A stretch of 64,000 bases of DNA, taken from NCBI GenBank assembly GCA_944391415.1, contig CALXTM010000002.1:1-64000 (forward strand), read 5' to 3'. Shown one piece after another: positions 1 to 64,000 of this stretch. Under the pieces are notes generated by a model, which searched no databases, was not told the DNA's origin, and worked only from the letters and a program-made list of their open reading frames with translations. How positions within the stretch are numbered: position 1 is the first letter of the stretch; each line of letters begins with the position of its first letter. The DNA comes from an uncultured Alphaproteobacteria bacterium (GTDB lineage Bacteria; Pseudomonadota; Alphaproteobacteria; RF32; CAG-239). Made by a program: the position numbers and the translations under genes.

Positions 1-1941
1 AGTCTTACCAACATAGCCAAACAAATGGACAAGACCCAGCTCATTCTTGCCACCGGCAAGAAGGTAAACACGGCGCTTGACAATGCAAGTGCGTATTATC
101 AGGCGAGGTCACTGACCAATCGCTCGGCTGATTTGAATGCTTTGTTAGATGCGATGGACCAGGGTATCCAAACGATTGAGGCGGCCAGTCAAGGAATAGA
201 GACGGCAACATCATTGTTGAAGCAGATGCAATCCATCACCACGCAGGCCGGGGCGGTAGGCCAGGCTTTGAGCAAGGAAGATTTGCAAGCCCTGGTCGGG
301 GCCAATGGTGCCGTGGTAGAAACCGCAGATGAACTAAGAGATGCCATCAACTCCGGCAAAGAGACAATCTGTGTCTATGGCAATATCGACTTGGATGATA
401 TCACCGACACCGGTGGCATAAGCCTTCAGGCCAACCAAAAATTAGTCGGTGCCGGCTACTTTGGCGACAATGTCACCGAATGCTCGATAATCGCGACATC
501 AACAGCTAGGCAAAGCCTGATAAACATCACCCAAAGCGGCTGTGAGGTGTCTGATTTGAGTATCGATTATAATAATAGTGCTACTACTAGTATGACTAAT
601 GCAGTCTATGTTAATGGCAAAGGAGCAGTAGCTAAATTAAACAATTTGGACATTAAATTACAGACTAAAGATGCCAATGTTTATGCTAGAGGAGCAATTT
701 ATGTAAATACCGGAGCAATAGCCGATATTGGAGGCAAAATTAATATTGTCGCCACAGGAGGAGCTAATTGTGGTATTCATGCATATAATGCCTCGACAGT
801 TAATGTTAATTCCGATGCTAAAATCAAGATTGAAACCTCAGGAAAAAATGGTTGGGGTTTTGGTATTCGTAATGCTTCAACTTGTAATATTAAATCTGGT
901 GCTAATGTTGATATAAATACATCTGGTGATAAGGCATATGGAATATACACTGTAACCAATTCCCAAACCAATATTGAATCAGGCGCTGATGTTAATATAA
1001 ATACATCTGGTGATCTGGCATATGGAATTTATACTTTGACCAATTCAAAAACAAATATTGAAGGTAATATAAATATTACAACATTGGGTGTTGATGGTTA
1101 TGGAATTGTCAACTCTGGCTATGATAGCGGAAATTATACATATCTTGCCGCAACGTCACAAGTTTATTTTAACACTTTAAGTTCAGAAATTTTTCATGGC
1201 AAAGATCGTGGAGCCGGCAATAATATCCTAGAGATTGCTCAAGGGGCAAAACTGGCGTTTGAGAAAAATGACAACGTCAAATGGTATGAAGTGAGCCAAG
1301 ATTACAAAGATGAAAATGACAGCGGTGCAACCAAATCTATTACCAATGGTAACATCACCACCATGATTCCCGGTATTACAGAGACCACACCGTGGGTGTT
1401 GCCGACCGAGATTGAGACGGACGATGAAGACGATGCCGACACCAAAGTAAATGTAACCGAATATCAAAGCCAGTTTAACACTGTGTTGGGTGAATATAAC
1501 AAACTCTTAAACGATTGCTCTTATCAAGGTATCAATTTGCTCAAAGGCGGCAATTTGAAGGTGGTGTTTAATGAGCACCGCTCACATGTTTTCAATGTTT
1601 TGGGGCAGGATATCACCGCCGCCGCAATCGGGCTGAACGAGGCCTTGTGGCAGACGACAAGCGACATCAATCGGTCGGTATCAGAGCTGACCCAAGCCAT
1701 CACTACTTTGCGTTCTTTGGCCGAGAGCTTGGGTAACCAATATTCCATCATCCAAACAAGGGCTGATTTTACAGAAGGCCTGACGGACATATTAGAAACC
1801 GGGGCCGATGAGCTGACCTTGGCCGACATGAACGAGGCATCGGCCCAATATCTGTCGCTGCAAACCCGCCAACAACTGGCGCTCAACTCTTTGTCTTTGG
1901 CATCAATATCGGCACAAAGCGTCTTGAGCTTGTTTAATTAA
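1..1941 (+). CDS. Flagellin with beta-helix-like insert (5' end outside window)
   Basis: Filament subunit of the flagellum. The reading frame is open to the first base of the window, so the start codon lies upstream; the ATG at 25 is internal. The first ~75 residues read like the conserved flagellin N-terminal helix (ATGKKVNTALDNASAYYQAR, then GIQTIEAASQGIETATSLL), and the last ~140 like the C-terminal helix, ending SAQSVLSLFN. Between them, roughly residues 90-440 replace the usual variable domain with Asn/Thr/Gly-rich strands (NINTSGDLAYGIYT, KTNIEGNINITT), the look of a parallel beta-helix. This middle is more AT-rich than the ends and holds an 84-base direct repeat. The gene ends at a strong bidirectional terminator. 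Flagellin assignment is good; the fold of the insert is inferred. Confidence 0.85.
   Translation, partial: SLTNIAKQMDKTQLILATGKKVNTALDNASAYYQARSLTNRSADLNALLDAMDQGIQTIEAASQGIETATSLLKQMQSITTQAGAVGQALSKEDLQALVGANGAVVETADELRDAINSGKETICVYGNIDLDDITDTGGISLQANQKLVGAGYFGDNVTECSIIATSTARQSLINITQSGCEVSDLSIDYNNSATTSMTNAVYVNGKGAVAKLNNLDIKLQTKDANVYARGAIYVNTGAIADIGGKINIVATGGANCGIHAYNASTVNVNSDAKIKIETSGKNGWGFGIRNASTCNIKSGANVDINTSGDKAYGIYTVTNSQTNIESGADVNINTSGDLAYGIYTLTNSKTNIEGNINITTLGVDGYGIVNSGYDSGNYTYLAATSQVYFNTLSSEIFHGKDRGAGNNILEIAQGAKLAFEKNDNVKWYEVSQDYKDENDSGATKSITNGNITTMIPGITETTPWVLPTEIETDDEDDADTKVNVTEYQSQFNTVLGEYNKLLNDCSYQGINLLKGGNLKVVFNEHRSHVFNVLGQDITAAAIGLNEALWQTTSDINRSVSELTQAITTLRSLAESLGNQYSIIQTRADFTEGLTDILETGADELTLADMNEASAQYLSLQTRQQLALNSLSLASISAQSVLSLFN
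898..1065 (+). repeat. Two imperfect 84-base tandem repeats inside the flagellin gene
   Basis: Bases 898-981 and 982-1065 align without gaps and encode two 28-residue units sharing GA-VNINTSGD-AYGIYT-TNS-TNIE. A partial third unit follows at about 1066-1107 (NINITTLGVDGYGI). The period is in frame, so copy-number change would lengthen or shorten the surface domain without breaking the gene. Confidence 0.8.
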
Positions 1942-1944
1942 AAA

Positions 1945-1974
1945 AAAGCTCCTTTTCACAAAGGAGCTTTTTTT
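1945..1974. terminator. Bidirectional terminator between flagellin and 1978-2886 gene
   Basis: Perfect hairpin AAAGCTCCTTT / AAAGGAGCTTT with a short CAC-containing loop, flanked by an A-run on the left and a T-run on the right. It therefore works in both directions for the two convergent genes that end on either side. Confidence 0.85.
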
Positions 1975-1977
1975 GGT

Positions 1978-2886
1978 TTATACATTCAAAAGGGTGGAAA
2001 ATATTTTGCTGGCACCACTTTGCTTGTTTTTGATTGATGCCAAATTGGTGTAGGCATCAGACATCATCGTAGCAGTGGCTGAATATTGCTGTGCCTGAAT
2101 CTGTGCAGCATAGGCCGAAGAAATATATTCGGACGACGAGGTGCTTGATGTCAGCGAAATAGTTTCATTTTTACTGTCTTCTGATTCGGCCTCGGTGACC
2201 AAATAGTCGTTGATATATTTGTCGCCTTGTTTGATTTGCATAATATAGGGTGTATTCTCGCGCAAGGTTTCTTCTTCCGAACCAACCTCAATATAATATT
2301 GGCCTTTTTTGGCTTTGTATTCGCCAGAGAGAATCGACTTCATAGTGGCATATTCGTCGGAATTTTTATCAGCTGTTGAATCGCCAATACAAATCGTCCG
2401 ATTGCCTTTTTGCATATAGACCTTGATTGTTAAACCGGGGGCAATATCATCAAGTAACCCGGCCTGAGCTTTTTCACGCTCTTCTTTCATCTTTTCAACC
2501 TCGGCCTTGGCAATTTCAAGTGGGGTTTTAGGCGTGGTGTCGATGACCTCTTCCTCGGTTTTGATGCCGAGAGCCTCTAAATTAGTTTTGATTTCGTTGA
2601 GCTTTTCATCATACTTTGATAAATCAAGGACTTTTTCGTCCTCGGTCGAATCGCCGGTGCGCAGATTGACAAACAATTTACCATTAGACTGTACCTGAAC
2701 CATGTACATATCTTTGTTGTCATATTTGCCAAGCTGGCCAATAACCGATATACGAGAATTATTAAGGCGGGCATAGCCAAGATCCCTGGCATTGGCAAAG
2801 GTCTCGTCAACATTGTTGACATCTGTCACGGTCTTGTCCCAACCGGCAACACCATCAACTTTATTGCTAACACTAGCCAAGGGCAT
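1978..2886 (-). CDS. Unknown protein with PPC-like beta domain
   Basis: 302 residues, not recognised with confidence. The start has a strong ribosome binding site (AAGGAGG, six bases before ATG). Residues ~28-75 (FANARDLGYARLNNSRISVI, then GKYDNKDMYMVQVQSNGKLF) and ~150-225 (LTIKVYMQKGN, KKGQYYIEVGS, PYIMQIKQGDKY) resemble the two halves of a bacterial pre-peptidase C-terminal (PPC) beta domain. They are separated by a Glu/Lys-rich probable helix (~residues 80-145). The C-terminus is Ser/Thr/Ala-rich and helical. No signal peptide is visible. It is convergent with flagellin, so a flagellar or surface role is possible but unproven. Confidence 0.6.
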   Translation of the reverse strand: MPLASVSNKVDGVAGWDKTVTDVNNVDETFANARDLGYARLNNSRISVIGQLGKYDNKDMYMVQVQSNGKLFVNLRTGDSTEDEKVLDLSKYDEKLNEIKTNLEALGIKTEEEVIDTTPKTPLEIAKAEVEKMKEEREKAQAGLLDDIAPGLTIKVYMQKGNRTICIGDSTADKNSDEYATMKSILSGEYKAKKGQYYIEVGSEEETLRENTPYIMQIKQGDKYINDYLVTEAESEDSKNETISLTSSTSSSEYISSAYAAQIQAQQYSATATMMSDAYTNLASIKNKQSGASKIFSTLLNV

Positions 2887-2968
2887 GAGCTTCCTCCTTA
2901 AAAGTTCACCTTAATCTTAGTTTATGATAGCATAAAATTGTTAAATAAACAATTAATTTATCAAGGTT

Positions 2969-4117
2969 TTACGCAGCAAACAAATCTTTTATCTTATCAA
3001 AAAAGCTTTTTGATTCAGGCTGGCAAGAATCGTCTTGGCTGATATCTCGAAACTCTTGCAAAAGCTCTTTTTCTCGGGCGGACAAATTAACCGGCGTTTC
3101 AACCCGTAATTTGACAAACAAATCGCCACGTTTTTCCGAACGAACTATTGTCATGCCCTGACCTTTGATTTTGATAACCTGGTCTGACTGCGCGCCCGGT
3201 TTGATCTCTACCTCGAGTTTGGAGCCGTCTATTGAAGGAATTTCTATTTGTCCACCCAAGGCAGCACAACACATTGATATTGGGATACGAGTATAAAGAC
3301 TTGCTCCGTCGCGCTCATATAACTTATGTTCTTTGATGCTGACAAAGACATATAAATCGCCATTGGCACCACCACGAATACCAGCCTCTCCGGCACCTTC
3401 AATCCGCATACTGGTTCCGTCTTCTATACCGGCCGGAATCTTGACTTTGATGGTTTTGGGATGGTTGATGAAACCTTTGCCTTTGCAATCAGGGCAAGCA
3501 TCTTTGACTAAATGCCCGGTGCCTTTGCAATAAGGACAAGATTGCTCCACAACAAAAAATCCTTGCTGTAACCTTACTTTGCCTGTGCCGTTGCAGTGGG
3601 TGCAAGCCGGAGCCTCCGTGCCGTCTTTGGTGCCATGACCATGGCAGGTCTCACAGGTTTGCGTGGAGGAAAATTTGATTTCTTTTTCAACACCGCTGAA
3701 AGCTTCTTCAAGGCTTATGGACAAGTTATAACGAACATCTTGCCCTCTTTGGGCATAGCTCTGCCTGCGACCACGGCCACCGCCCATAAACTCAGAAAAA
3801 ACCTCGGAAAAAATGTCGGCAAAGCCGCCTGAGCCGCTGCCAAAATCAAAATTAAACCCACCAAACGGATTGCCGCCACCCATACCGCCTGCCGCAAAGG
3901 CCTGATGACCATAGCGGTCGTAGGCTGCACGCTTTTGCTCGTCTTTTAAGACCTCGTAAGCCTCGTTTATTTCTTTGAATTTGGCCTCGGCAATTTTATC
4001 GCCGGGATTGCGATCCGGGTGGTATTTCATTGCCAGGCGACGAAAAGCATGTTTTATTTCTTCACCGCTGGCTGTTTTTGATACCTCCAATATTTCGTAA
4101 TAGTCTTTTTCGGTCAT
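2969..4117 (-). CDS. dnaJ: Chaperone protein DnaJ
   Basis: Cytosolic Hsp40 that delivers unfolded proteins to DnaK and stimulates its ATPase. Domains in order: J-domain (residues 1-70) with the HPD tripeptide in KYHPDRNPGD; Gly/Phe-rich linker (~75-115); four zinc-binding CxxCxGxG units (CETCHGHG, CTHCNGTG, CPYCKGTG, CPDCKGKG); C-terminal substrate-binding domains. Length 382 is normal. It is not adjacent to dnaK: about 4 kb of opposite-strand sequence lies between them, and this gene has its own RpoH-type promoter upstream. Confidence 0.98.
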   Translation of the reverse strand: MTEKDYYEILEVSKTASGEEIKHAFRRLAMKYHPDRNPGDKIAEAKFKEINEAYEVLKDEQKRAAYDRYGHQAFAAGGMGGGNPFGGFNFDFGSGSGGFADIFSEVFSEFMGGGRGRRQSYAQRGQDVRYNLSISLEEAFSGVEKEIKFSSTQTCETCHGHGTKDGTEAPACTHCNGTGKVRLQQGFFVVEQSCPYCKGTGHLVKDACPDCKGKGFINHPKTIKVKIPAGIEDGTSMRIEGAGEAGIRGGANGDLYVFVSIKEHKLYERDGASLYTRIPISMCCAALGGQIEIPSIDGSKLEVEIKPGAQSDQVIKIKGQGMTIVRSEKRGDLFVKLRVETPVNLSAREKELLQEFRDISQDDSCQPESKSFFDKIKDLFAA

Positions 4118-4151
4118 GGTTTATTGTCCGTCTCTTTTCGTAATTATGCTT

Positions 4152-4183
4152 TTTATTTAGGGATATTAATGACAAAATGCAAG
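4152..4183 (-). promoter_or_regulatory. RpoH (heat-shock) promoter of dnaJ
   Basis: On the minus strand CTTG (4183-4180), an 18-base spacer, then CCTAAATAAA (4161-4152). This is close to the alphaproteobacterial sigma-32 consensus CTTG-N17/18-CYTATnTnnG and has the same 18-base spacing as the promoter before dnaK. The -10 differs from consensus at the fifth base (A for T) and at the final G. Confidence 0.6.
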
Positions 4184-4260
4184 TAATTTGTATAACTTTT
4201 TGGTTTGGCTACATAAATATTATATTAACAATCTTTTATTATAATCTATATATTACTTTA

Positions 4261-4291
4261 TTTTGACAAAATATTTGCGTTTTTGTCAAAA
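4261..4291. promoter_or_regulatory. Inverted repeat upstream of the large unknown gene
   Basis: TTTTGACAAA (4261-4270) and TTTGTCAAAA (4282-4291) are perfect inverted copies separated by 11 bases, about 50 bases before the ATG at 4340. Each arm contains a TTGACA/TTGTCA -35-like hexamer, so it may be an operator overlapping a promoter. No convincing -10 was found at standard spacing. Confidence 0.4.
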
Positions 4292-4339
4292 ATGTGGTAT
4301 CTTTGAGATATCGTTATAAGCAACAGAAAGGTGGACATT

Positions 4340-4954
4340 ATGATTACGCCCGGTTGGCCAAAAGAAGTTTTGGACATTACTGAACTCAAAACAATTCTGG
4401 ATAGCAACAAAATTGACATAGCAGAAGATTTGGCTATTGTATTGTCACAGGACAAAAATACAGCCATGCCCAAGGGGCGGCGATATCAGTATGTGCGATT
4501 TGCTACCATCCTTGGGGCAGTCAATGTGCCAAATTCAAAATATAACAAAGATGAACGGGAAAAACACCTGAATAAACTGCGTCATTATTATGACCAAAGC
4601 TCTACCAATGCTTATATTAAACCTGAAACTGCCGAGTTTTATTGTAATTTTTTGAATGCACTTAAAACCACGCTTGAAAGGCGGCATCCTGGGATAAACT
4701 GGCCTGTGGCACAGATAAATAAACCCAAAGAAAAAACGGCAACAACCAGCCAAAAGAAACCCAGGACTCCCAAAGCGCCCAATAATCTTGAGGTTGTAAT
4801 CGACCGCTATAAAGTACTTAATCCATCTTGTCTGCAAGCATTATCCCCCAATGATTTAAGCCAAATATTGCACCAAGTCTTGGAGGCAAAAATTGATACC
4901 TTGGGAAAAGACACCAAGGCTAAAGACCTTTTGGTTAACCTGGTGGGCAATTAG
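4340..4954 (+). CDS. Unknown helical protein; probably the N-terminal part of the following gene
   Basis: 204 residues from ATG 4340, chosen over GTG 4331 because AAAGGTGG lies six bases before the ATG. Family not recognised. The sequence looks helical and soluble, with a Lys/Thr/Pro-rich linker around residues 130-150 (KPKEKTATTSQKKPRTPKAP) followed by a second small helical domain. The stop codon comes just after GGG at 4945-4947. Reading one base back there continues as VGQLEYALTVANEQSS and runs straight into the 5011 frame without a stop. This gene and the next are therefore most likely one coding unit of about 1,270 residues, interrupted by a one-base loss, a sequencing error or programmed slippage. 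Confidence 0.65.
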   Translation: MITPGWPKEVLDITELKTILDSNKIDIAEDLAIVLSQDKNTAMPKGRRYQYVRFATILGAVNVPNSKYNKDEREKHLNKLRHYYDQSSTNAYIKPETAEFYCNFLNALKTTLERRHPGINWPVAQINKPKEKTATTSQKKPRTPKAPNNLEVVIDRYKVLNPSCLQALSPNDLSQILHQVLEAKIDTLGKDTKAKDLLVNLVGN

Positions 4955-5010
4955 AATACGCCCTTACTGTTGCAAATGAGCAAAGCTCTTATCTTGACCA
5001 TGTACGCAAA

Positions 5011-8000
5011 TTGTACACCTATAAGGCAGGACAAAAACTTAGTCCGGAAATACAAAAACTTTATGTTTCATATATGGAAGATGTGGAAGATAGCGTCAAA
5101 AAAATCCCTGGATTTGATGTGACATATGATGAAATTCCGCTGCTTTATGAAGGAAGGAACATTCCGCAGCAAGCACCCGCGCCAGAGCCGCAACCAACAC
5201 CCTCGCTCGAGCCGCAAACAAGCGGCATCCGGCTTAACAGCTATACCTCGGATGAGTGGAAACAGATTTTGGACGGAAGCAAAACCGATGGTATTATGCC
5301 TGTCTTTCTGGAGCAGACAGCCAATTCTCTTCATTTGACCGAAGGATTAGAAATTATCTCTTTGAAAGAAATTTTGGGAAATAGTTTTCCATCCAATTTT
5401 GATAAATTGAACGCAGAAGAAAAAGAAAATGTTGTTCAAAAACTTAAAGAGAGCATGAACGCATCCCAAAAAGCAAGGTTTAATGTTTTGTTGACTGAAA
5501 AAGCACAAACTTTGGCCGAGGCTTTGCCGCCACACCAACTCGTGACTATGGTACGAGCAATTGATGATGAGCTTAAATCAAACAACGATAACCGGCAAAC
5601 CATTAACTTAAAAGCACAAAAAAATGTGTTGATTGCGGCCATGGCCGACAAAGTTAAAGGTGTGGCCTTAAAAAACATTGTGGTGGATGAAACCAATATT
5701 GCCGATGTTTATGACGGTGCCATGGAAATGCTTGAGTATTTGAGCAATAAAGAAAATCTTGCCGGAATCGAGCTTGAGGGCGAAGGCGAATTCTCGTTTG
5801 ATGATCTGGCAACAATGACCAAAAATACGCTTAATCAGCAAATTATATCTTATGATGAGATTTTTGGCCTGACAAACATCAAACCGGCTGATGCTAAAAA
5901 ACTGGAAGAATCTTTTGATGAGGCTTGGGATTTGGCTGAAAAAGCCGACCTTAACAATACAAATTGGCTTGATGAGGAAACCATTGCCAGATTGGGAATG
6001 ATTGAATTTGAAAATCCCGATGCCGATAAGAAAAAACAAACTTTTATTGAAACCATAAAACTCGAAGCTGCCAGAGGTGCAGCCGTCGCCGCTTATGGCA
6101 AAGGAAGGCAAGAATTGCTTTCCGAGCTTAAAACGCAATTGAACGTAGTGGCAAACAATCATATGCGCACCCTGCTTGCCACAGATGTTATTGCTAATTT
6201 GCCCGAAAACATTGCAAATAAAGAACGAGATCATAAAATTGCCTCAGCTGTTATGGCTTTGGTGCCTGGAAATTCGCCACTTAAAGTGAGTGATAAAGGG
6301 GCTATTGCTTATCAGGCGGCTGTGGTTAATAACCATGTCAGCTTTTTGAACCGTTTGGCCGGGAAAGCCCATCTTAATGACCGCTCGGCTAAAGTCTTGC
6401 AAAAAATGTATAGACCTTTGGCCAAAATTGATAAAACCTGCATTGCCAGATTTGGTAACAAATATTTGGTTGCGCGTAAATTTGGCAGCATGATGAAAAG
6501 AAATATGGCCTCACAGGCTATTAACCAAGCTTTGCGGATCGGTTGCAATACTGCCAGTTTGGCTTTGGGTGTTCCCGGACTTGGTTCGCAAATATATGCC
6601 GGTGTTTATGCCGCGCAGGCTTTAGCAAGGCTGACCAAAGCTTATGTTGAGGAACGCAAAGCATCTAAAGAAAAAGGGCTAAAATTCTTTGGCAAGTTCT
6701 TGGCTCAAAAATCACCCGAGATTTTGATGAGTGCCGCCTCTACCGCCGCTATATTTTTTGGCGGAGAAATCGCTCGCCTGGGAATGGAAAAAGTTGCCAG
6801 GTTTGGTATGATGGGAATAGGATTTACCATATCTGCAATAAAAGGGGCTAGGGCTAACCGAAAATCAGGCGAAAAATGGGGTAAGGCAATATCTAAGGCT
6901 CTGGCGAACTCGGCTGCCTCTACAGGAACCGCCGTTTTGACAGGTATGGGCATGGCTTGGGGAGTTAACCAGTTTTCTTCTTATGTAAACAATACATCGC
7001 TTGACTTATGGGGTGAGCATGGCACACGCCAACCTACCGCCGATGAATATAATGCCGACGACCCGACTTATAGTAAAACACCAATTACCGCTGATGAATT
7101 GAATGACTATAAAAATATGTCTCCTGAGGAGCTTAATGAACACGGAATTAGCAAAGATCCTATTGCCGCACAAAAGGCTCTTGAACTGGTTGACAAAAGC
7201 GATGAACAATTGGCTAACGATGGGATTATTCGCGAACAAACCAATGCCGAAGATACTAATGGCGTTAAGGTCGTAGACCAAGAGGCTTCGGCAAAATATA
7301 GCCAAAAGGCACTTAATAATGCCGAACGCTCTGTCAGGTATTGGACATCTGCTAATCCTGAGGTATATCAAGAAAACATGGCTGCTCTTGACAATGAAAA
7401 CAGTCCTTTAAGCCGTTGGAATGCCGAACATCCTGACCGAATAATTGATGCGCATCGCTTGGAGCTGATTGTGGCATATTCAGGTGGGCAGATGGTAGCC
7501 TCTGATGTTGATACGTTGCAAAACCACGTTGATGGTGATTTACACAATGAAAACCCTGTTGACGTAAAGGGCAATCATAAACTTTTTGGAGCCGGGTGGA
7601 TTGACACTTATGGTAAGGAGCTTAATATCTCAAACGAGGATATTTCGGTAATTGCATCTTTACACAACCCTGACGGAAGCATTGATATGTCAAAAATGAC
7701 ACCGGAGGTATTAGATGCAATTGAGAGAATTGATGCCCAAAACATTACTGTTCATAATGAAGTCGGCGATGTGGCAAGCACCAGAGATGATGCTCACCGT
7801 GACGGGATTTTGGACCGCAATGTGATGGTCGACGAAACCGGAAAGCATGTCCATAGCAATAACGGAGAAATGTTTAATTCTTATGCCAACGGCGAAACGG
7901 CAAAACATGTTACCCCAGAACAAGCACATTATGAAAAATTTGACCAATTTTCCAAAGTCGAACAGCATAGCTACATCCCGTTTACCGTTACGTTTGACCG

Positions 8001-8145
8001 GATTTGGAGCTCAACCCGAAAATTGTACCTTAACACTATTATGGGGGCAAACGGCAAGCATAAAGAAACAGTTACCAATACCGGAGAACATAATAAGCCT
8101 GCCGGTATAAAACCTATAGCAATGAATCAAACTCAACGTTCTTAA
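5011..8145 (+). CDS. Very large unknown protein with hydrophobic central region
   Basis: 1044 residues from the TTG at 5011. That start has no ribosome binding site, and the frame is open and sensible back to about 4939, supporting fusion with the 4340-4954 gene. Family not recognised. Visible parts: a Pro-rich linker (~residues 52-70, APAPEPQPTPSLEPQ); a long helical, charged region (~80-480); a Gly/Ala-rich hydrophobic region with several membrane-like stretches (~511-541, 571-592, 605-617, 635-655); and a hydrophilic, Asp/Asn/His-rich C-terminal ~390 residues. There is no signal peptide. The layout resembles membrane-inserting secreted proteins, but that is only an analogy. It is inserted between dnaK and dnaJ on the opposite strand and ends at a strong terminator. 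Confidence 0.75.
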   Translation: MYTYKAGQKLSPEIQKLYVSYMEDVEDSVKKIPGFDVTYDEIPLLYEGRNIPQQAPAPEPQPTPSLEPQTSGIRLNSYTSDEWKQILDGSKTDGIMPVFLEQTANSLHLTEGLEIISLKEILGNSFPSNFDKLNAEEKENVVQKLKESMNASQKARFNVLLTEKAQTLAEALPPHQLVTMVRAIDDELKSNNDNRQTINLKAQKNVLIAAMADKVKGVALKNIVVDETNIADVYDGAMEMLEYLSNKENLAGIELEGEGEFSFDDLATMTKNTLNQQIISYDEIFGLTNIKPADAKKLEESFDEAWDLAEKADLNNTNWLDEETIARLGMIEFENPDADKKKQTFIETIKLEAARGAAVAAYGKGRQELLSELKTQLNVVANNHMRTLLATDVIANLPENIANKERDHKIASAVMALVPGNSPLKVSDKGAIAYQAAVVNNHVSFLNRLAGKAHLNDRSAKVLQKMYRPLAKIDKTCIARFGNKYLVARKFGSMMKRNMASQAINQALRIGCNTASLALGVPGLGSQIYAGVYAAQALARLTKAYVEERKASKEKGLKFFGKFLAQKSPEILMSAASTAAIFFGGEIARLGMEKVARFGMMGIGFTISAIKGARANRKSGEKWGKAISKALANSAASTGTAVLTGMGMAWGVNQFSSYVNNTSLDLWGEHGTRQPTADEYNADDPTYSKTPITADELNDYKNMSPEELNEHGISKDPIAAQKALELVDKSDEQLANDGIIREQTNAEDTNGVKVVDQEASAKYSQKALNNAERSVRYWTSANPEVYQENMAALDNENSPLSRWNAEHPDRIIDAHRLELIVAYSGGQMVASDVDTLQNHVDGDLHNENPVDVKGNHKLFGAGWIDTYGKELNISNEDISVIASLHNPDGSIDMSKMTPEVLDAIERIDAQNITVHNEVGDVASTRDDAHRDGILDRNVMVDETGKHVHSNNGEMFNSYANGETAKHVTPEQAHYEKFDQFSKVEQHSYIPFTVTFDRIWSSTRKLYLNTIMGANGKHKETVTNTGEHNKPAGIKPIAMNQTQRS

Positions 8146-8152
8146 ATTAAAA

Positions 8153-8186
8153 GAAAAAGCCCCGCAGAAATCTGCGGGGCTTTTTC
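8153..8186. terminator. Bidirectional terminator between large unknown gene and dnaK
   Basis: Perfect 16-base stem: GAAAAAGCCCCGCAGA pairs with TCTGCGGGGCTTTTTC. A-runs and T-runs on both flanks serve both convergent genes. Confidence 0.9.
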
Positions 8187-8201
8187 TTTGGGACTTAGAG
8201 C

Positions 8202-10115
8202 TTATTTGACCTCTTCAAAATCAGCATCTACAACCTTTTCGTCTTTGGGCTGTTCCGAAGACGAACCGGCGTCAGCACCCTGAGCGGCACCTTGTGCCTG
8301 CGATGCCTGGGCCTGGGCTTTATACATCGCCTCGCCCAACTTCAGAGAGGCTTGCATCAAACTCTCGGTCTTTTCCTTGATGACAGATAAATCATCGGCT
8401 TCCAAAGCAGTCTTCAAGGCATTGAGTTCTTTCTCGATGGCCTCTTTTTCGGCGGCTGATATCTTGTCGCCGTTTTCTTTCAAGGTTTTTTCCGTGGTGT
8501 GAACCAAAGCCTCGGCTTGGTTTTTGGCCTCGACAAGCTCTTTCTTCTTCTTGTCGGCCTCGGCATTGGCTTCGGCATCTTTTACCATCTTTTCGATATC
8601 GGCATCAGACAGACCACCGCTGGCTTGAATACGAATAGCTTGCTCTTTATTGGTGGCTTTATCTTTGGCCGAAACGTTAACAATACCGTTAGCATCGATA
8701 TCGAAAGTAACCTCAATTTGCGGCATACCACGCGGTGCTGGCGGAATTCCTACCAAGTCAAATTGACCAAGCAATTTGTTGTCGGCAGCCATTTCACGCT
8801 CACCCTGGAATACTCTGATGGTTACTGCTGTCTGGCCATCTTCGGCGGTTGAAAATACTTGTGATTTGCGGGTCGGAATGGTCGTGTTACGATCAATCAA
8901 ACGAGTAAATACACCACCTAAAGTTTCAATACCCAAAGACAGAGGCGTTACATCCAACAACAATACGTCTTTGACATCGCCCATCAAAACACCGCCTTGA
9001 ATTGCAGCGCCGACGGCAACAACTTCGTCCGGGTTTACACCTTTGTGCGGCTCTTTGCCAAAAATCTCTTTAACTTTTTCTTGGACTTTGGGCATACGAG
9101 TCATACCGCCGACCAAGATAACCTCGCTGATGTCAGACGGCGAAACTCCGGCATCGGTCATGGCCTTTTTGCAAGGCTCTATCGTTCTTTCAATCAAATC
9201 TTCAACCAAAGATTCCAATTTGGCACGCGTTAATTTGATATTCAAGTGTTTCGGGCCGGTTGCATCGGCTGTAATAAACGGCAAGTTAACCTCGGTTTGT
9301 GTGGTCGAAGACAACTCTATCTTAGCTTTTTCGGCTGCTTCTTTCAAACGTTGCAATGCCAATCTGTCGTTCTTAAGGTCAATACCGGTCTCTTTTTTGA
9401 ATTCATCTGACAAATAGTTTACAATACGTTGGTCAAAGTCTTCACCACCCAAGAATGTATCACCATTGGTTGATTTTACTTCAAAGACACCATCGCCGAT
9501 TTCCAAAATAGAAATATCGAACGTACCACCACCAAGGTCATATACCGCAATGGTACCGTTGGTCTTCTTATCCAAGCCATAGGCAAGCGCTGCAGCTGTC
9601 GGCTCGTTGATGATACGCAAGACATCCAAACCCGCAATCTTGCCGGCATCTTTAGTGGCCTGACGTTGTGAATCGTTAAAGTAGGCCGGAACCGTAATAA
9701 CGGCTTTTTCAACCTTTTCACCAAGATAGCTCTCGGCATATTCCTTAATCTTTTGCAAAACAATAGCCGAAATTTGCGACGGAGCATATTTTTGCCCTTT
9801 GACTTCTACCCAAGCATCGCCATTGTCGCCTTCAATAATCTTGAACGGAACAAGGGCTTTGTCTTTGGCTACTTCAGGCGAATCATAGCGACGACCAATC
9901 AAACGTTTAATCGCAAACAATGTGTTTTCCGGATTGGTTACCGCTTGACGTTTGGCCGGGAAACCAACCAAGCGCTCCGTGTCGGTAAATGCTACCATTG
10001 AAGGTGTAGTACGCGCACCTTCAGAATTTTCCAAGACTTTTGCTTCTCCGCCTTCCATAACGGCAAAGCAGGAGTTTGTTGTACCTAAGTCTATACCAAT
10101 TACTTTATTGCTCAT
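8202..10115 (-). CDS. dnaK: Chaperone protein DnaK (Hsp70)
   Basis: ATP-driven cytosolic chaperone that works with DnaJ and GrpE. The 637-residue length is typical. The nucleotide-binding domain (1-~385) starts with [15 protein letters not shown] and includes [15 protein letters not shown]. The hydrophobic linker [15 protein letters not shown] leads into the substrate-binding domain and helical lid. The tail is Ala/Gln/Gly-rich and ends EEVK as usual. It is transcribed from a well-formed heat-shock promoter. dnaJ does not follow directly, which is unusual. Confidence 0.98.
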
Positions 10116-10162
10116 AATCTTTTCCTTCTTTCTTGTAAGTTCGATTTTTATCTGTCTATTTG

Positions 10163-10194
10163 CTTATATAGGAATCAGATTTGAGACGTGCAAG
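10163..10194 (-). promoter_or_regulatory. RpoH (heat-shock) promoter of dnaK
   Basis: On the minus strand CTTG (10194-10191), 18 bases, then CCTATATAAG (10172-10163). This is an exact match to the alphaproteobacterial sigma-32 consensus CTTG-N17/18-CYTATnTnnG. It lies about 50 bases before the dnaK ATG, which has an AGAAGGAAA ribosome binding site. Confidence 0.75.
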
Positions 10195-10230
10195 AGTATA
10201 ATCAATTTTTTTTGATGGAATGGAGTTTTT

Positions 10231-11721
10231 TTAGCGTTTACTGCTTATTTCATAACCAGAATCGCCGTCGGCATAGGAATTGGCAAAGGCAAAGTCGCTG
10301 GCACTGACCGAATGAATGCGATACAATGTTTCGCCAGGCTCGACAAAATCACCAACCTTCTTTAATAAGTCTAACCCGGCTCCGGGATATTGCGAAGCCC
10401 CGGCTAAAACACCTATTTTGTTAATTTGATGATTGTCTATGCTTTCGACCACACCTGCTCTGGAAGAAACTATGTCCCTGGTTAGATGGCCAATCTGAGC
10501 CTGCGGTGCTTTGCCTTGGGCATATATTATCCGGTTCATCGTCTCTAACGCACGACCGGAGCTTAAAATTTCTTTGGCAACATGATAGCCCTGGCCACCA
10601 CGGAGTTTGGGGTCAAACTCTAATATACGCCCAGCCAAGAACAATGATTTTTCTAATAAATCTTGCGGAGCTTCCTCTTTGTTGCGCAATATGCGCATAA
10701 CATCACGGGCTTCCAAAACAGCTCCGATACCATTACCTATCGGCTCACTGCCATCGGTAATTACCGCATCTATTTCTATGGAAAGCATGTCGCCGACATA
10801 TTCAACCAATTTGCGAATACGCATGGCCTCGGCGGTCGATTTGATGCGTGACGACGGGCCAACCGGAATATCTAAAACCAGGTGTGTAACTCCGGCGGCA
10901 AGCTTGATGGCCAAAATGGATGAAACTATATGTTGTTGCTGACTAATACCTAAAGCGCGCTCAACCGATGAAACTATCTTGCTGGCATTGGCAATCGGCA
11001 AGGTATTATAGTCAACAATGGCGCCACGATTTTCTTTGATAAGTTTTTTGAGCTTGGCCTCATCAGCCTCTACATTGGCCAAAACCGCAAAAGTATCGGC
11101 AACACCGGCACAAGAGGTGAGTGAGCGAGACGCTGTTTTGGGCATCGGAAGGCCATAGGCCGCAACAATGGCGGTTATGATTATGTCGGTTTTATTGCCG
11201 GGAATACCACCCAAACAATGATGATCAACGACAATGTTTTCATCATCCCACCTTATAACATCATCGCCTATTAGGGCCTCGGTCAAAGACAAAACCTCGG
11301 ATGCCGTCATAAAAGAGCCCGAGGCAACCAAAAAAGAGGCAATATCCATATTGGAATAACGACCGGCAACAATATCCTTCACAACCGATGAATATTCTGA
11401 TGAGGATAAAATATTGCCGGCTATTTTGCGCTGCAGAATACCGGCTGAGGGCGGAAGCCCAGCAAGACTAAGACTGACGTTGGCGCCTTCCGGCAAATTA
11501 AGCCTCAAAAAAGCCTCGTTATTAAGCCCCAGTTCACCAGGGGAGACAATTGTCTCATCGTCAACTATTTCCAAAAAAGCATAAACAGGCACCGGCCCGC
11601 CATGAATCTCAACCTTCGTTACATCACGAATATCATCTATTTTATAAGTATCACAATCTTTATGGAGATAAGCTATATTTTCGTTAAAAGAATTAATGGC
11701 TACGTGTTTTAGAGAGAGCAT
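10231..11721 (-). CDS. AMP phosphorylase / thymidine phosphorylase family protein
   Basis: Nucleoside or nucleotide phosphorylase of the family shared by bacterial DeoA and archaeal AMP phosphorylase. At 496 residues it is longer than bacterial DeoA (~440) and matches the archaeal-type branch, which has an extra N-terminal domain (~1-85). Visible motifs: HHCLGGIPGNKTDIIITAIV (phosphate/substrate loop) and PKTASRSLTSCAGVADT, close to the KT-SRAITSPAGTADT pattern of AMP phosphorylases rather than the KHGNRAVSSKSGSAD of DeoA. The C-terminal domain is of the usual swivelling type. Whether the substrate is AMP or a pyrimidine nucleoside cannot be told from the sequence. Neighbours give no pathway context. 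Confidence 0.85.
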   Translation of the reverse strand: MLSLKHVAINSFNENIAYLHKDCDTYKIDDIRDVTKVEIHGGPVPVYAFLEIVDDETIVSPGELGLNNEAFLRLNLPEGANVSLSLAGLPPSAGILQRKIAGNILSSSEYSSVVKDIVAGRYSNMDIASFLVASGSFMTASEVLSLTEALIGDDVIRWDDENIVVDHHCLGGIPGNKTDIIITAIVAAYGLPMPKTASRSLTSCAGVADTFAVLANVEADEAKLKKLIKENRGAIVDYNTLPIANASKIVSSVERALGISQQQHIVSSILAIKLAAGVTHLVLDIPVGPSSRIKSTAEAMRIRKLVEYVGDMLSIEIDAVITDGSEPIGNGIGAVLEARDVMRILRNKEEAPQDLLEKSLFLAGRILEFDPKLRGGQGYHVAKEILSSGRALETMNRIIYAQGKAPQAQIGHLTRDIVSSRAGVVESIDNHQINKIGVLAGASQYPGAGLDLLKKVGDFVEPGETLYRIHSVSASDFAFANSYADGDSGYEISSKR

Positions 11722-11816
11722 GGTTCACCCGAAAAATTTTGATTATTATGTGGCTGATTATGTCATATTATTATTTAATACGCAACAAAAAGTCGCGTTT
11801 AAGCTTAAAGTGTCAA

Positions 11817-12665
11817 TTATTTCTTGTTGAGAAGAAGTTTTAATACTTTGATTAATTTGTTTCGCATCTCCAATCGGGGCGTAACAATATCAACCATACC
11901 GTGTTCGCGCAGATATTCTGCCTTTTGGAAGCCTTCGGGCAAGGTCTCTCTTATGGTTTGCCCTATAACCCTTGCTCCGGCAAAACCAATAACGCACCCC
12001 TGCTCGGCCATATTTATGTCGCCAAGCATTGCAAACGAGGCCGAAACGCCACCGGTGGTTGGGTCGGTCATTACGGAAATATATGGGAGCCCTTTTTCTT
12101 TTAGCTGACCCACCGCAGCAGTGGTACGCGCCATTTGCATCAAAGACAAAATACCTTCTTGCATTCTGGCACCGCCGGAGGCCGAAATTATAATAAGCGG
12201 AGACGAGGTCTTGATGGCAAATTCCGCCGCCTTAACTATACCCTCGCCGACGGCAGTCCCCATTGACCCGCCCATAAACGAAAAATCCAATGCCGCAATT
12301 ACCGTTTTGATGCCGCCAAGCTCTCCGTAGCAAACCTCGATGGCATCATTGTGCTGGGTTAATTTGCGGTAGCCACGCAGCCGGTCAACATATCTTTTGG
12401 AATCCTTAAAATTGAGCGGATCATCTTGCATTTTGGGCAAAGTTAGCGTCTTATATTTGCCATCATCAAACAACATTGCAAATCTTTTTTGCAACGGAAG
12501 ATGCAAATTGTGGCCGCAAAAAGAACAAATATAGCTGTCTTTTTCCAGCTCTTTGTTAAACAGCATTTGGCCACACTCAGGACATTTGGTCCATAGATTT
12601 TCCGTAAGCTCTTTGGTTGATGTTTTCTTTATTTTGGGGCGAACAAACTCGGAAATCCAATTCAT
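11817..12665 (-). CDS. accD: Acetyl-CoA carboxylase carboxyltransferase subunit beta
   Basis: Beta half of the carboxyltransferase that moves the carboxyl group from biotin to acetyl-CoA, giving malonyl-CoA for fatty acid synthesis. The N-terminal four-cysteine zinc finger is intact (KCPECGQM, then SYICSFCGHN). The crotonase-like core includes SASGGARMQEGILSLMQMA and TDPTTGGVSASFAMLGD. 282 residues is normal. The gene overlaps lapA by four bases (ATGA). In many alphaproteobacteria trpF-trpB-trpA sit between lapA and accD; here they are absent. Confidence 0.97.
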   Translation of the reverse strand: MNWISEFVRPKIKKTSTKELTENLWTKCPECGQMLFNKELEKDSYICSFCGHNLHLPLQKRFAMLFDDGKYKTLTLPKMQDDPLNFKDSKRYVDRLRGYRKLTQHNDAIEVCYGELGGIKTVIAALDFSFMGGSMGTAVGEGIVKAAEFAIKTSSPLIIISASGGARMQEGILSLMQMARTTAAVGQLKEKGLPYISVMTDPTTGGVSASFAMLGDINMAEQGCVIGFAGARVIGQTIRETLPEGFQKAEYLREHGMVDIVTPRLEMRNKLIKVLKLLLNKK

Positions 12666-13069
12666 GCGTTATTCTCCGAATTGTCTGGGCTTTTGATGCG
12701 GAATAATTTTTTTAGTCGTTCTTTGAAAGAAAGCTTTGGTTCTTCTGCGACAGGACGGCGCAAATTTTCGATGTTGTTTTGCAGCCCCTCGACCTCTTTG
12801 GTTAATTTTTCCTGCTCTTTGGAAAGTTTTTTATTGCGTTTCTTTTGCTGGCGTAAAGCAGCCCTTATCGGCATATACGACAGCCAGGTAAAAAGCCATC
12901 CGATAATATAGCCGACAACCAACAAAAATATTATCGCCACACTCAGAGAAACCGTTATCTCTATGGCTGTCGGCCAGAGGCTGAAAGTAGCCATATCATT
13001 GTTGACAAAGGCAAAAACCAACACCACAAATGCCAACGGAAGTCCTATAAGCGCTTTGATAAAACCCAT
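12662..13069 (-). CDS. lapA: LapA-domain (DUF1049) inner-membrane protein
   Basis: 135 residues: two N-terminal membrane segments (~4-24 and ~42-65) with the conserved LapA-type FVNND between them, then a Lys/Glu-rich coiled coil (~75-115) in the cytoplasm. In enterobacteria LapA works with LapB in controlling LPS synthesis through FtsH/LpxC; in alphaproteobacteria this short form commonly follows ihfB, as here. The stop overlaps the accD start, suggesting coupled translation. The exact role here is inferred from family and position. Confidence 0.8.
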   Translation of the reverse strand: MGFIKALIGLPLAFVVLVFAFVNNDMATFSLWPTAIEITVSLSVAIIFLLVVGYIIGWLFTWLSYMPIRAALRQQKKRNKKLSKEQEKLTKEVEGLQNNIENLRRPVAEEPKLSFKERLKKLFRIKSPDNSENNA

Positions 13070-13122
13070 AATTTTTCCCCTATGAAAAGTTGCTCTTTTA
13101 AGGATAGGGAAAACACCAATCC

Positions 13123-13404
13123 TTATTTTTTGTTGAGCGATTCAAATAATTGTTTGCCGGTCTTGAAATGAGGTATCTTACGCTCGGCAACTTTTACCTG
13201 CTCGCCGGTGCGGGGATTTTTGGCCAAACGAGGCGTACGAGTGCGAACCGAAAACGCTCCGAATCCCCTGAACTCTACTCGATCCCCTTTGGCTAGAGAA
13301 TCTGTAATCGTGTCAAAAACAACAGCAACAATGCGCTCCACATCTTTTAACATGAGATGCGGGTTTTTGGCGGCAATTTTTTCAATTAATTCTGATCTGG
13401 TCAC
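13123..13404 (-). CDS. ihfB: Integration host factor subunit beta
   Basis: DNA-bending HU/IHF-fold protein that pairs with IHF-alpha. The GTG at 13404 is taken as start because AAAAGGAC lies seven bases upstream and the resulting protein (93 residues, [17 protein letters not shown]) has the family length; an in-frame ATG at 13449 would add 15 unmatched residues. The arm motif [11 protein letters not shown], whose proline intercalates into DNA, is intact. The call IHF-beta rather than HU rests on the N-terminal pattern and the lapA neighbour. Confidence 0.92.
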
Positions 13405-13501
13405 TTTGGTTGTCCTTTTTACTGTTAAACAATAGAATTTATTTATCAATATATCAATTTTCTAAAAAGCCAAGAGCTATTTTGCCTTTTATCCAAAAAT
13501 T

Positions 13502-14632
13502 TTACTCATTGGCGGCAAAATGCTCCAACGCTTGATGCTCCGAATCGCCAAGCTCTATAGCCTCTATCTTTTGAACCCTTTTGGCAATTTTGCCGGAGGA
13601 AATTTTGATTGAGTCAATATCGTCGCCTGCTTGTTTAAAATGACGGCTTAAATTTTCAACTCTTTCGTCCAAACGGCTAATATCATCAAGCAACGCCCCT
13701 ACTTCTTGCTGGATAACACCTGCTTGCTCGCGCATATGAGCATCTTTGAGAATCGCCCTGACAGTATTTAATGTCGCCATTAAAGTGGTGGGTGAGACTA
13801 TCCAAACCTTGGCTTTGTAAGAATGCTCCACAACATCAATAAAATTGGCATGCAATTCTGCATATATGGCCTCGCTTGGTAAAAACATCAGGGCGGATTC
13901 AGCCGTTTCGCCGGGGATTATATATTTTTCGGCAATATCTTTGATATGCTTGATAACCGATGCTCTGAAAAAACGCTCCGCCTCTACCTTTTCGCGGTCG
14001 GTTGCGGCATGCCGCAAAGCATAGTAGCTTTCCAACGGAAACTTAGCATCGATTACTATTGCCCCCGGCGGATTGGGCAAATTTAGCAAGCAATCGGCCT
14101 TTTTGCCATTGCTCAAAAGCGCCTGAAAAGAATACGCATTGGGCGGAAGAATCGATGTTACCAAATCATTTAGCTGGATTTCGCCAAAGGCTCCGCGAGC
14201 TTGTTTGTTGGACAAGACCTCTTGCAAAGAGACAACCTGCTCAGATAAGGACGAAATTTTTTGTTGTGCCGCATCAATTTTGGCCAGGCGCTCACGCAAG
14301 GCGGCCAGAGTTTCATTGGTTTTGTTGGCATTTTGCTGCAGCCCCTCACCGACGCTTTTGGTCACAGCCAAAAGCTTATCGTCCATCAGCTTTAATACTG
14401 CAAGTTTTTGCTCGTTCAGAGCGTCAAATATACGACTTTGTTCCTGACGATTGCTCTCGTTGAGAAGAGTAAGACGTCCGGCAAGCTCGCCTTGAGATTG
14501 AAGCAAAAATTCTTTGAGCCCGTTTTTGTCACGACGCAACAACATAACCATTATTGTCGCCAATAACAATATCAAAACAATAATGGCCGCAAGACCTATA
14601 TTTTCAATTATAAAATTATTCAGACTTTGCAA
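13502..14632 (-). CDS. rmuC: RmuC family DNA recombination protein
   Basis: 376 residues. One N-terminal membrane segment (~10-31), a long coiled coil (~45-140), then the RmuC nuclease-like domain with VIDAKFPLESYYAL, matching the PD-(D/E)xK-type core D-x-K. In E. coli RmuC limits inversion at short inverted repeats. The start overlaps the accA stop by 17 bases, so the two are probably co-transcribed. Confidence 0.93.
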   Translation of the reverse strand: MQSLNNFIIENIGLAAIIVLILLLATIMVMLLRRDKNGLKEFLLQSQGELAGRLTLLNESNRQEQSRIFDALNEQKLAVLKLMDDKLLAVTKSVGEGLQQNANKTNETLAALRERLAKIDAAQQKISSLSEQVVSLQEVLSNKQARGAFGEIQLNDLVTSILPPNAYSFQALLSNGKKADCLLNLPNPPGAIVIDAKFPLESYYALRHAATDREKVEAERFFRASVIKHIKDIAEKYIIPGETAESALMFLPSEAIYAELHANFIDVVEHSYKAKVWIVSPTTLMATLNTVRAILKDAHMREQAGVIQQEVGALLDDISRLDERVENLSRHFKQAGDDIDSIKISSGKIAKRVQKIEAIELGDSEHQALEHFAANE

Positions 14633-15590
14633 AATGACGCCCCATTTTTAAAAATTTATCAGTTCTTTTTTTCTTGAGCTCGCTGCCGGTTTGCGCAAGA
14701 AGCTCTTTAAGATGACGCTCAACAACATCGCCTACGCGATTGATGATTTCCTTGTGATGCCTTTGGGCTCCGCCGGCCGGCTCCGCAATAATCTCGTCAA
14801 TAACACCTAAGCGGCGCAAATCCTGGGCTGTAAGACACAAGGCCTCGGTTGCCTCTTTAACCTTGGAGGCCGACCGCCACAAAATAGATGCGCAACCCTC
14901 CGGTGAAATGACCGAATAAATCGAATGTTCAAGCATCAAAACACGATTTGCCGCGGCTATGGCTATGGCACCACCGGAGCCCCCCTCACCAATAACCACC
15001 GCGACGAACGGAACTTTGAGGTTGAGACAATGCTCTATGCCGGAGGCTATTGCCTGAGCTTGTCCGCGCTCTTCGGCTTCGACCCCGGGAAAAGCACCGG
15101 AGGTATCGATAAACGCTATTACCGGAAGGGAAAATTTGTTGGCCAGGTCCATAAGCCTTTGCGCCTTGCGATATCCTTCAGGCTTGGCCATTCCAAAATT
15201 GTATTTGACCCTGGTTGCCAAATCGCTGCCTTTTTCTTGGCCGATGACAATAACCGAACGGCCTTTGAATCTCCCGATACCTCCGACCATGGCCATATCA
15301 TCACCAAAACACCTGTCACCGCACAAAGGTTCAAAATCCTCTATCAGCCCGGCAACATAGTCCAGACAATGCGGCCGCGACGGATGTCTTGCAACCAAAG
15401 TCTTTTGCCAGGGAGTAAGCTTCGAATAAAGTTGCTTGAACAGGCGATCAAGCTTTTGCGAAAGCCTTGTAACCTCGGCATCAATATTTAACCCATCGCT
15501 TAGTTCAAGTTGTTTTAAGCGTTTAATCTTGTCTTCAACCTCGGCAATGTGCTTTTCAAACTCCAGTGCTTCGACTTCTTGCGTTTCCAT
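14616..15590 (-). CDS. accA: Acetyl-CoA carboxylase carboxyltransferase subunit alpha
   Basis: Alpha half of the carboxyltransferase partnered with AccD, encoded 2 kb away on the same strand. ATG 15590 is preferred over ATG 15608: AGAGG lies eight bases upstream and the product (324 residues, METQEVEALEFEKHIAEVED) aligns with the family start. Conserved stretches include HPSRPHCLDYV, FIDTSGAFPGVEAEERGQ and VIGEGGSGGAIAI. The C-terminal helix is present. Confidence 0.97.
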   Translation of the reverse strand: METQEVEALEFEKHIAEVEDKIKRLKQLELSDGLNIDAEVTRLSQKLDRLFKQLYSKLTPWQKTLVARHPSRPHCLDYVAGLIEDFEPLCGDRCFGDDMAMVGGIGRFKGRSVIVIGQEKGSDLATRVKYNFGMAKPEGYRKAQRLMDLANKFSLPVIAFIDTSGAFPGVEAEERGQAQAIASGIEHCLNLKVPFVAVVIGEGGSGGAIAIAAANRVLMLEHSIYSVISPEGCASILWRSASKVKEATEALCLTAQDLRRLGVIDEIIAEPAGGAQRHHKEIINRVGDVVERHLKELLAQTGSELKKKRTDKFLKMGRHFAKSE

Positions 15591-15680
15591 TATAAAAACC
15601 TCTGTCATATCGTACTAGTCCCGTTTATAGCATAGTTTTTGGCTAATTGCCAAGCTATTTTTCTTTTTGTGTAATAAGAT

Positions 15681-16976
15681 ATGAATTTTGTTGGAAAAAA
15701 AGATATTTTTGAATATGATGACTTATTATATTGGTTTGGGAGGGGATTTATGTTTTTGACGCTTGTTTTGTTCGGCGCGGTTTTTTCCTCAATAGTTTGG
15801 GTTATTTATGCTTTGCGCTTTATCGATTTATCTCTTGGCGGGATATCTTTTTTTGACGCAGGAATTGTTAATGTTTTGCTGTATGCTTTATTTGTTTGCC
15901 TGCCGATATTGATAATTTGGGCTATCTTCGGCTTTATAAGCCAGTATGTTTATAATCGTTTGGTAAACCGCCAAATTTTTAAAATTTTTTCACAAATGAA
16001 AAAAAATCAGGAATATTCGGATTTATTGGCCAGAATAATGCTTGAAACCGAGCAAAACATCAAAAACTCTTTTGTCCTTGGAAGGTTTGACCTGATAATT
16101 GCGGATATGAATGAATTATTGAGCGAGTTTTTGTATCGTGCCAGACTTGCTTCAGCTGAGCAAATTGAACACATCTGGACTAAGATTCAAAACGGCGGCA
16201 AATGGTCGTTTGGCAAAGTCGTAATCGAAAATTACAATCAACAGGCAACATTTCAGCAAAGAATATTTAATGAAGCCCAGAACGATGCCTTGCTGTCGGG
16301 GACAATAATGGAGTTTTGCGCAAGATATCAAACTCTGCTTGGTCTGCTTGAAAAACATGATAAAGAACGTGTTTTATTGGGCATAATAGAAACAGGTGTT
16401 TTGGGCAAGGTATTTTCTATTTTGGCGCCGATTGCCGATCAATTAAGAAAAACCAGAGAAGCTTTTGCCCCGGCAGAAAATACTGTGACCGCCATAAAAG
16501 CTAAGTCAGAACGCATAATTGTTGAGGAAAAAGAACCCGATTATGCTCAGCCAGATAAGGAGAGAGTAACTGCCAGCAATATCTTGGGTGAAAAGGTAAA
16601 CAAAATCATCGGAAAAATTATTCCGCAAAGAAAATCTGAGGCAAAACCTGCCCCCGCACCAAAAGATGCTTTTTCATTGGCTTTGGAGAGAAGCTTCGGC
16701 AATAATGTTGAGAACAAAGAAGAGCCTGTCTTTGACAGAGACGGCCAAAAAACTCAAGACCAAACCCAGTCTACAAAATTACAAGAAGACACTGTTTCCA
16801 CCACTATTGCGGTTGATGCACCGGTATTAGATACCCAAAAGACTCTCGACACCCTAAAAAAAGAGTGGCAAGAGCTTGAGCAAAACAAACCATCGCAACC
16901 CATGTCCCAAAACAACGACGAAGACCAGGCTTTTCCTTTTGGCGGTTGGACAGATGTTGAAAATTATCAGAAATAG
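15681..16976 (+). CDS. Unknown membrane protein with charged C-terminal tail
   Basis: 431 residues, family not recognised. Two N-terminal membrane segments (~20-46 and ~62-90) are followed by a helical cytoplasmic domain (~100-270). A disordered tail (~275-431) rich in Glu, Lys, Gln and Pro contains KPAPAPKDAFSLALERSFG. The last 23 bases overlap the start of the yejA-like gene, so it is probably translated with it. A MotA/ExbB-like channel subunit was considered because of the membrane-helix-tail layout, but no signature was found. Confidence 0.75.
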   Translation: MNFVGKKDIFEYDDLLYWFGRGFMFLTLVLFGAVFSSIVWVIYALRFIDLSLGGISFFDAGIVNVLLYALFVCLPILIIWAIFGFISQYVYNRLVNRQIFKIFSQMKKNQEYSDLLARIMLETEQNIKNSFVLGRFDLIIADMNELLSEFLYRARLASAEQIEHIWTKIQNGGKWSFGKVVIENYNQQATFQQRIFNEAQNDALLSGTIMEFCARYQTLLGLLEKHDKERVLLGIIETGVLGKVFSILAPIADQLRKTREAFAPAENTVTAIKAKSERIIVEEKEPDYAQPDKERVTASNILGEKVNKIIGKIIPQRKSEAKPAPAPKDAFSLALERSFGNNVENKEEPVFDRDGQKTQDQTQSTKLQEDTVSTTIAVDAPVLDTQKTLDTLKKEWQELEQNKPSQPMSQNNDEDQAFPFGGWTDVENYQK

Positions 16977-18759
16977 TCTGATTGCTTTTGTTTGCATATG
17001 CTTAAGCAATGTCGCCAACGCAACGGTTGTCGTTAGGGATTATCTGTCTTTGTATGACAGTCCAAAATACAAAACGGGCTTTAGCCATTTTGAGTTTGTT
17101 AACCCCAATGCACCAAAGCAGGGCAAAATTAATTTGCCGGCGTATGGCAGTTTTGATAATTTTAATCCCTTCATTTTCAAGGGAATCGCCTTTAGCAATG
17201 GAGCAGACATTACACTTGAAAGTCTGGGGTATACACCTTTTGACGACCCAACGACTGCCTATCCGTTGTTGGCAGAAAAATTTGAAATGCCGGATGATAA
17301 ATCTTTTGTTGGATTTATCCTTAATCCAAAGGCTAAATTTGCCAATGGTGAAAAAGTTAGCGCCGATGATGTAATATTCAGCTTTAATGCATTAATAACG
17401 AAAGGGGCGCCTCTTTATAAAATATATTATGCAGATGTGGACAAGGTTGTAAAAGTAAATGAACGGCATGTGCGGTTTTATTTCAAAAAAAATTCGACCA
17501 ATCGCGAACTGCCGTTGATTTTGACCCAATTCAAAATATTTTCGGCACAAGAATTTAAGGACAAAGACTTTGCCGTTCCTACTTTGGAGCCTCCATTGGG
17601 CAGCGGCCCTTATATTATTGATAAATTTGAGGTTAACAAATTCGTGGAGCTAAAACGCAACCCAAACTATTGGGCTAAAAATTTGCCATCGCGCAAAGGC
17701 TTCTTTAATTTTGACACTATCAGATTTGAGTTTTATCAGGATACGACCGTGACTTTGCAGGCCTTATTTGCCGGAGAAATCGACGCCAGAGAAGAGTATA
17801 TTGCCAAAATATGGGTTAGCGGATATGACAACAAACTAGTTGATGAAGGTAAGATAAAAAAAGAAGCAATTTCGCACAACAACCCGGCCGCACTGCAATT
17901 TTTTGGGTTTAACACCAGATTGGAAAAATTTGCCGACAGTCGCGTCAGAGAGGCGATTGGCTTGGCTTTTAATTTTGAGTGGGCTAATGAAAAACTCTTT
18001 TATAACCAATATGAAAGAATATACAGTCTGTTTAGCAATACTGATTTAGCAGCAACCGATATACCCAAAGGAGCAGAACTGCAAATATTAAAAAAATTTA
18101 AGGATCAGCTGCCAGATGATATTTTTAGTCAATCTTATCAAAATCCTGACAATTCAACCCCGGAAAAACAACGCGCCAACCTAAAAAAAGCCGTGAAACT
18201 ATTAAATGAAGCCGGGTATGATTTTGTAAACGGGAAAATGACCAACCTGAAAACCAAAGAGCCTCTGACGATTGAGGTTTTGAGCAATTCGGCTAACGGA
18301 GCGTCTTTTACCAGAGTGATGCTGCCTTTTATCGAGAATTTAAGAAAAATCGGAATTGATATGACTTTTCGCAATTTGGAGGTAAATATTTTTAAAAACC
18401 GCCTGGATAACTTTGAATTTGAGGTTGCAATTTTATCATATCGTCTAAGCAATATGCCAGGAAACGAACAAAAGGAAATGTGGGGATCGGCCTCGGCAGA
18501 CATTAAAGGATCTTTTAACGTGCTGGGAATTAAAAACCCTGTGGTTGATACACTGATTCAAGGTTTGATAAACGCTAATAACGAACAAGTATATAAGGCA
18601 TATGTAAAAGCGCTTGACAGAGTGATTATGCGGCAACACTATTTTATTCCGCAATGGTATTCCGGAACGGAGCGCATTGCTTATAAAAGCAGCTTAAAAC
18701 ATCCGCAGACCAAGCTTAAACCGGGAGTTGACATTTATACATGGTGGTTGGAGGAATAA
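16954..18759 (+). CDS. yejA: YejA-like periplasmic peptide-binding protein
   Basis: Solute-binding protein of the family-5 (oligopeptide/dipeptide) ABC importers. ATG 16954 is chosen because it gives a signal peptide (MLKIIRNSLIAFVCICLSNV, cleavage after ANA); an in-frame ATG at 16876 would place 26 non-signal residues before it. Features typical of YejA: APKQGKINLPAYGSFDNFNP near the mature N-terminus, FILNPKAKFANGEKVSADDV, and PLGSGPYIIDKFE. 601 residues is the family size. It overlaps the previous gene and is followed after one base by the permease gene. Confidence 0.92.
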   Translation: MLKIIRNSLIAFVCICLSNVANATVVVRDYLSLYDSPKYKTGFSHFEFVNPNAPKQGKINLPAYGSFDNFNPFIFKGIAFSNGADITLESLGYTPFDDPTTAYPLLAEKFEMPDDKSFVGFILNPKAKFANGEKVSADDVIFSFNALITKGAPLYKIYYADVDKVVKVNERHVRFYFKKNSTNRELPLILTQFKIFSAQEFKDKDFAVPTLEPPLGSGPYIIDKFEVNKFVELKRNPNYWAKNLPSRKGFFNFDTIRFEFYQDTTVTLQALFAGEIDAREEYIAKIWVSGYDNKLVDEGKIKKEAISHNNPAALQFFGFNTRLEKFADSRVREAIGLAFNFEWANEKLFYNQYERIYSLFSNTDLAATDIPKGAELQILKKFKDQLPDDIFSQSYQNPDNSTPEKQRANLKKAVKLLNEAGYDFVNGKMTNLKTKEPLTIEVLSNSANGASFTRVMLPFIENLRKIGIDMTFRNLEVNIFKNRLDNFEFEVAILSYRLSNMPGNEQKEMWGSASADIKGSFNVLGIKNPVVDTLIQGLINANNEQVYKAYVKALDRVIMRQHYFIPQWYSGTERIAYKSSLKHPQTKLKPGVDIYTWWLEE

Positions 18760-18760
18760 T

Positions 18761-19834
18761 ATGCGTAACTATATAATTAAAAGAATTTTGCTTATTCCGA
18801 TTACCATACTTGGCATTTTGGCCCTTAATTTTGTTATTGTTCAATTTGCTCCAGGCGGGCCGGTTGAACATGTTTTGGCGCAATATCGCGGAATGAACAC
18901 CGAAACAACCGGAGCAATATCGGGCAGCGGAGCCGCATATATGGAAAGCCGAGCTGATAAATATCAGGGGGCATCAGGGGTGCCGGAGGATTTAATCAAA
19001 GAACTGGAAAAACAATTTGGCTTTGATAAACCGGCTTATGTTCGCTTTTATAAAATGGTTAAAGACTATGCTTCATTTAACTTGGGTAAAAGTTTTTACC
19101 AGGACAAAACCGTGGGACAGTTAATCATCGAAAGAATGCCGGTATCTATATCTTTGGGGCTATGGTCGACATTAATAATTTATATAATTGCCATACCTCT
19201 TGGTATCAAAAAGGCTGTTTGCGACGGCTCAAAATTTGATGTCGTAACATCTTTTATGGTGGTAATAGGATCGGCTATTCCGGTGTTTTTGTTTGCCGTA
19301 TTTTTAATTGTATTTTTTGCCGGAGGAACATATTTAAGTTGGTTTCCGCTAAGCGGGCTTACATCAGATGACTGGGAAAATATGTCTTGGGGTAAAAAAA
19401 TTGTCGATTATTTCTGGCACATAACATTGCCGGTTACAGCCATGGTTGTCGGAGGGTTTGCCTCCTTGACAATGCTTACAAAAAACTCTTTCCTTGACGA
19501 AATAAACAAACAATATGTCTTAACAGCCAAGGCCAAAGGTTTGTCCCAAAATCAGGTGCTTTACGGACATGTTTTTCGTAATGCAATGTTGATTGTGATT
19601 GCCGGGTTCCCATCTTTGCTCATAAAAATGCTTTTTACCGGATCATTATTGATTGAGGTTATTTTTTCGCTTAATGGTATTGGTCTGTTGGGATATGAGG
19701 CCATAATGACAAGAGATTATCCGGTAATCTTCGGCACAATGTATGTTTTTGCACTACTCGGATTGATATTAAAGCTTATCTCTGACATTACTTATTGCTT
19801 GATTGACCCAAGAATTAATTTTGACGCAGCATAA
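18761..19834 (+). CDS. yejB: YejB-like ABC transporter permease
   Basis: Inner-membrane permease for peptide import. Start ATG 18761 sits behind GGAGG at good spacing and directly after the yejA stop. 357 residues. Starts MRNYIIKRILLIPITILGIL then FAPGGPVEHVLA, matching YejB, with six probable membrane helices and the ATPase-contact EAA-type loop (ILTAKAKGLSQNQVLYGHVF-like region, ~residues 255-275). The usual partners yejE and the double ATPase yejF are missing: the next gene runs the other way. Confidence 0.93.
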   Translation: MRNYIIKRILLIPITILGILALNFVIVQFAPGGPVEHVLAQYRGMNTETTGAISGSGAAYMESRADKYQGASGVPEDLIKELEKQFGFDKPAYVRFYKMVKDYASFNLGKSFYQDKTVGQLIIERMPVSISLGLWSTLIIYIIAIPLGIKKAVCDGSKFDVVTSFMVVIGSAIPVFLFAVFLIVFFAGGTYLSWFPLSGLTSDDWENMSWGKKIVDYFWHITLPVTAMVVGGFASLTMLTKNSFLDEINKQYVLTAKAKGLSQNQVLYGHVFRNAMLIVIAGFPSLLIKMLFTGSLLIEVIFSLNGIGLLGYEAIMTRDYPVIFGTMYVFALLGLILKLISDITYCLIDPRINFDAA

Positions 19835-19836
19835 AA

Positions 19837-21210
19837 TCAGTTTCTTGATTTTTCACCACCGCCCAACAATTTTTTGATTGATTCAGGCAAAGAGGTTTGG
19901 CAATTGTTTTCAATAATATCTAATATTTCAAGTTCTTGTCGGTCAAGTCGACGGTTAATTCCCAAAGAATCATAATATTGTTTGGCATTGTTGTACAGTT
20001 TTGCTGCTTGTAAACTGTTGCCCTCGGCATAAAGGTGTTCGGAAAGATGACGGTTGGCATTGGCTACCTCGGCGATATCAATCTCACCATCAGCAAAATT
20101 AAGAACATTTTGATATGCCCAGGCGGCTTTGGGCATGGCGTTGGCTTTCTTATATACATCACCAAGCCGGCTCCAAGCAACAACATTGCTTGACCGCAAC
20201 TCTATGGCCAATTCATAGGCCGAAGTTGCCAACATAACATCATTGAGCTCGGCAAGCGCGCCAAAACAACAAGCATATGCAGAAACTTCCATATACATTT
20301 GCTGCCGCTTTTTCTCGGAGGCTATTGAATTGGCTTTGTCTATATTAGTATCCATCAGGCTTTCCAACAAGGCCAAAGCCAACGACGGATCGCCAGCGGC
20401 AAGATTATAAAGCGCTTGTTCTTCACCGGGAAGATCTTTATAATTTTCCAAATTGGAAAATCTGCCAGAAACACACAAGCTAATAAAATATTTTACGGCA
20501 TCGATACTTTTTAGAATCTCGTTTTCATCTTGCAGCCCCTGATTCTTATAGTTGATGGTTTGCGCAATTTTGAGGTCATCAACTCCTCGCCCCAGCATAT
20601 CAATTACCAAGCCCATCAGATCACTAAGCTGTTTACAACTCTGTTTGTATGACAGAGACACCTCCGAAACATTGGATGTCGCAGCTAGCTCAGCCGGCGG
20701 AATTTTGCCTTTTTGCCAATCAAAGCCTATACCTAGATCCTTGCCTTTGCCTTTAACAAGTTCTTCTTTTTTCTTGTCAGGTTCTTCTTTGTCTTTTTTG
20801 AGCTTCTTTTGCTCGTCTTTTTGCTGTTTGGCCTGCTCCTGCTCTTTTTGCTTTTGTTCCTCCTCAGCTCGGCGCATCATCTCTTGTCGCTCGGCTATTG
20901 CCATATCAAGCTCTTTTTGCAACTCTCGCTCAAGCTCTTGCCGGTCTTCTTCCTCAAGAATGGCTTGTTTGGCCTCGTTGTCTTCCATGTTCTTGGCAGG
21001 ATTATTGCTTTTTACAAAATAAATGATATTGCGAATATAAATAGCTATCAGCAAACATAAAAATAAAATCAACGCAAGCAACATTAATGCCAACGAAACA
21101 ACTTTGAGGTTATTGGCGCCAGAAAGGTAGTTTTCGGCCGCTTTTAGCAAAAAATCAAATTTTAACAACAATAATGTAATAAATTCCGAGGATGCTATTT
21201 GTTCTATCAT
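19837..21210 (-). CDS. Unknown membrane-anchored TPR protein
   Basis: 457 residues, function unknown. An N-terminal membrane helix (~36-62) is followed by a very charged Glu/Lys/Gln segment (~75-155, e.g. QEQAKQQKDEQKKLKKDKEE), then helical repeats. Clear TPR-like units lie at ~320-430 (AWSRLGDVYKKANAMPKAAW and HLYAEGNSLQAAKLYNNAKQ). The gene is convergent with yejB, ending two bases away. TPR domains bind other proteins, so a scaffold role is plausible. It shares the anchor-plus-TPR plan with the 22050-23462 gene nearby. Confidence 0.78.
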   Translation of the reverse strand: MIEQIASSEFITLLLLKFDFLLKAAENYLSGANNLKVVSLALMLLALILFLCLLIAIYIRNIIYFVKSNNPAKNMEDNEAKQAILEEEDRQELERELQKELDMAIAERQEMMRRAEEEQKQKEQEQAKQQKDEQKKLKKDKEEPDKKKEELVKGKGKDLGIGFDWQKGKIPPAELAATSNVSEVSLSYKQSCKQLSDLMGLVIDMLGRGVDDLKIAQTINYKNQGLQDENEILKSIDAVKYFISLCVSGRFSNLENYKDLPGEEQALYNLAAGDPSLALALLESLMDTNIDKANSIASEKKRQQMYMEVSAYACCFGALAELNDVMLATSAYELAIELRSSNVVAWSRLGDVYKKANAMPKAAWAYQNVLNFADGEIDIAEVANANRHLSEHLYAEGNSLQAAKLYNNAKQYYDSLGINRRLDRQELEILDIIENNCQTSLPESIKKLLGGGEKSRN

Positions 21211-21301
21211 GTATTCTCAACCATTTACAAAAAAATTTTTTGTTTTATAATGCTGCGTATCTGATGCGTCTTGGGTGTAATTTAGTACAAACAAATTAAA
21301 A

Positions 21302-22069
21302 ATGGGTTACTTAAGCCAAAAAAAACTGCATACACGTGAGAATATTGTCTTAATGATTATGATTGCGGTTGTAATCGTTTTGACAGCCTGTTTTGTTATG
21401 AACCCAGATTGCTCATGCAAATATTTTAATTTGTTTCATCTTTATTGTTTGACTGGATTGTTGTCGATTTATGCGATTTGGCGGCAAAAATATAAAGCCG
21501 CAATTTTGTTTGTGATATTCTTTCTTATCAACTATATATCCCTTGCTGCATATACCAACATCTTCTTGTCAGATGATTTTGACGGCACCCAAAGTTTGGA
21601 ACTTGCTTTTAACCCTAAGCAAAAACTCATAGACTCTTTTGATAAAACAGAAATTATGAACGCGGGAGCAATCATTGTTGCCAAAAAATATACGGCGCAT
21701 TATGTTTTGGTTAATAAACAAACGCCGTTGATGATTATAGAGGTTGATTTTAGCCGGGCTAATAAAGCAGATTATCCCCTGATATTTAAACACCTGCATG
21801 AATTTATTTTGAAAAATGACAACCCGGTAATAATCTTTGGAAAATTTGGTATTCCGGCATGGAGCAAACCTTTTAAGGAATTTATCAACATCTCCGGCCT
21901 GACAGTTAAAAATCGGCTGATATTTGATAGAGGATTTAATATCTTTGCCACTCCTGATTTTTATATTCTCGGATTTAGAGATATGGGAATTAAAGATATT
22001 TCCGCAACATGTGACAATAATGATATGCTCGTTAGGGCTTTGATTGCTTTTAATCCAGCAAAGATTTAA
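21302..22069 (+). CDS. Membrane protein with possibly degenerate EEP (endo/exonuclease/phosphatase-like) domain
   Basis: 255 residues. Three N-terminal membrane segments (~15-35, 44-60, 66-86), then a soluble domain. The stretch NPVIIFGKFGIPAWSKPFKE resembles the EEP-family strand PVIVAGDFNATPWSPPF, but the catalytic Asp-Phe-Asn is replaced by Lys-Phe-Gly, and no SDHxP-like end motif is seen. EEP proteins with three membrane helices (YafD type) are common, so this may be an inactive relative. No strong ribosome binding site. The stop overlaps the convergent TPR gene by 20 bases. Confidence 0.6.
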   Translation: MGYLSQKKLHTRENIVLMIMIAVVIVLTACFVMNPDCSCKYFNLFHLYCLTGLLSIYAIWRQKYKAAILFVIFFLINYISLAAYTNIFLSDDFDGTQSLELAFNPKQKLIDSFDKTEIMNAGAIIVAKKYTAHYVLVNKQTPLMIIEVDFSRANKADYPLIFKHLHEFILKNDNPVIIFGKFGIPAWSKPFKEFINISGLTVKNRLIFDRGFNIFATPDFYILGFRDMGIKDISATCDNNDMLVRALIAFNPAKI

Positions 22070-23462
22070 TTTTTGCGGCTAATTTGGCATCAACATCTTG
22101 CGCATATTGTAAGGCTATTTCAATATTTCTTCTGGCAATGCTTAAATTGCCGCATTTTATCTCTGCTGCTGCAAGGTTGGCATAGTCAACCGCTATACCA
22201 AAAGCTCTGTCATTATAAAGCTCTTGTTGTAACGACTGATTAAAAATCGCTTTGGCCTGTGCGGCTTCATTGCGGCGCAATAAAATAATCCCCAAAAGGG
22301 TTTGGGCGTTGGCGATATGGAAACAACTGCGGTGTTTTTGGGATAAAGATATTAAATGACGCAGTGTCTCTTCGGCTTTTTTTAAGCGGCCAAGCTGTAC
22401 CAATGTTTCAGCCGCAAGATACCAGCTTTCAAAGCAAGCCGAAAAATTAGCATCTTGTTCATAATACTCGGCTGCCTTGTTAGCAAATTTTAGAGCTTGG
22501 AGCCAGTCGCCTATGCCAAAAGCCGCCCTGGCAATAATTTCCGAGGCCAAGGCTTTGCCGGCCGAAGATTTATGACTTTTGAGCGATTTATGGGCAACCT
22601 CAGACGCGCCTAAAAAATCATTTTGCAGCAATAAAAGCATGGCCTTTTGACTAATCATAAAATTTGTATTTTCACCATCGGAGAGGACTGCAAAAATATC
22701 TTCGGCCTGTTGCATATAAGACGAGGCTTCCGCAAAACGCTCTTCAACCGACATCAACAAACCCAAAGTACCTAACGTTTCGGCCTCATATTTGGCGGCT
22801 TCCAAAGCATGAAATATTTTTAAGGCGGCACGAAACATAAATTCGGATGGGTCAAACATTTGGCCAACACGGTATATCGAACCCAAAATAAAATATGCCA
22901 CACCTTCTTCAAACAACATATTTTGTTTTTGAAAAAATTTAAGGGCCATTGCTGCTTCCTGGGATGCGGCCTCAAGATCGCCTTCTAACAATGCGACTTT
23001 GGCAACAATAAGAGCTCGCATGGCAGATTGCGGCCTATTCAAGGAATCGACTTTTACCTTATCTAAAACAGAAATGGCCGCATCATAATTGCTTTGCAAA
23101 ATTTTTTGCCATGAAAACATCAACAGATAAAGAGAATCGACAGAGTTGGGCAAAGATGACCGCCCGTTGAGCATCAACCTTAGTTTGGCCTGCAACAAAG
23201 GTTCTGAAAGCATTTTGCTGATTTGCTCAAAATTATCCTCGGCTACAAGCTTTAACAATTTGTGCCGAAAAGATTTTTTTTGCCTAAGAATAAAAGATGC
23301 CAGCTCTTTAACCGCCAAGGTCGAAAATACTGAGCGGTTAATAAGTTTTTTGCCAATGATTTTTTGCAAAAACAGTCTTTTAATTTCATATATTTTCCAC
23401 CAGGCCCCAAAAAAAGAACCCATCACAAAAACCACACAGGCTGTTAAAATAACGTATTGCAT
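22050..23462 (-). CDS. Unknown membrane-anchored TPR protein
   Basis: 470 residues. An N-terminal membrane helix (~3-22) is followed by many TPR-like helix pairs across ~115-460 (AISVLDKVKVDSLNRPQSAM, GVAYFILGSIYRVGQMFDPS, AETLVQLGRLKKAEETLRHL). No enzyme domain is visible. The role is probably as a protein-binding scaffold at the inner membrane, facing the cytoplasm or periplasm depending on topology. It overlaps the membrane gene 21302-22069 tail to tail. Confidence 0.78.
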   Translation of the reverse strand: MQYVILTACVVFVMGSFFGAWWKIYEIKRLFLQKIIGKKLINRSVFSTLAVKELASFILRQKKSFRHKLLKLVAEDNFEQISKMLSEPLLQAKLRLMLNGRSSLPNSVDSLYLLMFSWQKILQSNYDAAISVLDKVKVDSLNRPQSAMRALIVAKVALLEGDLEAASQEAAMALKFFQKQNMLFEEGVAYFILGSIYRVGQMFDPSEFMFRAALKIFHALEAAKYEAETLGTLGLLMSVEERFAEASSYMQQAEDIFAVLSDGENTNFMISQKAMLLLLQNDFLGASEVAHKSLKSHKSSAGKALASEIIARAAFGIGDWLQALKFANKAAEYYEQDANFSACFESWYLAAETLVQLGRLKKAEETLRHLISLSQKHRSCFHIANAQTLLGIILLRRNEAAQAKAIFNQSLQQELYNDRAFGIAVDYANLAAAEIKCGNLSIARRNIEIALQYAQDVDAKLAAKIKSLLD

Positions 23463-23558
23463 TTAAATGTATGTTTTCTTTACTCAAAATTAGTTTTTTT
23501 GGATGTAACATTTTATACAATAGCTTATCAAATTTTTAATGTATAGGGATTTTTTGTT

Positions 23559-25994
23559 ATGAGCATTACCAAACTTCTGCCTGAACAACTTTATGCCAAA
23601 TGCGATCCACAGAAATTTAATTTTTCTTCAACTGCCGAGCTGGAAGAGAGATTGTCGGCTTTGGGACAAGACCGCGCTTTGGCCGCAGTTGAAATCGGAA
23701 TTAATATCCAGTCCAAAGGGTATAACCTTTTTTGCCTTGGGCCAGAGGGAACAGGAAAAAGCTCTTTGGTCAAAAGAGTGTTGGCAAAAGAGGCTAAAAA
23801 GCGCCCGACCCCCGATGATTGGGCCTATGTATATAATTTTGATGAGCCATACAAACCTTTGGCAATTTCTTTTCCGGCCGGAACCGCAACCGATTTTGCC
23901 AAAGATATCGACAAATTGATTGAAAGTTTTTCTACCGCTATCCCGGTTATTTTTGAAAGCGATGAATATAAAGCAGGGCTTAATATTATTCAGGAAAAAT
24001 ATAAACAATCAAAAGAAAAATATATCAAAATGCTGCAGAAAAAAGCCAAGGGAAAAAGTGTGACCTTGCTGCATATGCCGGTCGGACTGGTGGTGGCTCC
24101 GGTTAAAAACGGCGAAGTATTAAGCCCTGAGGCTTTTGAAGAACTGCCCGAGGAAGAAAAAAAGCAGCTCATCGAAGACCTAAACCAAATGCAGGCCGAA
24201 ATCGAAAATTCAGCACAAGATTTGCCGGCATGGGAGGATAAACAACGCGACGAAATAACCAGGCTGCGCACTCGTTTTCTGAAAGAAACCGTTAAAGGGC
24301 CGATAGATGAATTGCTTGAAAAATACAAAGGCCATCGTCAGGCAACATCGTTTTTACGGCGTATCCAAAAACATATTTTGGACAATGTCGATGAGTTTTT
24401 GCCGGTAGCCGAAAATTCAGCTCCGGCCGAAAACGAAGATCCTTTAGGCACTATATTGTCCAAGATAAAACAGCCCGAAGAGGATAAATATGCCAAATTT
24501 AAGGTAAACGTTATTGTAAAAAACGAGCCCGGATCTGGTGCTCCGATTGTTCATCTTGATCACCCGACCCAGGGCAATCTGGTGGGCAAAGTTGAACGAA
24601 TCCAACAATATGGTGCTTTGTTAACCGATTTTACATTGATTAAAGCGGGGGCTTTGCACAAGGCAAACGGCGGATTTTTGTTGGTTGATGCACATAAAAT
24701 GCTGATGCAGCCTTTTGCTTGGGATTCTTTGAAACGCGCAATTGCTTCGAAGCTTATTAAAATTGAGGCACCAAGTGAAGAAACATCTTTTACCACAATC
24801 TCCTTGGATCCGCAGCCAATACCTTTGCGGGTTAAGATTATTTTGACCGGTGATGCCGAATTATATGAACTTTTAAGTGAACGAGATCCTGATTTTTCGG
24901 ATTATTTTAAGGTCGAAGCAGATTTTGGAATGTTGATGGACCGAAACGAAGAAAACGAAATTGAATATGCCAAACTTATCGGATCTTTGTCCAAGAAAAA
25001 ACATTTGCGCTCGCTTAATCGTCAGGCGGTGGCAAAGGTTATTGAACATTCATCACGCTTGGCCGAAAGCTCGGAAAAGCTGACCGCCCATATATCTTCA
25101 ATCGGCGATTTGCTGCGTGAGGCAGATTATTGGGCCCGAAAATCAAAATCAAACCATATCGGCAAAAACCATATTGACCAGGCAATCGAGGCTCAAATTT
25201 ACCGCAACGGCAGAATCAGAGACGTAATGTTGGAGCAAATCGACAAAGGGTCAATTTTGATTGATGTCAAAGGCAAAAAAGTCGGCCAAATTAACGGATT
25301 GGTGGTATATAATTTTTCCAGAACCAGCTTTGGTAAACCGTCTCGTATTACAGCTCAAGTGCGTATCGGTAAAGGTGAATTTATAAATATTGAACGCGAA
25401 GTTGACATGAGCGGACCCATCCACTCCAAAGGTGTTTTGATATTGGAAAGCTTGCTTGCAAATCGTTTTGCAAAATATTCGCCATTGTCGCTTAGTGCCT
25501 CTATTGTTTTTGAGCAGTCTTACGGAGGAGTTGACGGAGACAGTGCTTCTTCAACCGAATATTATTGTTTGCTCTCGGCAATTGCCAATATTCCGATTAA
25601 ACAAAGTATCGCTGTTACGGGCTCAATCAACCAATTTGGTGAAATTCAACCTATCGGCGGAGTAAACGAAAAAATCGAAGGATTTTTTGACGTTTGTGCG
25701 CATCAGGGTTTGACCGGTGAACAAGGCGTTATTATTCCGCGCACCAATGTTGCTGATTTGATGTTAAGAGAAGATGTCCTACAAGCGGTAGAGGACGGAA
25801 AATTTAGCATTTATGCCATAGATACAGTTGATGATGGAATCGAAATTTTGACCGGAATAAAAGCCGGCAAAGCCGATAAAAAAGGCAATTTTCCAAAAGG
25901 ATCGGTTAACTATGCCGTCCAACAAGGGCTAAACCATTTCTATAAATGCTATGCTCATTTTGCCAAAGAAACACATGGCTGCCTGGGACGCTAG
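23559..25994 (+). CDS. Lon-like ATP-dependent protease (LonB/YcbZ type)
   Basis: 811-residue AAA+ protease of the Lon family branch with an inserted middle domain (AAA_32 type). Walker A GPEGTGKSS at 61-69. A helical insert (~150-290) is followed by the AAA part with NGGFLLVDAHKML. The C-terminal Lon protease domain has the catalytic Ser662 in GDSASSTEYY and Lys705 in GGVNEKIEG. It likely degrades damaged or regulatory proteins in the cytoplasm. Not classical Lon: there is no N-terminal LAN domain and the insert is different. Single-gene unit; the response regulator gene is convergent three bases after its stop. Confidence 0.9.
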   Translation: MSITKLLPEQLYAKCDPQKFNFSSTAELEERLSALGQDRALAAVEIGINIQSKGYNLFCLGPEGTGKSSLVKRVLAKEAKKRPTPDDWAYVYNFDEPYKPLAISFPAGTATDFAKDIDKLIESFSTAIPVIFESDEYKAGLNIIQEKYKQSKEKYIKMLQKKAKGKSVTLLHMPVGLVVAPVKNGEVLSPEAFEELPEEEKKQLIEDLNQMQAEIENSAQDLPAWEDKQRDEITRLRTRFLKETVKGPIDELLEKYKGHRQATSFLRRIQKHILDNVDEFLPVAENSAPAENEDPLGTILSKIKQPEEDKYAKFKVNVIVKNEPGSGAPIVHLDHPTQGNLVGKVERIQQYGALLTDFTLIKAGALHKANGGFLLVDAHKMLMQPFAWDSLKRAIASKLIKIEAPSEETSFTTISLDPQPIPLRVKIILTGDAELYELLSERDPDFSDYFKVEADFGMLMDRNEENEIEYAKLIGSLSKKKHLRSLNRQAVAKVIEHSSRLAESSEKLTAHISSIGDLLREADYWARKSKSNHIGKNHIDQAIEAQIYRNGRIRDVMLEQIDKGSILIDVKGKKVGQINGLVVYNFSRTSFGKPSRITAQVRIGKGEFINIEREVDMSGPIHSKGVLILESLLANRFAKYSPLSLSASIVFEQSYGGVDGDSASSTEYYCLLSAIANIPIKQSIAVTGSINQFGEIQPIGGVNEKIEGFFDVCAHQGLTGEQGVIIPRTNVADLMLREDVLQAVEDGKFSIYAIDTVDDGIEILTGIKAGKADKKGNFPKGSVNYAVQQGLNHFYKCYAHFAKETHGCLGR

Positions 25995-25997
25995 GCC

Positions 25998-26615
25998 TCA
26001 CGATTTAAGTTGATATCCGCCATCCGAGGTTAAAATAAGTTGTGCCGAAGGGTCGTCTTGCTCGACCTTTTGGCGCAGACGGTAGATGTGAGTTTCAACC
26101 GTATGAGTGGCAACATCGGCAACATAGCCCCAAACCTCTTGCATGAGGTCTTGTTTGGCAACAATCTTATCTTTGTTTTTGTAGAGATATTTAATTATTG
26201 AGACTTCTTTTTCGGTCAGTTTGGTGGTTACATCATTGCGCAAATTTAGAATCTCTTTGCGATTGGGGTAAAGCACATAACGATTAAACTCCAATATGCC
26301 GTCAATGGAATTTTCAAATTTATTTATTGATGCTTTGAGGGAATCAATAAAAGAACTAAGCACTATGGGTTTGTTGAACCGGCAAACTTTTATATCAGGG
26401 CTGATATCTTCTGATGACAAAAAAATCAAAGGAGTTTTGAGATTTTTTTTGATCAAATTTTCCAAGGCTGCGACATCTTCATCAACAACGATAATATCTG
26501 CAGAATCCGAGGAGTTATCGGTTAAAATGTTAAACTCCGGAGCCAAAAGCTCTATTTGGCCCAAAATATCGGCCTTAAAAGTTTCACTGTCAGACAGAAA
26601 AAGGATGTTAGGCAT
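25998..26615 (-). CDS. OmpR/PhoB-type response regulator
   Basis: 205 residues. The receiver-like domain (1-~110) is short and divergent: a candidate phospho-Asp lies in ADIIVVDED, the switch Ser in LIFLSSED and the conserved Lys in FNKPI. The winged-helix DNA-binding domain (~115-205) is clear: LTEKEVSIIKYLYKNKDKIV, VWGYVADVATHTVETHIYRL and TSDGGYQL. No sensor kinase is adjacent. The stop of the upstream porin gene abuts its start, so it may share that transcript. Confidence 0.88.
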   Translation of the reverse strand: MPNILFLSDSETFKADILGQIELLAPEFNILTDNSSDSADIIVVDEDVAALENLIKKNLKTPLIFLSSEDISPDIKVCRFNKPIVLSSFIDSLKASINKFENSIDGILEFNRYVLYPNRKEILNLRNDVTTKLTEKEVSIIKYLYKNKDKIVAKQDLMQEVWGYVADVATHTVETHIYRLRQKVEQDDPSAQLILTSDGGYQLKS

Positions 26616-27689
26616 CTAGAAATTTACTCCCAAACCGGTTATGATGCCGTAGCCTTTGACATCTTCTTGTGGGGAATCGTAGTCGACATAGGTTGCGGCA
26701 CAATATAAGTCAATATATTTATTAAACTGATATTGATTGGAAAAGGCAACTATTTTATTGCGGTTTTTAGACAAAGAAGCTTTGCTGTCAAAATAGCTGA
26801 GCGATGAAGAAAATGGGCCTATTTCGTAGCCAATACCTATATCCCAAGCATAGCCCTCGCGATAGGCATCAAAATAAAGCGGCAAACCATATTTGGGAGA
26901 TGATTTATCATCGCCGTCAATGTAGGTCTTGCGAAAACCACCGCCTAAACTCCAGTTGCCGCGGCTCAATTTCAAAGATACCGAATATTCTTTGTCATTG
27001 CCATGATATTGCCCATAGCCGACAGAGGCCTGGCTTGAAAAAAAGCCCCAATCATGGTCGTTGTAAGCTGCGACAACAAAACCGTCTGAGTGAGCATAGG
27101 ATGCATGTTTGTTGATAAGCCCGCGGCGATTATAGCTGTCTGGCATATAGGAGAATCCAACAGCCGTACCCAAAAACTCCGGCGAAATATAATTTATCTT
27201 TGGCGCAACACCGTCGGTATTGATATCGGTTGAGTTAAGCGTGGCAAAATTGGTTGCTTTAGAATCGCGCTGCCAGTTGGGGTTAGAAATAAAATCTACA
27301 ATATCATTGTTTGAGCTAAAAGCACCTACCCTTGGTGCGCCGTTGTGAAAAAGGCCTGCAACATTGAAAACCTGTCCAAGCATGATTTGTCCATACGGAG
27401 AATCAAAAACGCCATAGACCTCCTCGCCCCAACGCCCTTGATTATAGGATTGCAATTCGCGGTTGATGCCACCGTTTAGGTTGAGGTTGAGAGAGGCAAC
27501 CGTATCATTGGTAAAAGCATATTCAACCATGGCCGAAATATGGCCACGACCAATGCCGGTGTTGTGCGGAGCGGTATCTGTATAGCCATAAAGCCCTATG
27601 ACTTGGCCTTCGATATCATAACTCCAATCGTTAGCGTTAGCCATGCCCGAAAAGAACAAAAGTCCCATGATAATGGCAAATTTTTTCAT
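26616..27689 (-). CDS. Outer-membrane porin
   Basis: 357 residues from ATG 27689 (GAGG six bases upstream; an in-frame TTG at 27701 is less likely). Signal peptide MKKFAIIMGLLFFSGMANA. The mature part is a run of alternating amphipathic strands typical of general bacterial porins (EEVYGVFDSPYGQIMLGQ is the loop-3 region signature, then APKINYISPEF). It ends in phenylalanine, the outer-membrane insertion signal. It probably allows passive diffusion of small solutes. Likely a single gene or co-transcribed with the response regulator. Confidence 0.9.
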   Translation of the reverse strand: MKKFAIIMGLLFFSGMANANDWSYDIEGQVIGLYGYTDTAPHNTGIGRGHISAMVEYAFTNDTVASLNLNLNGGINRELQSYNQGRWGEEVYGVFDSPYGQIMLGQVFNVAGLFHNGAPRVGAFSSNNDIVDFISNPNWQRDSKATNFATLNSTDINTDGVAPKINYISPEFLGTAVGFSYMPDSYNRRGLINKHASYAHSDGFVVAAYNDHDWGFFSSQASVGYGQYHGNDKEYSVSLKLSRGNWSLGGGFRKTYIDGDDKSSPKYGLPLYFDAYREGYAWDIGIGYEIGPFSSSLSYFDSKASLSKNRNKIVAFSNQYQFNKYIDLYCAATYVDYDSPQEDVKGYGIITGLGVNF

Positions 27690-27820
27690 ATTTGGCCTCA
27701 AAAATAAAAACTAGAGATTTAGTTTAAGCAAAGTTTTTGGGGTGTCAATATATTTATATTGGCAAACTAAAAGATCGCTTCTATAATATCGACACCATAA
27801 CAGCTTGAGGAGACAACAAA

Positions 27821-28357
27821 GTGGCAAACACAAAATTTCGATGCGGATTGGCGGTTATGCGGGCGCAGCCGTTGCATATCGGCCATGTCAAACTAATCAA
27901 TCGCATGCTTAATGAGTGTGAAAAAGTGATTGTTCTCTTGGGGTCGGTACAAGAGCAAGGGACCGAGCGCAACCCCTATCCATATATTTTGCGCAAACAA
28001 ATGATCCAAAAGGTGTTTGCCAATTATGGGGATAAAATTACCGTGCTTGGAATGTTTGACATTAACAATCCAACGCAATGGGGAGCTTTTGTATTGGATT
28101 TTTTACAAGAATCTCTGCCAAACCACCCAAGACCAGATGTCTACTATGCCGGAAGCGAATATGACGCCCAATGGTTTAGAAATATACTGGATAATATCGT
28201 AATTGATGACAGAGTAGATTATTCTTTTCCTTATGTGTCGGGTTCAATGATAAGGGATATGATAAAAATCGGCGATAAACGGTGGAAAGATTTTGTGCCA
28301 CAAGAAATTCATCAAATGCTTGAAGATTATAAAAAACTGAACAAAGGAGTGCTATAA
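27821..28357 (+). CDS. nadM: NadM-like nicotinamide-nucleotide adenylyltransferase
   Basis: 178 residues, GTG start with GAGGAG eight bases upstream. Nucleotidyltransferase fold: HxGH motif in QPLHIGHVKLI, then LLGSVQEQGTERNPYPY and the C-terminal VSGSMIRDMI matching the ISxTxxR-type motif. The pattern fits the archaeal-type NadM branch, which joins NMN (or NaMN) with ATP to make the dinucleotide. The NAD synthetase gene starts at the very next base, which supports a role in NAD formation. Confidence 0.82.
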   Translation: MANTKFRCGLAVMRAQPLHIGHVKLINRMLNECEKVIVLLGSVQEQGTERNPYPYILRKQMIQKVFANYGDKITVLGMFDINNPTQWGAFVLDFLQESLPNHPRPDVYYAGSEYDAQWFRNILDNIVIDDRVDYSFPYVSGSMIRDMIKIGDKRWKDFVPQEIHQMLEDYKKLNKGVL

Positions 28358-29137
28358 ATGCAAATTATTTGGAAAAAACTGGTTGATGGAATCAAAAATT
28401 TCTGCCGCCATAACGGCTTTGACGAGGTGGTGTTGGGGTTGTCAGGCGGGCTTGATTCGGCGGTTGTAGCGGTGGCCGCGGCCGAGGCCTTGGGCGGGGA
28501 AAATGTCCACGCCATTATGATGAAAACCAAATATACCTCCGATTTGAGCCTCGAAATTGCCTCAGGGTTGGCCGAACTTAATGGGCTTGATTATAAAATT
28601 GATGATATCCAGCATTTGATTGATGAAGATATCACTCATCTTGAAAATCTATGGCAGGAAAAGCCAAAAAACATTGTAATTGAAAACCTGCAAGCCCGCG
28701 AAAGAGGCAAATTGTTGATGGCCTATGCCAATCAGTACAATTGCTTGCTTCTTTCTTGCGGCAACAAATCGGAGCTGGCAATGGGATATTGCACGCTTTA
28801 TGGCGATACTTGCGGCGGCTTGGCCCCGATTGCCAACTTATACAAATCGGAGATTTTTGCGTTGGCCAAATGGCGCAACTCTTTGAGCAAGGTGTTCCCG
28901 GATAAAGTTATTAGCCGGGCACCATCGGCCGAGCTGGCAGAGGGGCAAAAAGACGAGGACACCCTGCCGCCTTATGTGGTGTTGGACAAGATATTAAAAC
29001 GCTATATCGACGAGCATCAAACAGGAGCTCAAATTGTGGCCGACGGTTTTGATGCGGTAATGGTAGAAAATATTATAGCTCGCTATGAAAAGCAAGCATT
29101 CAAACGGCAACAAACTCCGCCGGCTTTGAAACTATAA
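28358..29137 (+). CDS. nadE: NAD synthetase (ammonia-dependent type)
   Basis: 259 residues. Converts deamido-NAD to NAD with ATP and ammonia. ATP-pyrophosphatase loop LGLSGGLDSAVVAVAAAEAL at ~26-45; substrate region LLSCGNKSELAMGYCTLYGD. No glutaminase domain, so ammonia must be supplied free. Start abuts the nadM stop; ends at a strong terminator. Together the pair covers the last two steps to NAD. Confidence 0.94.
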   Translation: MQIIWKKLVDGIKNFCRHNGFDEVVLGLSGGLDSAVVAVAAAEALGGENVHAIMMKTKYTSDLSLEIASGLAELNGLDYKIDDIQHLIDEDITHLENLWQEKPKNIVIENLQARERGKLLMAYANQYNCLLLSCGNKSELAMGYCTLYGDTCGGLAPIANLYKSEIFALAKWRNSLSKVFPDKVISRAPSAELAEGQKDEDTLPPYVVLDKILKRYIDEHQTGAQIVADGFDAVMVENIIARYEKQAFKRQQTPPALKL

Positions 29138-29142
29138 CTTTC

Positions 29143-29172
29143 AAAAAAGCCTCACTTTCGTGAGGCTTTTTT
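29143..29172. terminator. Bidirectional terminator between nadE and gyrB
   Basis: Perfect 13-base stem AAAAAAGCCTCAC / GTGAGGCTTTTTT with a TTTC loop, between the convergent stops of nadE and gyrB. Confidence 0.9.
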
Positions 29173-29173
29173 G

Positions 29174-31621
<2,448 letters not shown>

Positions 31622-31772
31622 TTACATACAAAAAATCTATTGAAAAATATAGAACATTTTGCCCGAAAAGCATAGCAAAATTTAATGTTTTTCCTACATT
31701 TTGTGCATAAATTTTAAAGCTTCCGAAAAATCAGCTTTTTACTTTTTTAGTTTGTTTTGGACAAAATCTTTG

Positions 31773-31802
31773 TGGACAACAAATCTATCCTTATGTTATA
31801 AT
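31773..31802 (+). promoter_or_regulatory. Sigma-70-type promoter of the metzincin gene
   Basis: TGGACA (31773-31778), 18-base spacer, TATAAT (31797-31802), placed 34 bases before the ATG at 31836. Its position argues against the longer in-frame start at 31701. Confidence 0.5.
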
Positions 31803-31835
31803 ATTTCTAAGGTTATGCTTTGGGAAAAACAAACA

Positions 31836-33155
31836 ATGAAAACTTTCTTTTTTAATTTTGAAAAAGGGCTTGATGAAAAATACATTAATTGGACTAAAGA
31901 AGCCGTCCAAGACTTTATCAACTTGTTTCCTGAATATAAAGACAATTTTGCAATTAAAGAAGGCAATTTGCCTTATAAAAATATTGATACCTTAGAAACA
32001 ATTGTAGAAATGAATAAGAACGTTTATCAAAAACGAGGCGATGTTTTTGATGAGCAAAGCTTTTGGCAGATGTTTGACAGGCTCCCCGACGGCTCGTATA
32101 AGGCATCTTTGCAAAAACAAATTGCTTTGGCTTCTCGTGGTGGCATGGTTGATATTCAAAAGCTCTCTTGTTTGCAATCTGACAGTGCCGGCAACCAATA
32201 TAGCGCCAGTACCCCGATTTTGATTAATGTTACCAAACAACGAGCTCATGGCAATATCAGAGGGATTTCAACTGAACTTGGCATTAACATTTCTGCCGGA
32301 ACTTGCGCCGCACTCGGCTATCAAGGCGAGGATTTGAAAGCTTATTTCAAAGATATTGTTATTCATGAACTGGGGCATACTTTTAATGCCACACACGAGG
32401 GGCGCCAAAACACGGTCAACAACCTTGGTATGCATTGCACAGATAAAAACTGCCTGATGTATGAATATGCCTACACCGACGAGAGTTTTAACCGCCGCAA
32501 AAAGCTTAAAGAACCTTTCTGCCAAGATTGTATGGCCTCAATGCGCGATTATATGCAAAATGTCCTCAGTTTTGAACGCAAAAACCCCAACCATATTACT
32601 CTAGATGATGAGGAAAACCAAGCAACAACCCCCGCAACATCAAATACCGACACCTCTTTCAAAACAGATTTGCGGGCGATGTTTAAGATTTCGGCTTTGA
32701 GGCAAAATGCCCAATATGATGAAGATGCTCAGGCCGCACACTATGTGGCAACGATTACTCATACTGACGGCTGCGTTGATAAAATTACCGCAACCAACAA
32801 AACAACCATTGCTCTTACCGCCAAAGACCGCGACGGCAACCCCAAAATTCCGGATATGCAACGTTTTCGCGATATTGTGGCTTATGCAAAAAAACAAAAC
32901 TTGCCTATAAAATTCGGCAATATCAAAGCGCCAGAGTTTAAGGCTTGTTTGATGATTGCTTGTTTGGAAGCTGATCCGCCGGTACAAATGATTGGCGCTC
33001 CTGAGATGAATAATGAATTTTTACAAAAACTTGCTCCTGAGATGCAAAATAAGCTTAAAAATACGGTGGATGGTTTGAAAAACAAACAACAACTACCACA
33101 ACAGCCATATAAACAGCCAAAGATTGTTTTACAGCAGGAGACAAACGGACGATAA
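31836..33155 (+). CDS. Archaemetzincin-like zinc metalloprotease with extra C-terminal domain
   Basis: 439 residues from ATG 31836; an upstream in-frame ATG at 31701 precedes the promoter and was rejected. Zinc site HELGHTFNATH at ~177-187, the metzincin HExxHxxGxxH pattern with Asn in place of Gly. It is followed by C201-x4-C206-x-M208 (HCTDKNCLM) and FCQDC (C229, C232), the four-cysteine second zinc site and Met-turn known from archaemetzincins. The C-terminal ~190 residues (FRDIVAYAKKQNLPIKFGNI, then KACLMIACLEADPP) form an unrecognised domain. No signal peptide, so probably cytoplasmic or secreted by a non-Sec route. Substrate unknown. Confidence 0.78.
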   Translation: MKTFFFNFEKGLDEKYINWTKEAVQDFINLFPEYKDNFAIKEGNLPYKNIDTLETIVEMNKNVYQKRGDVFDEQSFWQMFDRLPDGSYKASLQKQIALASRGGMVDIQKLSCLQSDSAGNQYSASTPILINVTKQRAHGNIRGISTELGINISAGTCAALGYQGEDLKAYFKDIVIHELGHTFNATHEGRQNTVNNLGMHCTDKNCLMYEYAYTDESFNRRKKLKEPFCQDCMASMRDYMQNVLSFERKNPNHITLDDEENQATTPATSNTDTSFKTDLRAMFKISALRQNAQYDEDAQAAHYVATITHTDGCVDKITATNKTTIALTAKDRDGNPKIPDMQRFRDIVAYAKKQNLPIKFGNIKAPEFKACLMIACLEADPPVQMIGAPEMNNEFLQKLAPEMQNKLKNTVDGLKNKQQLPQQPYKQPKIVLQQETNGR

Positions 33156-33165
33156 CGTCATCTTA

Positions 33166-35895
33166 TCAATGGGCATCGGTCCAGGTCTGACCGACACCGG
33201 CTTCGGCCTTGAACTGAACTGAAGAATCAATTATGTTTTCCATGTGATATTTGACAAGTTTTAAGGCCTCGTCCACTTCTTCATCAGGGGATTCAAAAAC
33301 CAGCTCGTCGTGTACTTGCAGAAGCATCTTAGTCTTAAAGCCTTGCGATGACAAAACATCCTCAATCTTGTTCATGGCTAGTTTGATAATGTCGGCCGCC
33401 CCGCCTTGAATCGGCGCATTGATGGCCGCACGCTCGGCATTGGCAACCAAGCGCTTGTTGGCATCGTTAATTCCTAAAACCGAGCAGCGTCTGCCAAAAG
33501 GCGTTTCGACATAGCCATGAGCATGGGCAAAGGCTATGGTCTTTTCCATATAGGCTTTAATCTCGGGCATTTGGGCAAAATAGGCATCTATATAGGCCTT
33601 GGCCTCGGGGGTTGAGACACCTATATTCTTGGCCAAACCAAAGGCCGAAATACCATAGACAATGCCAAAATTAATTGCCTTGGCATGGCGGCGCAAATTG
33701 GCATCAACCTTATCGGGCGACACTCCAAACACGTGCGAGGCGGTGGCGGTATGAATATCAATACCTTGAGCAAAAGCCTCTTTGAGTTTTTTAACATCGG
33801 CGACATCAGCCAAGAGCCTTAACTCTACTTGTGAATAGTCGCAAGATATAAGCTTGTGGCCGGGCTTGGCAATAAAACAAGAGCGAATCTTGCGGCCGTC
33901 TTCACTGCGGATAGGAATATTTTGCAAATTGGGGTTGTTGGAGGCAAGACGGCCGGTGTTGGCAATGGTTTGGGCATAGGTAGTATGAACTCTCCCTTCT
34001 TTATCCAACAAAACTGCCAAAGAATCGGTGTAGGTTGACTTGAGCTTACTTACTTCGCGCCAGTCCAAAATCTTGGCGGCAAGCTCAACCCCATCTTCTG
34101 CCAAATCAGACAGAACATCGGCGCCGGTGGCCCAGGCGCCAGAGACGGTTTTTTTGCCTTTTAGCCCCAGTTTGCCAAACAAAATTTCACCGATTTGTTT
34201 GGGGGAGCCGACGTTAAACTCCTCACCGGAAATAGCAAAAATCTCGGCTTCAAGCGACTTCATCCTTGCATCAAAATAAGAGCTTAGCTCTTTAAGTTGT
34301 TGAGCATTCACCTTGACGCCACGAATTTCCATATTATAAAGAGTCTGCACCAAAGGACGATCAAACACCTCATAAATACGGGTGCGTTTTTCATTAACCA
34401 GACGACGGCGTAAAAACGCTTGCAACCTTAAGGTATAGTCAGCCTGCGAGCAAAGATAATTAAGGGCTTGAGATTCCTCTAACAAACTAAAGTTTTGACG
34501 CGATTTGCCAGAGCCTAACAAATCATCTAATTCTGGCAATTTTTCTTCAAAAAACAGATCGGCTAGCGTGTTTAGGTTATGAGGGTGCTCGGAACTGTCC
34601 AGACAATAAGACATTACCGCTACATCATCATAGGGGAAAAACGGCGTTTCGCCCAAATATTTGCTGATAAAATGCATGGCATTTTTGATGTCATGACCAC
34701 TCTTTAACACCAGCGGATCGGCAAACAAAGGCTTGAGATAGCGGTTGAGCAAATCTTGCGATAAACATTTTTTATGGCCGGTATTAAACAAATCGAAACT
34801 ATTGCCTGATTTGCCAGCAAGAGGAAGATAGTAGGCCTCACCAGCCTTGACTGCAATACCAAGCCCCTCAGGACTATCAAAAGTCGGGTTTATACCGCTT
34901 GCAACCACCGCAATCGAAAACAGGCCCTCTTCTTCAATGCGTTTTGCAAGATCCTTAAGGCCTTGCTCATCATTGACCACGGAATATTTTTTGATAATCT
35001 CGAGCGGGGTATGTTCTGATACCTGGCGGCAGCGATCGGTGAGCCATTTTTCAACCCGATTTTTGAGTGAATTAAAGCCATATTTGTCAAGAAAAGCGTG
35101 CAACCTCTCCGCATTGGGACAGCGGCAGACAAAATCTTTGATATTTTGGGCGAGAGGAACATCTTTTTTTAAGGTTACCAATTTAAGCGAAATACGGGCA
35201 TTTTCAGCATTGTCAATTACGGCTTGACGGCGTTTTTCTTGTTTGATCTCTTGCGCATGAGCCAAAAGACCTTCGACCGAGCCATATTCATTAATAAGCT
35301 GGGCTGCTGTTTTGGGCCCGATGCCCGGAATGCCCGGAACATTATCGATACTATCGCCCGAAAGGGCTTGAACCTCTACCACTTTGTCAGGATAAACCCC
35401 AAATTTTTCTTTGACATCATCGGGTGTAAAGAACTTATCTTTCATCGGATCATAAAATTCAACATGCGGACGGATAAGTTGCATCAAATCCTTGTCGCCG
35501 GAGACAACAACCACATCAAGCCCCTGGGAAACAGCCTTGTCGGCAAAAGTGGCTATCAGATCATCGGCCTCATAACCCTCTTGCTCCAAAAAACTGATGT
35601 TTAAGACATCAACTGCCTCGCGAATAAGCGGAAACTGAGGGATAAGCTCGGGCGGGGTTTCTTTGCGCGTGCCTTTATATTCGGGATAAATATCGTTGCG
35701 GAAATTCTGCCTCTTAGCATCAAATAAAACCAAGCAATAATCGCAATCTATTTTGGTGGTAAGCCTTAAAAACATATTGGTAAAACCATAGACGGCATTG
35801 ACCGGAGTGCCGTCAGGAGCAGTGAGCGGAGGAAGCCCGTAAAAGGCCCTAAAAATATAGCCAGAACCATCAATCAAACATATTTTTCCGCTCAT
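33166..35895 (-). CDS. polA: DNA polymerase I
   Basis: 909 residues; fills gaps and removes RNA primers. The 5'-3' nuclease domain (~1-290) is intact: EADDLIATFAD, VVSGDKDLMQ, GDSIDNVPGIPGIGPKT. The middle 3'-5' exonuclease-like domain (~310-490) lacks the DEDD carboxylates: FSIAVVASGINPTF stands where FDTETD is expected, and HPHNLNTLA where a conserved Asp-containing motif is expected. Polymerase motifs A (CDYSQVELRLLAD), B (RRHAKAINFGIVYG) and C (QVHDELVFE) are intact. So synthesis and primer removal are expected, proofreading is not. Confidence 0.97.
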   Translation of the reverse strand: MSGKICLIDGSGYIFRAFYGLPPLTAPDGTPVNAVYGFTNMFLRLTTKIDCDYCLVLFDAKRQNFRNDIYPEYKGTRKETPPELIPQFPLIREAVDVLNISFLEQEGYEADDLIATFADKAVSQGLDVVVVSGDKDLMQLIRPHVEFYDPMKDKFFTPDDVKEKFGVYPDKVVEVQALSGDSIDNVPGIPGIGPKTAAQLINEYGSVEGLLAHAQEIKQEKRRQAVIDNAENARISLKLVTLKKDVPLAQNIKDFVCRCPNAERLHAFLDKYGFNSLKNRVEKWLTDRCRQVSEHTPLEIIKKYSVVNDEQGLKDLAKRIEEEGLFSIAVVASGINPTFDSPEGLGIAVKAGEAYYLPLAGKSGNSFDLFNTGHKKCLSQDLLNRYLKPLFADPLVLKSGHDIKNAMHFISKYLGETPFFPYDDVAVMSYCLDSSEHPHNLNTLADLFFEEKLPELDDLLGSGKSRQNFSLLEESQALNYLCSQADYTLRLQAFLRRRLVNEKRTRIYEVFDRPLVQTLYNMEIRGVKVNAQQLKELSSYFDARMKSLEAEIFAISGEEFNVGSPKQIGEILFGKLGLKGKKTVSGAWATGADVLSDLAEDGVELAAKILDWREVSKLKSTYTDSLAVLLDKEGRVHTTYAQTIANTGRLASNNPNLQNIPIRSEDGRKIRSCFIAKPGHKLISCDYSQVELRLLADVADVKKLKEAFAQGIDIHTATASHVFGVSPDKVDANLRRHAKAINFGIVYGISAFGLAKNIGVSTPEAKAYIDAYFAQMPEIKAYMEKTIAFAHAHGYVETPFGRRCSVLGINDANKRLVANAERAAINAPIQGGAADIIKLAMNKIEDVLSSQGFKTKMLLQVHDELVFESPDEEVDEALKLVKYHMENIIDSSVQFKAEAGVGQTWTDAH

Positions 35896-36047
35896 CTAAA
35901 AAGAACTCCGTTTATTATTGCAATGTTGTCAGCATACCAGATTATTTAACACAACGCCAACAAATAAAAAAGGTTTATAACATTAAAATTTTCTTTAACC
36001 TATTTATGCTACAAATGATAGAGAATCGAAAAAAGAAGGTGTTTAAC

Positions 36048-37826
36048 GTGGCAAAGACAAACAAAAAAAATAAAAAACATAAATCGGCAAAGCACAAAAA
36101 AAGCTCTAAATTGATGGTGCTATTTAAACTTGGGCTTGTTGCAACGGCCTTGGTTGCGGTGTATTTGTTGTTTTGTCTTATAACCATGCCAGATCTCGAT
36201 GAGGCTATTAACCGTACCAGGTTGCCCTCGACCACAATTATTGCCGAAAACGGCAACGAAGTGCAAAGTTTTGGCACGGTATATTCTGAGGTTGTAAATG
36301 CCGATGAATTGCCACAGTATGTTATTGATGCAATTGTTTATACCGAAGATCGGCGCTTTTATGACCATTTTGGATTTGATATAATTTCTTTTACTCGCGC
36401 CATGTTTGTCAATTTGTTTGCCGGCAGATTTGTGCAAGGAGGAAGCACCATCACCCAACAAGTGGCCAAAAACTTATTTTTGACCAACAAAAAGACCATC
36501 AACCGTAAAGCGCAGGAACTATTGCTTGCTTTTTGGTTGGAATATAAATTTTCCAAAGAACAGATTTTGACCCTTTATCTAAACCGCGTATATTTTGGCA
36601 ACGGCGCTTATGGAATCGAAGCTGCGGCGCAAAAATATTTTCAAAAAACATCGCGCGATTTAAATATTTTGGAAGGAGCAATTTTGGCCGGTATGCTTAA
36701 AGCTCCGTCGCGCTATAACCCTATTGCCTCAAAAGAAAGGGCCATGGATCGTGCGGCGGTGGTGTTGGGAATAATGAAAGACAGCGGTCTTTTGTCGGAA
36801 CAAGATTTGGCAAGAGCTCTTAAGATGCCGTTGGGTAAAGAAAAACCGGCAAAGGTAAAAAACGGAGCCTATTTTGCCGATTTTGCATATAATGAAATTA
36901 TTGCACGTATCGGCGAGCAAGAGCAAGATATTTATGCACTGACAACGCTAGATCAAGAATTACAAGAAAAAGCTTCGAAAATTTTGCAAGAAGAAATTGC
37001 CAACGCTGCTCAACAAAACGTAACCCAAGGCGCTGTGGTAATTATGGATAAACAAGGCGCCATTAAAGCGATGGTTGGTGGTGTTAATTATTTTCAAAGC
37101 CAGTTTAACCGTGCAACTCAAGCCGTGCGCCAGCCCGGATCGGCTTTTAAGCTATTTGTTTATATGACTGCCATAAACCAAGGAATGATGCCTGATGATC
37201 TAATAGAAGACAAACCTATAAACATCGGCAATTGGCGTCCGGAAAACGATGACCACAAAATATATGGACAAGTTACACTGCGTCAGGCTTTTGCAAAGTC
37301 CTTAAACTTGGCAACAATTAATCTGGCCCAAAAAATCGGTACCGGAGCTATCATCAGTAATGCAAAAAAAATGGGCATCACCACAGACCTGGAAAACGAT
37401 CTTTCGCTTGCTCTCGGAACATCGGGGGTTAAGGTAATTGACTTGGCCGCAGCTTATACAACAATTGCTAACGGCGGATTGGCCGTATGGCCGCATACGG
37501 TTGAAGAAGTTTACAGCAACGACGGGTTCCAACTTTATCAACGCTTGGACAGCGAACCTGTGCGAATCTTTGATGAAGAAAAAACCATATTGATGAAAAA
37601 ACTTCTTCGTGAGGTTATGAAAACCGGAACCGGACGCAAGGCCAATATCGGACGCGAAGCCTTTGGTAAGACAGGAACATCCCAAGACCACCGTGACGCT
37701 TGGTTTGCCGGATTTGATGACAATCTGATTTGTGTCGTATGGGTAGGAAACGACGACAATTCGTCAATGAAATATGTTTATGGCTCTGGTCTGCCAGGAA
37801 AAATTTGGAAAAAAATTATGCAGTAA
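36048..37826 (+). CDS. Class A penicillin-binding protein (PBP1A family)
   Basis: Bifunctional peptidoglycan synthase, inner membrane with periplasmic domains. GTG 36048 is preferred (AAGAAGG eight bases upstream) over ATG 36006; 592 residues. A Lys-rich cytoplasmic tail (KKNKKHKSAKHKKSS) and one membrane helix (~24-48) come first. The GT51 glycosyltransferase has EDRRFYDHFGFD and GGSTITQQVAKNLF. The transpeptidase has SxxK in PGSAFKLFVY, SLN in AKSLNLATIN, and KTG in FGKTGTSQDHRDAWF. It is short for PBP1A because the OB-like insert is missing. Confidence 0.95.
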   Translation: MAKTNKKNKKHKSAKHKKSSKLMVLFKLGLVATALVAVYLLFCLITMPDLDEAINRTRLPSTTIIAENGNEVQSFGTVYSEVVNADELPQYVIDAIVYTEDRRFYDHFGFDIISFTRAMFVNLFAGRFVQGGSTITQQVAKNLFLTNKKTINRKAQELLLAFWLEYKFSKEQILTLYLNRVYFGNGAYGIEAAAQKYFQKTSRDLNILEGAILAGMLKAPSRYNPIASKERAMDRAAVVLGIMKDSGLLSEQDLARALKMPLGKEKPAKVKNGAYFADFAYNEIIARIGEQEQDIYALTTLDQELQEKASKILQEEIANAAQQNVTQGAVVIMDKQGAIKAMVGGVNYFQSQFNRATQAVRQPGSAFKLFVYMTAINQGMMPDDLIEDKPINIGNWRPENDDHKIYGQVTLRQAFAKSLNLATINLAQKIGTGAIISNAKKMGITTDLENDLSLALGTSGVKVIDLAAAYTTIANGGLAVWPHTVEEVYSNDGFQLYQRLDSEPVRIFDEEKTILMKKLLREVMKTGTGRKANIGREAFGKTGTSQDHRDAWFAGFDDNLICVVWVGNDDNSSMKYVYGSGLPGKIWKKIMQ

Positions 37827-37907
37827 TTTTAAAAAAATAGTGCTTTTAGTTTGCAAAATATTATATATAATAGCGAAAAGTTTGAAAGTATAAAAGAGGA
37901 AACAAAA

Positions 37908-39440
37908 ATGACACAAAAACCTGTAATGCTCCTTATATTGGACGGGTGGGGCTATCGTGATAAGCTTACGGCGGATAATGCTATTGAAAACGGTCATACG
38001 CCTAATTGGCACAGACTGCTTAAAGAGTGTCCGCACGGATTTGTTGAAACCTCCGGTTTGGCTGTAGGCTTGCCGGAAGGACAGATGGGAAATTCGGAGG
38101 TTGGGCACACCAATCTTGGCGCCGGACGCGTGGTTATGCAAGATTTGCCTAAAATTGATCAGGCAATCAAAGATGGCAGTTTGGCCCAAAATCCCGTGTT
38201 GTTAAAAATGATTGAAACTTTGCGCAATAACGGAAAGACCTGCCATCTGATGGGATTGATGTCACCGGGGGGCGTACACTCTATGCAATCGCATATTTTG
38301 GCATTGGCCAAAATTATCAGCAGCCACGGAATCCCTGTTAGGGTACACGCATTTTTGGACGGACGTGATACTCCGCCATCTTCTGCCGTGCAATATTTGG
38401 CGCAGTTTGAAAAAGATATTGCCAATTTGCATAATGTAAAAATTGCGACCATCGCCGGACGTTTTTATGCAATGGATCGCGACAAACGTTGGGACAGAAT
38501 TGAAAAAGCTTATAATAATATGGTAGCCGCCGACGGCAAGCGTTTTGCTTCGGCTGATGAGGCAATCAAAGCATCTTATGCCGACAAAGTAACCGATGAG
38601 TTTGTAGTACCTGCCGTTATCGGAGACTATCAAGGCATGCAAGACGGTGATGCCATTTTAATGGTCAACTTTAGAGCCGATAGAGCAAGAGAAATCCTTT
38701 ATGCTCTGGCCGATACCGAATTTAATGCTTTTGACCGCAAAAAAACCGTTAAATTCTCTGCCCATGTCGGAATGACCGAATATTCTGTTGATCACAACCG
38801 CTTTATGCAGACAATCTTTCCTCCTGAGCAACTGGTTAATATTTTGGGCGAAATTGTTTCGGAACACGGATTGACACAGCTTAGGATTGCCGAAACGGAA
38901 AAATATGCCCATGTAACCTTTTTCTTTAACGGCGGTGAAGAGCGCGAATTTAAGGGCGAAGAACGCATATTGATTGCCAGCCCCAAAGTTGCAACCTACG
39001 ATCTTAAACCGGAGATGAGCGTATATGAAGTAACCGAGCAATTGGTTAAGGCTATCGAAAATAAAAAGTTTGACGTAATTATTTGCAACTTTGCCAATGG
39101 AGATATGGTAGGTCATACCGGAATTATGGAGGCTGCGCTTAAAGCAGTGGCTGCCGTTGATGATTGCTTGGGTAAGGTGGAAAAAGCAATTAAAGATGTC
39201 GGCGGTGTTTTAATCGTAACTGCCGATCACGGCAATGTCGAAAAAATGGTCGACGAAACAACCGGACAACCCTATACCGCTCATACAGTGGGTAAAGTTC
39301 AGGCAGTCTTGGTTAACGATCAAAGCGGTGTCAAAGCCTTAAAAGACGGCAAACTTGCCGATATTGCTCCGACAATGCTTGATCTTTTGGGAATCGAAAA
39401 ACCAAAAGAAATGACCGGTGTTTCTTTGTTAAAGAGATAG
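37908..39440 (+). CDS. gpmI: 2,3-bisphosphoglycerate-independent phosphoglycerate mutase
   Basis: Glycolytic enzyme interconverting 3- and 2-phosphoglycerate using two Mn ions. ATG 37908 is chosen (AGAGG nine bases upstream; MTQKPVMLLILDGWGYR fits the family start); 510 residues. The phospho-Ser is in GNSEVGHTNLGAGR; metal-binding motifs ADHGNVEKM and HTVG are present. It starts the alphaproteobacterial block gpmI - EnvC-like - ctpA - YibQ-like - rppH. Confidence 0.97.
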   Translation: MTQKPVMLLILDGWGYRDKLTADNAIENGHTPNWHRLLKECPHGFVETSGLAVGLPEGQMGNSEVGHTNLGAGRVVMQDLPKIDQAIKDGSLAQNPVLLKMIETLRNNGKTCHLMGLMSPGGVHSMQSHILALAKIISSHGIPVRVHAFLDGRDTPPSSAVQYLAQFEKDIANLHNVKIATIAGRFYAMDRDKRWDRIEKAYNNMVAADGKRFASADEAIKASYADKVTDEFVVPAVIGDYQGMQDGDAILMVNFRADRAREILYALADTEFNAFDRKKTVKFSAHVGMTEYSVDHNRFMQTIFPPEQLVNILGEIVSEHGLTQLRIAETEKYAHVTFFFNGGEEREFKGEERILIASPKVATYDLKPEMSVYEVTEQLVKAIENKKFDVIICNFANGDMVGHTGIMEAALKAVAAVDDCLGKVEKAIKDVGGVLIVTADHGNVEKMVDETTGQPYTAHTVGKVQAVLVNDQSGVKALKDGKLADIAPTMLDLLGIEKPKEMTGVSLLKR

Positions 39441-39443
39441 GTG

Positions 39444-40673
39444 ATGGACTTAAAGGCAGCATTTAAATACAGTGTTCTGGCGGTGGTGTCGGCAATGATT
39501 TGCCTAAACACCGCCGAGGCTGCCACCCCATCCAAAGACGATCTCAAGAAAATGGAGGCCAAAGTCCTGCAACAAAGCATGGAACACAAAAAATTGCAGG
39601 CTCAGGCTACTCAGATTAATCTTGAGCTTTCGGCCGTAAGCAAAGAAATGGTCAAAGCCGCCAAACAAATTCAAAACAACGAAGACAAATTGTCACGCAT
39701 GGAGCGCCAGCTTGATACTTTGGAAAAGGAGCTTGAAGAAGCTAAAACAGGTTTTACCAAAGAAGACAAACATTTAATAAAAACCTTGGCGGCTTTGCAA
39801 AATCTGGCACTAAAACCAACTGAATCTCTTTTGGTGCAGCCCTTGGCTCCGGTCGATATTATTCGCAGTGCCATGATCTTGCGCGAAAGTGTGCCATATC
39901 TTGAAAAAAATGCTGAAAGAATACGCAACGAACTTCAAACCATTGCCACCAAAAAAGACAAAATACAAAAACAAATTAATGAAATTTCAAAACAAAAAAG
40001 CCTTTTGCAAGCAGAGCATGATCGTATGCGCAAGCTTGTACAGAAAAAATCAAAAATCAGAACCAGCGTCGAAATAAAATCAGAACAGGCCAAAAAAAAT
40101 ATGGACAAGCTTGCTTCTCAAGCTCAGGACCTTAGAGATTTGCTTGGAAAAATCGAACAACAGCGCAAAGAAAAAGAAGCGCGTGAAGCACAACAACGTC
40201 GCCTGGAAGAAGAACGAAGAAAATTAGAGGAAAAACAATCTGATGACTTGATTAAATCTGAGCAAGCCGCTATAACAAATATAGCGCATGGTTTTGCCAA
40301 AGCAAAAGGCAAGCTGCCAATTCCTGCCCGCGGAAAAATCGTCATGAAATACGGCGAACAAAAAGTTAAAGGAGTGTCATCGAAAGGAATAACCATTGCC
40401 ACAAGAGAGAATGCTCAGGTTATTTCGCCTTTTGACGGAGCTGTTGTTTTTGCCGGGCCGTTTAGAGGATATGGCAATATGATTATTGTGGAACACGGAG
40501 AGGGGTATTTGTCTTTGTTGGCAGGGCTTGGCAGTATTGATGTGGAATTGGGGCAAATGCTTTTGGCCGGAGAACCGGTCGGAGTTATGCCTCAGGAGCA
40601 AAATGCCGAACTATATGTTGAAATACGCAAAGATAACCAACCTATTAACCCGACGGCTTGGTTTAAAACTTAA
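39444..40673 (+). CDS. EnvC-like murein hydrolase activator (degenerate M23 domain)
   Basis: 409 residues from ATG 39444 (GTG 39441 is equally possible). Signal peptide ~1-27 (ending AEA), a long coiled coil (~30-285), then a C-terminal LytM/M23 fold (~305-409: KGITIATRENAQVISPFDGA, YGNMIIVEHGEGYLSLLAGL). The zinc ligands of active M23 peptidases (HxxxD and HxH) are absent, as in EnvC. It therefore probably activates cell-wall amidases at the division site rather than cutting peptidoglycan itself. Confidence 0.88.
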   Translation: MDLKAAFKYSVLAVVSAMICLNTAEAATPSKDDLKKMEAKVLQQSMEHKKLQAQATQINLELSAVSKEMVKAAKQIQNNEDKLSRMERQLDTLEKELEEAKTGFTKEDKHLIKTLAALQNLALKPTESLLVQPLAPVDIIRSAMILRESVPYLEKNAERIRNELQTIATKKDKIQKQINEISKQKSLLQAEHDRMRKLVQKKSKIRTSVEIKSEQAKKNMDKLASQAQDLRDLLGKIEQQRKEKEAREAQQRRLEEERRKLEEKQSDDLIKSEQAAITNIAHGFAKAKGKLPIPARGKIVMKYGEQKVKGVSSKGITIATRENAQVISPFDGAVVFAGPFRGYGNMIIVEHGEGYLSLLAGLGSIDVELGQMLLAGEPVGVMPQEQNAELYVEIRKDNQPINPTAWFKT

Positions 40674-40691
40674 AAAACAGAGGTGTTTAAG

Positions 40692-41978
40692 ATGTTAAAA
40701 AAAATATTCCTGACAATGTTGGTAAGCGTTTTTGTTGCGGTCGGAACATGGAACGCAAAAGCTGCCGAGACACAAAAAGAAGAAGAAATCAGCTCTTATG
40801 AATTGCTTAATTTGTTCGGTGAAGTTATGGAAAGAGCTAAGGCAACCTATGTCGAAGAGGTAACTGATAAGCAACTTATTGAGGCCGCCATTAACGGAAT
40901 GCTGACATCGCTTGACCCTCATTCAAGCTATCTTAATGAAAAAGATTTTAAGTATATGAATGAACAGACCAGCGGAAAATTCGGCGGATTGGGAATCGAA
41001 ATAACCATGGAACAAGGACTGGTTAAGATTGTGTCGCCGATTGACGATACACCGGCATTTAAGGCCGGCCTTAAACCGGGAGATTATATCACTAATATCG
41101 ACGGCGAAACAATTATCGGCATGACGCTTAATGAGGCGGTTGAAAAAATGCGCGGAAAGCCAGGAACCAAAGTTAAGCTTACCATAAGACGTCTTAATGA
41201 GAAACCGTTTGATGTGACCCTAAAGCGTGAAGAAATTAAAACTCAATCGGTAAAAAGCGATATTAAAGACGATGTTTTGTATATAAGAATCGGGTCTTTT
41301 TCGGAAGATGTAGATAAAGATGTCAAAAAAGCTTTTGAAAAAGCCAAAAAGGACCGCAAAGAACCGTTGAAAGGAATTGTCCTTGATGTAAGAAACAATC
41401 CCGGAGGCTTGCTTGACCAAGCAGTTGCAGTTTCTAGCCTGTTCCTGGATCAAGGAGAGATTGTATCAACAAGAGCAAGAAACGAGGAAGACACAATTCG
41501 CTATTCGGCAAAAGGCAAGGATATAACCGAAGGTTTGCCGATTGTGGTGTTGATTAATAATGGTTCGGCATCGGCATCGGAGATTGTTGCCGGCGCATTG
41601 CAAGACCATAAAAGAGCCGTTGTTCTCGGCGAAAAATCTTTTGGTAAAGGCAGTGTGCAGACGGTCGTTCCTCTTGGCAATGAAGGGGCTATGCGTCTTA
41701 CCACCGCAAGATATTATACTCCGTCGGGACGCTCCATTCAGGCAACCGGTATTGAACCAGATATTGTGGTCCACCCGGCAAAGCTTGAAGAATATACCAA
41801 CGAATATGGGTTTAGCGAGGCAGAATATACCAACGCCTTGAAAAATGAAACAATTACTAAAGAGCAAAATAAAGACAAGACGAAGGATGCGGAAGAAGAA
41901 AATTGGCGCGATGATTATCAATTGTCTAGAGCCGTTGACTTGGTTAAAGCTCTTAATATTTATACCGTAGATAAATAA
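40692..41978 (+). CDS. ctpA: S41 C-terminal processing peptidase
   Basis: Periplasmic serine protease, 428 residues from ATG 40692 (GAGG eight bases upstream). Signal peptide (~1-25, ending AKA). N-terminal helical cap (LTSLDPHSSYL), PDZ domain (~85-165, GLKPGDYITNIDG), then the protease domain with GIVLDVRNNPGGLL. The catalytic Ser lies in NGSASASEIVAGAL and the Lys in GEKSFGKGSVQ. It typically cleaves lipoproteins or cell-wall hydrolases; in this cluster cell-wall control is likely. Confidence 0.96.
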   Translation: MLKKIFLTMLVSVFVAVGTWNAKAAETQKEEEISSYELLNLFGEVMERAKATYVEEVTDKQLIEAAINGMLTSLDPHSSYLNEKDFKYMNEQTSGKFGGLGIEITMEQGLVKIVSPIDDTPAFKAGLKPGDYITNIDGETIIGMTLNEAVEKMRGKPGTKVKLTIRRLNEKPFDVTLKREEIKTQSVKSDIKDDVLYIRIGSFSEDVDKDVKKAFEKAKKDRKEPLKGIVLDVRNNPGGLLDQAVAVSSLFLDQGEIVSTRARNEEDTIRYSAKGKDITEGLPIVVLINNGSASASEIVAGALQDHKRAVVLGEKSFGKGSVQTVVPLGNEGAMRLTTARYYTPSGRSIQATGIEPDIVVHPAKLEEYTNEYGFSEAEYTNALKNETITKEQNKDKTKDAEEENWRDDYQLSRAVDLVKALNIYTVDK

Positions 41979-41995
41979 AACAAGGACTAAAGGCT

Positions 41996-43177
41996 TTGCG
42001 TGATATTATAGAAAAATACGACAAGCTAATAACCGCTGTTTTGGTTATCGTTGCCTTTGTGCTGGGAATCGGGTATTGGTTTGCCGAAGAAAAAAGCGAG
42101 CCTGTATATCTGTCAAAAATAGACCGGCTGATGTTTGACAAGGATAACAAAGCTCCAAAATTTGTTTTAACCTTGCCAGATAAGTTTATTGCCAAAGCCA
42201 AGGATAAAGACAAAAAAGTATTTTTTGATTCGGTAAAACCTTTGGTCGAAAATCCTAAAAAAGAAGAAGATACCGGGTTTTCTTTGGAAAAATTGTTGGC
42301 AGCCGTGCCAAATCTTTTGGTTCTGCAAGAGCAAAAAGCAACCCAGCAGCTTGAATTTATTGATATTGACGAGGCTCTTAGCGAACCTGGAAAAGACGGA
42401 AAAAAGCTGCCCAAAATATCTGATGATATGCGAAAACCCTGGAGCTCTTACGGAAAAAGCGTAAATATACAGCCTAATTTTAAAAAGGTTGCAATTGTGA
42501 TTGCCGGACTAGGTTTTGACCCGAATGCCATTAACAAAATATCTGATGCTTTTGACTCTGAGGTATCGCTTAGTTTTACACCTTATACACCAAAGCCTTA
42601 TGACGCCATTGTGAAAGGGCGGAGTATGGGACACGAAACTTATGTCGACCTATTATTGGCTTCGCGTGATTTCCTTAAAGAAGATACGGGTCCTTTGTCT
42701 ATAAACCTTAACCTTTCTCCTGAAGAAGCTTTGGAAAGATTTTATCAGACAATCATGCAACCGGCCCCTATAGGCGGGGTGGTAATTCGTGACGGAGTTG
42801 CCAACGAAAACAATAAAATGCTTTTAACCTTGTTGTTGGAAGAGGCAAAAAAAAGAGGGCTACTTATAATTGATGCGACCAATGAAAACGGCATTGATAA
42901 AATTGAAATTGAAGGTTTAGCTCGACGTAAAGCAGATATTGTCATCAATAAAGATATCAAAACTCAAGCAATTCAAAGTACTTTGCAAACAGCCGAAAAC
43001 ATCGCTTTTGACAAAGGCCAGGTTTTAATTGTGGCAGATCCCAAGCCTGTTATAGTAATGGCTTTATACAATTGGATTAAGACTTTTTCGCCGCAAATTT
43101 CTTATGAAGAAGCAAAAACTGTTGAAATATCGAAACCTTTTGCTTTGGTTCCGGCGTCTAATTTGGTTGTGGAATAA
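41996..43177 (+). CDS. YibQ-like divergent polysaccharide deacetylase
   Basis: 393 residues, TTG start with AAGGAC nine bases upstream. One N-terminal membrane helix (~10-30), a variable linker, then the divergent polysaccharide deacetylase (DUF610) domain: KVAIVIAGLGFDPNAINKIS, EVSLSFTPYTPKPYD, GGVVIRDGVANENNKM. This family follows ctpA in many proteobacteria. The domain has the NodB-like barrel, but activity has not been shown for most members. Its stop overlaps the rppH start (TAATG). Confidence 0.9.
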   Translation: MRDIIEKYDKLITAVLVIVAFVLGIGYWFAEEKSEPVYLSKIDRLMFDKDNKAPKFVLTLPDKFIAKAKDKDKKVFFDSVKPLVENPKKEEDTGFSLEKLLAAVPNLLVLQEQKATQQLEFIDIDEALSEPGKDGKKLPKISDDMRKPWSSYGKSVNIQPNFKKVAIVIAGLGFDPNAINKISDAFDSEVSLSFTPYTPKPYDAIVKGRSMGHETYVDLLLASRDFLKEDTGPLSINLNLSPEEALERFYQTIMQPAPIGGVVIRDGVANENNKMLLTLLLEEAKKRGLLIIDATNENGIDKIEIEGLARRKADIVINKDIKTQAIQSTLQTAENIAFDKGQVLIVADPKPVIVMALYNWIKTFSPQISYEEAKTVEISKPFALVPASNLVVE

Positions 43178-43650
43178 TGACTGATATTTATCGCAAAAAT
43201 GTGGGAATCGTCGTGTTTAACAACAATTATAAGGTGTTGTTGTGTGCAAGGGCAGATAAAAAGGAACTTTGTTGGCAATTTCCGCAAGGAGGTGTTGAGC
43301 CAAACGAGGATTTTATCCAAGCGGCCCTGCGAGAACTTAAAGAAGAAACAGGGATAAGCTCGGTTGAAATTGTGGCAACGCTGGAAAACCCTTTGCGCTA
43401 TAAATTTCCGCACAACATTTTGGCAAAGCGCCAAAAAAACGGGCATCCTGAAATCGGACAAGAGCAACAATGGGTTTTGGTGCGATTTTTGGGAACAGAT
43501 AAAGAAATAAATTTTCAACAAAACCCTGACGAAATTGAATTTAAGGCTTTTGAATGGGCGGATATAGCCGAGGCTCCGTTGCGGGTCGTGGACTTTAAAA
43601 AAGATGTCTATAATCAGGTGGCAGAAGCTTTTGCCCAATATTTAAAATAA
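43177..43650 (+). CDS. rppH: RNA pyrophosphohydrolase (Nudix)
   Basis: Removes pyrophosphate from the 5' end of mRNA, starting its decay. 157 residues. N-terminal YRKNVGIVVFNNNYKVLLC and WQFPQGGVEPNEDFIQAAL are RppH-typical. The Nudix box is complete (G38 onward, RELKEETGI). Translationally coupled to the preceding gene by a one-base overlap. Confidence 0.95.
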   Translation: MTDIYRKNVGIVVFNNNYKVLLCARADKKELCWQFPQGGVEPNEDFIQAALRELKEETGISSVEIVATLENPLRYKFPHNILAKRQKNGHPEIGQEQQWVLVRFLGTDKEINFQQNPDEIEFKAFEWADIAEAPLRVVDFKKDVYNQVAEAFAQYLK

Positions 43651-43677
43651 TATATAAATTATGTATCGGTATTAAAA

Positions 43678-44214
43678 ATGAATGATAAATTTAAAAAAGA
43701 GCGAAAAATTGTTTTAGATGCTGCCAAAGGCGGCATAGTAGGCAATGTCAAACTATCGGACAAACAAAAAAAATATGTTAAAAATTTGCTGTTGTTCGCA
43801 TTGATGAACGCCTCGACCAATGAAACCGTTACCAACAAAAATTTTATAAAATTGGTTAATCGGCTTTTTAAACAATTTATTCTTAAAATCTTAAAACAAG
43901 ACCCCGACGACGATGACGATAATTGGGACGAGGCTTTGGATGTTGAATTAAATCGCATTATGGCCGACCAAAAACTGCTTAAAGATATGGAAAGCACGCT
44001 TACGCCCGAAAAAATCTTGATGTTTCTAAAAGACAACACCAAAGGCGTGACGCAAAAAGACTTAATTAAACGCCTGATGGCTCTGCGCGAAGCAAAAGCA
44101 AACTACCGTGAAACGCCTAGAGAAAGAGAAAAGCGCGAACGAAATATTAAAGAATATGAACTGTCAAAATTGCGCCAACGAATGATGGAAAGCGAACGCG
44201 ACAGAAGCCGCTAA
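43678..44214 (+). CDS. Unknown small helical, charged protein
   Basis: 178 residues, not recognised. Predicted to be almost wholly helical; it contains an acidic patch (DPDDDDDNWDEALDVE) and an Arg/Glu-rich C-terminus (RETPREREKRERNI). No signal peptide or membrane segment. The ribosome binding site is weak. It follows rppH by 27 bases and is convergent with tsaB. Confidence 0.65.
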   Translation: MNDKFKKERKIVLDAAKGGIVGNVKLSDKQKKYVKNLLLFALMNASTNETVTNKNFIKLVNRLFKQFILKILKQDPDDDDDNWDEALDVELNRIMADQKLLKDMESTLTPEKILMFLKDNTKGVTQKDLIKRLMALREAKANYRETPREREKRERNIKEYELSKLRQRMMESERDRSR

Positions 44215-44221
44215 AAAAGAC

Positions 44222-44884
44222 TCAGTGCGAGGGCAAAGTTACATCCGGAGAGCGCAAATATAACGGTTTCGGAAAATTAATCATCTTGGCAGAGAGGGCT
44301 TGCTTGCCTGCGGCAGCCAAGAGCTCTACCGGAAGATAATCGAACATTTTTATGGCATGAATATTAAGCCCGCTTGGCGTGCTTAAAAATCGTTCGACCC
44401 CGTCGCCTACAAGCGAAACCAGCCTTCCTTTTAGCAATGCGATAATATCATCATGCAACATTGCCGCGGGAGTAGTTGCTTTTTTGAGATGTTTGTCAAA
44501 AATTTGAACATAAAAATCTTCACGCCTGGTTTCAATAATAACAGCATTTTTCTCTGCAATTTCACTTTCATCAAAAGATTGAATATAGGCATCAAAAGCA
44601 GATACACCGCTTAGAATAAGAGACGGAACGGCAAGCTTAAAAACTTTGGCTGCCGATATTGACGACCTTACTCCTGTAAATGAGCCAGGGCCTACACAAA
44701 CAAAAACGGCTCCAAGCTCCTTAAAGCTAAGCCCTGCTTCCTCCAGCATCTGCTTAATCTGCGGAATAAGCACCTCAGCTTGGCCGAAATCCATCATATG
44801 CTCAAACTTTGAAATCGTTTGATTTTCGTTTTGTAAAATAATGCCGCAGGCAGAACCGGTTGTATCAAAAGAAAGCGTATACAT
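44222..44884 (-). CDS. tsaB: tRNA threonylcarbamoyladenosine biosynthesis protein TsaB
   Basis: Partner of TsaD in making t6A37 on ANN-reading tRNAs. 220 residues, ASKHA fold: LSFDTTGSACGIIL at the N-terminus and VCVGPGSFTGVRSSISAAKV, the family hallmark. Lone gene on the minus strand; tsaD and tsaE are not in the window. Confidence 0.94.
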   Translation of the reverse strand: MYTLSFDTTGSACGIILQNENQTISKFEHMMDFGQAEVLIPQIKQMLEEAGLSFKELGAVFVCVGPGSFTGVRSSISAAKVFKLAVPSLILSGVSAFDAYIQSFDESEIAEKNAVIIETRREDFYVQIFDKHLKKATTPAAMLHDDIIALLKGRLVSLVGDGVERFLSTPSGLNIHAIKMFDYLPVELLAAAGKQALSAKMINFPKPLYLRSPDVTLPSH

Positions 44885-44978
44885 TTTTCCACTTATTTTA
44901 TTTTAAGGTTTGAATAATGTTTTTTATATACTAAAATCCGTTAATAGACAATTGTTTTTTCAAAGATGGTAAAAACTA

Positions 44979-46670
44979 ATGGATATGGTACTATTGCAAA
45001 ATATGTATGATGCCGCACCGGAATTGTGGTATGGAATCGGTGCGATTGCGGTTGCGGCCGGCGGCATTATTTTGTTGTTGGCTTTTAAATTGCTGCGGCT
45101 TAGGCAAAAAAACTATTTTTTGCAACGTGACCGCGAAAGATATGCCGAAACATTATATGCATCGCATGACGGATATTTTGCTTTTATTTATCCTGATGAT
45201 AAAGTTAACGATCCGAGAAAAAACATTACCGAGAGATGTTCGCGGCGGCTTGCAGTTATACTCAATCTCGAAAAGGGTGTTAAGTCGGATTTTAATGATA
45301 TTCTTAAAAATTTTTATAAAGACGATATAAAAAAAATTAACAAATATGTTGAATTGCTTAAAGAAGAAGGGGTCGCTTTCGAGGATTATTTTTTGCTTAA
45401 AACCGCTAACAAATATATTCGCCTGGAGGGAGTGAGAATAAACGGAGCCGACGGCAATATATATTGTGACATGATTTGGTTTCGCGACGTAAGTGTTGCA
45501 ACAACCCGTATCAAAACTTTGGAAGATGAAAAAAATTATATTAATCAACAATTGTTGTTGCAAAAAGATTTGCTGGATAATTTGCCTTTTCCGATATGGC
45601 TGCGAGATAACAATTTGGATATTATATATTGCAACAAAAAATTTGCCGAATTTGTTCCAAACAAAAGCCAAGACGACGTTATTGCCGAACACGCCGAAAT
45701 CATCGGCACAAATGGTGAGAGCCTTTCGCGTGAATTGGCAAAAAAAGTGCATGCCAATAATCGTCTTGGTAAAACGACTGTCGGGGTTATTGCCAATGGC
45801 AACAGAATCGCAATGGAAGCTTATGAAATACCGTTTTATGTCGAGCAAAACTTAAATAATACCTATTCGGCCGGATGTTTAATCGATATTAACGAGCTTG
45901 ATTTATTGCGCCGTAATTTGAAAAGACACCAAAATGCGCAGCTTGAAATATTGGGCTCTTTGGGAACGGCTTTTGCCGTATTCAGCCAAAACATGGTATT
46001 AAACTTTTATAATTCTTCTTTTGCCGAACTATGGCACTTGGATACAAAAGTGCTGGATCAAAAACCAAATTATTCGGCCTTTCTTGATATGATAAGAGAA
46101 AACAGGCTTTTACCAGAAGTGCCAGATTATAAAGCATTTAGAGCAGAAGAACAAAAGGCTTTTAACACTATTATGGAGCCAATTAATGATTTATTGCATC
46201 TGCCAAACGGTAAAACATTGCGCCGAATCAGGGCTCCTTATCCCATGGGCGGAATCGTCTTTGCTTATGAGGATATTTCAGACAGGTTAGCCGCAACCAG
46301 TGCTTATAATGCTTTAATGACGGTCCAAAACGAGATGTTGGCAAATTTGTTTGATGCAGTATTGGTATTTGGGGCAAACGGACGTTTAAGCTTTTTTAAC
46401 AACGCCTACCTGACCCTATGGAATGCCGATAAAAAATTTTTGGCAAACGAGCCTTCTTTTGAGGAGGTTTTGGACAGCCAAAGAGCCTTTTTTGCTAAAG
46501 ATGAGGATTGGGACAGTCTTAAACAGGAAATCGGGGCAAACCTGCTTAATATGACATCAAAAACCATGACCTTGCAGCGAAATAATGAAAAATTACAAAT
46601 CGCCGTAGCTAATTTATCAGACGGATCTCTTATGGTAACTTATAAAAAACTGTCAGATGAGTCTGATTGA
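44979..46670 (+). CDS. PAS-domain membrane protein lacking a kinase domain
   Basis: 563 residues. One N-terminal membrane helix (~14-36), then at least three PAS-like sensing modules (~60-170, ~195-300, ~325-425; the last segment ~440-555 resembles a fourth: NLFDAVLVFGANGRLSFFNN). In related alphaproteobacteria such proteins continue into HisKA and HATPase domains; here the frame stops after SDGSLMVTYKKLSDESD, exactly where the kinase would begin. It may be a truncated sensor or a regulator acting on a separate partner. Confidence 0.8.
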   Translation: MDMVLLQNMYDAAPELWYGIGAIAVAAGGIILLLAFKLLRLRQKNYFLQRDRERYAETLYASHDGYFAFIYPDDKVNDPRKNITERCSRRLAVILNLEKGVKSDFNDILKNFYKDDIKKINKYVELLKEEGVAFEDYFLLKTANKYIRLEGVRINGADGNIYCDMIWFRDVSVATTRIKTLEDEKNYINQQLLLQKDLLDNLPFPIWLRDNNLDIIYCNKKFAEFVPNKSQDDVIAEHAEIIGTNGESLSRELAKKVHANNRLGKTTVGVIANGNRIAMEAYEIPFYVEQNLNNTYSAGCLIDINELDLLRRNLKRHQNAQLEILGSLGTAFAVFSQNMVLNFYNSSFAELWHLDTKVLDQKPNYSAFLDMIRENRLLPEVPDYKAFRAEEQKAFNTIMEPINDLLHLPNGKTLRRIRAPYPMGGIVFAYEDISDRLAATSAYNALMTVQNEMLANLFDAVLVFGANGRLSFFNNAYLTLWNADKKFLANEPSFEEVLDSQRAFFAKDEDWDSLKQEIGANLLNMTSKTMTLQRNNEKLQIAVANLSDGSLMVTYKKLSDESD

Positions 46671-46729
46671 CAGCTTGCCTTTTTTGTGAAACCTTATAGA
46701 TGTAAATAATACCTACAACAGGAGCTATC

Positions 46730-47539
46730 ATGACCGAGGACGACGCCTCTGCTAATATAGAATGGGAACAAAAAAAAGCCTCTCCTCCAAAAGAGCGCTT
46801 ATCTCGAAGAATCGACGTGCAAAAAGCCGTTAAAGCGCAGGCAAAAGATCGTAATAATTTTAAATCTTTGGCAAAACAAGTTAAAAATTTGTCACCAAAC
46901 ATCAGAAAACTCAAAACCAAAATAAAAGATGTTTACGATGACGATGATGAAGATGAGGATGAAGAAAATGAGGTCATTTTTAATTTTAATCTGGAAGATG
47001 GAAACTCCTCTTTGATAAGCGCCTTAAAAGAAGAAGAAAAAGCATCACTTAAAGAAAAACAAAATGCCGAAAACATCAAACTGCAACAAACTGCCGGCAA
47101 AATGCAGGCAATTTTGATGGCAGACCAGATGTCTAAAAAGCTCGGCCTTAAAGGGGTAAACAAAAAAACAATTAATACTAATGTGCAGGATGCAACATTG
47201 ACCTTTGATGCCTTTGATAAAACCATATCGCAAAATGTTGCACAAAAAACCAAAATTAACACCGAAAATCTATCTCCTAAAAAAACAGCGCAGATGATTA
47301 AAGGATTGAAACGAATCAAAAAAATGAACCTGACCGATGAAGAAAAAAAGAATCTGATTTTTGATACCATGGATGCGGAAGATCTTATAAAAATCGGCAA
47401 GACCGCTGATGATAAAAAAACTGCAGAACTCATTTTGGAAAAATCAGGCCGCAAAGAAAAAAAGAATCCGATAAAAAAAGACGCACGCGACAAACAAAAA
47501 CTAAAAGAGACTATGAGAAAAGTTAAAGTCAGAGAATAA
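46730..47539 (+). CDS. Unknown highly charged helical protein
   Basis: 269 residues with AGGAG six bases before the ATG. Lys-rich N-terminal helices, an acidic run (VYDDDDEDEDEENE, ~70-83), then long helical segments and a Lys-rich tail. No known domain, signal or membrane segment. Convergent with the J-domain gene two bases downstream. Nucleic-acid or protein binding is conceivable from the charge pattern only. Confidence 0.65.
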   Translation: MTEDDASANIEWEQKKASPPKERLSRRIDVQKAVKAQAKDRNNFKSLAKQVKNLSPNIRKLKTKIKDVYDDDDEDEDEENEVIFNFNLEDGNSSLISALKEEEKASLKEKQNAENIKLQQTAGKMQAILMADQMSKKLGLKGVNKKTINTNVQDATLTFDAFDKTISQNVAQKTKINTENLSPKKTAQMIKGLKRIKKMNLTDEEKKNLIFDTMDAEDLIKIGKTADDKKTAELILEKSGRKEKKNPIKKDARDKQKLKETMRKVKVRE

Positions 47540-47541
47540 AA

Positions 47542-48078
47542 TTATGCCAATTTGGCCAACAATGATTTGTAAGAAGTGCTTACAATCTTAAATTTTTCTT
47601 CGGCCTTGGCATCAGATTTATTAATATCGGGATGATATTTTTTTACGGCGTTTTTATAGGCTTTTTTCAAGGAATCGACACTTAACTCCGTTATCTCAAG
47701 CTCCATGATTTTGAGACCTTCTCTTTCGGACGGAGTAAGATAAATATTGGGTGATGAGCTTTGAGTATCAACATCATCAAAAATATTATAGCCGCCCTTA
47801 AAATCAAAACCAAATCCATATTTCATGCGTGATGAAAACTTAAATTTTCGATATTTATCTTCTTCCGAATCAGTCGGAATATCACCATCATAGTAATTCC
47901 ATTTTGCATTGTAGGCTTGAACATGCTCAAGACAAAACCAATAATACTCTTTTAGGCGATTATCTTTGGGCGCACGATATTCTCCGGCTTTGGTGCATCC
48001 CGGATAATCACATTTGTGTTCGCAATTTTCATTTTGCGGAGCAAAATATTTGCTTTGTCGACGCTTTTTTTGAATCAT
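47542..48078 (-). CDS. J-domain protein with N-terminal Cys-rich region
   Basis: 178 residues. The N-terminal part has a small Cys/His cluster (CEHKCDYPGCTKAGEY and WFCLEHVQAY) that could bind zinc. The C-terminal ~60 residues form a J-domain (LKKAYKNAVKKYHPDINKSD) with the HPD motif needed to stimulate an Hsp70. This arrangement is a known alphaproteobacterial type of DnaJ-domain protein; the client is unknown. Confidence 0.85.
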   Translation of the reverse strand: MIQKKRRQSKYFAPQNENCEHKCDYPGCTKAGEYRAPKDNRLKEYYWFCLEHVQAYNAKWNYYDGDIPTDSEEDKYRKFKFSSRMKYGFGFDFKGGYNIFDDVDTQSSSPNIYLTPSEREGLKIMELEITELSVDSLKKAYKNAVKKYHPDINKSDAKAEEKFKIVSTSYKSLLAKLA

Positions 48079-48222
48079 AGGTGTTTGTGTCCATTAAATA
48101 TTCGTAGCAAAATAGTCCATTTCAAACTTTAGTGCAAGATTTTATTTCTTATTGTATTACGGTAAAAAAATATTTATACTTGGTGGTGTTTTTAATAATC
48201 TTAGTTGGTGGATATCCAAATA

Positions 48223-49065
48223 ATGCCAGAGCTGCCAGAGGTAGAAACAATAAAAACGGCCGTAGCCAAGGGCATCGGTTGCTGCAGAATTGAACAGGTT
48301 GTTGTTCGAAATCCTAATTTGCGCCAAAAAGTTCCTGCTGACCTGCCACAAAAAGTCGAAAATGCCATGATAATAAATTTCAGGCGAATCGCTAAATATA
48401 TAGTGATTGATCTTGATAACGGATTGAGCTTGCTTTGGCATATGGGTATGAGCGGTAAAATATCATTGTGTGACAAACGGCCAACGACACTGCAAAAACA
48501 TGATCATATAATAATTAAGACGACCAACGGTTTTATTATATATAATGATCCTCGCAGATTTGGGTTGTTTACCTATTGCCAAACCGATAACCTTAAAAAT
48601 ATAAAGCTATTTGCCAAAACAGGTGTTGATCCTTTTGGTGATAGTTTGACAACCGATTATTTGTTTGGAAGACTGCAACAGAAGAAAAAACTCCCCATTA
48701 AAGAGGCTTTGCTTGACCAAAGCATTATTGCCGGAATCGGCAATATTTATGCATCAGAAATTTTATACGAATCCAGAATATCGCCATTGCGTCTTTGTTC
48801 TGAAATCAGTAAAGAAGAATGCAAAAAGATTATTGCAAATACCCGCGATATTTTGCAAAAGGCCATTAAAGCCGGCGGTTCGACCCTGCGTGATTATAAA
48901 AAGCCCGATGGATCTTTGGGATATTTTCAAAACCAACATTGTGTTTATAACAAGACCGGACAGCCTTGTCCTGATTGCATATGCAATATTGCCAAAACCG
49001 GCGGCATAAAAAAAATTGTTCAGGGCGGAAGATCAACTTTTTATTGTGAAAGTTTACAAAAATGA
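48223..49065 (+). CDS. mutM: Formamidopyrimidine-DNA glycosylase
   Basis: Base-excision repair enzyme that removes 8-oxoguanine. ATG 48223 must be the start because the catalytic proline follows Met directly (MPELPEVET); 280 residues. Lys of GMSGKISL, the helix-two-turn-helix, and Arg of QGGRST are present. The zinc finger is incomplete: PCPDC supplies the first pair, but the second ends YCESLQK, so the fourth cysteine is Leu; nearby ICN offers an extra Cys. It opens the conserved run leading to dnaA. Confidence 0.95.
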   Translation: MPELPEVETIKTAVAKGIGCCRIEQVVVRNPNLRQKVPADLPQKVENAMIINFRRIAKYIVIDLDNGLSLLWHMGMSGKISLCDKRPTTLQKHDHIIIKTTNGFIIYNDPRRFGLFTYCQTDNLKNIKLFAKTGVDPFGDSLTTDYLFGRLQQKKKLPIKEALLDQSIIAGIGNIYASEILYESRISPLRLCSEISKEECKKIIANTRDILQKAIKAGGSTLRDYKKPDGSLGYFQNQHCVYNKTGQPCPDCICNIAKTGGIKKIVQGGRSTFYCESLQK

Positions 49066-49430
49066 AAAAAATATTTTATATTTTTATATGTCTTATGCTG
49101 TTGGCAGTCTGCCCAGCCCAAGTAAACGCCGCATTTGTCGAAGGATTGGAAGATATTCCTTTGCCGGAGGGGTTAAATCAGGTTGAAAACGGCAATCTTA
49201 ATTTTGGAAACGAGGAAATAAGACTAATTGAAACGTATCTGACATCGTCTGATTTGTCATTTGGTCAAGTGGCATCTTTTTATAAAGAAACATTGCCGCA
49301 AATGGGGTGGTTGCTAAAAACGCAACGGCAAAGAAAAATTTTATTTGAGCGCGAAGGTGAGACATTGGAAATAAGCGAAGAATCGTCAAATCCTTTGATT
49401 GTAAGACTGACAGTTAAAAGCAAACTATAA
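49062..49430 (+). CDS. Small exported protein of unknown function
   Basis: 122 residues; ATG overlaps the mutM stop by four bases. A clear signal peptide (MKKIFYIFICLMLLAVCPAQ, cleavage after VNA) precedes a compact domain (YLTSSDLSFGQVASFYKETL, PQMGWLLKTQR, ILFEREGETLEIS) of a type often seen beside mutM in alphaproteobacteria. A Cys in the signal peptide is not in a good lipobox, so it is probably soluble in the periplasm. Confidence 0.78.
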   Translation: MKKIFYIFICLMLLAVCPAQVNAAFVEGLEDIPLPEGLNQVENGNLNFGNEEIRLIETYLTSSDLSFGQVASFYKETLPQMGWLLKTQRQRKILFEREGETLEISEESSNPLIVRLTVKSKL

Positions 49431-49445
49431 TTTGAGGATTTTTAG

Positions 49446-50195
49446 ATGGAAGAAAACAACACAATTTTAACTAAAACAGACGCAAACATCGGCATTATAA
49501 CGCTAAACAGGCCAGATGATATGAATGCTGTTAACCTTGAAATGCTGAACGAAACAGCCTACCAAGTGCAGACTTGGGAGTATGACGATAATATCCGTTG
49601 TATAATTATCCAAGGATCAGAAAAAGTTTTTGCAGCAGGAATCGACTTCAAAGCCCTGAGCTATGAATTATCACAGCAAAGTTTGGCCTTAAAAGCCTGG
49701 CAAGATGAGTTTAACAAAATCGTAAATTGCAGCAAACCGATTGTTGTGGCAGTTGCAGGATATGCTCTTGGGATGGGATGTGATTTGGCAATGGCCGGTG
49801 ATATCATTTTGGCCGAAGAATCAGCACAATTTGGATATCCCGAATTGTCTATGGGGATGATACCTGCTTTTGGCGGTTGCTCAAGGTTGATGCACCGTAT
49901 CGGTAAAGCCAAAGCTATGGAAGTTATTTTGACCGGACGGGCTTTAAGCGCCGAGGAAGCTGATTTGTGCGGACTAATAAGCCGGGTCGTTCCGCTGCAT
50001 GATTTGTTTGACGAGGCATTGCGCGTAGCAAACCGAATCGCCTCGCTTCCATATCAAGCCGTTATGCAGGCAAAAGAGACTCTGAACCAAGTTGATAATA
50101 TGAATTTGCAAAACGGCGCCGAATTGGAGCTAAAAAGTTGCCGCCTTAGCATAAATACGCCGGAATTTAGAAATATTTTGACCAATTTCAAATAA
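49446..50195 (+). CDS. Enoyl-CoA hydratase/isomerase family protein
   Basis: 249 residues, GAGGA eight bases before ATG. Crotonase fold: oxyanion-hole strand KVFAAGIDFKALS and the active-site loop FGYPELSMGMIPAFGG with the first Glu; the second Glu is in IGKAKAMEVILTG. Both catalytic acids are present, so a hydratase is likely. Substrate cannot be told. Its place between the mutM pair and rpsT is the usual one in alphaproteobacteria. Confidence 0.92.
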   Translation: MEENNTILTKTDANIGIITLNRPDDMNAVNLEMLNETAYQVQTWEYDDNIRCIIIQGSEKVFAAGIDFKALSYELSQQSLALKAWQDEFNKIVNCSKPIVVAVAGYALGMGCDLAMAGDIILAEESAQFGYPELSMGMIPAFGGCSRLMHRIGKAKAMEVILTGRALSAEEADLCGLISRVVPLHDLFDEALRVANRIASLPYQAVMQAKETLNQVDNMNLQNGAELELKSCRLSINTPEFRNILTNFK

Positions 50196-50317
50196 AAAAT
50201 GTTTCGAATCGAGATGATGCGTAAAATTATTGTTGACTTCATAAGCTATTCAAGTTTATAAAGCATTAGCAGTTAAAAAAATTGGAATAACTTGTTAATT
50301 TGAAATGGAAGAAAAAA

Positions 50318-50578
50318 ATGGCCAATCATAAATCTGCAAAAAGCAGAATCGTAAGAAATAATAAAAGAGCCGTTATTAACGGTGCCCGCAGAAGTCGCGT
50401 TCGTACTTTTGTAAAGAAAGTTGAAGCAGCTATTGTCGCCGGTGATAAAGATTTGGCAAATGCCGCTTTCAGAACTGCCGAATCAGAATTGATGCGTGCA
50501 GTAAGAAAAGGCGTTTTCAAAATGAATACCGCTGCGCGTAAAATTTCGCGTCTTTCGCAAAAAATTAAAGCTCTGTAA
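50318..50578 (+). CDS. rpsT: 30S ribosomal protein S20
   Basis: 86 residues from ATG 50318 (GGAAG upstream; TTG 50300 rejected). Starts [20 protein letters not shown] and is Lys/Arg-rich throughout, as expected of this 16S-rRNA-binding three-helix protein. Followed by a strong hairpin terminator. Confidence 0.97.
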
Positions 50579-50600
50579 TCAGAGTTTTTATTGACAAATA

Positions 50601-50650
50601 AAACACAAGCTTGAGCTCTGTTTCAGAGTTTTTTCGGCTTGTGTTTTTTT
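50601..50650 (+). terminator. Terminator after rpsT
   Basis: Outer stem AAACACAAGC / GCTTGTGTTT enclosing a smaller one (CTCTG / CAGAG), then a run of T. Ends the transcript before the dnaA upstream region. Confidence 0.85.
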
Positions 50651-51030
50651 GTTGGAAAATCAACAGAATCCGGGCGACTCCTTTAAAAACTATTGTCAAG
50701 AAATTTAATTCAAATGTTCGGTAAAAGTTCTGTTGTATTTATTTTTTTTTGCCCTAATATTCGAATCACTTTGTTAGAGAGTTTGGAAATTGAATTTTGA
50801 ACTTTTTTAGAATCTAAGAAGCTAGACAGTACCGTCTATTTATTAGTTGTCATTTTCAGGTTTTCTTTATTGATTGCCAACACAAGTCTTTTTTAGAGAT
50901 GTTTGTATAGGGGGTTTTTGGGCGTATAAGATGCAAGATCTTTAACTAGCAAGAGCTCTTACAAAATACAATTAAAAAATTTGAAAGTGGCAGGGGTTGA
51001 AACTTTTTAAGAATAGATTGGGGAGTAAAA
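50651..51030. promoter_or_regulatory. dnaA upstream region (380 bases without a gene)
   Basis: AT-rich. No coding sequence and no DnaA box close to TTATCCACA was found on either strand. It holds four GANTC sites (50666, 50676, 50763, 50810), one near-palindrome TAGACAGTACCGTCTA (50823-50838; one mismatched pair) that could be an operator, and a promoter candidate TTGTAT-N16-TATAAG (50903-50930). The dnaA ATG follows GGGGAG. Read as a regulatory region, not as the origin. Confidence 0.5.
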
Positions 51031-52476
51031 ATGGTCGAAGAAGCAATTGTTGACGAAACATCGGTTTTGGACCAATGGGGACAAATTTGTGAACAGTTAA
51101 AATCAGAGATTGGCGAAACCGCTTTTGACAGTTGGCTTAAACCTTTAACAGTCGGGTCTTTTAATAACGGAGTGATGAATATTTGCGTACCGACACGCTT
51201 TATGAGAAACTGGGTGATTACGAACTATAGCGACAGAATACATAAAATATGGCAAAAGAAAAACCCTCAGATTCAAAATATCAATTTTATCGTTCAGGCA
51301 GGTCAGGATACAATTGCATCCAGAGGATTATATAACCCAACTTGCCGCTCTTTACTGAAAAAAATTAACTCTTCTCCGATGCCGCAAAATATATACCAAT
51401 CAGGTATTGCATCGGTTGCGGCAAACGCCAATGAAGGTGCTTTGAATGATTCTTTATCAGTGCCTCTCAATCCTCAATATACGTTTGAAAATTTTGTGGT
51501 TGGCAAGACTAATGAATTTGCTTATGCTGCCGCCCGCAAAGTTGCAGAATCACGGAACATTTCTTTTAATCCTTTGTTCTTATATTCTGGTGTCGGACTT
51601 GGCAAAACACACCTTATGCACGCGATTGCCTGGCACATCAAACAACAGGATCCAAGCCGTAACATTGTTTATCTTTCGGCAGAGAAGTTTATGTATAAAT
51701 TTGTACGTGCTTTAAGATATAAAGACACAACAGCATTTAAGGAACAATTTCGTTCGGTTGATGTTTTGATGGTTGATGACGTACAATTTATGGGCGGAAA
51801 AGACACAACCCAAGAAGAGTTCTTTTATACCTTTAACTCGTTGATTGAAGAAGGCCGTCAAATCATTATTTCGGCTGATAAATCACCGGCTGATTTGGAA
51901 GGGATTGAAGCCAGGCTTAAATCTCGTCTTGGCTGCGGTTTGGTTGCAGATATTCACCCAACCGATTTTGATTTGCGCATGGGCATTCTGAATAGCAAGG
52001 CTAAACAGCTTGGATTTGAATTGCCGCAAAAAGTAGCTGAATTCTTGGCCACTAAAATTACCTCTAACATTCGCGAATTGGAGGGAGCTTTGCGCAGAGT
52101 TATTGCTCATTCGCAGCTTTTGAGCAATCATGAAATCACTCTTGATATGACACAAGATATTTTGAAAGATATGTTGCGCTCTTTTGACAAGCGGACAACC
52201 ATTGATGAAATTCAGAAAAAAGTTGCAGAGCATTTTAATATTTCGGTTAAAGAGATGCAATCTTCTCGCCGGGCAAGAACGGTTGCCAGACCGAGACAAA
52301 TTGCCATGTATTTGGCCAAGCAACTAACATCGCGTTCTTTGCCGGAGATTGGGCGTAAATTTGACCGCGACCACACAACGGTAATGCACGCAGTCCGCAA
52401 GGTAGAAGAGTTGATTATGGAAGATGTTTCTTTGGCAGAAAATGTCGAGGCATTGCGCCGCGCTTTGGAAGCTTAG
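51031..52476 (+). CDS. dnaA: Chromosomal replication initiator DnaA
   Basis: 481 residues. Domain I (~1-90), AAA+ domain III with Walker A GVGLGKTHL and Walker B VLMVDDVQFM, and domain IV DNA-binding signature with GRKFDRDHTTVMHAVRKVEE. All residues typical of an active initiator are seen. dnaN and recF follow, the classical order. Confidence 0.98.
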   Translation: MVEEAIVDETSVLDQWGQICEQLKSEIGETAFDSWLKPLTVGSFNNGVMNICVPTRFMRNWVITNYSDRIHKIWQKKNPQIQNINFIVQAGQDTIASRGLYNPTCRSLLKKINSSPMPQNIYQSGIASVAANANEGALNDSLSVPLNPQYTFENFVVGKTNEFAYAAARKVAESRNISFNPLFLYSGVGLGKTHLMHAIAWHIKQQDPSRNIVYLSAEKFMYKFVRALRYKDTTAFKEQFRSVDVLMVDDVQFMGGKDTTQEEFFYTFNSLIEEGRQIIISADKSPADLEGIEARLKSRLGCGLVADIHPTDFDLRMGILNSKAKQLGFELPQKVAEFLATKITSNIRELEGALRRVIAHSQLLSNHEITLDMTQDILKDMLRSFDKRTTIDEIQKKVAEHFNISVKEMQSSRRARTVARPRQIAMYLAKQLTSRSLPEIGRKFDRDHTTVMHAVRKVEELIMEDVSLAENVEALRRALEA

Positions 52477-52496
52477 ACCCTCTTAAAAAACTGTTG

Positions 52497-52567
52497 ACGA
52501 CTTATTGTTTTGTCTTTTGATTTTGGCAGTTTATGCTATACTTTTGGCAAAGTTAACAATAAGTCGT
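52497..52567. promoter_or_regulatory. Long inverted repeat in dnaA-dnaN spacer
   Basis: ACGACTTATTGTT (52497-52509) and AACAATAAGTCGT (52555-52567) are perfect inverted copies around a 45-base core. The core carries a -10-like TATACT (52537-52542). The right arm is followed by a run of seven T, so the RNA could also act as a terminator or attenuator just before dnaN. Confidence 0.5.
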
Positions 52568-52586
52568 TTTTTTATGGATTAAAACT

Positions 52587-53705
52587 ATGAGATTTACTAT
52601 TGAACGCGCTAATTTATTAAAAACATTAAGCCATGTACAAAGCATCGTCGAAAAGAGAAATACCATACCCGTGCTGTCAAATGTTAGAATCGAAGCTTTG
52701 GGTGACGGTATCAGCTTTAAGGCTACCGACATGGATACTGAGATTACCGAAATGGCCGATGCCAAAATAAGTGAAACAGGTGCAACAACTGCTCCTGCTC
52801 ATATGCTTTATGACATTGTCCGCAAACTGTCTGACGGGTCACAAGTAGAGCTTATTTTTCCGGATGATAAAGGACAGCTAACCATCTCCTCGGGACGTTC
52901 AAAGTTTTCATTGTCGACCATTGGAGTTGAGGATTTTCCGGTCATATCGGGAGATAAACTGCCGACATCTTTTGTCATGGCCAAAGACGAGCTTAAAGAT
53001 GTGATTGATCGCACTCAGTTTGCCATGTCAACCGAGGAGACAAGATATTATCTTAACGGGCTTTATGTCCATGCTAAAAAAGACGGTGCATCTGAAGTTT
53101 TGCGCGTAGTAGCAACCGACGGGCATCGCCTGGCTTGCGTAGAATCGCCTCTGCCTAAAGGTGCAGAAAATCTAAAAGGCGTTATTATTCCTCGCAAGAC
53201 AGTGTCTGAAATCCGCAAATTGCTTGATGACAATACGGTTGAAAACGTTACGGTTGAAATATCGGAAAACAAAGTAAGATTTTCGATTACAGATATTACA
53301 TTAACCTCAAAATTGATTGATGGAACATACCCTGATTATGAAAGAGTAATTCCTACCGATAATGACAAAAAGGTGGAACTTAGTGTTAAAGATTTGGCAG
53401 CAGCGGTTGACCGTGTTTCGGTTGTGGCAGAAAGAACCCGCGCCATTAAAATGCTGACACATCATAACAAGGTCACTATTGTCACATCGAGCCCTGATTT
53501 GGGCAGTGCTTCGGAAGATTTGGAGGCTAAGTATGAAAGCGATGATTTGGAAATAGGATACAACTTCAGATATTTGTTGGATATTTTGGCCGAAATGAAA
53601 GGTGACAGAGTTTGCATCTCGTTTGCAGATGCATCGTCTCCTTCGGTTATACATGATATGTCTGATGCCAGTGCAATTTATGTCTTGATGCCCATGAGGG
53701 TATAA
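52587..53705 (+). CDS. dnaN: DNA polymerase III sliding clamp (beta subunit)
   Basis: 372 residues, three repeated clamp domains. Starts MRFTIERANLLKTLSHVQSI and ends YVLMPMRV, the standard clamp terminus forming the binding pocket. The dimeric ring tethers polymerases and other factors to DNA. The recF start codon overlaps no bases but follows immediately. Confidence 0.98.
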   Translation: MRFTIERANLLKTLSHVQSIVEKRNTIPVLSNVRIEALGDGISFKATDMDTEITEMADAKISETGATTAPAHMLYDIVRKLSDGSQVELIFPDDKGQLTISSGRSKFSLSTIGVEDFPVISGDKLPTSFVMAKDELKDVIDRTQFAMSTEETRYYLNGLYVHAKKDGASEVLRVVATDGHRLACVESPLPKGAENLKGVIIPRKTVSEIRKLLDDNTVENVTVEISENKVRFSITDITLTSKLIDGTYPDYERVIPTDNDKKVELSVKDLAAAVDRVSVVAERTRAIKMLTHHNKVTIVTSSPDLGSASEDLEAKYESDDLEIGYNFRYLLDILAEMKGDRVCISFADASSPSVIHDMSDASAIYVLMPMRV

Positions 53706-54929
53706 ATGGACAGTCTTGCCTGCAATTTGCATAATCTAACCAAGTTAAAGTCAGGTGTCGAACGCCTGACTTTAACTGATTTTAGAAATTATGCATCTTT
53801 ACGGATTGAGGCCGATGTTGCACCGGTGGTTTTGTATGGTGACAACGGATGCGGAAAGACCAATATCTTGGAAGCAATCTCTTTTTTAACCCCGGGGCGC
53901 GGCCTTCGCGGTGCAAGATTGGCTGATATCAAAAGATTTATTCCGCAAATAAACGATCATAATTCTTTTGACTTTATTTCGCCGCTCAACTGGGCGGTAG
54001 CCGCTGAAATATATAATAACGGAGAGGTTTTTAATATAGCTACTGCTGTCGAAAAAAGCATCAGAGAACTGGATGACAGCGACGACTATCGTACTTGCGA
54101 AAGACGTGTCGTTAAAATTGACGGAATTAAAACCGCATCTCAAGCAGACCTTGGACGTTATTTTTCGGCAATTTGGATCACGCCGCAAATGGATCGGCTC
54201 TTTCGTGGCGGCAGCCAACCGCGACGGGCTTTTTTGGACAGATTGGTTTATGCTTTTGATGTGGAACATGCCAAAAGAACCGCTAATTTTGAACACCTGT
54301 ATCGCGAATGGTATCACCTGATAAAAGAGGGAAAGCGCGATAATCACTGGCTGTTGTCTTTGGAAGAAAATATGGCTGCTTTGGGAGTAGCTATTGCCGC
54401 AGCCAGACGAGAACAAGTGGCAAAACTCAATACTTTTATCGAAACCGAGCCGGATGACATCTTCCCTTCGGTTATATTAAAACTTGAGGGCGTTATTGAA
54501 AAAGCACTGGAGCACAAGGCGGCTGTCGATGTTGAAGACGAATATAGGGATATGCTTAAAAGACAAAGGCACCTGGTGGCTGAAAATGAAAATCCCGACG
54601 GAATTAATCGCACTGACTTTAAGGTCTTTTTCAAAAAGAAAAATATGCCGGCGGAGCTGTGTTCAACCGGTGAGCAAAAATCTCTGCTGATAAGCATTAT
54701 CCTGGCACAAACCAAATGCCAAACCCTATACAAAGGTTTTGCCCCTGTAATGCTGCTTGATGAAGTGGCTGCCCACCTTGACGATACAAAAAAAGAAGCT
54801 TTGCTTGATAAAATCAAAAATCTAAACCTGCAAGCTTGGATTACCACAACAAATCCCGAAATTTTTGCGTCGTTTCGTTCTGATGCGCAATTTTTTAGAA
54901 TTAAAGATAATCGGATTTTGGAAGATTAG
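53706..54929 (+). CDS. recF: DNA replication and repair protein RecF
   Basis: 407 residues; loads RecA at gaps. SMC-like ATPase: RLTLTDFRNYASLRI, Walker A VVLYGDNGCGKTNILEAI, signature CSTGEQKSLLISII, Walker B PVMLLDEVAAHLD. About 20 residues precede the usual family start; GAGG six bases before ATG 53706 supports it, and no start codon fits better downstream. The extra codons carry a strong hairpin (53743-53777). Confidence 0.95.
   Translation: MDSLACNLHNLTKLKSGVERLTLTDFRNYASLRIEADVAPVVLYGDNGCGKTNILEAISFLTPGRGLRGARLADIKRFIPQINDHNSFDFISPLNWAVAAEIYNNGEVFNIATAVEKSIRELDDSDDYRTCERRVVKIDGIKTASQADLGRYFSAIWITPQMDRLFRGGSQPRRAFLDRLVYAFDVEHAKRTANFEHLYREWYHLIKEGKRDNHWLLSLEENMAALGVAIAAARREQVAKLNTFIETEPDDIFPSVILKLEGVIEKALEHKAAVDVEDEYRDMLKRQRHLVAENENPDGINRTDFKVFFKKKNMPAELCSTGEQKSLLISIILAQTKCQTLYKGFAPVMLLDEVAAHLDDTKKEALLDKIKNLNLQAWITTTNPEIFASFRSDAQFFRIKDNRILED
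53743..53777 (+). promoter_or_regulatory. Perfect hairpin inside the recF 5' coding region
   Basis: AGTTAAAGTCAGG (53743-53755) pairs with CCTGACTTTAACT (53765-53777); two or three more pairs can close a CGA loop. It covers about codons 13-24 of recF. No T-run follows, so it is not a standard terminator; it may slow translation or stabilise the RNA. Confidence 0.55.
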
Positions 54930-55110
54930 AGTCAAAAACTGCGATTCGGCAAAGCTCAAAAAATATCATTATAAAAAAACTTTATTCGACTCAAAACGAA
55001 TCTGGATAAGCATTTGTGGCGAATCGCCGGTTTTGCTGATGGGAATCGGTAATTTTTTGTTAAACTTTTTCTCTTACCCTTAGCCTAAATAGGATTCTAT
55101 ATGGTGATTC
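54929..55110. repeat. Cluster of eight GANTC sites between recF and the autotransporter
   Basis: GANTC occurs at 54929, 54943, 54988, 54998, 55021, 55043, 55093 and 55106. The first overlaps the recF stop; the rest are in the non-coding spacer. TCTGGATAA at 55001-55009 differs from the DnaA-box complement TGTGGATAA at one base, and an AT-rich stretch lies at 54958-54986. Confidence 0.8.
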
Positions 55111-55136
55111 GTCTTTAACGCGGAGACAGGGTGATT

Positions 55137-58100
55137 ATGTTTAACCTGCTTGAAAAAAATCAATTCGGTGCAGCCATTTTGTTGGCGGCAGGCTTGGTAC
55201 TGTTTAACGCAAAATATTTGCCGGCCCAAACCATAAAAGATGTAAACTCCGGCGAAACAGTCAATGATTTGACCGTTGCAACAGGTGAAACCTATGACAC
55301 AATGAACGTTAATGGCGGCGGAATAGCCAATACTACCACTGTAAATACCGGAGGAAATGTAACCGTCAACAGCGGTGGAACCGCAACCGGAACAATCGTA
55401 AATGATGGCGGAAACTTAACTGTGAATGGGGGTGCCGCAAATAATACAACCATCAACAACGGCGGTAATATTACCGCAACCACATCTGGCTCATCTATTG
55501 ACAATATTACGATATCTGACGGTGGAACTTTTGATTTTTCAACAAATGCGCAAGTAGCAAACGTTAACGGAAGTTCGTTGACCAAGATTGCCGATAATGT
55601 TGCTAGCGGATTTAATGTGGAAACAGGCTCAACCTTGACGGCTGCTGCCGGCGGAACAATAGTATCAACAGCCGTAAGCGGCGGAACAGTTGTTGCTCAA
55701 TCAGGCGGGATTATAACATCGACCGCAATAGGTGATAATGGAACATTGATTGCCACCGAAGCAGGATCTATGGTTGACGGCGCACAGGTTTTTTCAGAAA
55801 CAGGAGCTACTTTTGAAATATCGACCGATGCAGAAATAGCCAATTTGCAATATGGGTCGCAAACTATAAATATTCAAAATAATGAAATTGCCAACTTGCA
55901 AATCGATAATGCCTCGACACTTTATGTTAATGCAAACGGAACTGCCGAAAATATTGCTTTGACCGATGGCGGAAATCTGGTAGTTAATACCGGCGGAACA
56001 GCCACAAAAATAAATGTTTTACAAAATGGTGAGGCAAATGTTGTCGGTGGAACAATACAAGATTTTACCGTAAGCGGCACCTTAAACGCATCAAACAGCG
56101 GAACGTTAAGTGACGGCAATATATTAAAAGGCGGAGAAGTTAATCTGTCTACAAATGCCCAGGCCAACACCATATCGGTGGCAAGCGGCGGAACTCTTAA
56201 TCTTGGCCCAACAGCTAAAGCAAGCGACATAACGGTTGACGGTAATATGAGCATTCAATCTGCCGCAACGGGAAATAACTTAATCATTAATAACGGTGGC
56301 GTGGTTAATATAGAGGCCGGAGGTACAGGTAATACTGTTTCGGTGACAAGCGGCGGAACACTCAACACCGCGGCAACATCCTCACTAACAGATTTAAACG
56401 CTTTGGCTGCGTCAAATATTAATATTGCCGACGGAACCGTTATAAACGGTACTTTTACAATTGATGCAACCACGAATACCACCGGATCAAGTTTTGATTT
56501 TTCTTCTTTGTTTGACACGTCTAATACCTCGCTTGAAGAACTTGCTTTGACTGGTGGTGTAAACAGTGCTTTTAACAATAGTTTGATTAACCAGTCTTCA
56601 TCAGACAAAACCTTAACTTTGGCAAACGGCAATTATGTTATTTCCGACGGTCTTAACGGTTCGGTTCAGGTCGACGGGTGGAATAATATTAACGTTACCA
56701 ACGGGACAGTGAGGTTGGAGACGGATATTAGTATGAACGGTTCGGAAAAGAACTTTATTATTAATACGGGAGCATCCCTTGATGTTTCCGGAACCTTGGA
56801 TAATGTCTTGAACACAACTATTGACGGGAATGTCATCAATAACGGTACGATTGGTTTCATTGCCTCAGAAAACAATAGTGCTCAGGACCAATTGACCATT
56901 ACCGGTGATTATACCGGAGGGGCCGGATCATTACTTGTTCTTGATGCCAATACCGCCAACGGAACTTCGGATAAATTGGTGGTAGGCGGAGATGTTTATG
57001 GATCTACCAATATTTATATTCAAAACGCATCAGGCGCCCTACCAGGAGGTAACTTATTGTTTGCAGAAGCAAATTCAGGAGCTGCAGATGCTTTTAATAT
57101 TTGGCGTGTTGAGGGATCTCCTTATTCTTGGGGTACATTATTTGAAAATAATAAATGGTATGGTTATGTTTCTGACGGCAATCAGCCGAGTATCGTGCCT
57201 GAGGTCGCCGCTTATTATGGATTAATTGACAATATGTTTATGCAAACATCGAGTATCGGAGCAAATTTGCGGAACAACATCGCAGTAAGCGAGTTCCGTA
57301 AAATTCCGTGCAAAAATATTCGTTATACCAATCAGATTTGCCGCAGCAACCGGCCAACCTTTACCGGTTGGATAGCCCCGGTATATAGCTCGGTAACGAT
57401 TGACAGCCCTTATAGTTATCAAGCAGACATCAGCGGCTTGGATGCAGGACTGGATCTTGTCGGCGACGGTTACACCAAATTTGGTGTTATGGGATCATTC
57501 AGAAACGGCAAATACACCTATGATGATAACGGCGACAATTATAAAATCGACGGAGAAGCCGAAACAACCATTGACAGCTATATAGGCGGTGTTTATATGC
57601 GCCATGACAGTGATGCTTGGTCTGTGGTCGGTGCCGTTTATGCCGGAACACTTGATGCCGATATTTCTACCAATGACGGTGTCAATGCAGATACTTCGGG
57701 CTCTACCTACGGAGCAACACTTGATGTTAATTACATTTATCAGAATATTAATGGTTTTAGAATTGAGCCAGGTGTCAGAATATCTTATTCGGCAGTTTCG
57801 GTTGATGAGATAAGCGATAATGCCGGCAAAACAGAAGAATTCGGCGATGCCAGCCGTAGTGAAATTGAGGCAGGAATCCGCTTTGCCAAACGTTGGGAGT
57901 TCGATGATGCCAAAGCAGAGATCTTTGCCCGTCCGGCAATCATCCAAACATTAAACGACAGTGATGATTTTGAGCTGGTTGATGAAAGATTTGTAGAATC
58001 TACCGAAGACAGAACTTTAGCAAAGCTTGAGGCCGGAATGTCTTTTGATATGATTGGAAACTGGAGCCTTGCCATTGCGGGATCTTATACCTTTGGTGAC

Positions 58101-58148
58101 AGCTATCAAAACACCACCGCAAACCTAAGCTTGCAATATAATTTCTAA
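55137..58148 (+). CDS. AIDA-type autotransporter adhesin
   Basis: 1003 residues; ATG 55137 chosen (GTG 55131 also possible). Signal peptide ~1-31 (ending LPA). The passenger (~35-470) is built of short repeats of the AIDA type (VNSGGTATGTIVNDGGNLTV, GGTIVSTAVSGGTVVAQSGG), expected to form a beta-helix on the surface. A second beta-helical segment and linker (~470-710) lead to a C-terminal autotransporter barrel (~740-1003) ending NLSLQYNF. Two Cys in the linker (KIPCKNIRYTNQICRS) may form a disulfide. Likely adhesion or autoaggregation. Confidence 0.9.
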   Translation: MFNLLEKNQFGAAILLAAGLVLFNAKYLPAQTIKDVNSGETVNDLTVATGETYDTMNVNGGGIANTTTVNTGGNVTVNSGGTATGTIVNDGGNLTVNGGAANNTTINNGGNITATTSGSSIDNITISDGGTFDFSTNAQVANVNGSSLTKIADNVASGFNVETGSTLTAAAGGTIVSTAVSGGTVVAQSGGIITSTAIGDNGTLIATEAGSMVDGAQVFSETGATFEISTDAEIANLQYGSQTINIQNNEIANLQIDNASTLYVNANGTAENIALTDGGNLVVNTGGTATKINVLQNGEANVVGGTIQDFTVSGTLNASNSGTLSDGNILKGGEVNLSTNAQANTISVASGGTLNLGPTAKASDITVDGNMSIQSAATGNNLIINNGGVVNIEAGGTGNTVSVTSGGTLNTAATSSLTDLNALAASNINIADGTVINGTFTIDATTNTTGSSFDFSSLFDTSNTSLEELALTGGVNSAFNNSLINQSSSDKTLTLANGNYVISDGLNGSVQVDGWNNINVTNGTVRLETDISMNGSEKNFIINTGASLDVSGTLDNVLNTTIDGNVINNGTIGFIASENNSAQDQLTITGDYTGGAGSLLVLDANTANGTSDKLVVGGDVYGSTNIYIQNASGALPGGNLLFAEANSGAADAFNIWRVEGSPYSWGTLFENNKWYGYVSDGNQPSIVPEVAAYYGLIDNMFMQTSSIGANLRNNIAVSEFRKIPCKNIRYTNQICRSNRPTFTGWIAPVYSSVTIDSPYSYQADISGLDAGLDLVGDGYTKFGVMGSFRNGKYTYDDNGDNYKIDGEAETTIDSYIGGVYMRHDSDAWSVVGAVYAGTLDADISTNDGVNADTSGSTYGATLDVNYIYQNINGFRIEPGVRISYSAVSVDEISDNAGKTEEFGDASRSEIEAGIRFAKRWEFDDAKAEIFARPAIIQTLNDSDDFELVDERFVESTEDRTLAKLEAGMSFDMIGNWSLAIAGSYTFGDSYQNTTANLSLQYNF

Positions 58149-59893
58149 GACACCAGGTAGCCGTCGGATTGCATCTTAAATAATTCGGCATAACGTCCTT
58201 TTTTACGCAAAAGCCCAAGATGCGTTCCCTCTTCTACTATTTGGCCGTTTTCAAGAACTATGATTCTATCCATTTCCCGCAGGGTTGATAGACGGTGGGC
58301 TATGGCTATAACCGTTTTATTTTGCATTAAGTTTTTTAGTGAGCTTTGAATATATTTTTCGCTTTCGGAATCAAGCGAAGAAGTTGCCTCATCAAAAATA
58401 AGAATCGGTGCATCTTTTAGAACAGCTCGGGCAATGGCAATACGTTGACGCTCGCCACCTGACAAAATTACACCGCGATCGCCAACCTTGGTTGCGTATT
58501 TTTCGGGCAATTTTTCAATAAATCTGTCGGCTGAGGCCTCTTGTGCCGCAGTAATTATTTCGGAATCGGAGGCGTCGGTTTTACCATAGCGAATATTGTC
58601 GGCCAGGCTGCGATTAAACAAACAAACATCTTGCGGAATAACCGATATATGCTTGTGAAGAGAATCTTGCGTTATGTCACGAATATCCAAACCATTAATT
58701 TTGACCGAACCGGAGGTGACATCAAAATACCGATCAATCAGTTTAATCAATGTGGATTTGCCGGAGCCGGAGGAGCCAACAATACCAACCTTTTCACCGG
58801 CCTTTATTTTGAGGTTAAAATCATGAAAAATATTTTGCTTGTGATTATAGGCAAAATCAACATGTTCAAAACTAACATCTGCTCGTGAGGCAGTTAATTC
58901 AACGGCCGATGGAGAATCGACAATTTCAGGCTCGACAGCCAGTGTTTCCAAAGCGGAGTTTATCTGACCGATAATTCGCGACATATTGTTTATCGCCCAG
59001 TTGATACTAAAAATCATCCACGAAAGGCGAGAAAAAATCGTCAAAATGAATATAAACTGCGGCACATCTATTCGGTCATAATACAAAAGCGCAATGCTTA
59101 ATAGCATAAAAAACAAACCAGACAAAGATGATATCAGATGCAGACAAAGGTTGATTATGGTTTTTTGTTTTTGCTCTGTTGTCTCTGTATGACGCCAATT
59201 CCTTAAATTTTTGAGCAGATTAAGCCTTTCATACTTGTAATTGGCAAAGCTTTTTATTTCGGAATAATTGGCTATCGAATCGACAATCATCGCATTGGCA
59301 TGGCTTTGCTGAGTTGATGTGCGGCGTGAAAGCTCGGCCCGACGAAAACCAAGTCGTTTGCCTAAAATGCATATAACAACCATCCAGGCGATGATGCTTA
59401 CACTCAAGATCCAGTCAAGGCAAGATAATATAGCCAAATTGACCAGCACAAAAACAAAATCAAACAAAATATTGCCAGACTGCATTAAAAACTCAACCAC
59501 GCCACTTTGTAATTGATTGAATTTATTAGAAATATTACCGGCCATTTCGTTGGTAAAATAAGATATTGAATGTTTGTTTACATAGGCAAAAACATTTTTA
59601 ATGATTAATGAGCGAAGATGCGGGACTAAACGATTGCCAAACCACATGCTTAGTGCCTGAAAAATCATGCCGGCAAATTCAAGCCCAAAACAAAACATAA
59701 TCACCGTTAGCAAATATTGCCAATATTGCGTTGATGGCTTATTTGCCGCAGCAAAATCAAATAAATTGGCCATGTACCAAACAGCACCTTGCGACAATAA
59801 ACGTCCAACCAAAGCAAAAAGAACTATCAAAACCAGTATGGATTTAAAATCTTTGAGATAGCTCCAAATAAATTTACCGGCAGTTTTTTGCAT
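58145..59893 (-). CDS. ABC exporter (fused membrane and ATPase domains)
   Basis: 582 residues. Six probable membrane helices (~1-310), then the ATPase domain with Walker A GSSGSGKST, signature LSGGERQR, Walker B ILIFDEATSSLD and the switch His in AIAHRLSTL. Same plan as MsbA and multidrug exporters, acting as a dimer in the inner membrane; substrate unknown. Convergent with the autotransporter, stops overlapping by three bases. Confidence 0.93.
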   Translation of the reverse strand: MQKTAGKFIWSYLKDFKSILVLIVLFALVGRLLSQGAVWYMANLFDFAAANKPSTQYWQYLLTVIMFCFGLEFAGMIFQALSMWFGNRLVPHLRSLIIKNVFAYVNKHSISYFTNEMAGNISNKFNQLQSGVVEFLMQSGNILFDFVFVLVNLAILSCLDWILSVSIIAWMVVICILGKRLGFRRAELSRRTSTQQSHANAMIVDSIANYSEIKSFANYKYERLNLLKNLRNWRHTETTEQKQKTIINLCLHLISSLSGLFFMLLSIALLYYDRIDVPQFIFILTIFSRLSWMIFSINWAINNMSRIIGQINSALETLAVEPEIVDSPSAVELTASRADVSFEHVDFAYNHKQNIFHDFNLKIKAGEKVGIVGSSGSGKSTLIKLIDRYFDVTSGSVKINGLDIRDITQDSLHKHISVIPQDVCLFNRSLADNIRYGKTDASDSEIITAAQEASADRFIEKLPEKYATKVGDRGVILSGGERQRIAIARAVLKDAPILIFDEATSSLDSESEKYIQSSLKNLMQNKTVIAIAHRLSTLREMDRIIVLENGQIVEEGTHLGLLRKKGRYAELFKMQSDGYLVS

Positions 59894-59975
59894 AATTCAT
59901 TAACCTAAAATTGACAGATTGTTGTTATTATAATACTATAACAAAAGATTTGGCAATATTAGAAAGTTGGCTTAA

Positions 59976-60401
59976 ATGGAAACACAGTATTATACCTTGA
60001 TCGAAAGACAAGACTTTTTTGAAATAATTGAAAATAAATATGGCGAACTGGCTATTTTTATTGATGCAAGAGATGGTCTGCCCAATGAACCTGTTTTACA
60101 ATTTGACGGCAAGAAAACCGCCTTGCTGAAAAGAGACGCTCATTTGGCAGTTAAACTGGATAATATTAATGAAGAAACGGTTGAACCTTTGGCTGAGGCC
60201 GAGTTTGTCATGATTGTGGAGCTAAAAGGCAAAATGGTTGAGAGAGTCTACGGTGTGCCGGTTGAAAACGTTGAGGAGATTGTTTTTGAGGGACGTCAGA
60301 CCAGAGCCGATGAACTGGTTAAGGCTAAAAACCGTGATGAGTTATTAAAAAGTTTCGGAGCCGTTAAAATTTGGAAAAACGGCGAAAAAAACATTAAATA
60401 G
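59976..60401 (+). CDS. Unknown protein upstream of PTS genes
   Basis: 141 residues, not recognised. Mixed alpha/beta soluble protein (YGELAIFIDARDGLPNEPVL, EFVMIVELKGKMVERVYGVP). It stands 12 bases before the EIIA gene, in the place where many alphaproteobacteria have hprK or rapZ, but shows no P-loop, so it is neither. It is probably part of the same operon. Confidence 0.65.
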   Translation: METQYYTLIERQDFFEIIENKYGELAIFIDARDGLPNEPVLQFDGKKTALLKRDAHLAVKLDNINEETVEPLAEAEFVMIVELKGKMVERVYGVPVENVEEIVFEGRQTRADELVKAKNRDELLKSFGAVKIWKNGEKNIK

Positions 60402-60413
60402 ACGAGGACAAAA

Positions 60414-60812
60414 ATGATTGGTTTGGTGTTGGTTACCCATGGCAATTTGGCAAACGAGTTTATCTCGGCAATGCAACATGTGGTCGGAAAACAAGAGCAA
60501 GTACAAAGTGTTTGTATCGGACCGGAAGACGATATGGAAATGCGCAGAAACGAGATTTTGCAAAAAGTCAGCGAGGTTAACAGCGGCCAAGGCGTCGTAT
60601 TGCTAACAGATATGTTTGGCGGGACTCCGTCTAACCTGGCATTGTCGGTTATGGACAGGGCAAATGTTGAAATTTTGGCCGGAGTTAACTTGCCGATGTT
60701 GATAAAAATTGCATCACTGCGCAAAGACAATGATATGAAAAAAACTGTTGAAGGGGCTCAGGAAGCCGGCAAAAAATATATTAACATCGCATCGCAATTA
60801 TTGGGGAATTAA
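60414..60812 (+). CDS. PTS EIIA component, mannose family
   Basis: 132 residues. Phosphoryl-accepting His9 in VLVTHGNLANEF, and TDMFGGTPSNLAL, both hallmarks of EIIA-Man. No EIIB, EIIC or EIID is nearby, so, with the HPr gene next to it, it probably serves the regulatory PTS of alphaproteobacteria rather than sugar import. Confidence 0.93.
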   Translation: MIGLVLVTHGNLANEFISAMQHVVGKQEQVQSVCIGPEDDMEMRRNEILQKVSEVNSGQGVVLLTDMFGGTPSNLALSVMDRANVEILAGVNLPMLIKIASLRKDNDMKKTVEGAQEAGKKYINIASQLLGN

Positions 60813-60813
60813 C

Positions 60814-61089
60814 ATGGCCGACAAAATAACCAAAGATTTGGAAATTAAAAATGTTAAGGGTTTGCACGCCAGAGCTGCCGCCGCTTTTGTTAAAACGGTC
60901 GAGCCTTTTGACGCGGTGGTTGAAGTGGAGCGTATCGGCCAGGTTGTGAGCGGAGCTTCAATTATGGGATTGATGATGTTGGCCGCAGCCAAGGGAACTT
61001 CTATCAAGGTTTCAGCATCTGGAAAACAAGCCAAAGAAGTTATGGACGCCTTGGAAAAATTGATTGATAACAAATTCGGAGAAGATTAG
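60814..61089 (+). CDS. ptsH: Phosphocarrier protein HPr
   Basis: 91 residues from ATG 60814 with GGGGA upstream. His18 in VKGLHARAAA is the phosphoryl carrier; Ser49 in SGASIMGLMML is the HPr-kinase target and is kept, so a kinase may exist elsewhere. Follows EIIA after one base. Confidence 0.96.
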   Translation: MADKITKDLEIKNVKGLHARAAAAFVKTVEPFDAVVEVERIGQVVSGASIMGLMMLAAAKGTSIKVSASGKQAKEVMDALEKLIDNKFGED

Positions 61090-62010
61090 TTGTCTCTTAA
61101 AGCGCCACGCAATAAAACTCTCGTTTTGACCCAACGGGAAATAAATTCTTTGGCGGCAAAAAGCATTAAGCTTACACAAAAAAAATCTCCAGATGAAATT
61201 TTGGATAAAATCATTTGGCAGGATGCTTTGCGAGCTTTGGAAAAAATACCCGATAATTGTGTTGACTTGATGATTGTTGATCCTCCATATAATTTAACCA
61301 AAAATTTTGGATCTTCGGTTTTTAGAGAAATGAAAAACGACGAGTATTCGAAATGGCTGGACAAATGGTTGAAAAAGACCGTGCGAATATTGAAGGACGA
61401 TGCTTCTGTTTATATTTGTGCGGACTGGAAAACATCTATTGCCATTCCTTATGTGGCAGGAAAATATTTTGTTTTGCAAAACCGCATATCTTGGGAACGC
61501 GAAAAAGGCAGAGGTGCAAAAAATAACTGGAAAAACTGTCTTGAAGATATTTGGTTTTTTACCAAAAGTCAGAATTATAAATTTAATTTGGATAAAGTGA
61601 AAATTTTAAGACCGGTGCTGGCTCCGTATCGTGATGAGACAAATGCCCCAAAAGACTGGTTTGAAAAAGACATGCAAAAGCTACGATTAACTCATCCGTC
61701 AAATATATGGACCGATATTTCGGTGCCGTTTTGGTCTATGAGCGAGAATACATCTCATCCGACCCAAAAACCGGAAAAACTTATTGCCAAACTGGTGTTA
61801 GCATCATCTGATGAAGGAGATGTGGTGTTTGATCCTTTTGTGGGGTCAGGAACCACCGCGGTTGTGGCAAAAAAATTAAAACGTCACTTTATCGGGATAG
61901 AAAAAGAAAAAGAATATGTTGCCTTGGCGATTAGACGATTGGAAATTGCCGATAATGACAGCAGAATTCAGGGTTTTGAGGACGGAATTTTTAAACCGCG
62001 CAATATGTAA
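61090..62010 (+). CDS. Orphan DNA methyltransferase (beta class, probable N6-adenine)
   Basis: 306 residues, TTG start directly after the HPr stop, with GGAG eight bases upstream. Motif IV VDPPYNL (N6-adenine type) at ~62-70 precedes motif I VVFDPFVGSGTTAVVA at ~255-270, which is the beta-class order also found in CcrM and YhdJ. HPTQKPEKLI precedes motif I as usual. It lacks the extra C-terminal domain of CcrM, and the middle (WEREKGRGAKNNWKN) differs, so CcrM identity is doubtful. No restriction gene is nearby; target sequence unknown. Confidence 0.88.
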   Translation: MSLKAPRNKTLVLTQREINSLAAKSIKLTQKKSPDEILDKIIWQDALRALEKIPDNCVDLMIVDPPYNLTKNFGSSVFREMKNDEYSKWLDKWLKKTVRILKDDASVYICADWKTSIAIPYVAGKYFVLQNRISWEREKGRGAKNNWKNCLEDIWFFTKSQNYKFNLDKVKILRPVLAPYRDETNAPKDWFEKDMQKLRLTHPSNIWTDISVPFWSMSENTSHPTQKPEKLIAKLVLASSDEGDVVFDPFVGSGTTAVVAKKLKRHFIGIEKEKEYVALAIRRLEIADNDSRIQGFEDGIFKPRNM

Positions 62011-62098
62011 GCCAAACGGATAGGTTGTTTTGGGATTTTTAAGGGCTACTTCTTTCTATGTTGAACTTTTAATTTAACCTTGTAAGGAGTAGATAAAC

Positions 62099-62260
62099 AT
62101 GTACAAAGAATCTAAAAACAGCTCTAATTGCTCCGGCAAAATGTCGGCTTCAACAAGCAATGAGCAAACAACAAAATCGGCATCTTCGGAAAACAGCAAC
62201 AATAATTCCAAATCTGCCAATTCTTCTTCGACCACAAAAAAATGCGGTTGCGGCAAATAG
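62099..62260 (+). CDS. 53-residue Ser/Asn-rich peptide ending in CGCGK
   Basis: Small gene with a strong ribosome binding site (AAGGAG, ten bases before ATG). The product is low-complexity Ser, Asn, Lys and Thr (MYKESKNSSNCSGKMSASTS at the start) and ends KKCGCGK. No signal peptide or membrane segment. Three Cys in total; the closing CGCG could bind metal or be a modification site. The strong start signal and its own following hairpin make it likely to be real. Confidence 0.6.
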   Translation: MYKESKNSSNCSGKMSASTSNEQTTKSASSENSNNNSKSANSSSTTKKCGCGK

Positions 62261-62286
62261 TTAAAAACGCCGAGATTTGATATCGT

Positions 62287-62315
62287 TTCCCCTGTCAAAA
62301 TGTTGACAGGGGGAA
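62287..62315 (+). terminator. Hairpin after the small peptide gene
   Basis: TTCCCCTGTCAA / TTGACAGGGG(G)AA with an AATG loop. The stem is strong but no real T-run follows, so it may be a weak terminator or an RNA-stabilising element. The right arm includes TTGACA, a possible -35 for lolA. Confidence 0.5.
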
Positions 62316-62387
62316 TGTTTATATAGACTTATAGGAGAAAATAATTATATTAGTAATATATTATTTCGCTTGTGGAGAAAAAGAAAA

Positions 62388-62999
62388 ATGAAAAAATATT
62401 TGGTTTTGTTGCTTATGGCTTTGTTTTGCGGACAGGCAAGAGCTCAGTCGGCCGAAAATATCCAAAAAATTGAAGACTATCTCAACAATCTCAAAAGTAT
62501 GGAAGCAACCTTTGTGCAGATGGCCTCGAACGGGGCAACCGCCGAGGGTCGCCTATTTATTGAAAAACCAAATAAAATCAGGATGGAATATGCCGAGCCA
62601 ACCAATGTGTTGATTGTGGGCGACGGAGACTTTATTGTTTATAACGACCTTGACCTAGACCAGGTAACACATATTGATTATGATGATATTCCGGCATCTC
62701 TAATCCTTTCAAACAAAATCAAAATTGATGGCAAAAAGCTCAAAGTGATTGATTTTTATCAAGATTCAGGCTCGACATCTATCACTTTGGACTATGCTGA
62801 AAAAGGCGACATCGGCCCGATTACTCTGGTGTTTTCTAACAACCCGATGGAGCTTAAACAATGGAAAATCGTTGATCCGCAAAGTGTCGAAGTTACGGTG
62901 TCGTTGTATAATACCAAAAAAGATATTGAAATTGACGAGGATGTGTTCAAATTCAAAAATAAAAAGAACAGCTCGCGCAACTTTAAGAAAAAGAACTGA
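62388..62999 (+). CDS. lolA: Outer-membrane lipoprotein carrier LolA
   Basis: 203 residues from ATG 62388 (GGAG upstream). Signal peptide (MKKYLVLLLMALFCGQARAQ, cut near ARA), then the LolA half-barrel: NNLKSMEATFVQMASNG, GRLFIEKPNKIRMEYAEP, ITLVFSNNPMELKQWKIVD. It shuttles lipoproteins across the periplasm. A Lys/Asn-rich tail follows. xthA starts three bases after its stop. Confidence 0.93.
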   Translation: MKKYLVLLLMALFCGQARAQSAENIQKIEDYLNNLKSMEATFVQMASNGATAEGRLFIEKPNKIRMEYAEPTNVLIVGDGDFIVYNDLDLDQVTHIDYDDIPASLILSNKIKIDGKKLKVIDFYQDSGSTSITLDYAEKGDIGPITLVFSNNPMELKQWKIVDPQSVEVTVSLYNTKKDIEIDEDVFKFKNKKNSSRNFKKKN

Positions 63000-63002
63000 T
63001 AA

Positions 63003-63809
63003 ATGAGCAGTTTTAAGCTTGTTACCTGGAATGTAAATTCTATCAGAATACGCCTTGAACTATTGCAAAAACTGGCCAAGGAGCAAACACCAGATATTGT
63101 CTGTCTGCAAGAAGTTAAAGCCAAAGAAGAGGATTTTCCGTTTGCGGCGGTTAAGGATTTGGGGTTTGAACATATTGCGCTTTACGGCATGGCCGGCTAT
63201 AACGGTGTGGCCATTCTTTCCAAGCATGAGCTAAAAGATATTGCGAAGGTAGACTGGGTAGGCAAACACGATGCCCGCCATATCAGGGCAAAAGTGTTTG
63301 ACGATATTGCAATCAACAACATATATATTCCCGCCGGCGGTGATGTGCCGGATCCGATTGTTAATCTGGCGTTTGCACACAAACTGTGTTTTATGGATGA
63401 TATCAGCGAGTATTTGGAACAACATAAAGACGTTTTGCGGCAAGAAAAAATGCTATTTTGCGGTGATTTTAATGTAGCGCCAAGCGAAAATGATGTGTGG
63501 AATCATAAACAACTGTTGAAAATTGTATCACACACGCCAATTGAGGTGGAGCGGCTTACAAGATTGTTTAACTCCGTCAACTTTGTGGATGCGGTGCGCA
63601 AATTTTATCCCGAGCCGCAAAAGGTATTTTCGTGGTGGAGTTATCGCAACCCCAATTGGCAAACCAACAACAAAGGGCGACGCTTGGACCATGTGTGGGT
63701 GAGCCCAAACTTAAGCGAGAGGGTCAAAAGAGCAAAAATTCTAAAAGAGTTTCGTGCCAAAGAGCGGCCGTCTGATCATGTGCCGGTGATGGTGGAAATT
63801 GCAATCTAG
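63003..63809 (+). CDS. xthA: Exodeoxyribonuclease III
   Basis: 268 residues; AP endonuclease and 3' repair nuclease. Catalytic residues all present: Asn in TWNVNSIR, Glu in CLQEVKAKE, Asp/Asn in CGDFNVAPSENDVWN, Asp in RRLDHVWV, and His in PSDHVPVMVEI. Likely in one transcript with lolA. Confidence 0.96.
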   Translation: MSSFKLVTWNVNSIRIRLELLQKLAKEQTPDIVCLQEVKAKEEDFPFAAVKDLGFEHIALYGMAGYNGVAILSKHELKDIAKVDWVGKHDARHIRAKVFDDIAINNIYIPAGGDVPDPIVNLAFAHKLCFMDDISEYLEQHKDVLRQEKMLFCGDFNVAPSENDVWNHKQLLKIVSHTPIEVERLTRLFNSVNFVDAVRKFYPEPQKVFSWWSYRNPNWQTNNKGRRLDHVWVSPNLSERVKRAKILKEFRAKERPSDHVPVMVEIAI

Positions 63810-63870
63810 TAATTTTGCTTGGTAAATAGTTATTTTAGTGTGTTGGCTTTTAGATATTTTTACATATACA

Positions 63871-63904
63871 AAAGCGGCTCTTAAACCTGTTTAAGAGCCG
63901 CTTT
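63871..63904. terminator. Bidirectional terminator between xthA and tsf
   Basis: Perfect 16-base stem AAAGCGGCTCTTAAAC / GTTTAAGAGCCGCTTT between the convergent stops. Confidence 0.85.
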
Positions 63905-63923
63905 GCTAAAAGTTGTCATACGC

Positions 63924-64000
63924 TTATTTGTTAAGCTGAGCAGCAACCTCGGAAGCAAAGTCTTCTTCCTTCTTTTGCAAGCCTTCGCCCAGTTTGAAAC
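63924..64000 (-). CDS. tsf: Elongation factor Ts, C-terminal end (rest outside window)
   Basis: The last 25 codons read FKLGEGLQKKEEDFASEVAA then QLNK, the typical end of EF-Ts, the nucleotide-exchange factor of EF-Tu. The gene continues beyond the right edge of the window. Confidence 0.85.
   Translation of the reverse strand, partial: FKLGEGLQKKEEDFASEVAAQLNK

Follow-up and report, generated by a model that had tools for sequence, protein, structure and literature searches.

A giant gene between dnaJ and dnaK, very probably a single reading frame broken by a net one-base change, and the exchangeable family to which it belongs

Positions 4340–8145 of the 64,000-nucleotide stretch of DNA analysed here (the window) very probably form one gene on the + strand, encoding a protein of ~1,270 residues. 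The gene is interrupted at about 4949–4951 by a net one-base frame break that is private among the genomes searched and is very unlikely to be a decoding device. For annotation, the two window open reading frames (ORFs) should be handled as one disrupted gene. There is nothing unusual in the break as such. Following it up brought to light an unnamed giant-protein family; its alleles are swapped at a single chromosomal site, and the edges of the swapped DNA are sharp.

One gene read in two frames

Two fragments make up the gene. Fragment 1 (4340–4954, + strand) encodes the N-terminal 204 residues and ends with TAG 4952–4954. Its ATG at 4340 lies 5 nt downstream of a Shine-Dalgarno-like AAGGTGG (4328–4334, + strand), which is visible in the sequence itself. 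The initial annotation had this stop right, but the frame is better started at ATG 4340, which has AAGGTGG upstream, than at GTG 4331, which would give 207 residues. Fragment 2 (4939–8145, + strand) holds the remaining ~1,066 residues and is open in the second frame, where 1,044 residues can be counted from TTG 5011. That TTG had been described as the only start of the second frame and as lacking a ribosome binding site, and we agree: no convincing Shine-Dalgarno sequence was found before it or before the next in-frame starts at 5074, 5083 and 5119. TTG 5011 is not a credible start for fragment 2.

Homologues from related genomes read straight through the junction. The counterpart in genome G023 is a single uninterrupted ORF of 1,291 residues. 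By tblastn, its residues 4–206 align with window positions 4346–4951 at 52% identity (E 6e-69 for fragment 1), and its residues 207–1287 align with 4951–8127 at 53% identity. The two alignments, in different window frames, share one nucleotide and miss no residue, an agreement much closer than chance could give. The N-terminal part of the homologue in G002 likewise spans both window frames, and the N-terminal type of fragment 1 is present in both G002 and G024. More broadly, all 35 full-length homologues read (17 within the genus and 18 from other genera of the bacterial family, each with both ends inside its contig) are intact single ORFs of ~950–1,870 residues, in a sample that is not random, since members were taken by their rank in the profile search and such ranking is biased towards long ORFs. 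The window gene lacks this family trait and is a disrupted copy rather than a typical member. This homologue comparison had been proposed in the initial annotation, and its outcome bears out the central claim made there, a single disrupted gene of ~1,270 residues: relatives carry the gene uninterrupted, and homologues consistently carrying two genes were not seen.

The two frames could also be read as two genes, or as a protein that works as two separate chains, a reading to which we give almost no credence. N-terminal regions are exchangeable modules in this family, so a split is not absurd. Nevertheless, the two parts are fused in every full-length relative read, and the second part has no start signal. 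Moreover, the break does not coincide with the end of the N-terminal module but lies within it, and strong similarity to G023 and G002 continues beyond the break. No observation weighs against a single gene.

Decoding, mutation or error at the junction

A −1 frame change yields the long protein only within 4939–4954 (+ strand), given second-frame stops at 4921 and 4936 and the first-frame stop at 4952. Homology puts the break at 4949–4951, with the tblastn join at 4951. Across the junction homologues read ..AN/LEYAF.. or ..SN/IKYAF.., and they support a break at the Asn codon 4949–4951, where the protein would read ...VGN/LEYAL. The initial annotation had instead placed the shift at GGG 4945–4947, giving VGQLEYAL, a position that the homologues do not favour.

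Could the ribosome change frame by design? Programmed −1 slippage, producing both a 204-residue and a ~1,270-residue protein, was among the causes first suggested, and we now consider it very improbable. The shift does have the −1 direction, G_GGC at 4945–4948 is formally a Z_ZZN tetramer, and a G_GGA_AAA lies upstream at 4903–4909. The proposal falters on motif, stimulator and conservation. First, the productive interval 4939–4954 contains no X_XXY_YYZ heptamer, and its sole tetramer is G_GGC. Six tetramers stood out clearly from background in E. coli, and G_GGC was not one of them, despite the presence of a strong pseudoknot (Sharma et al. 2014, PMC4066793). Both candidate slip sites were rejected: a slip at G_GGA_AAA 4903 would hit the −1 stop at 4921, and one at GGG 4945 would depend on a tetramer that is not active in E. 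coli (PMC4066793). Second, no stimulatory structure emerged when the 100 nt downstream were tested for hairpin folding: their fold is no better than that of shuffled sequences (z 0.30, with 123 of 200 shuffles as good). Third, no homologue has a frame change at the junction.

Phase variation, an on/off switch of the gene operated by a reversible indel, is also highly improbable, although it too had been suggested. Outward-facing hypervariable genes are often phase-variable, and this locus is hypervariable. However, the junction at 4939–4954 contains neither homopolymers of four or more nor short repeats. The nearest runs, AAAA at 4906 and TTTT at 4929, both lie upstream of the productive interval, which leaves no repeat at the break for a switch to act on.

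Fragment 2 is open for 1,066 codons and retains 45–68% identity to G023 segment by segment; the break is therefore recent or unreal. We incline towards a recent, real indel. A consensus or assembly error, a sub-case of the one-gene reading in which the living cell has one intact gene, is quite possible, if somewhat short of probable. The weights we give to these two explanations are a judgement and were not computed. An error would agree with the absence of further decay in fragment 2 and with the origin of the window in a 31-contig draft assembly. It would also agree with the expectation that singleton frameshifts confirmed by homology (BLAST) are mostly sequencing errors (Antonov et al. 2013, PMC3711429), a lean opposite to our own. 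The window gene resembles those singletons in that its homology-confirmed break occurs in one genome only, with no recoding motif, and differs from them in coming from an unnamed family and lying at a hypervariable locus (PMC3711429). Against an error, homopolymers at the junction do not exceed three, longer runs at other places in the gene (A7 and T6) are unbroken, and the rest of the genome compared has few frame breaks.

That last point comes from a frame-break census of 808 kb of this genome against 1.07 Mb of G002, which covered 456 kb of orthologous coding sequence. Four candidate breaks emerged, comprising one clear case, two antisense artefacts and one candidate, at 12.9–13.4 kb, that overlaps a start region and looks like a start-extension overlap. 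The reverse comparison listed a similarly small number, three candidates. The window gene falls outside what the census filter (45% identity) selects; its break was identified through the comparison with G023. The clear case is an HD-domain gene at ~90.4–91.0 kb of contig C2 (90406–91031, minus strand). Across the 456 kb compared it is the only other clear break, so the assembly is not riddled with indels. Both clear breaks lie in genes that are not obviously essential, and this, together with the few assembly indels, leans towards real mutation. The gene is missing from close relatives, which shows that the cell can do without it and is consistent with a real loss. A scan across genome contigs found no second strain of the species, returning G023-, G015- and G016-type loci only. 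The broken HD-domain gene is split relative to a 203-residue G002 orthologue, has A5 and T4 runs near its break, and is directly preceded upstream by another HD-domain gene.

If the indel is real, translation from ATG 4340 would give 204 residues and then end at TAG 4952. Because fragment 2 has no credible start, neither the full protein nor its conserved core would be made. We infer that function has been lost and that the break is recent.

An unnamed family of giant proteins

The window gene belongs to an unnamed family of giant proteins that appears to be confined to one bacterial family. A profile built from 20 members found it in 86 of 153 genomes of the order and in 14 of 17 genera, weak partial matches counted. 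Within the genus, the profile detected it in 23 of 35 genomes. Outside the one bacterial family, about 380 genomes of the class yielded only two marginal matches.

A core of ~585 residues unites the members, accompanied by N-terminal parts that vary. In the window the core occupies 5230–6981 (+ strand), as delimited by profile search, alignment and an AlphaFold2 model, and Gly/Ala-rich hydrophobic helices lie at its C-terminal end. It was found in all 39 members searched as well as in the window, although one contig-truncated member begins later. Window positions 5230–6981 match positions 1–586 of the core profile model; that profile includes the window as one of its rows, and the pairwise identity of the window to G023 is the independent support for membership. 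The N-terminal parts ahead of the core range from ~55 to 780 residues. In blastp clustering, the first 180 residues gave 16 groups, but the last 420 all fell into one linked group. Pro-rich linkers occur in several members, as do Gly/Ala-rich hydrophobic helices. One other genus (L109, L110, L112 and L125) has a second large ORF of ~570–650 residues after the giant gene, and three of these four ORFs start alike.

The family has no detectable relatives in the libraries searched. The window pieces gave no match above cut-off in Pfam, NCBIfam, PHROGs or PADLOC, and domain searches with family members returned chance, low-complexity or single-member matches, with one exception. The member in G031 (L021:4114–7767) starts with a DnaJ J domain (PF00226, E 8e-23). 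This domain was found in none of the other members scanned, and the window pieces do not match it. Structure was no more revealing. PDB sequence profiles gave no convincing match, and the AlphaFold2 model of the core is nearly all-helical (mean pLDDT 77). Fold searches with this model and with one of the whole of fragment 2 (mean pLDDT 53) found no convincing match, which does not of itself prove a new fold. For the core, no Foldseek match reached E ≤ 0.001, and the best VIA-align hit had a Z of 7.2 over 104 residues with an rmsd of 3.2.

Allele exchange at the dnaJ–dnaK site and a possible role

The window gene has a position often seen in its family. Its divergent neighbour is dnaJ (2969–4117, − strand; from the ORF list), orthologues of which occur in 33 of 35 genomes of the genus, and its convergent neighbour is dnaK (8202–10115, − strand; from the ORF list and synteny). 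Between the giant gene and dnaK, a GC-rich hairpin followed by a T-run (8159–8180) resembles a terminator; it can be seen by reading the sequence and is absent from the pattern-scan list. Within the genus, the giant gene and dnaJ are usually neighbours on opposite strands. Not counting the window, at least nine genus genomes have the giant gene in the dnaJ–dnaK interval. In other genera, dnaJ or dnaK is nearby at 12 or more of 20 loci.

Genomes with nearly identical flanking genes differ sharply in what lies between them. G015 and G021 (L030 and L028) have DnaJ proteins that are 99.5% identical and DnaK proteins that are 99.7% identical. Their giant proteins share 34% identity overall, with 96% in the first 100 residues and 14–44% in the later 100-residue blocks. 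At the DNA level, identity is 95.6% to about codon 148, then undetectable within the gene, and 95.8% again from directly after the stop. Similarity between the window and G031 DNA likewise stops at 4306 and returns at 8174. Other genomes have replaced contents or none: G033, with a DnaK 99.5% identical to that of G015, has a different small gene (an ORF of ~140 residues, L029) in the interval; G020 (L039) has an unrelated 287-residue ORF that by eye is like HAD phosphatases; and in G010, with a DnaK 99.5% identical to that of G023, the gap is empty. Given such sharp DNA boundaries, and genes that differ or are absent in close relatives, the dnaJ–dnaK site swaps or loses its gene while the flanks stay.

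Such exchange patterns usually reflect diversifying selection by phages, competitors or the host. We infer that these proteins are directed at other cells, phages or the host. The organism is an alphaproteobacterium that presumably inhabits the gut, a habitat on which nothing in this reasoning depends. Tentatively, it may comprise cell-facing or conflict/recognition proteins under diversifying selection, a guess drawn from analogy with VARTIG (PMC8416519) and polymorphic toxins (PMC3482391). More speculative is a fuller picture in which the dnaJ–dnaK gap is an allele-exchange site for undescribed giant self-recognition or antagonism proteins, close relatives swapping almost all of the coding region between flanks more than 95% identical, with the window allele recently inactivated. 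The site and the lineage make the idea of diversifying selection directly testable. A literature search for a dnaJ–dnaK giant-gene locus found nothing.

Known systems resemble the family in part. VARTIG of the Thermococcales, for which a conflict or self/non-self role was proposed, is also a large lineage-restricted protein with a hypervariable locus and recombination between lineages (Makarova et al. 2021, PMC8416519). Unlike VARTIG, the giant family has no detected immunoglobulin domains, is bacterial and sits beside dnaJ/dnaK, and in the window the giant gene is not followed by a series of variable genes. In addition, VARTIG exchanges only its C-terminal domain, whereas the giant family exchanges nearly the whole protein (PMC8416519). 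Polymorphic toxin systems share with it large modular proteins diversified by recombination (Zhang et al. 2012, PMC3482391). In the window pieces, the Pfam, NCBIfam, PHROGs and PADLOC searches recognised no trafficking or toxin domain above cut-off. In contrast to these systems, the family keeps its C-terminal 420 residues as one linked homology group while its N-termini vary (PMC3482391). No immunity gene lies directly downstream of the window gene; the next gene is dnaK, on the opposite strand and 57 nt away. J-domain proteins (PF00226) offer a third comparison, through the G031 member and the location between dnaJ and dnaK, although neither the window protein nor any other member tested contains such a domain. 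The locus and this single J-domain fusion suggest a chaperone-linked role as an alternative to one in conflict or recognition.

Elsewhere in the window, positions 25–1941 hold a flagellin-like ORF of 638 residues, with a Flagellin_N and a weak Flagellin_C end and a large central insert.
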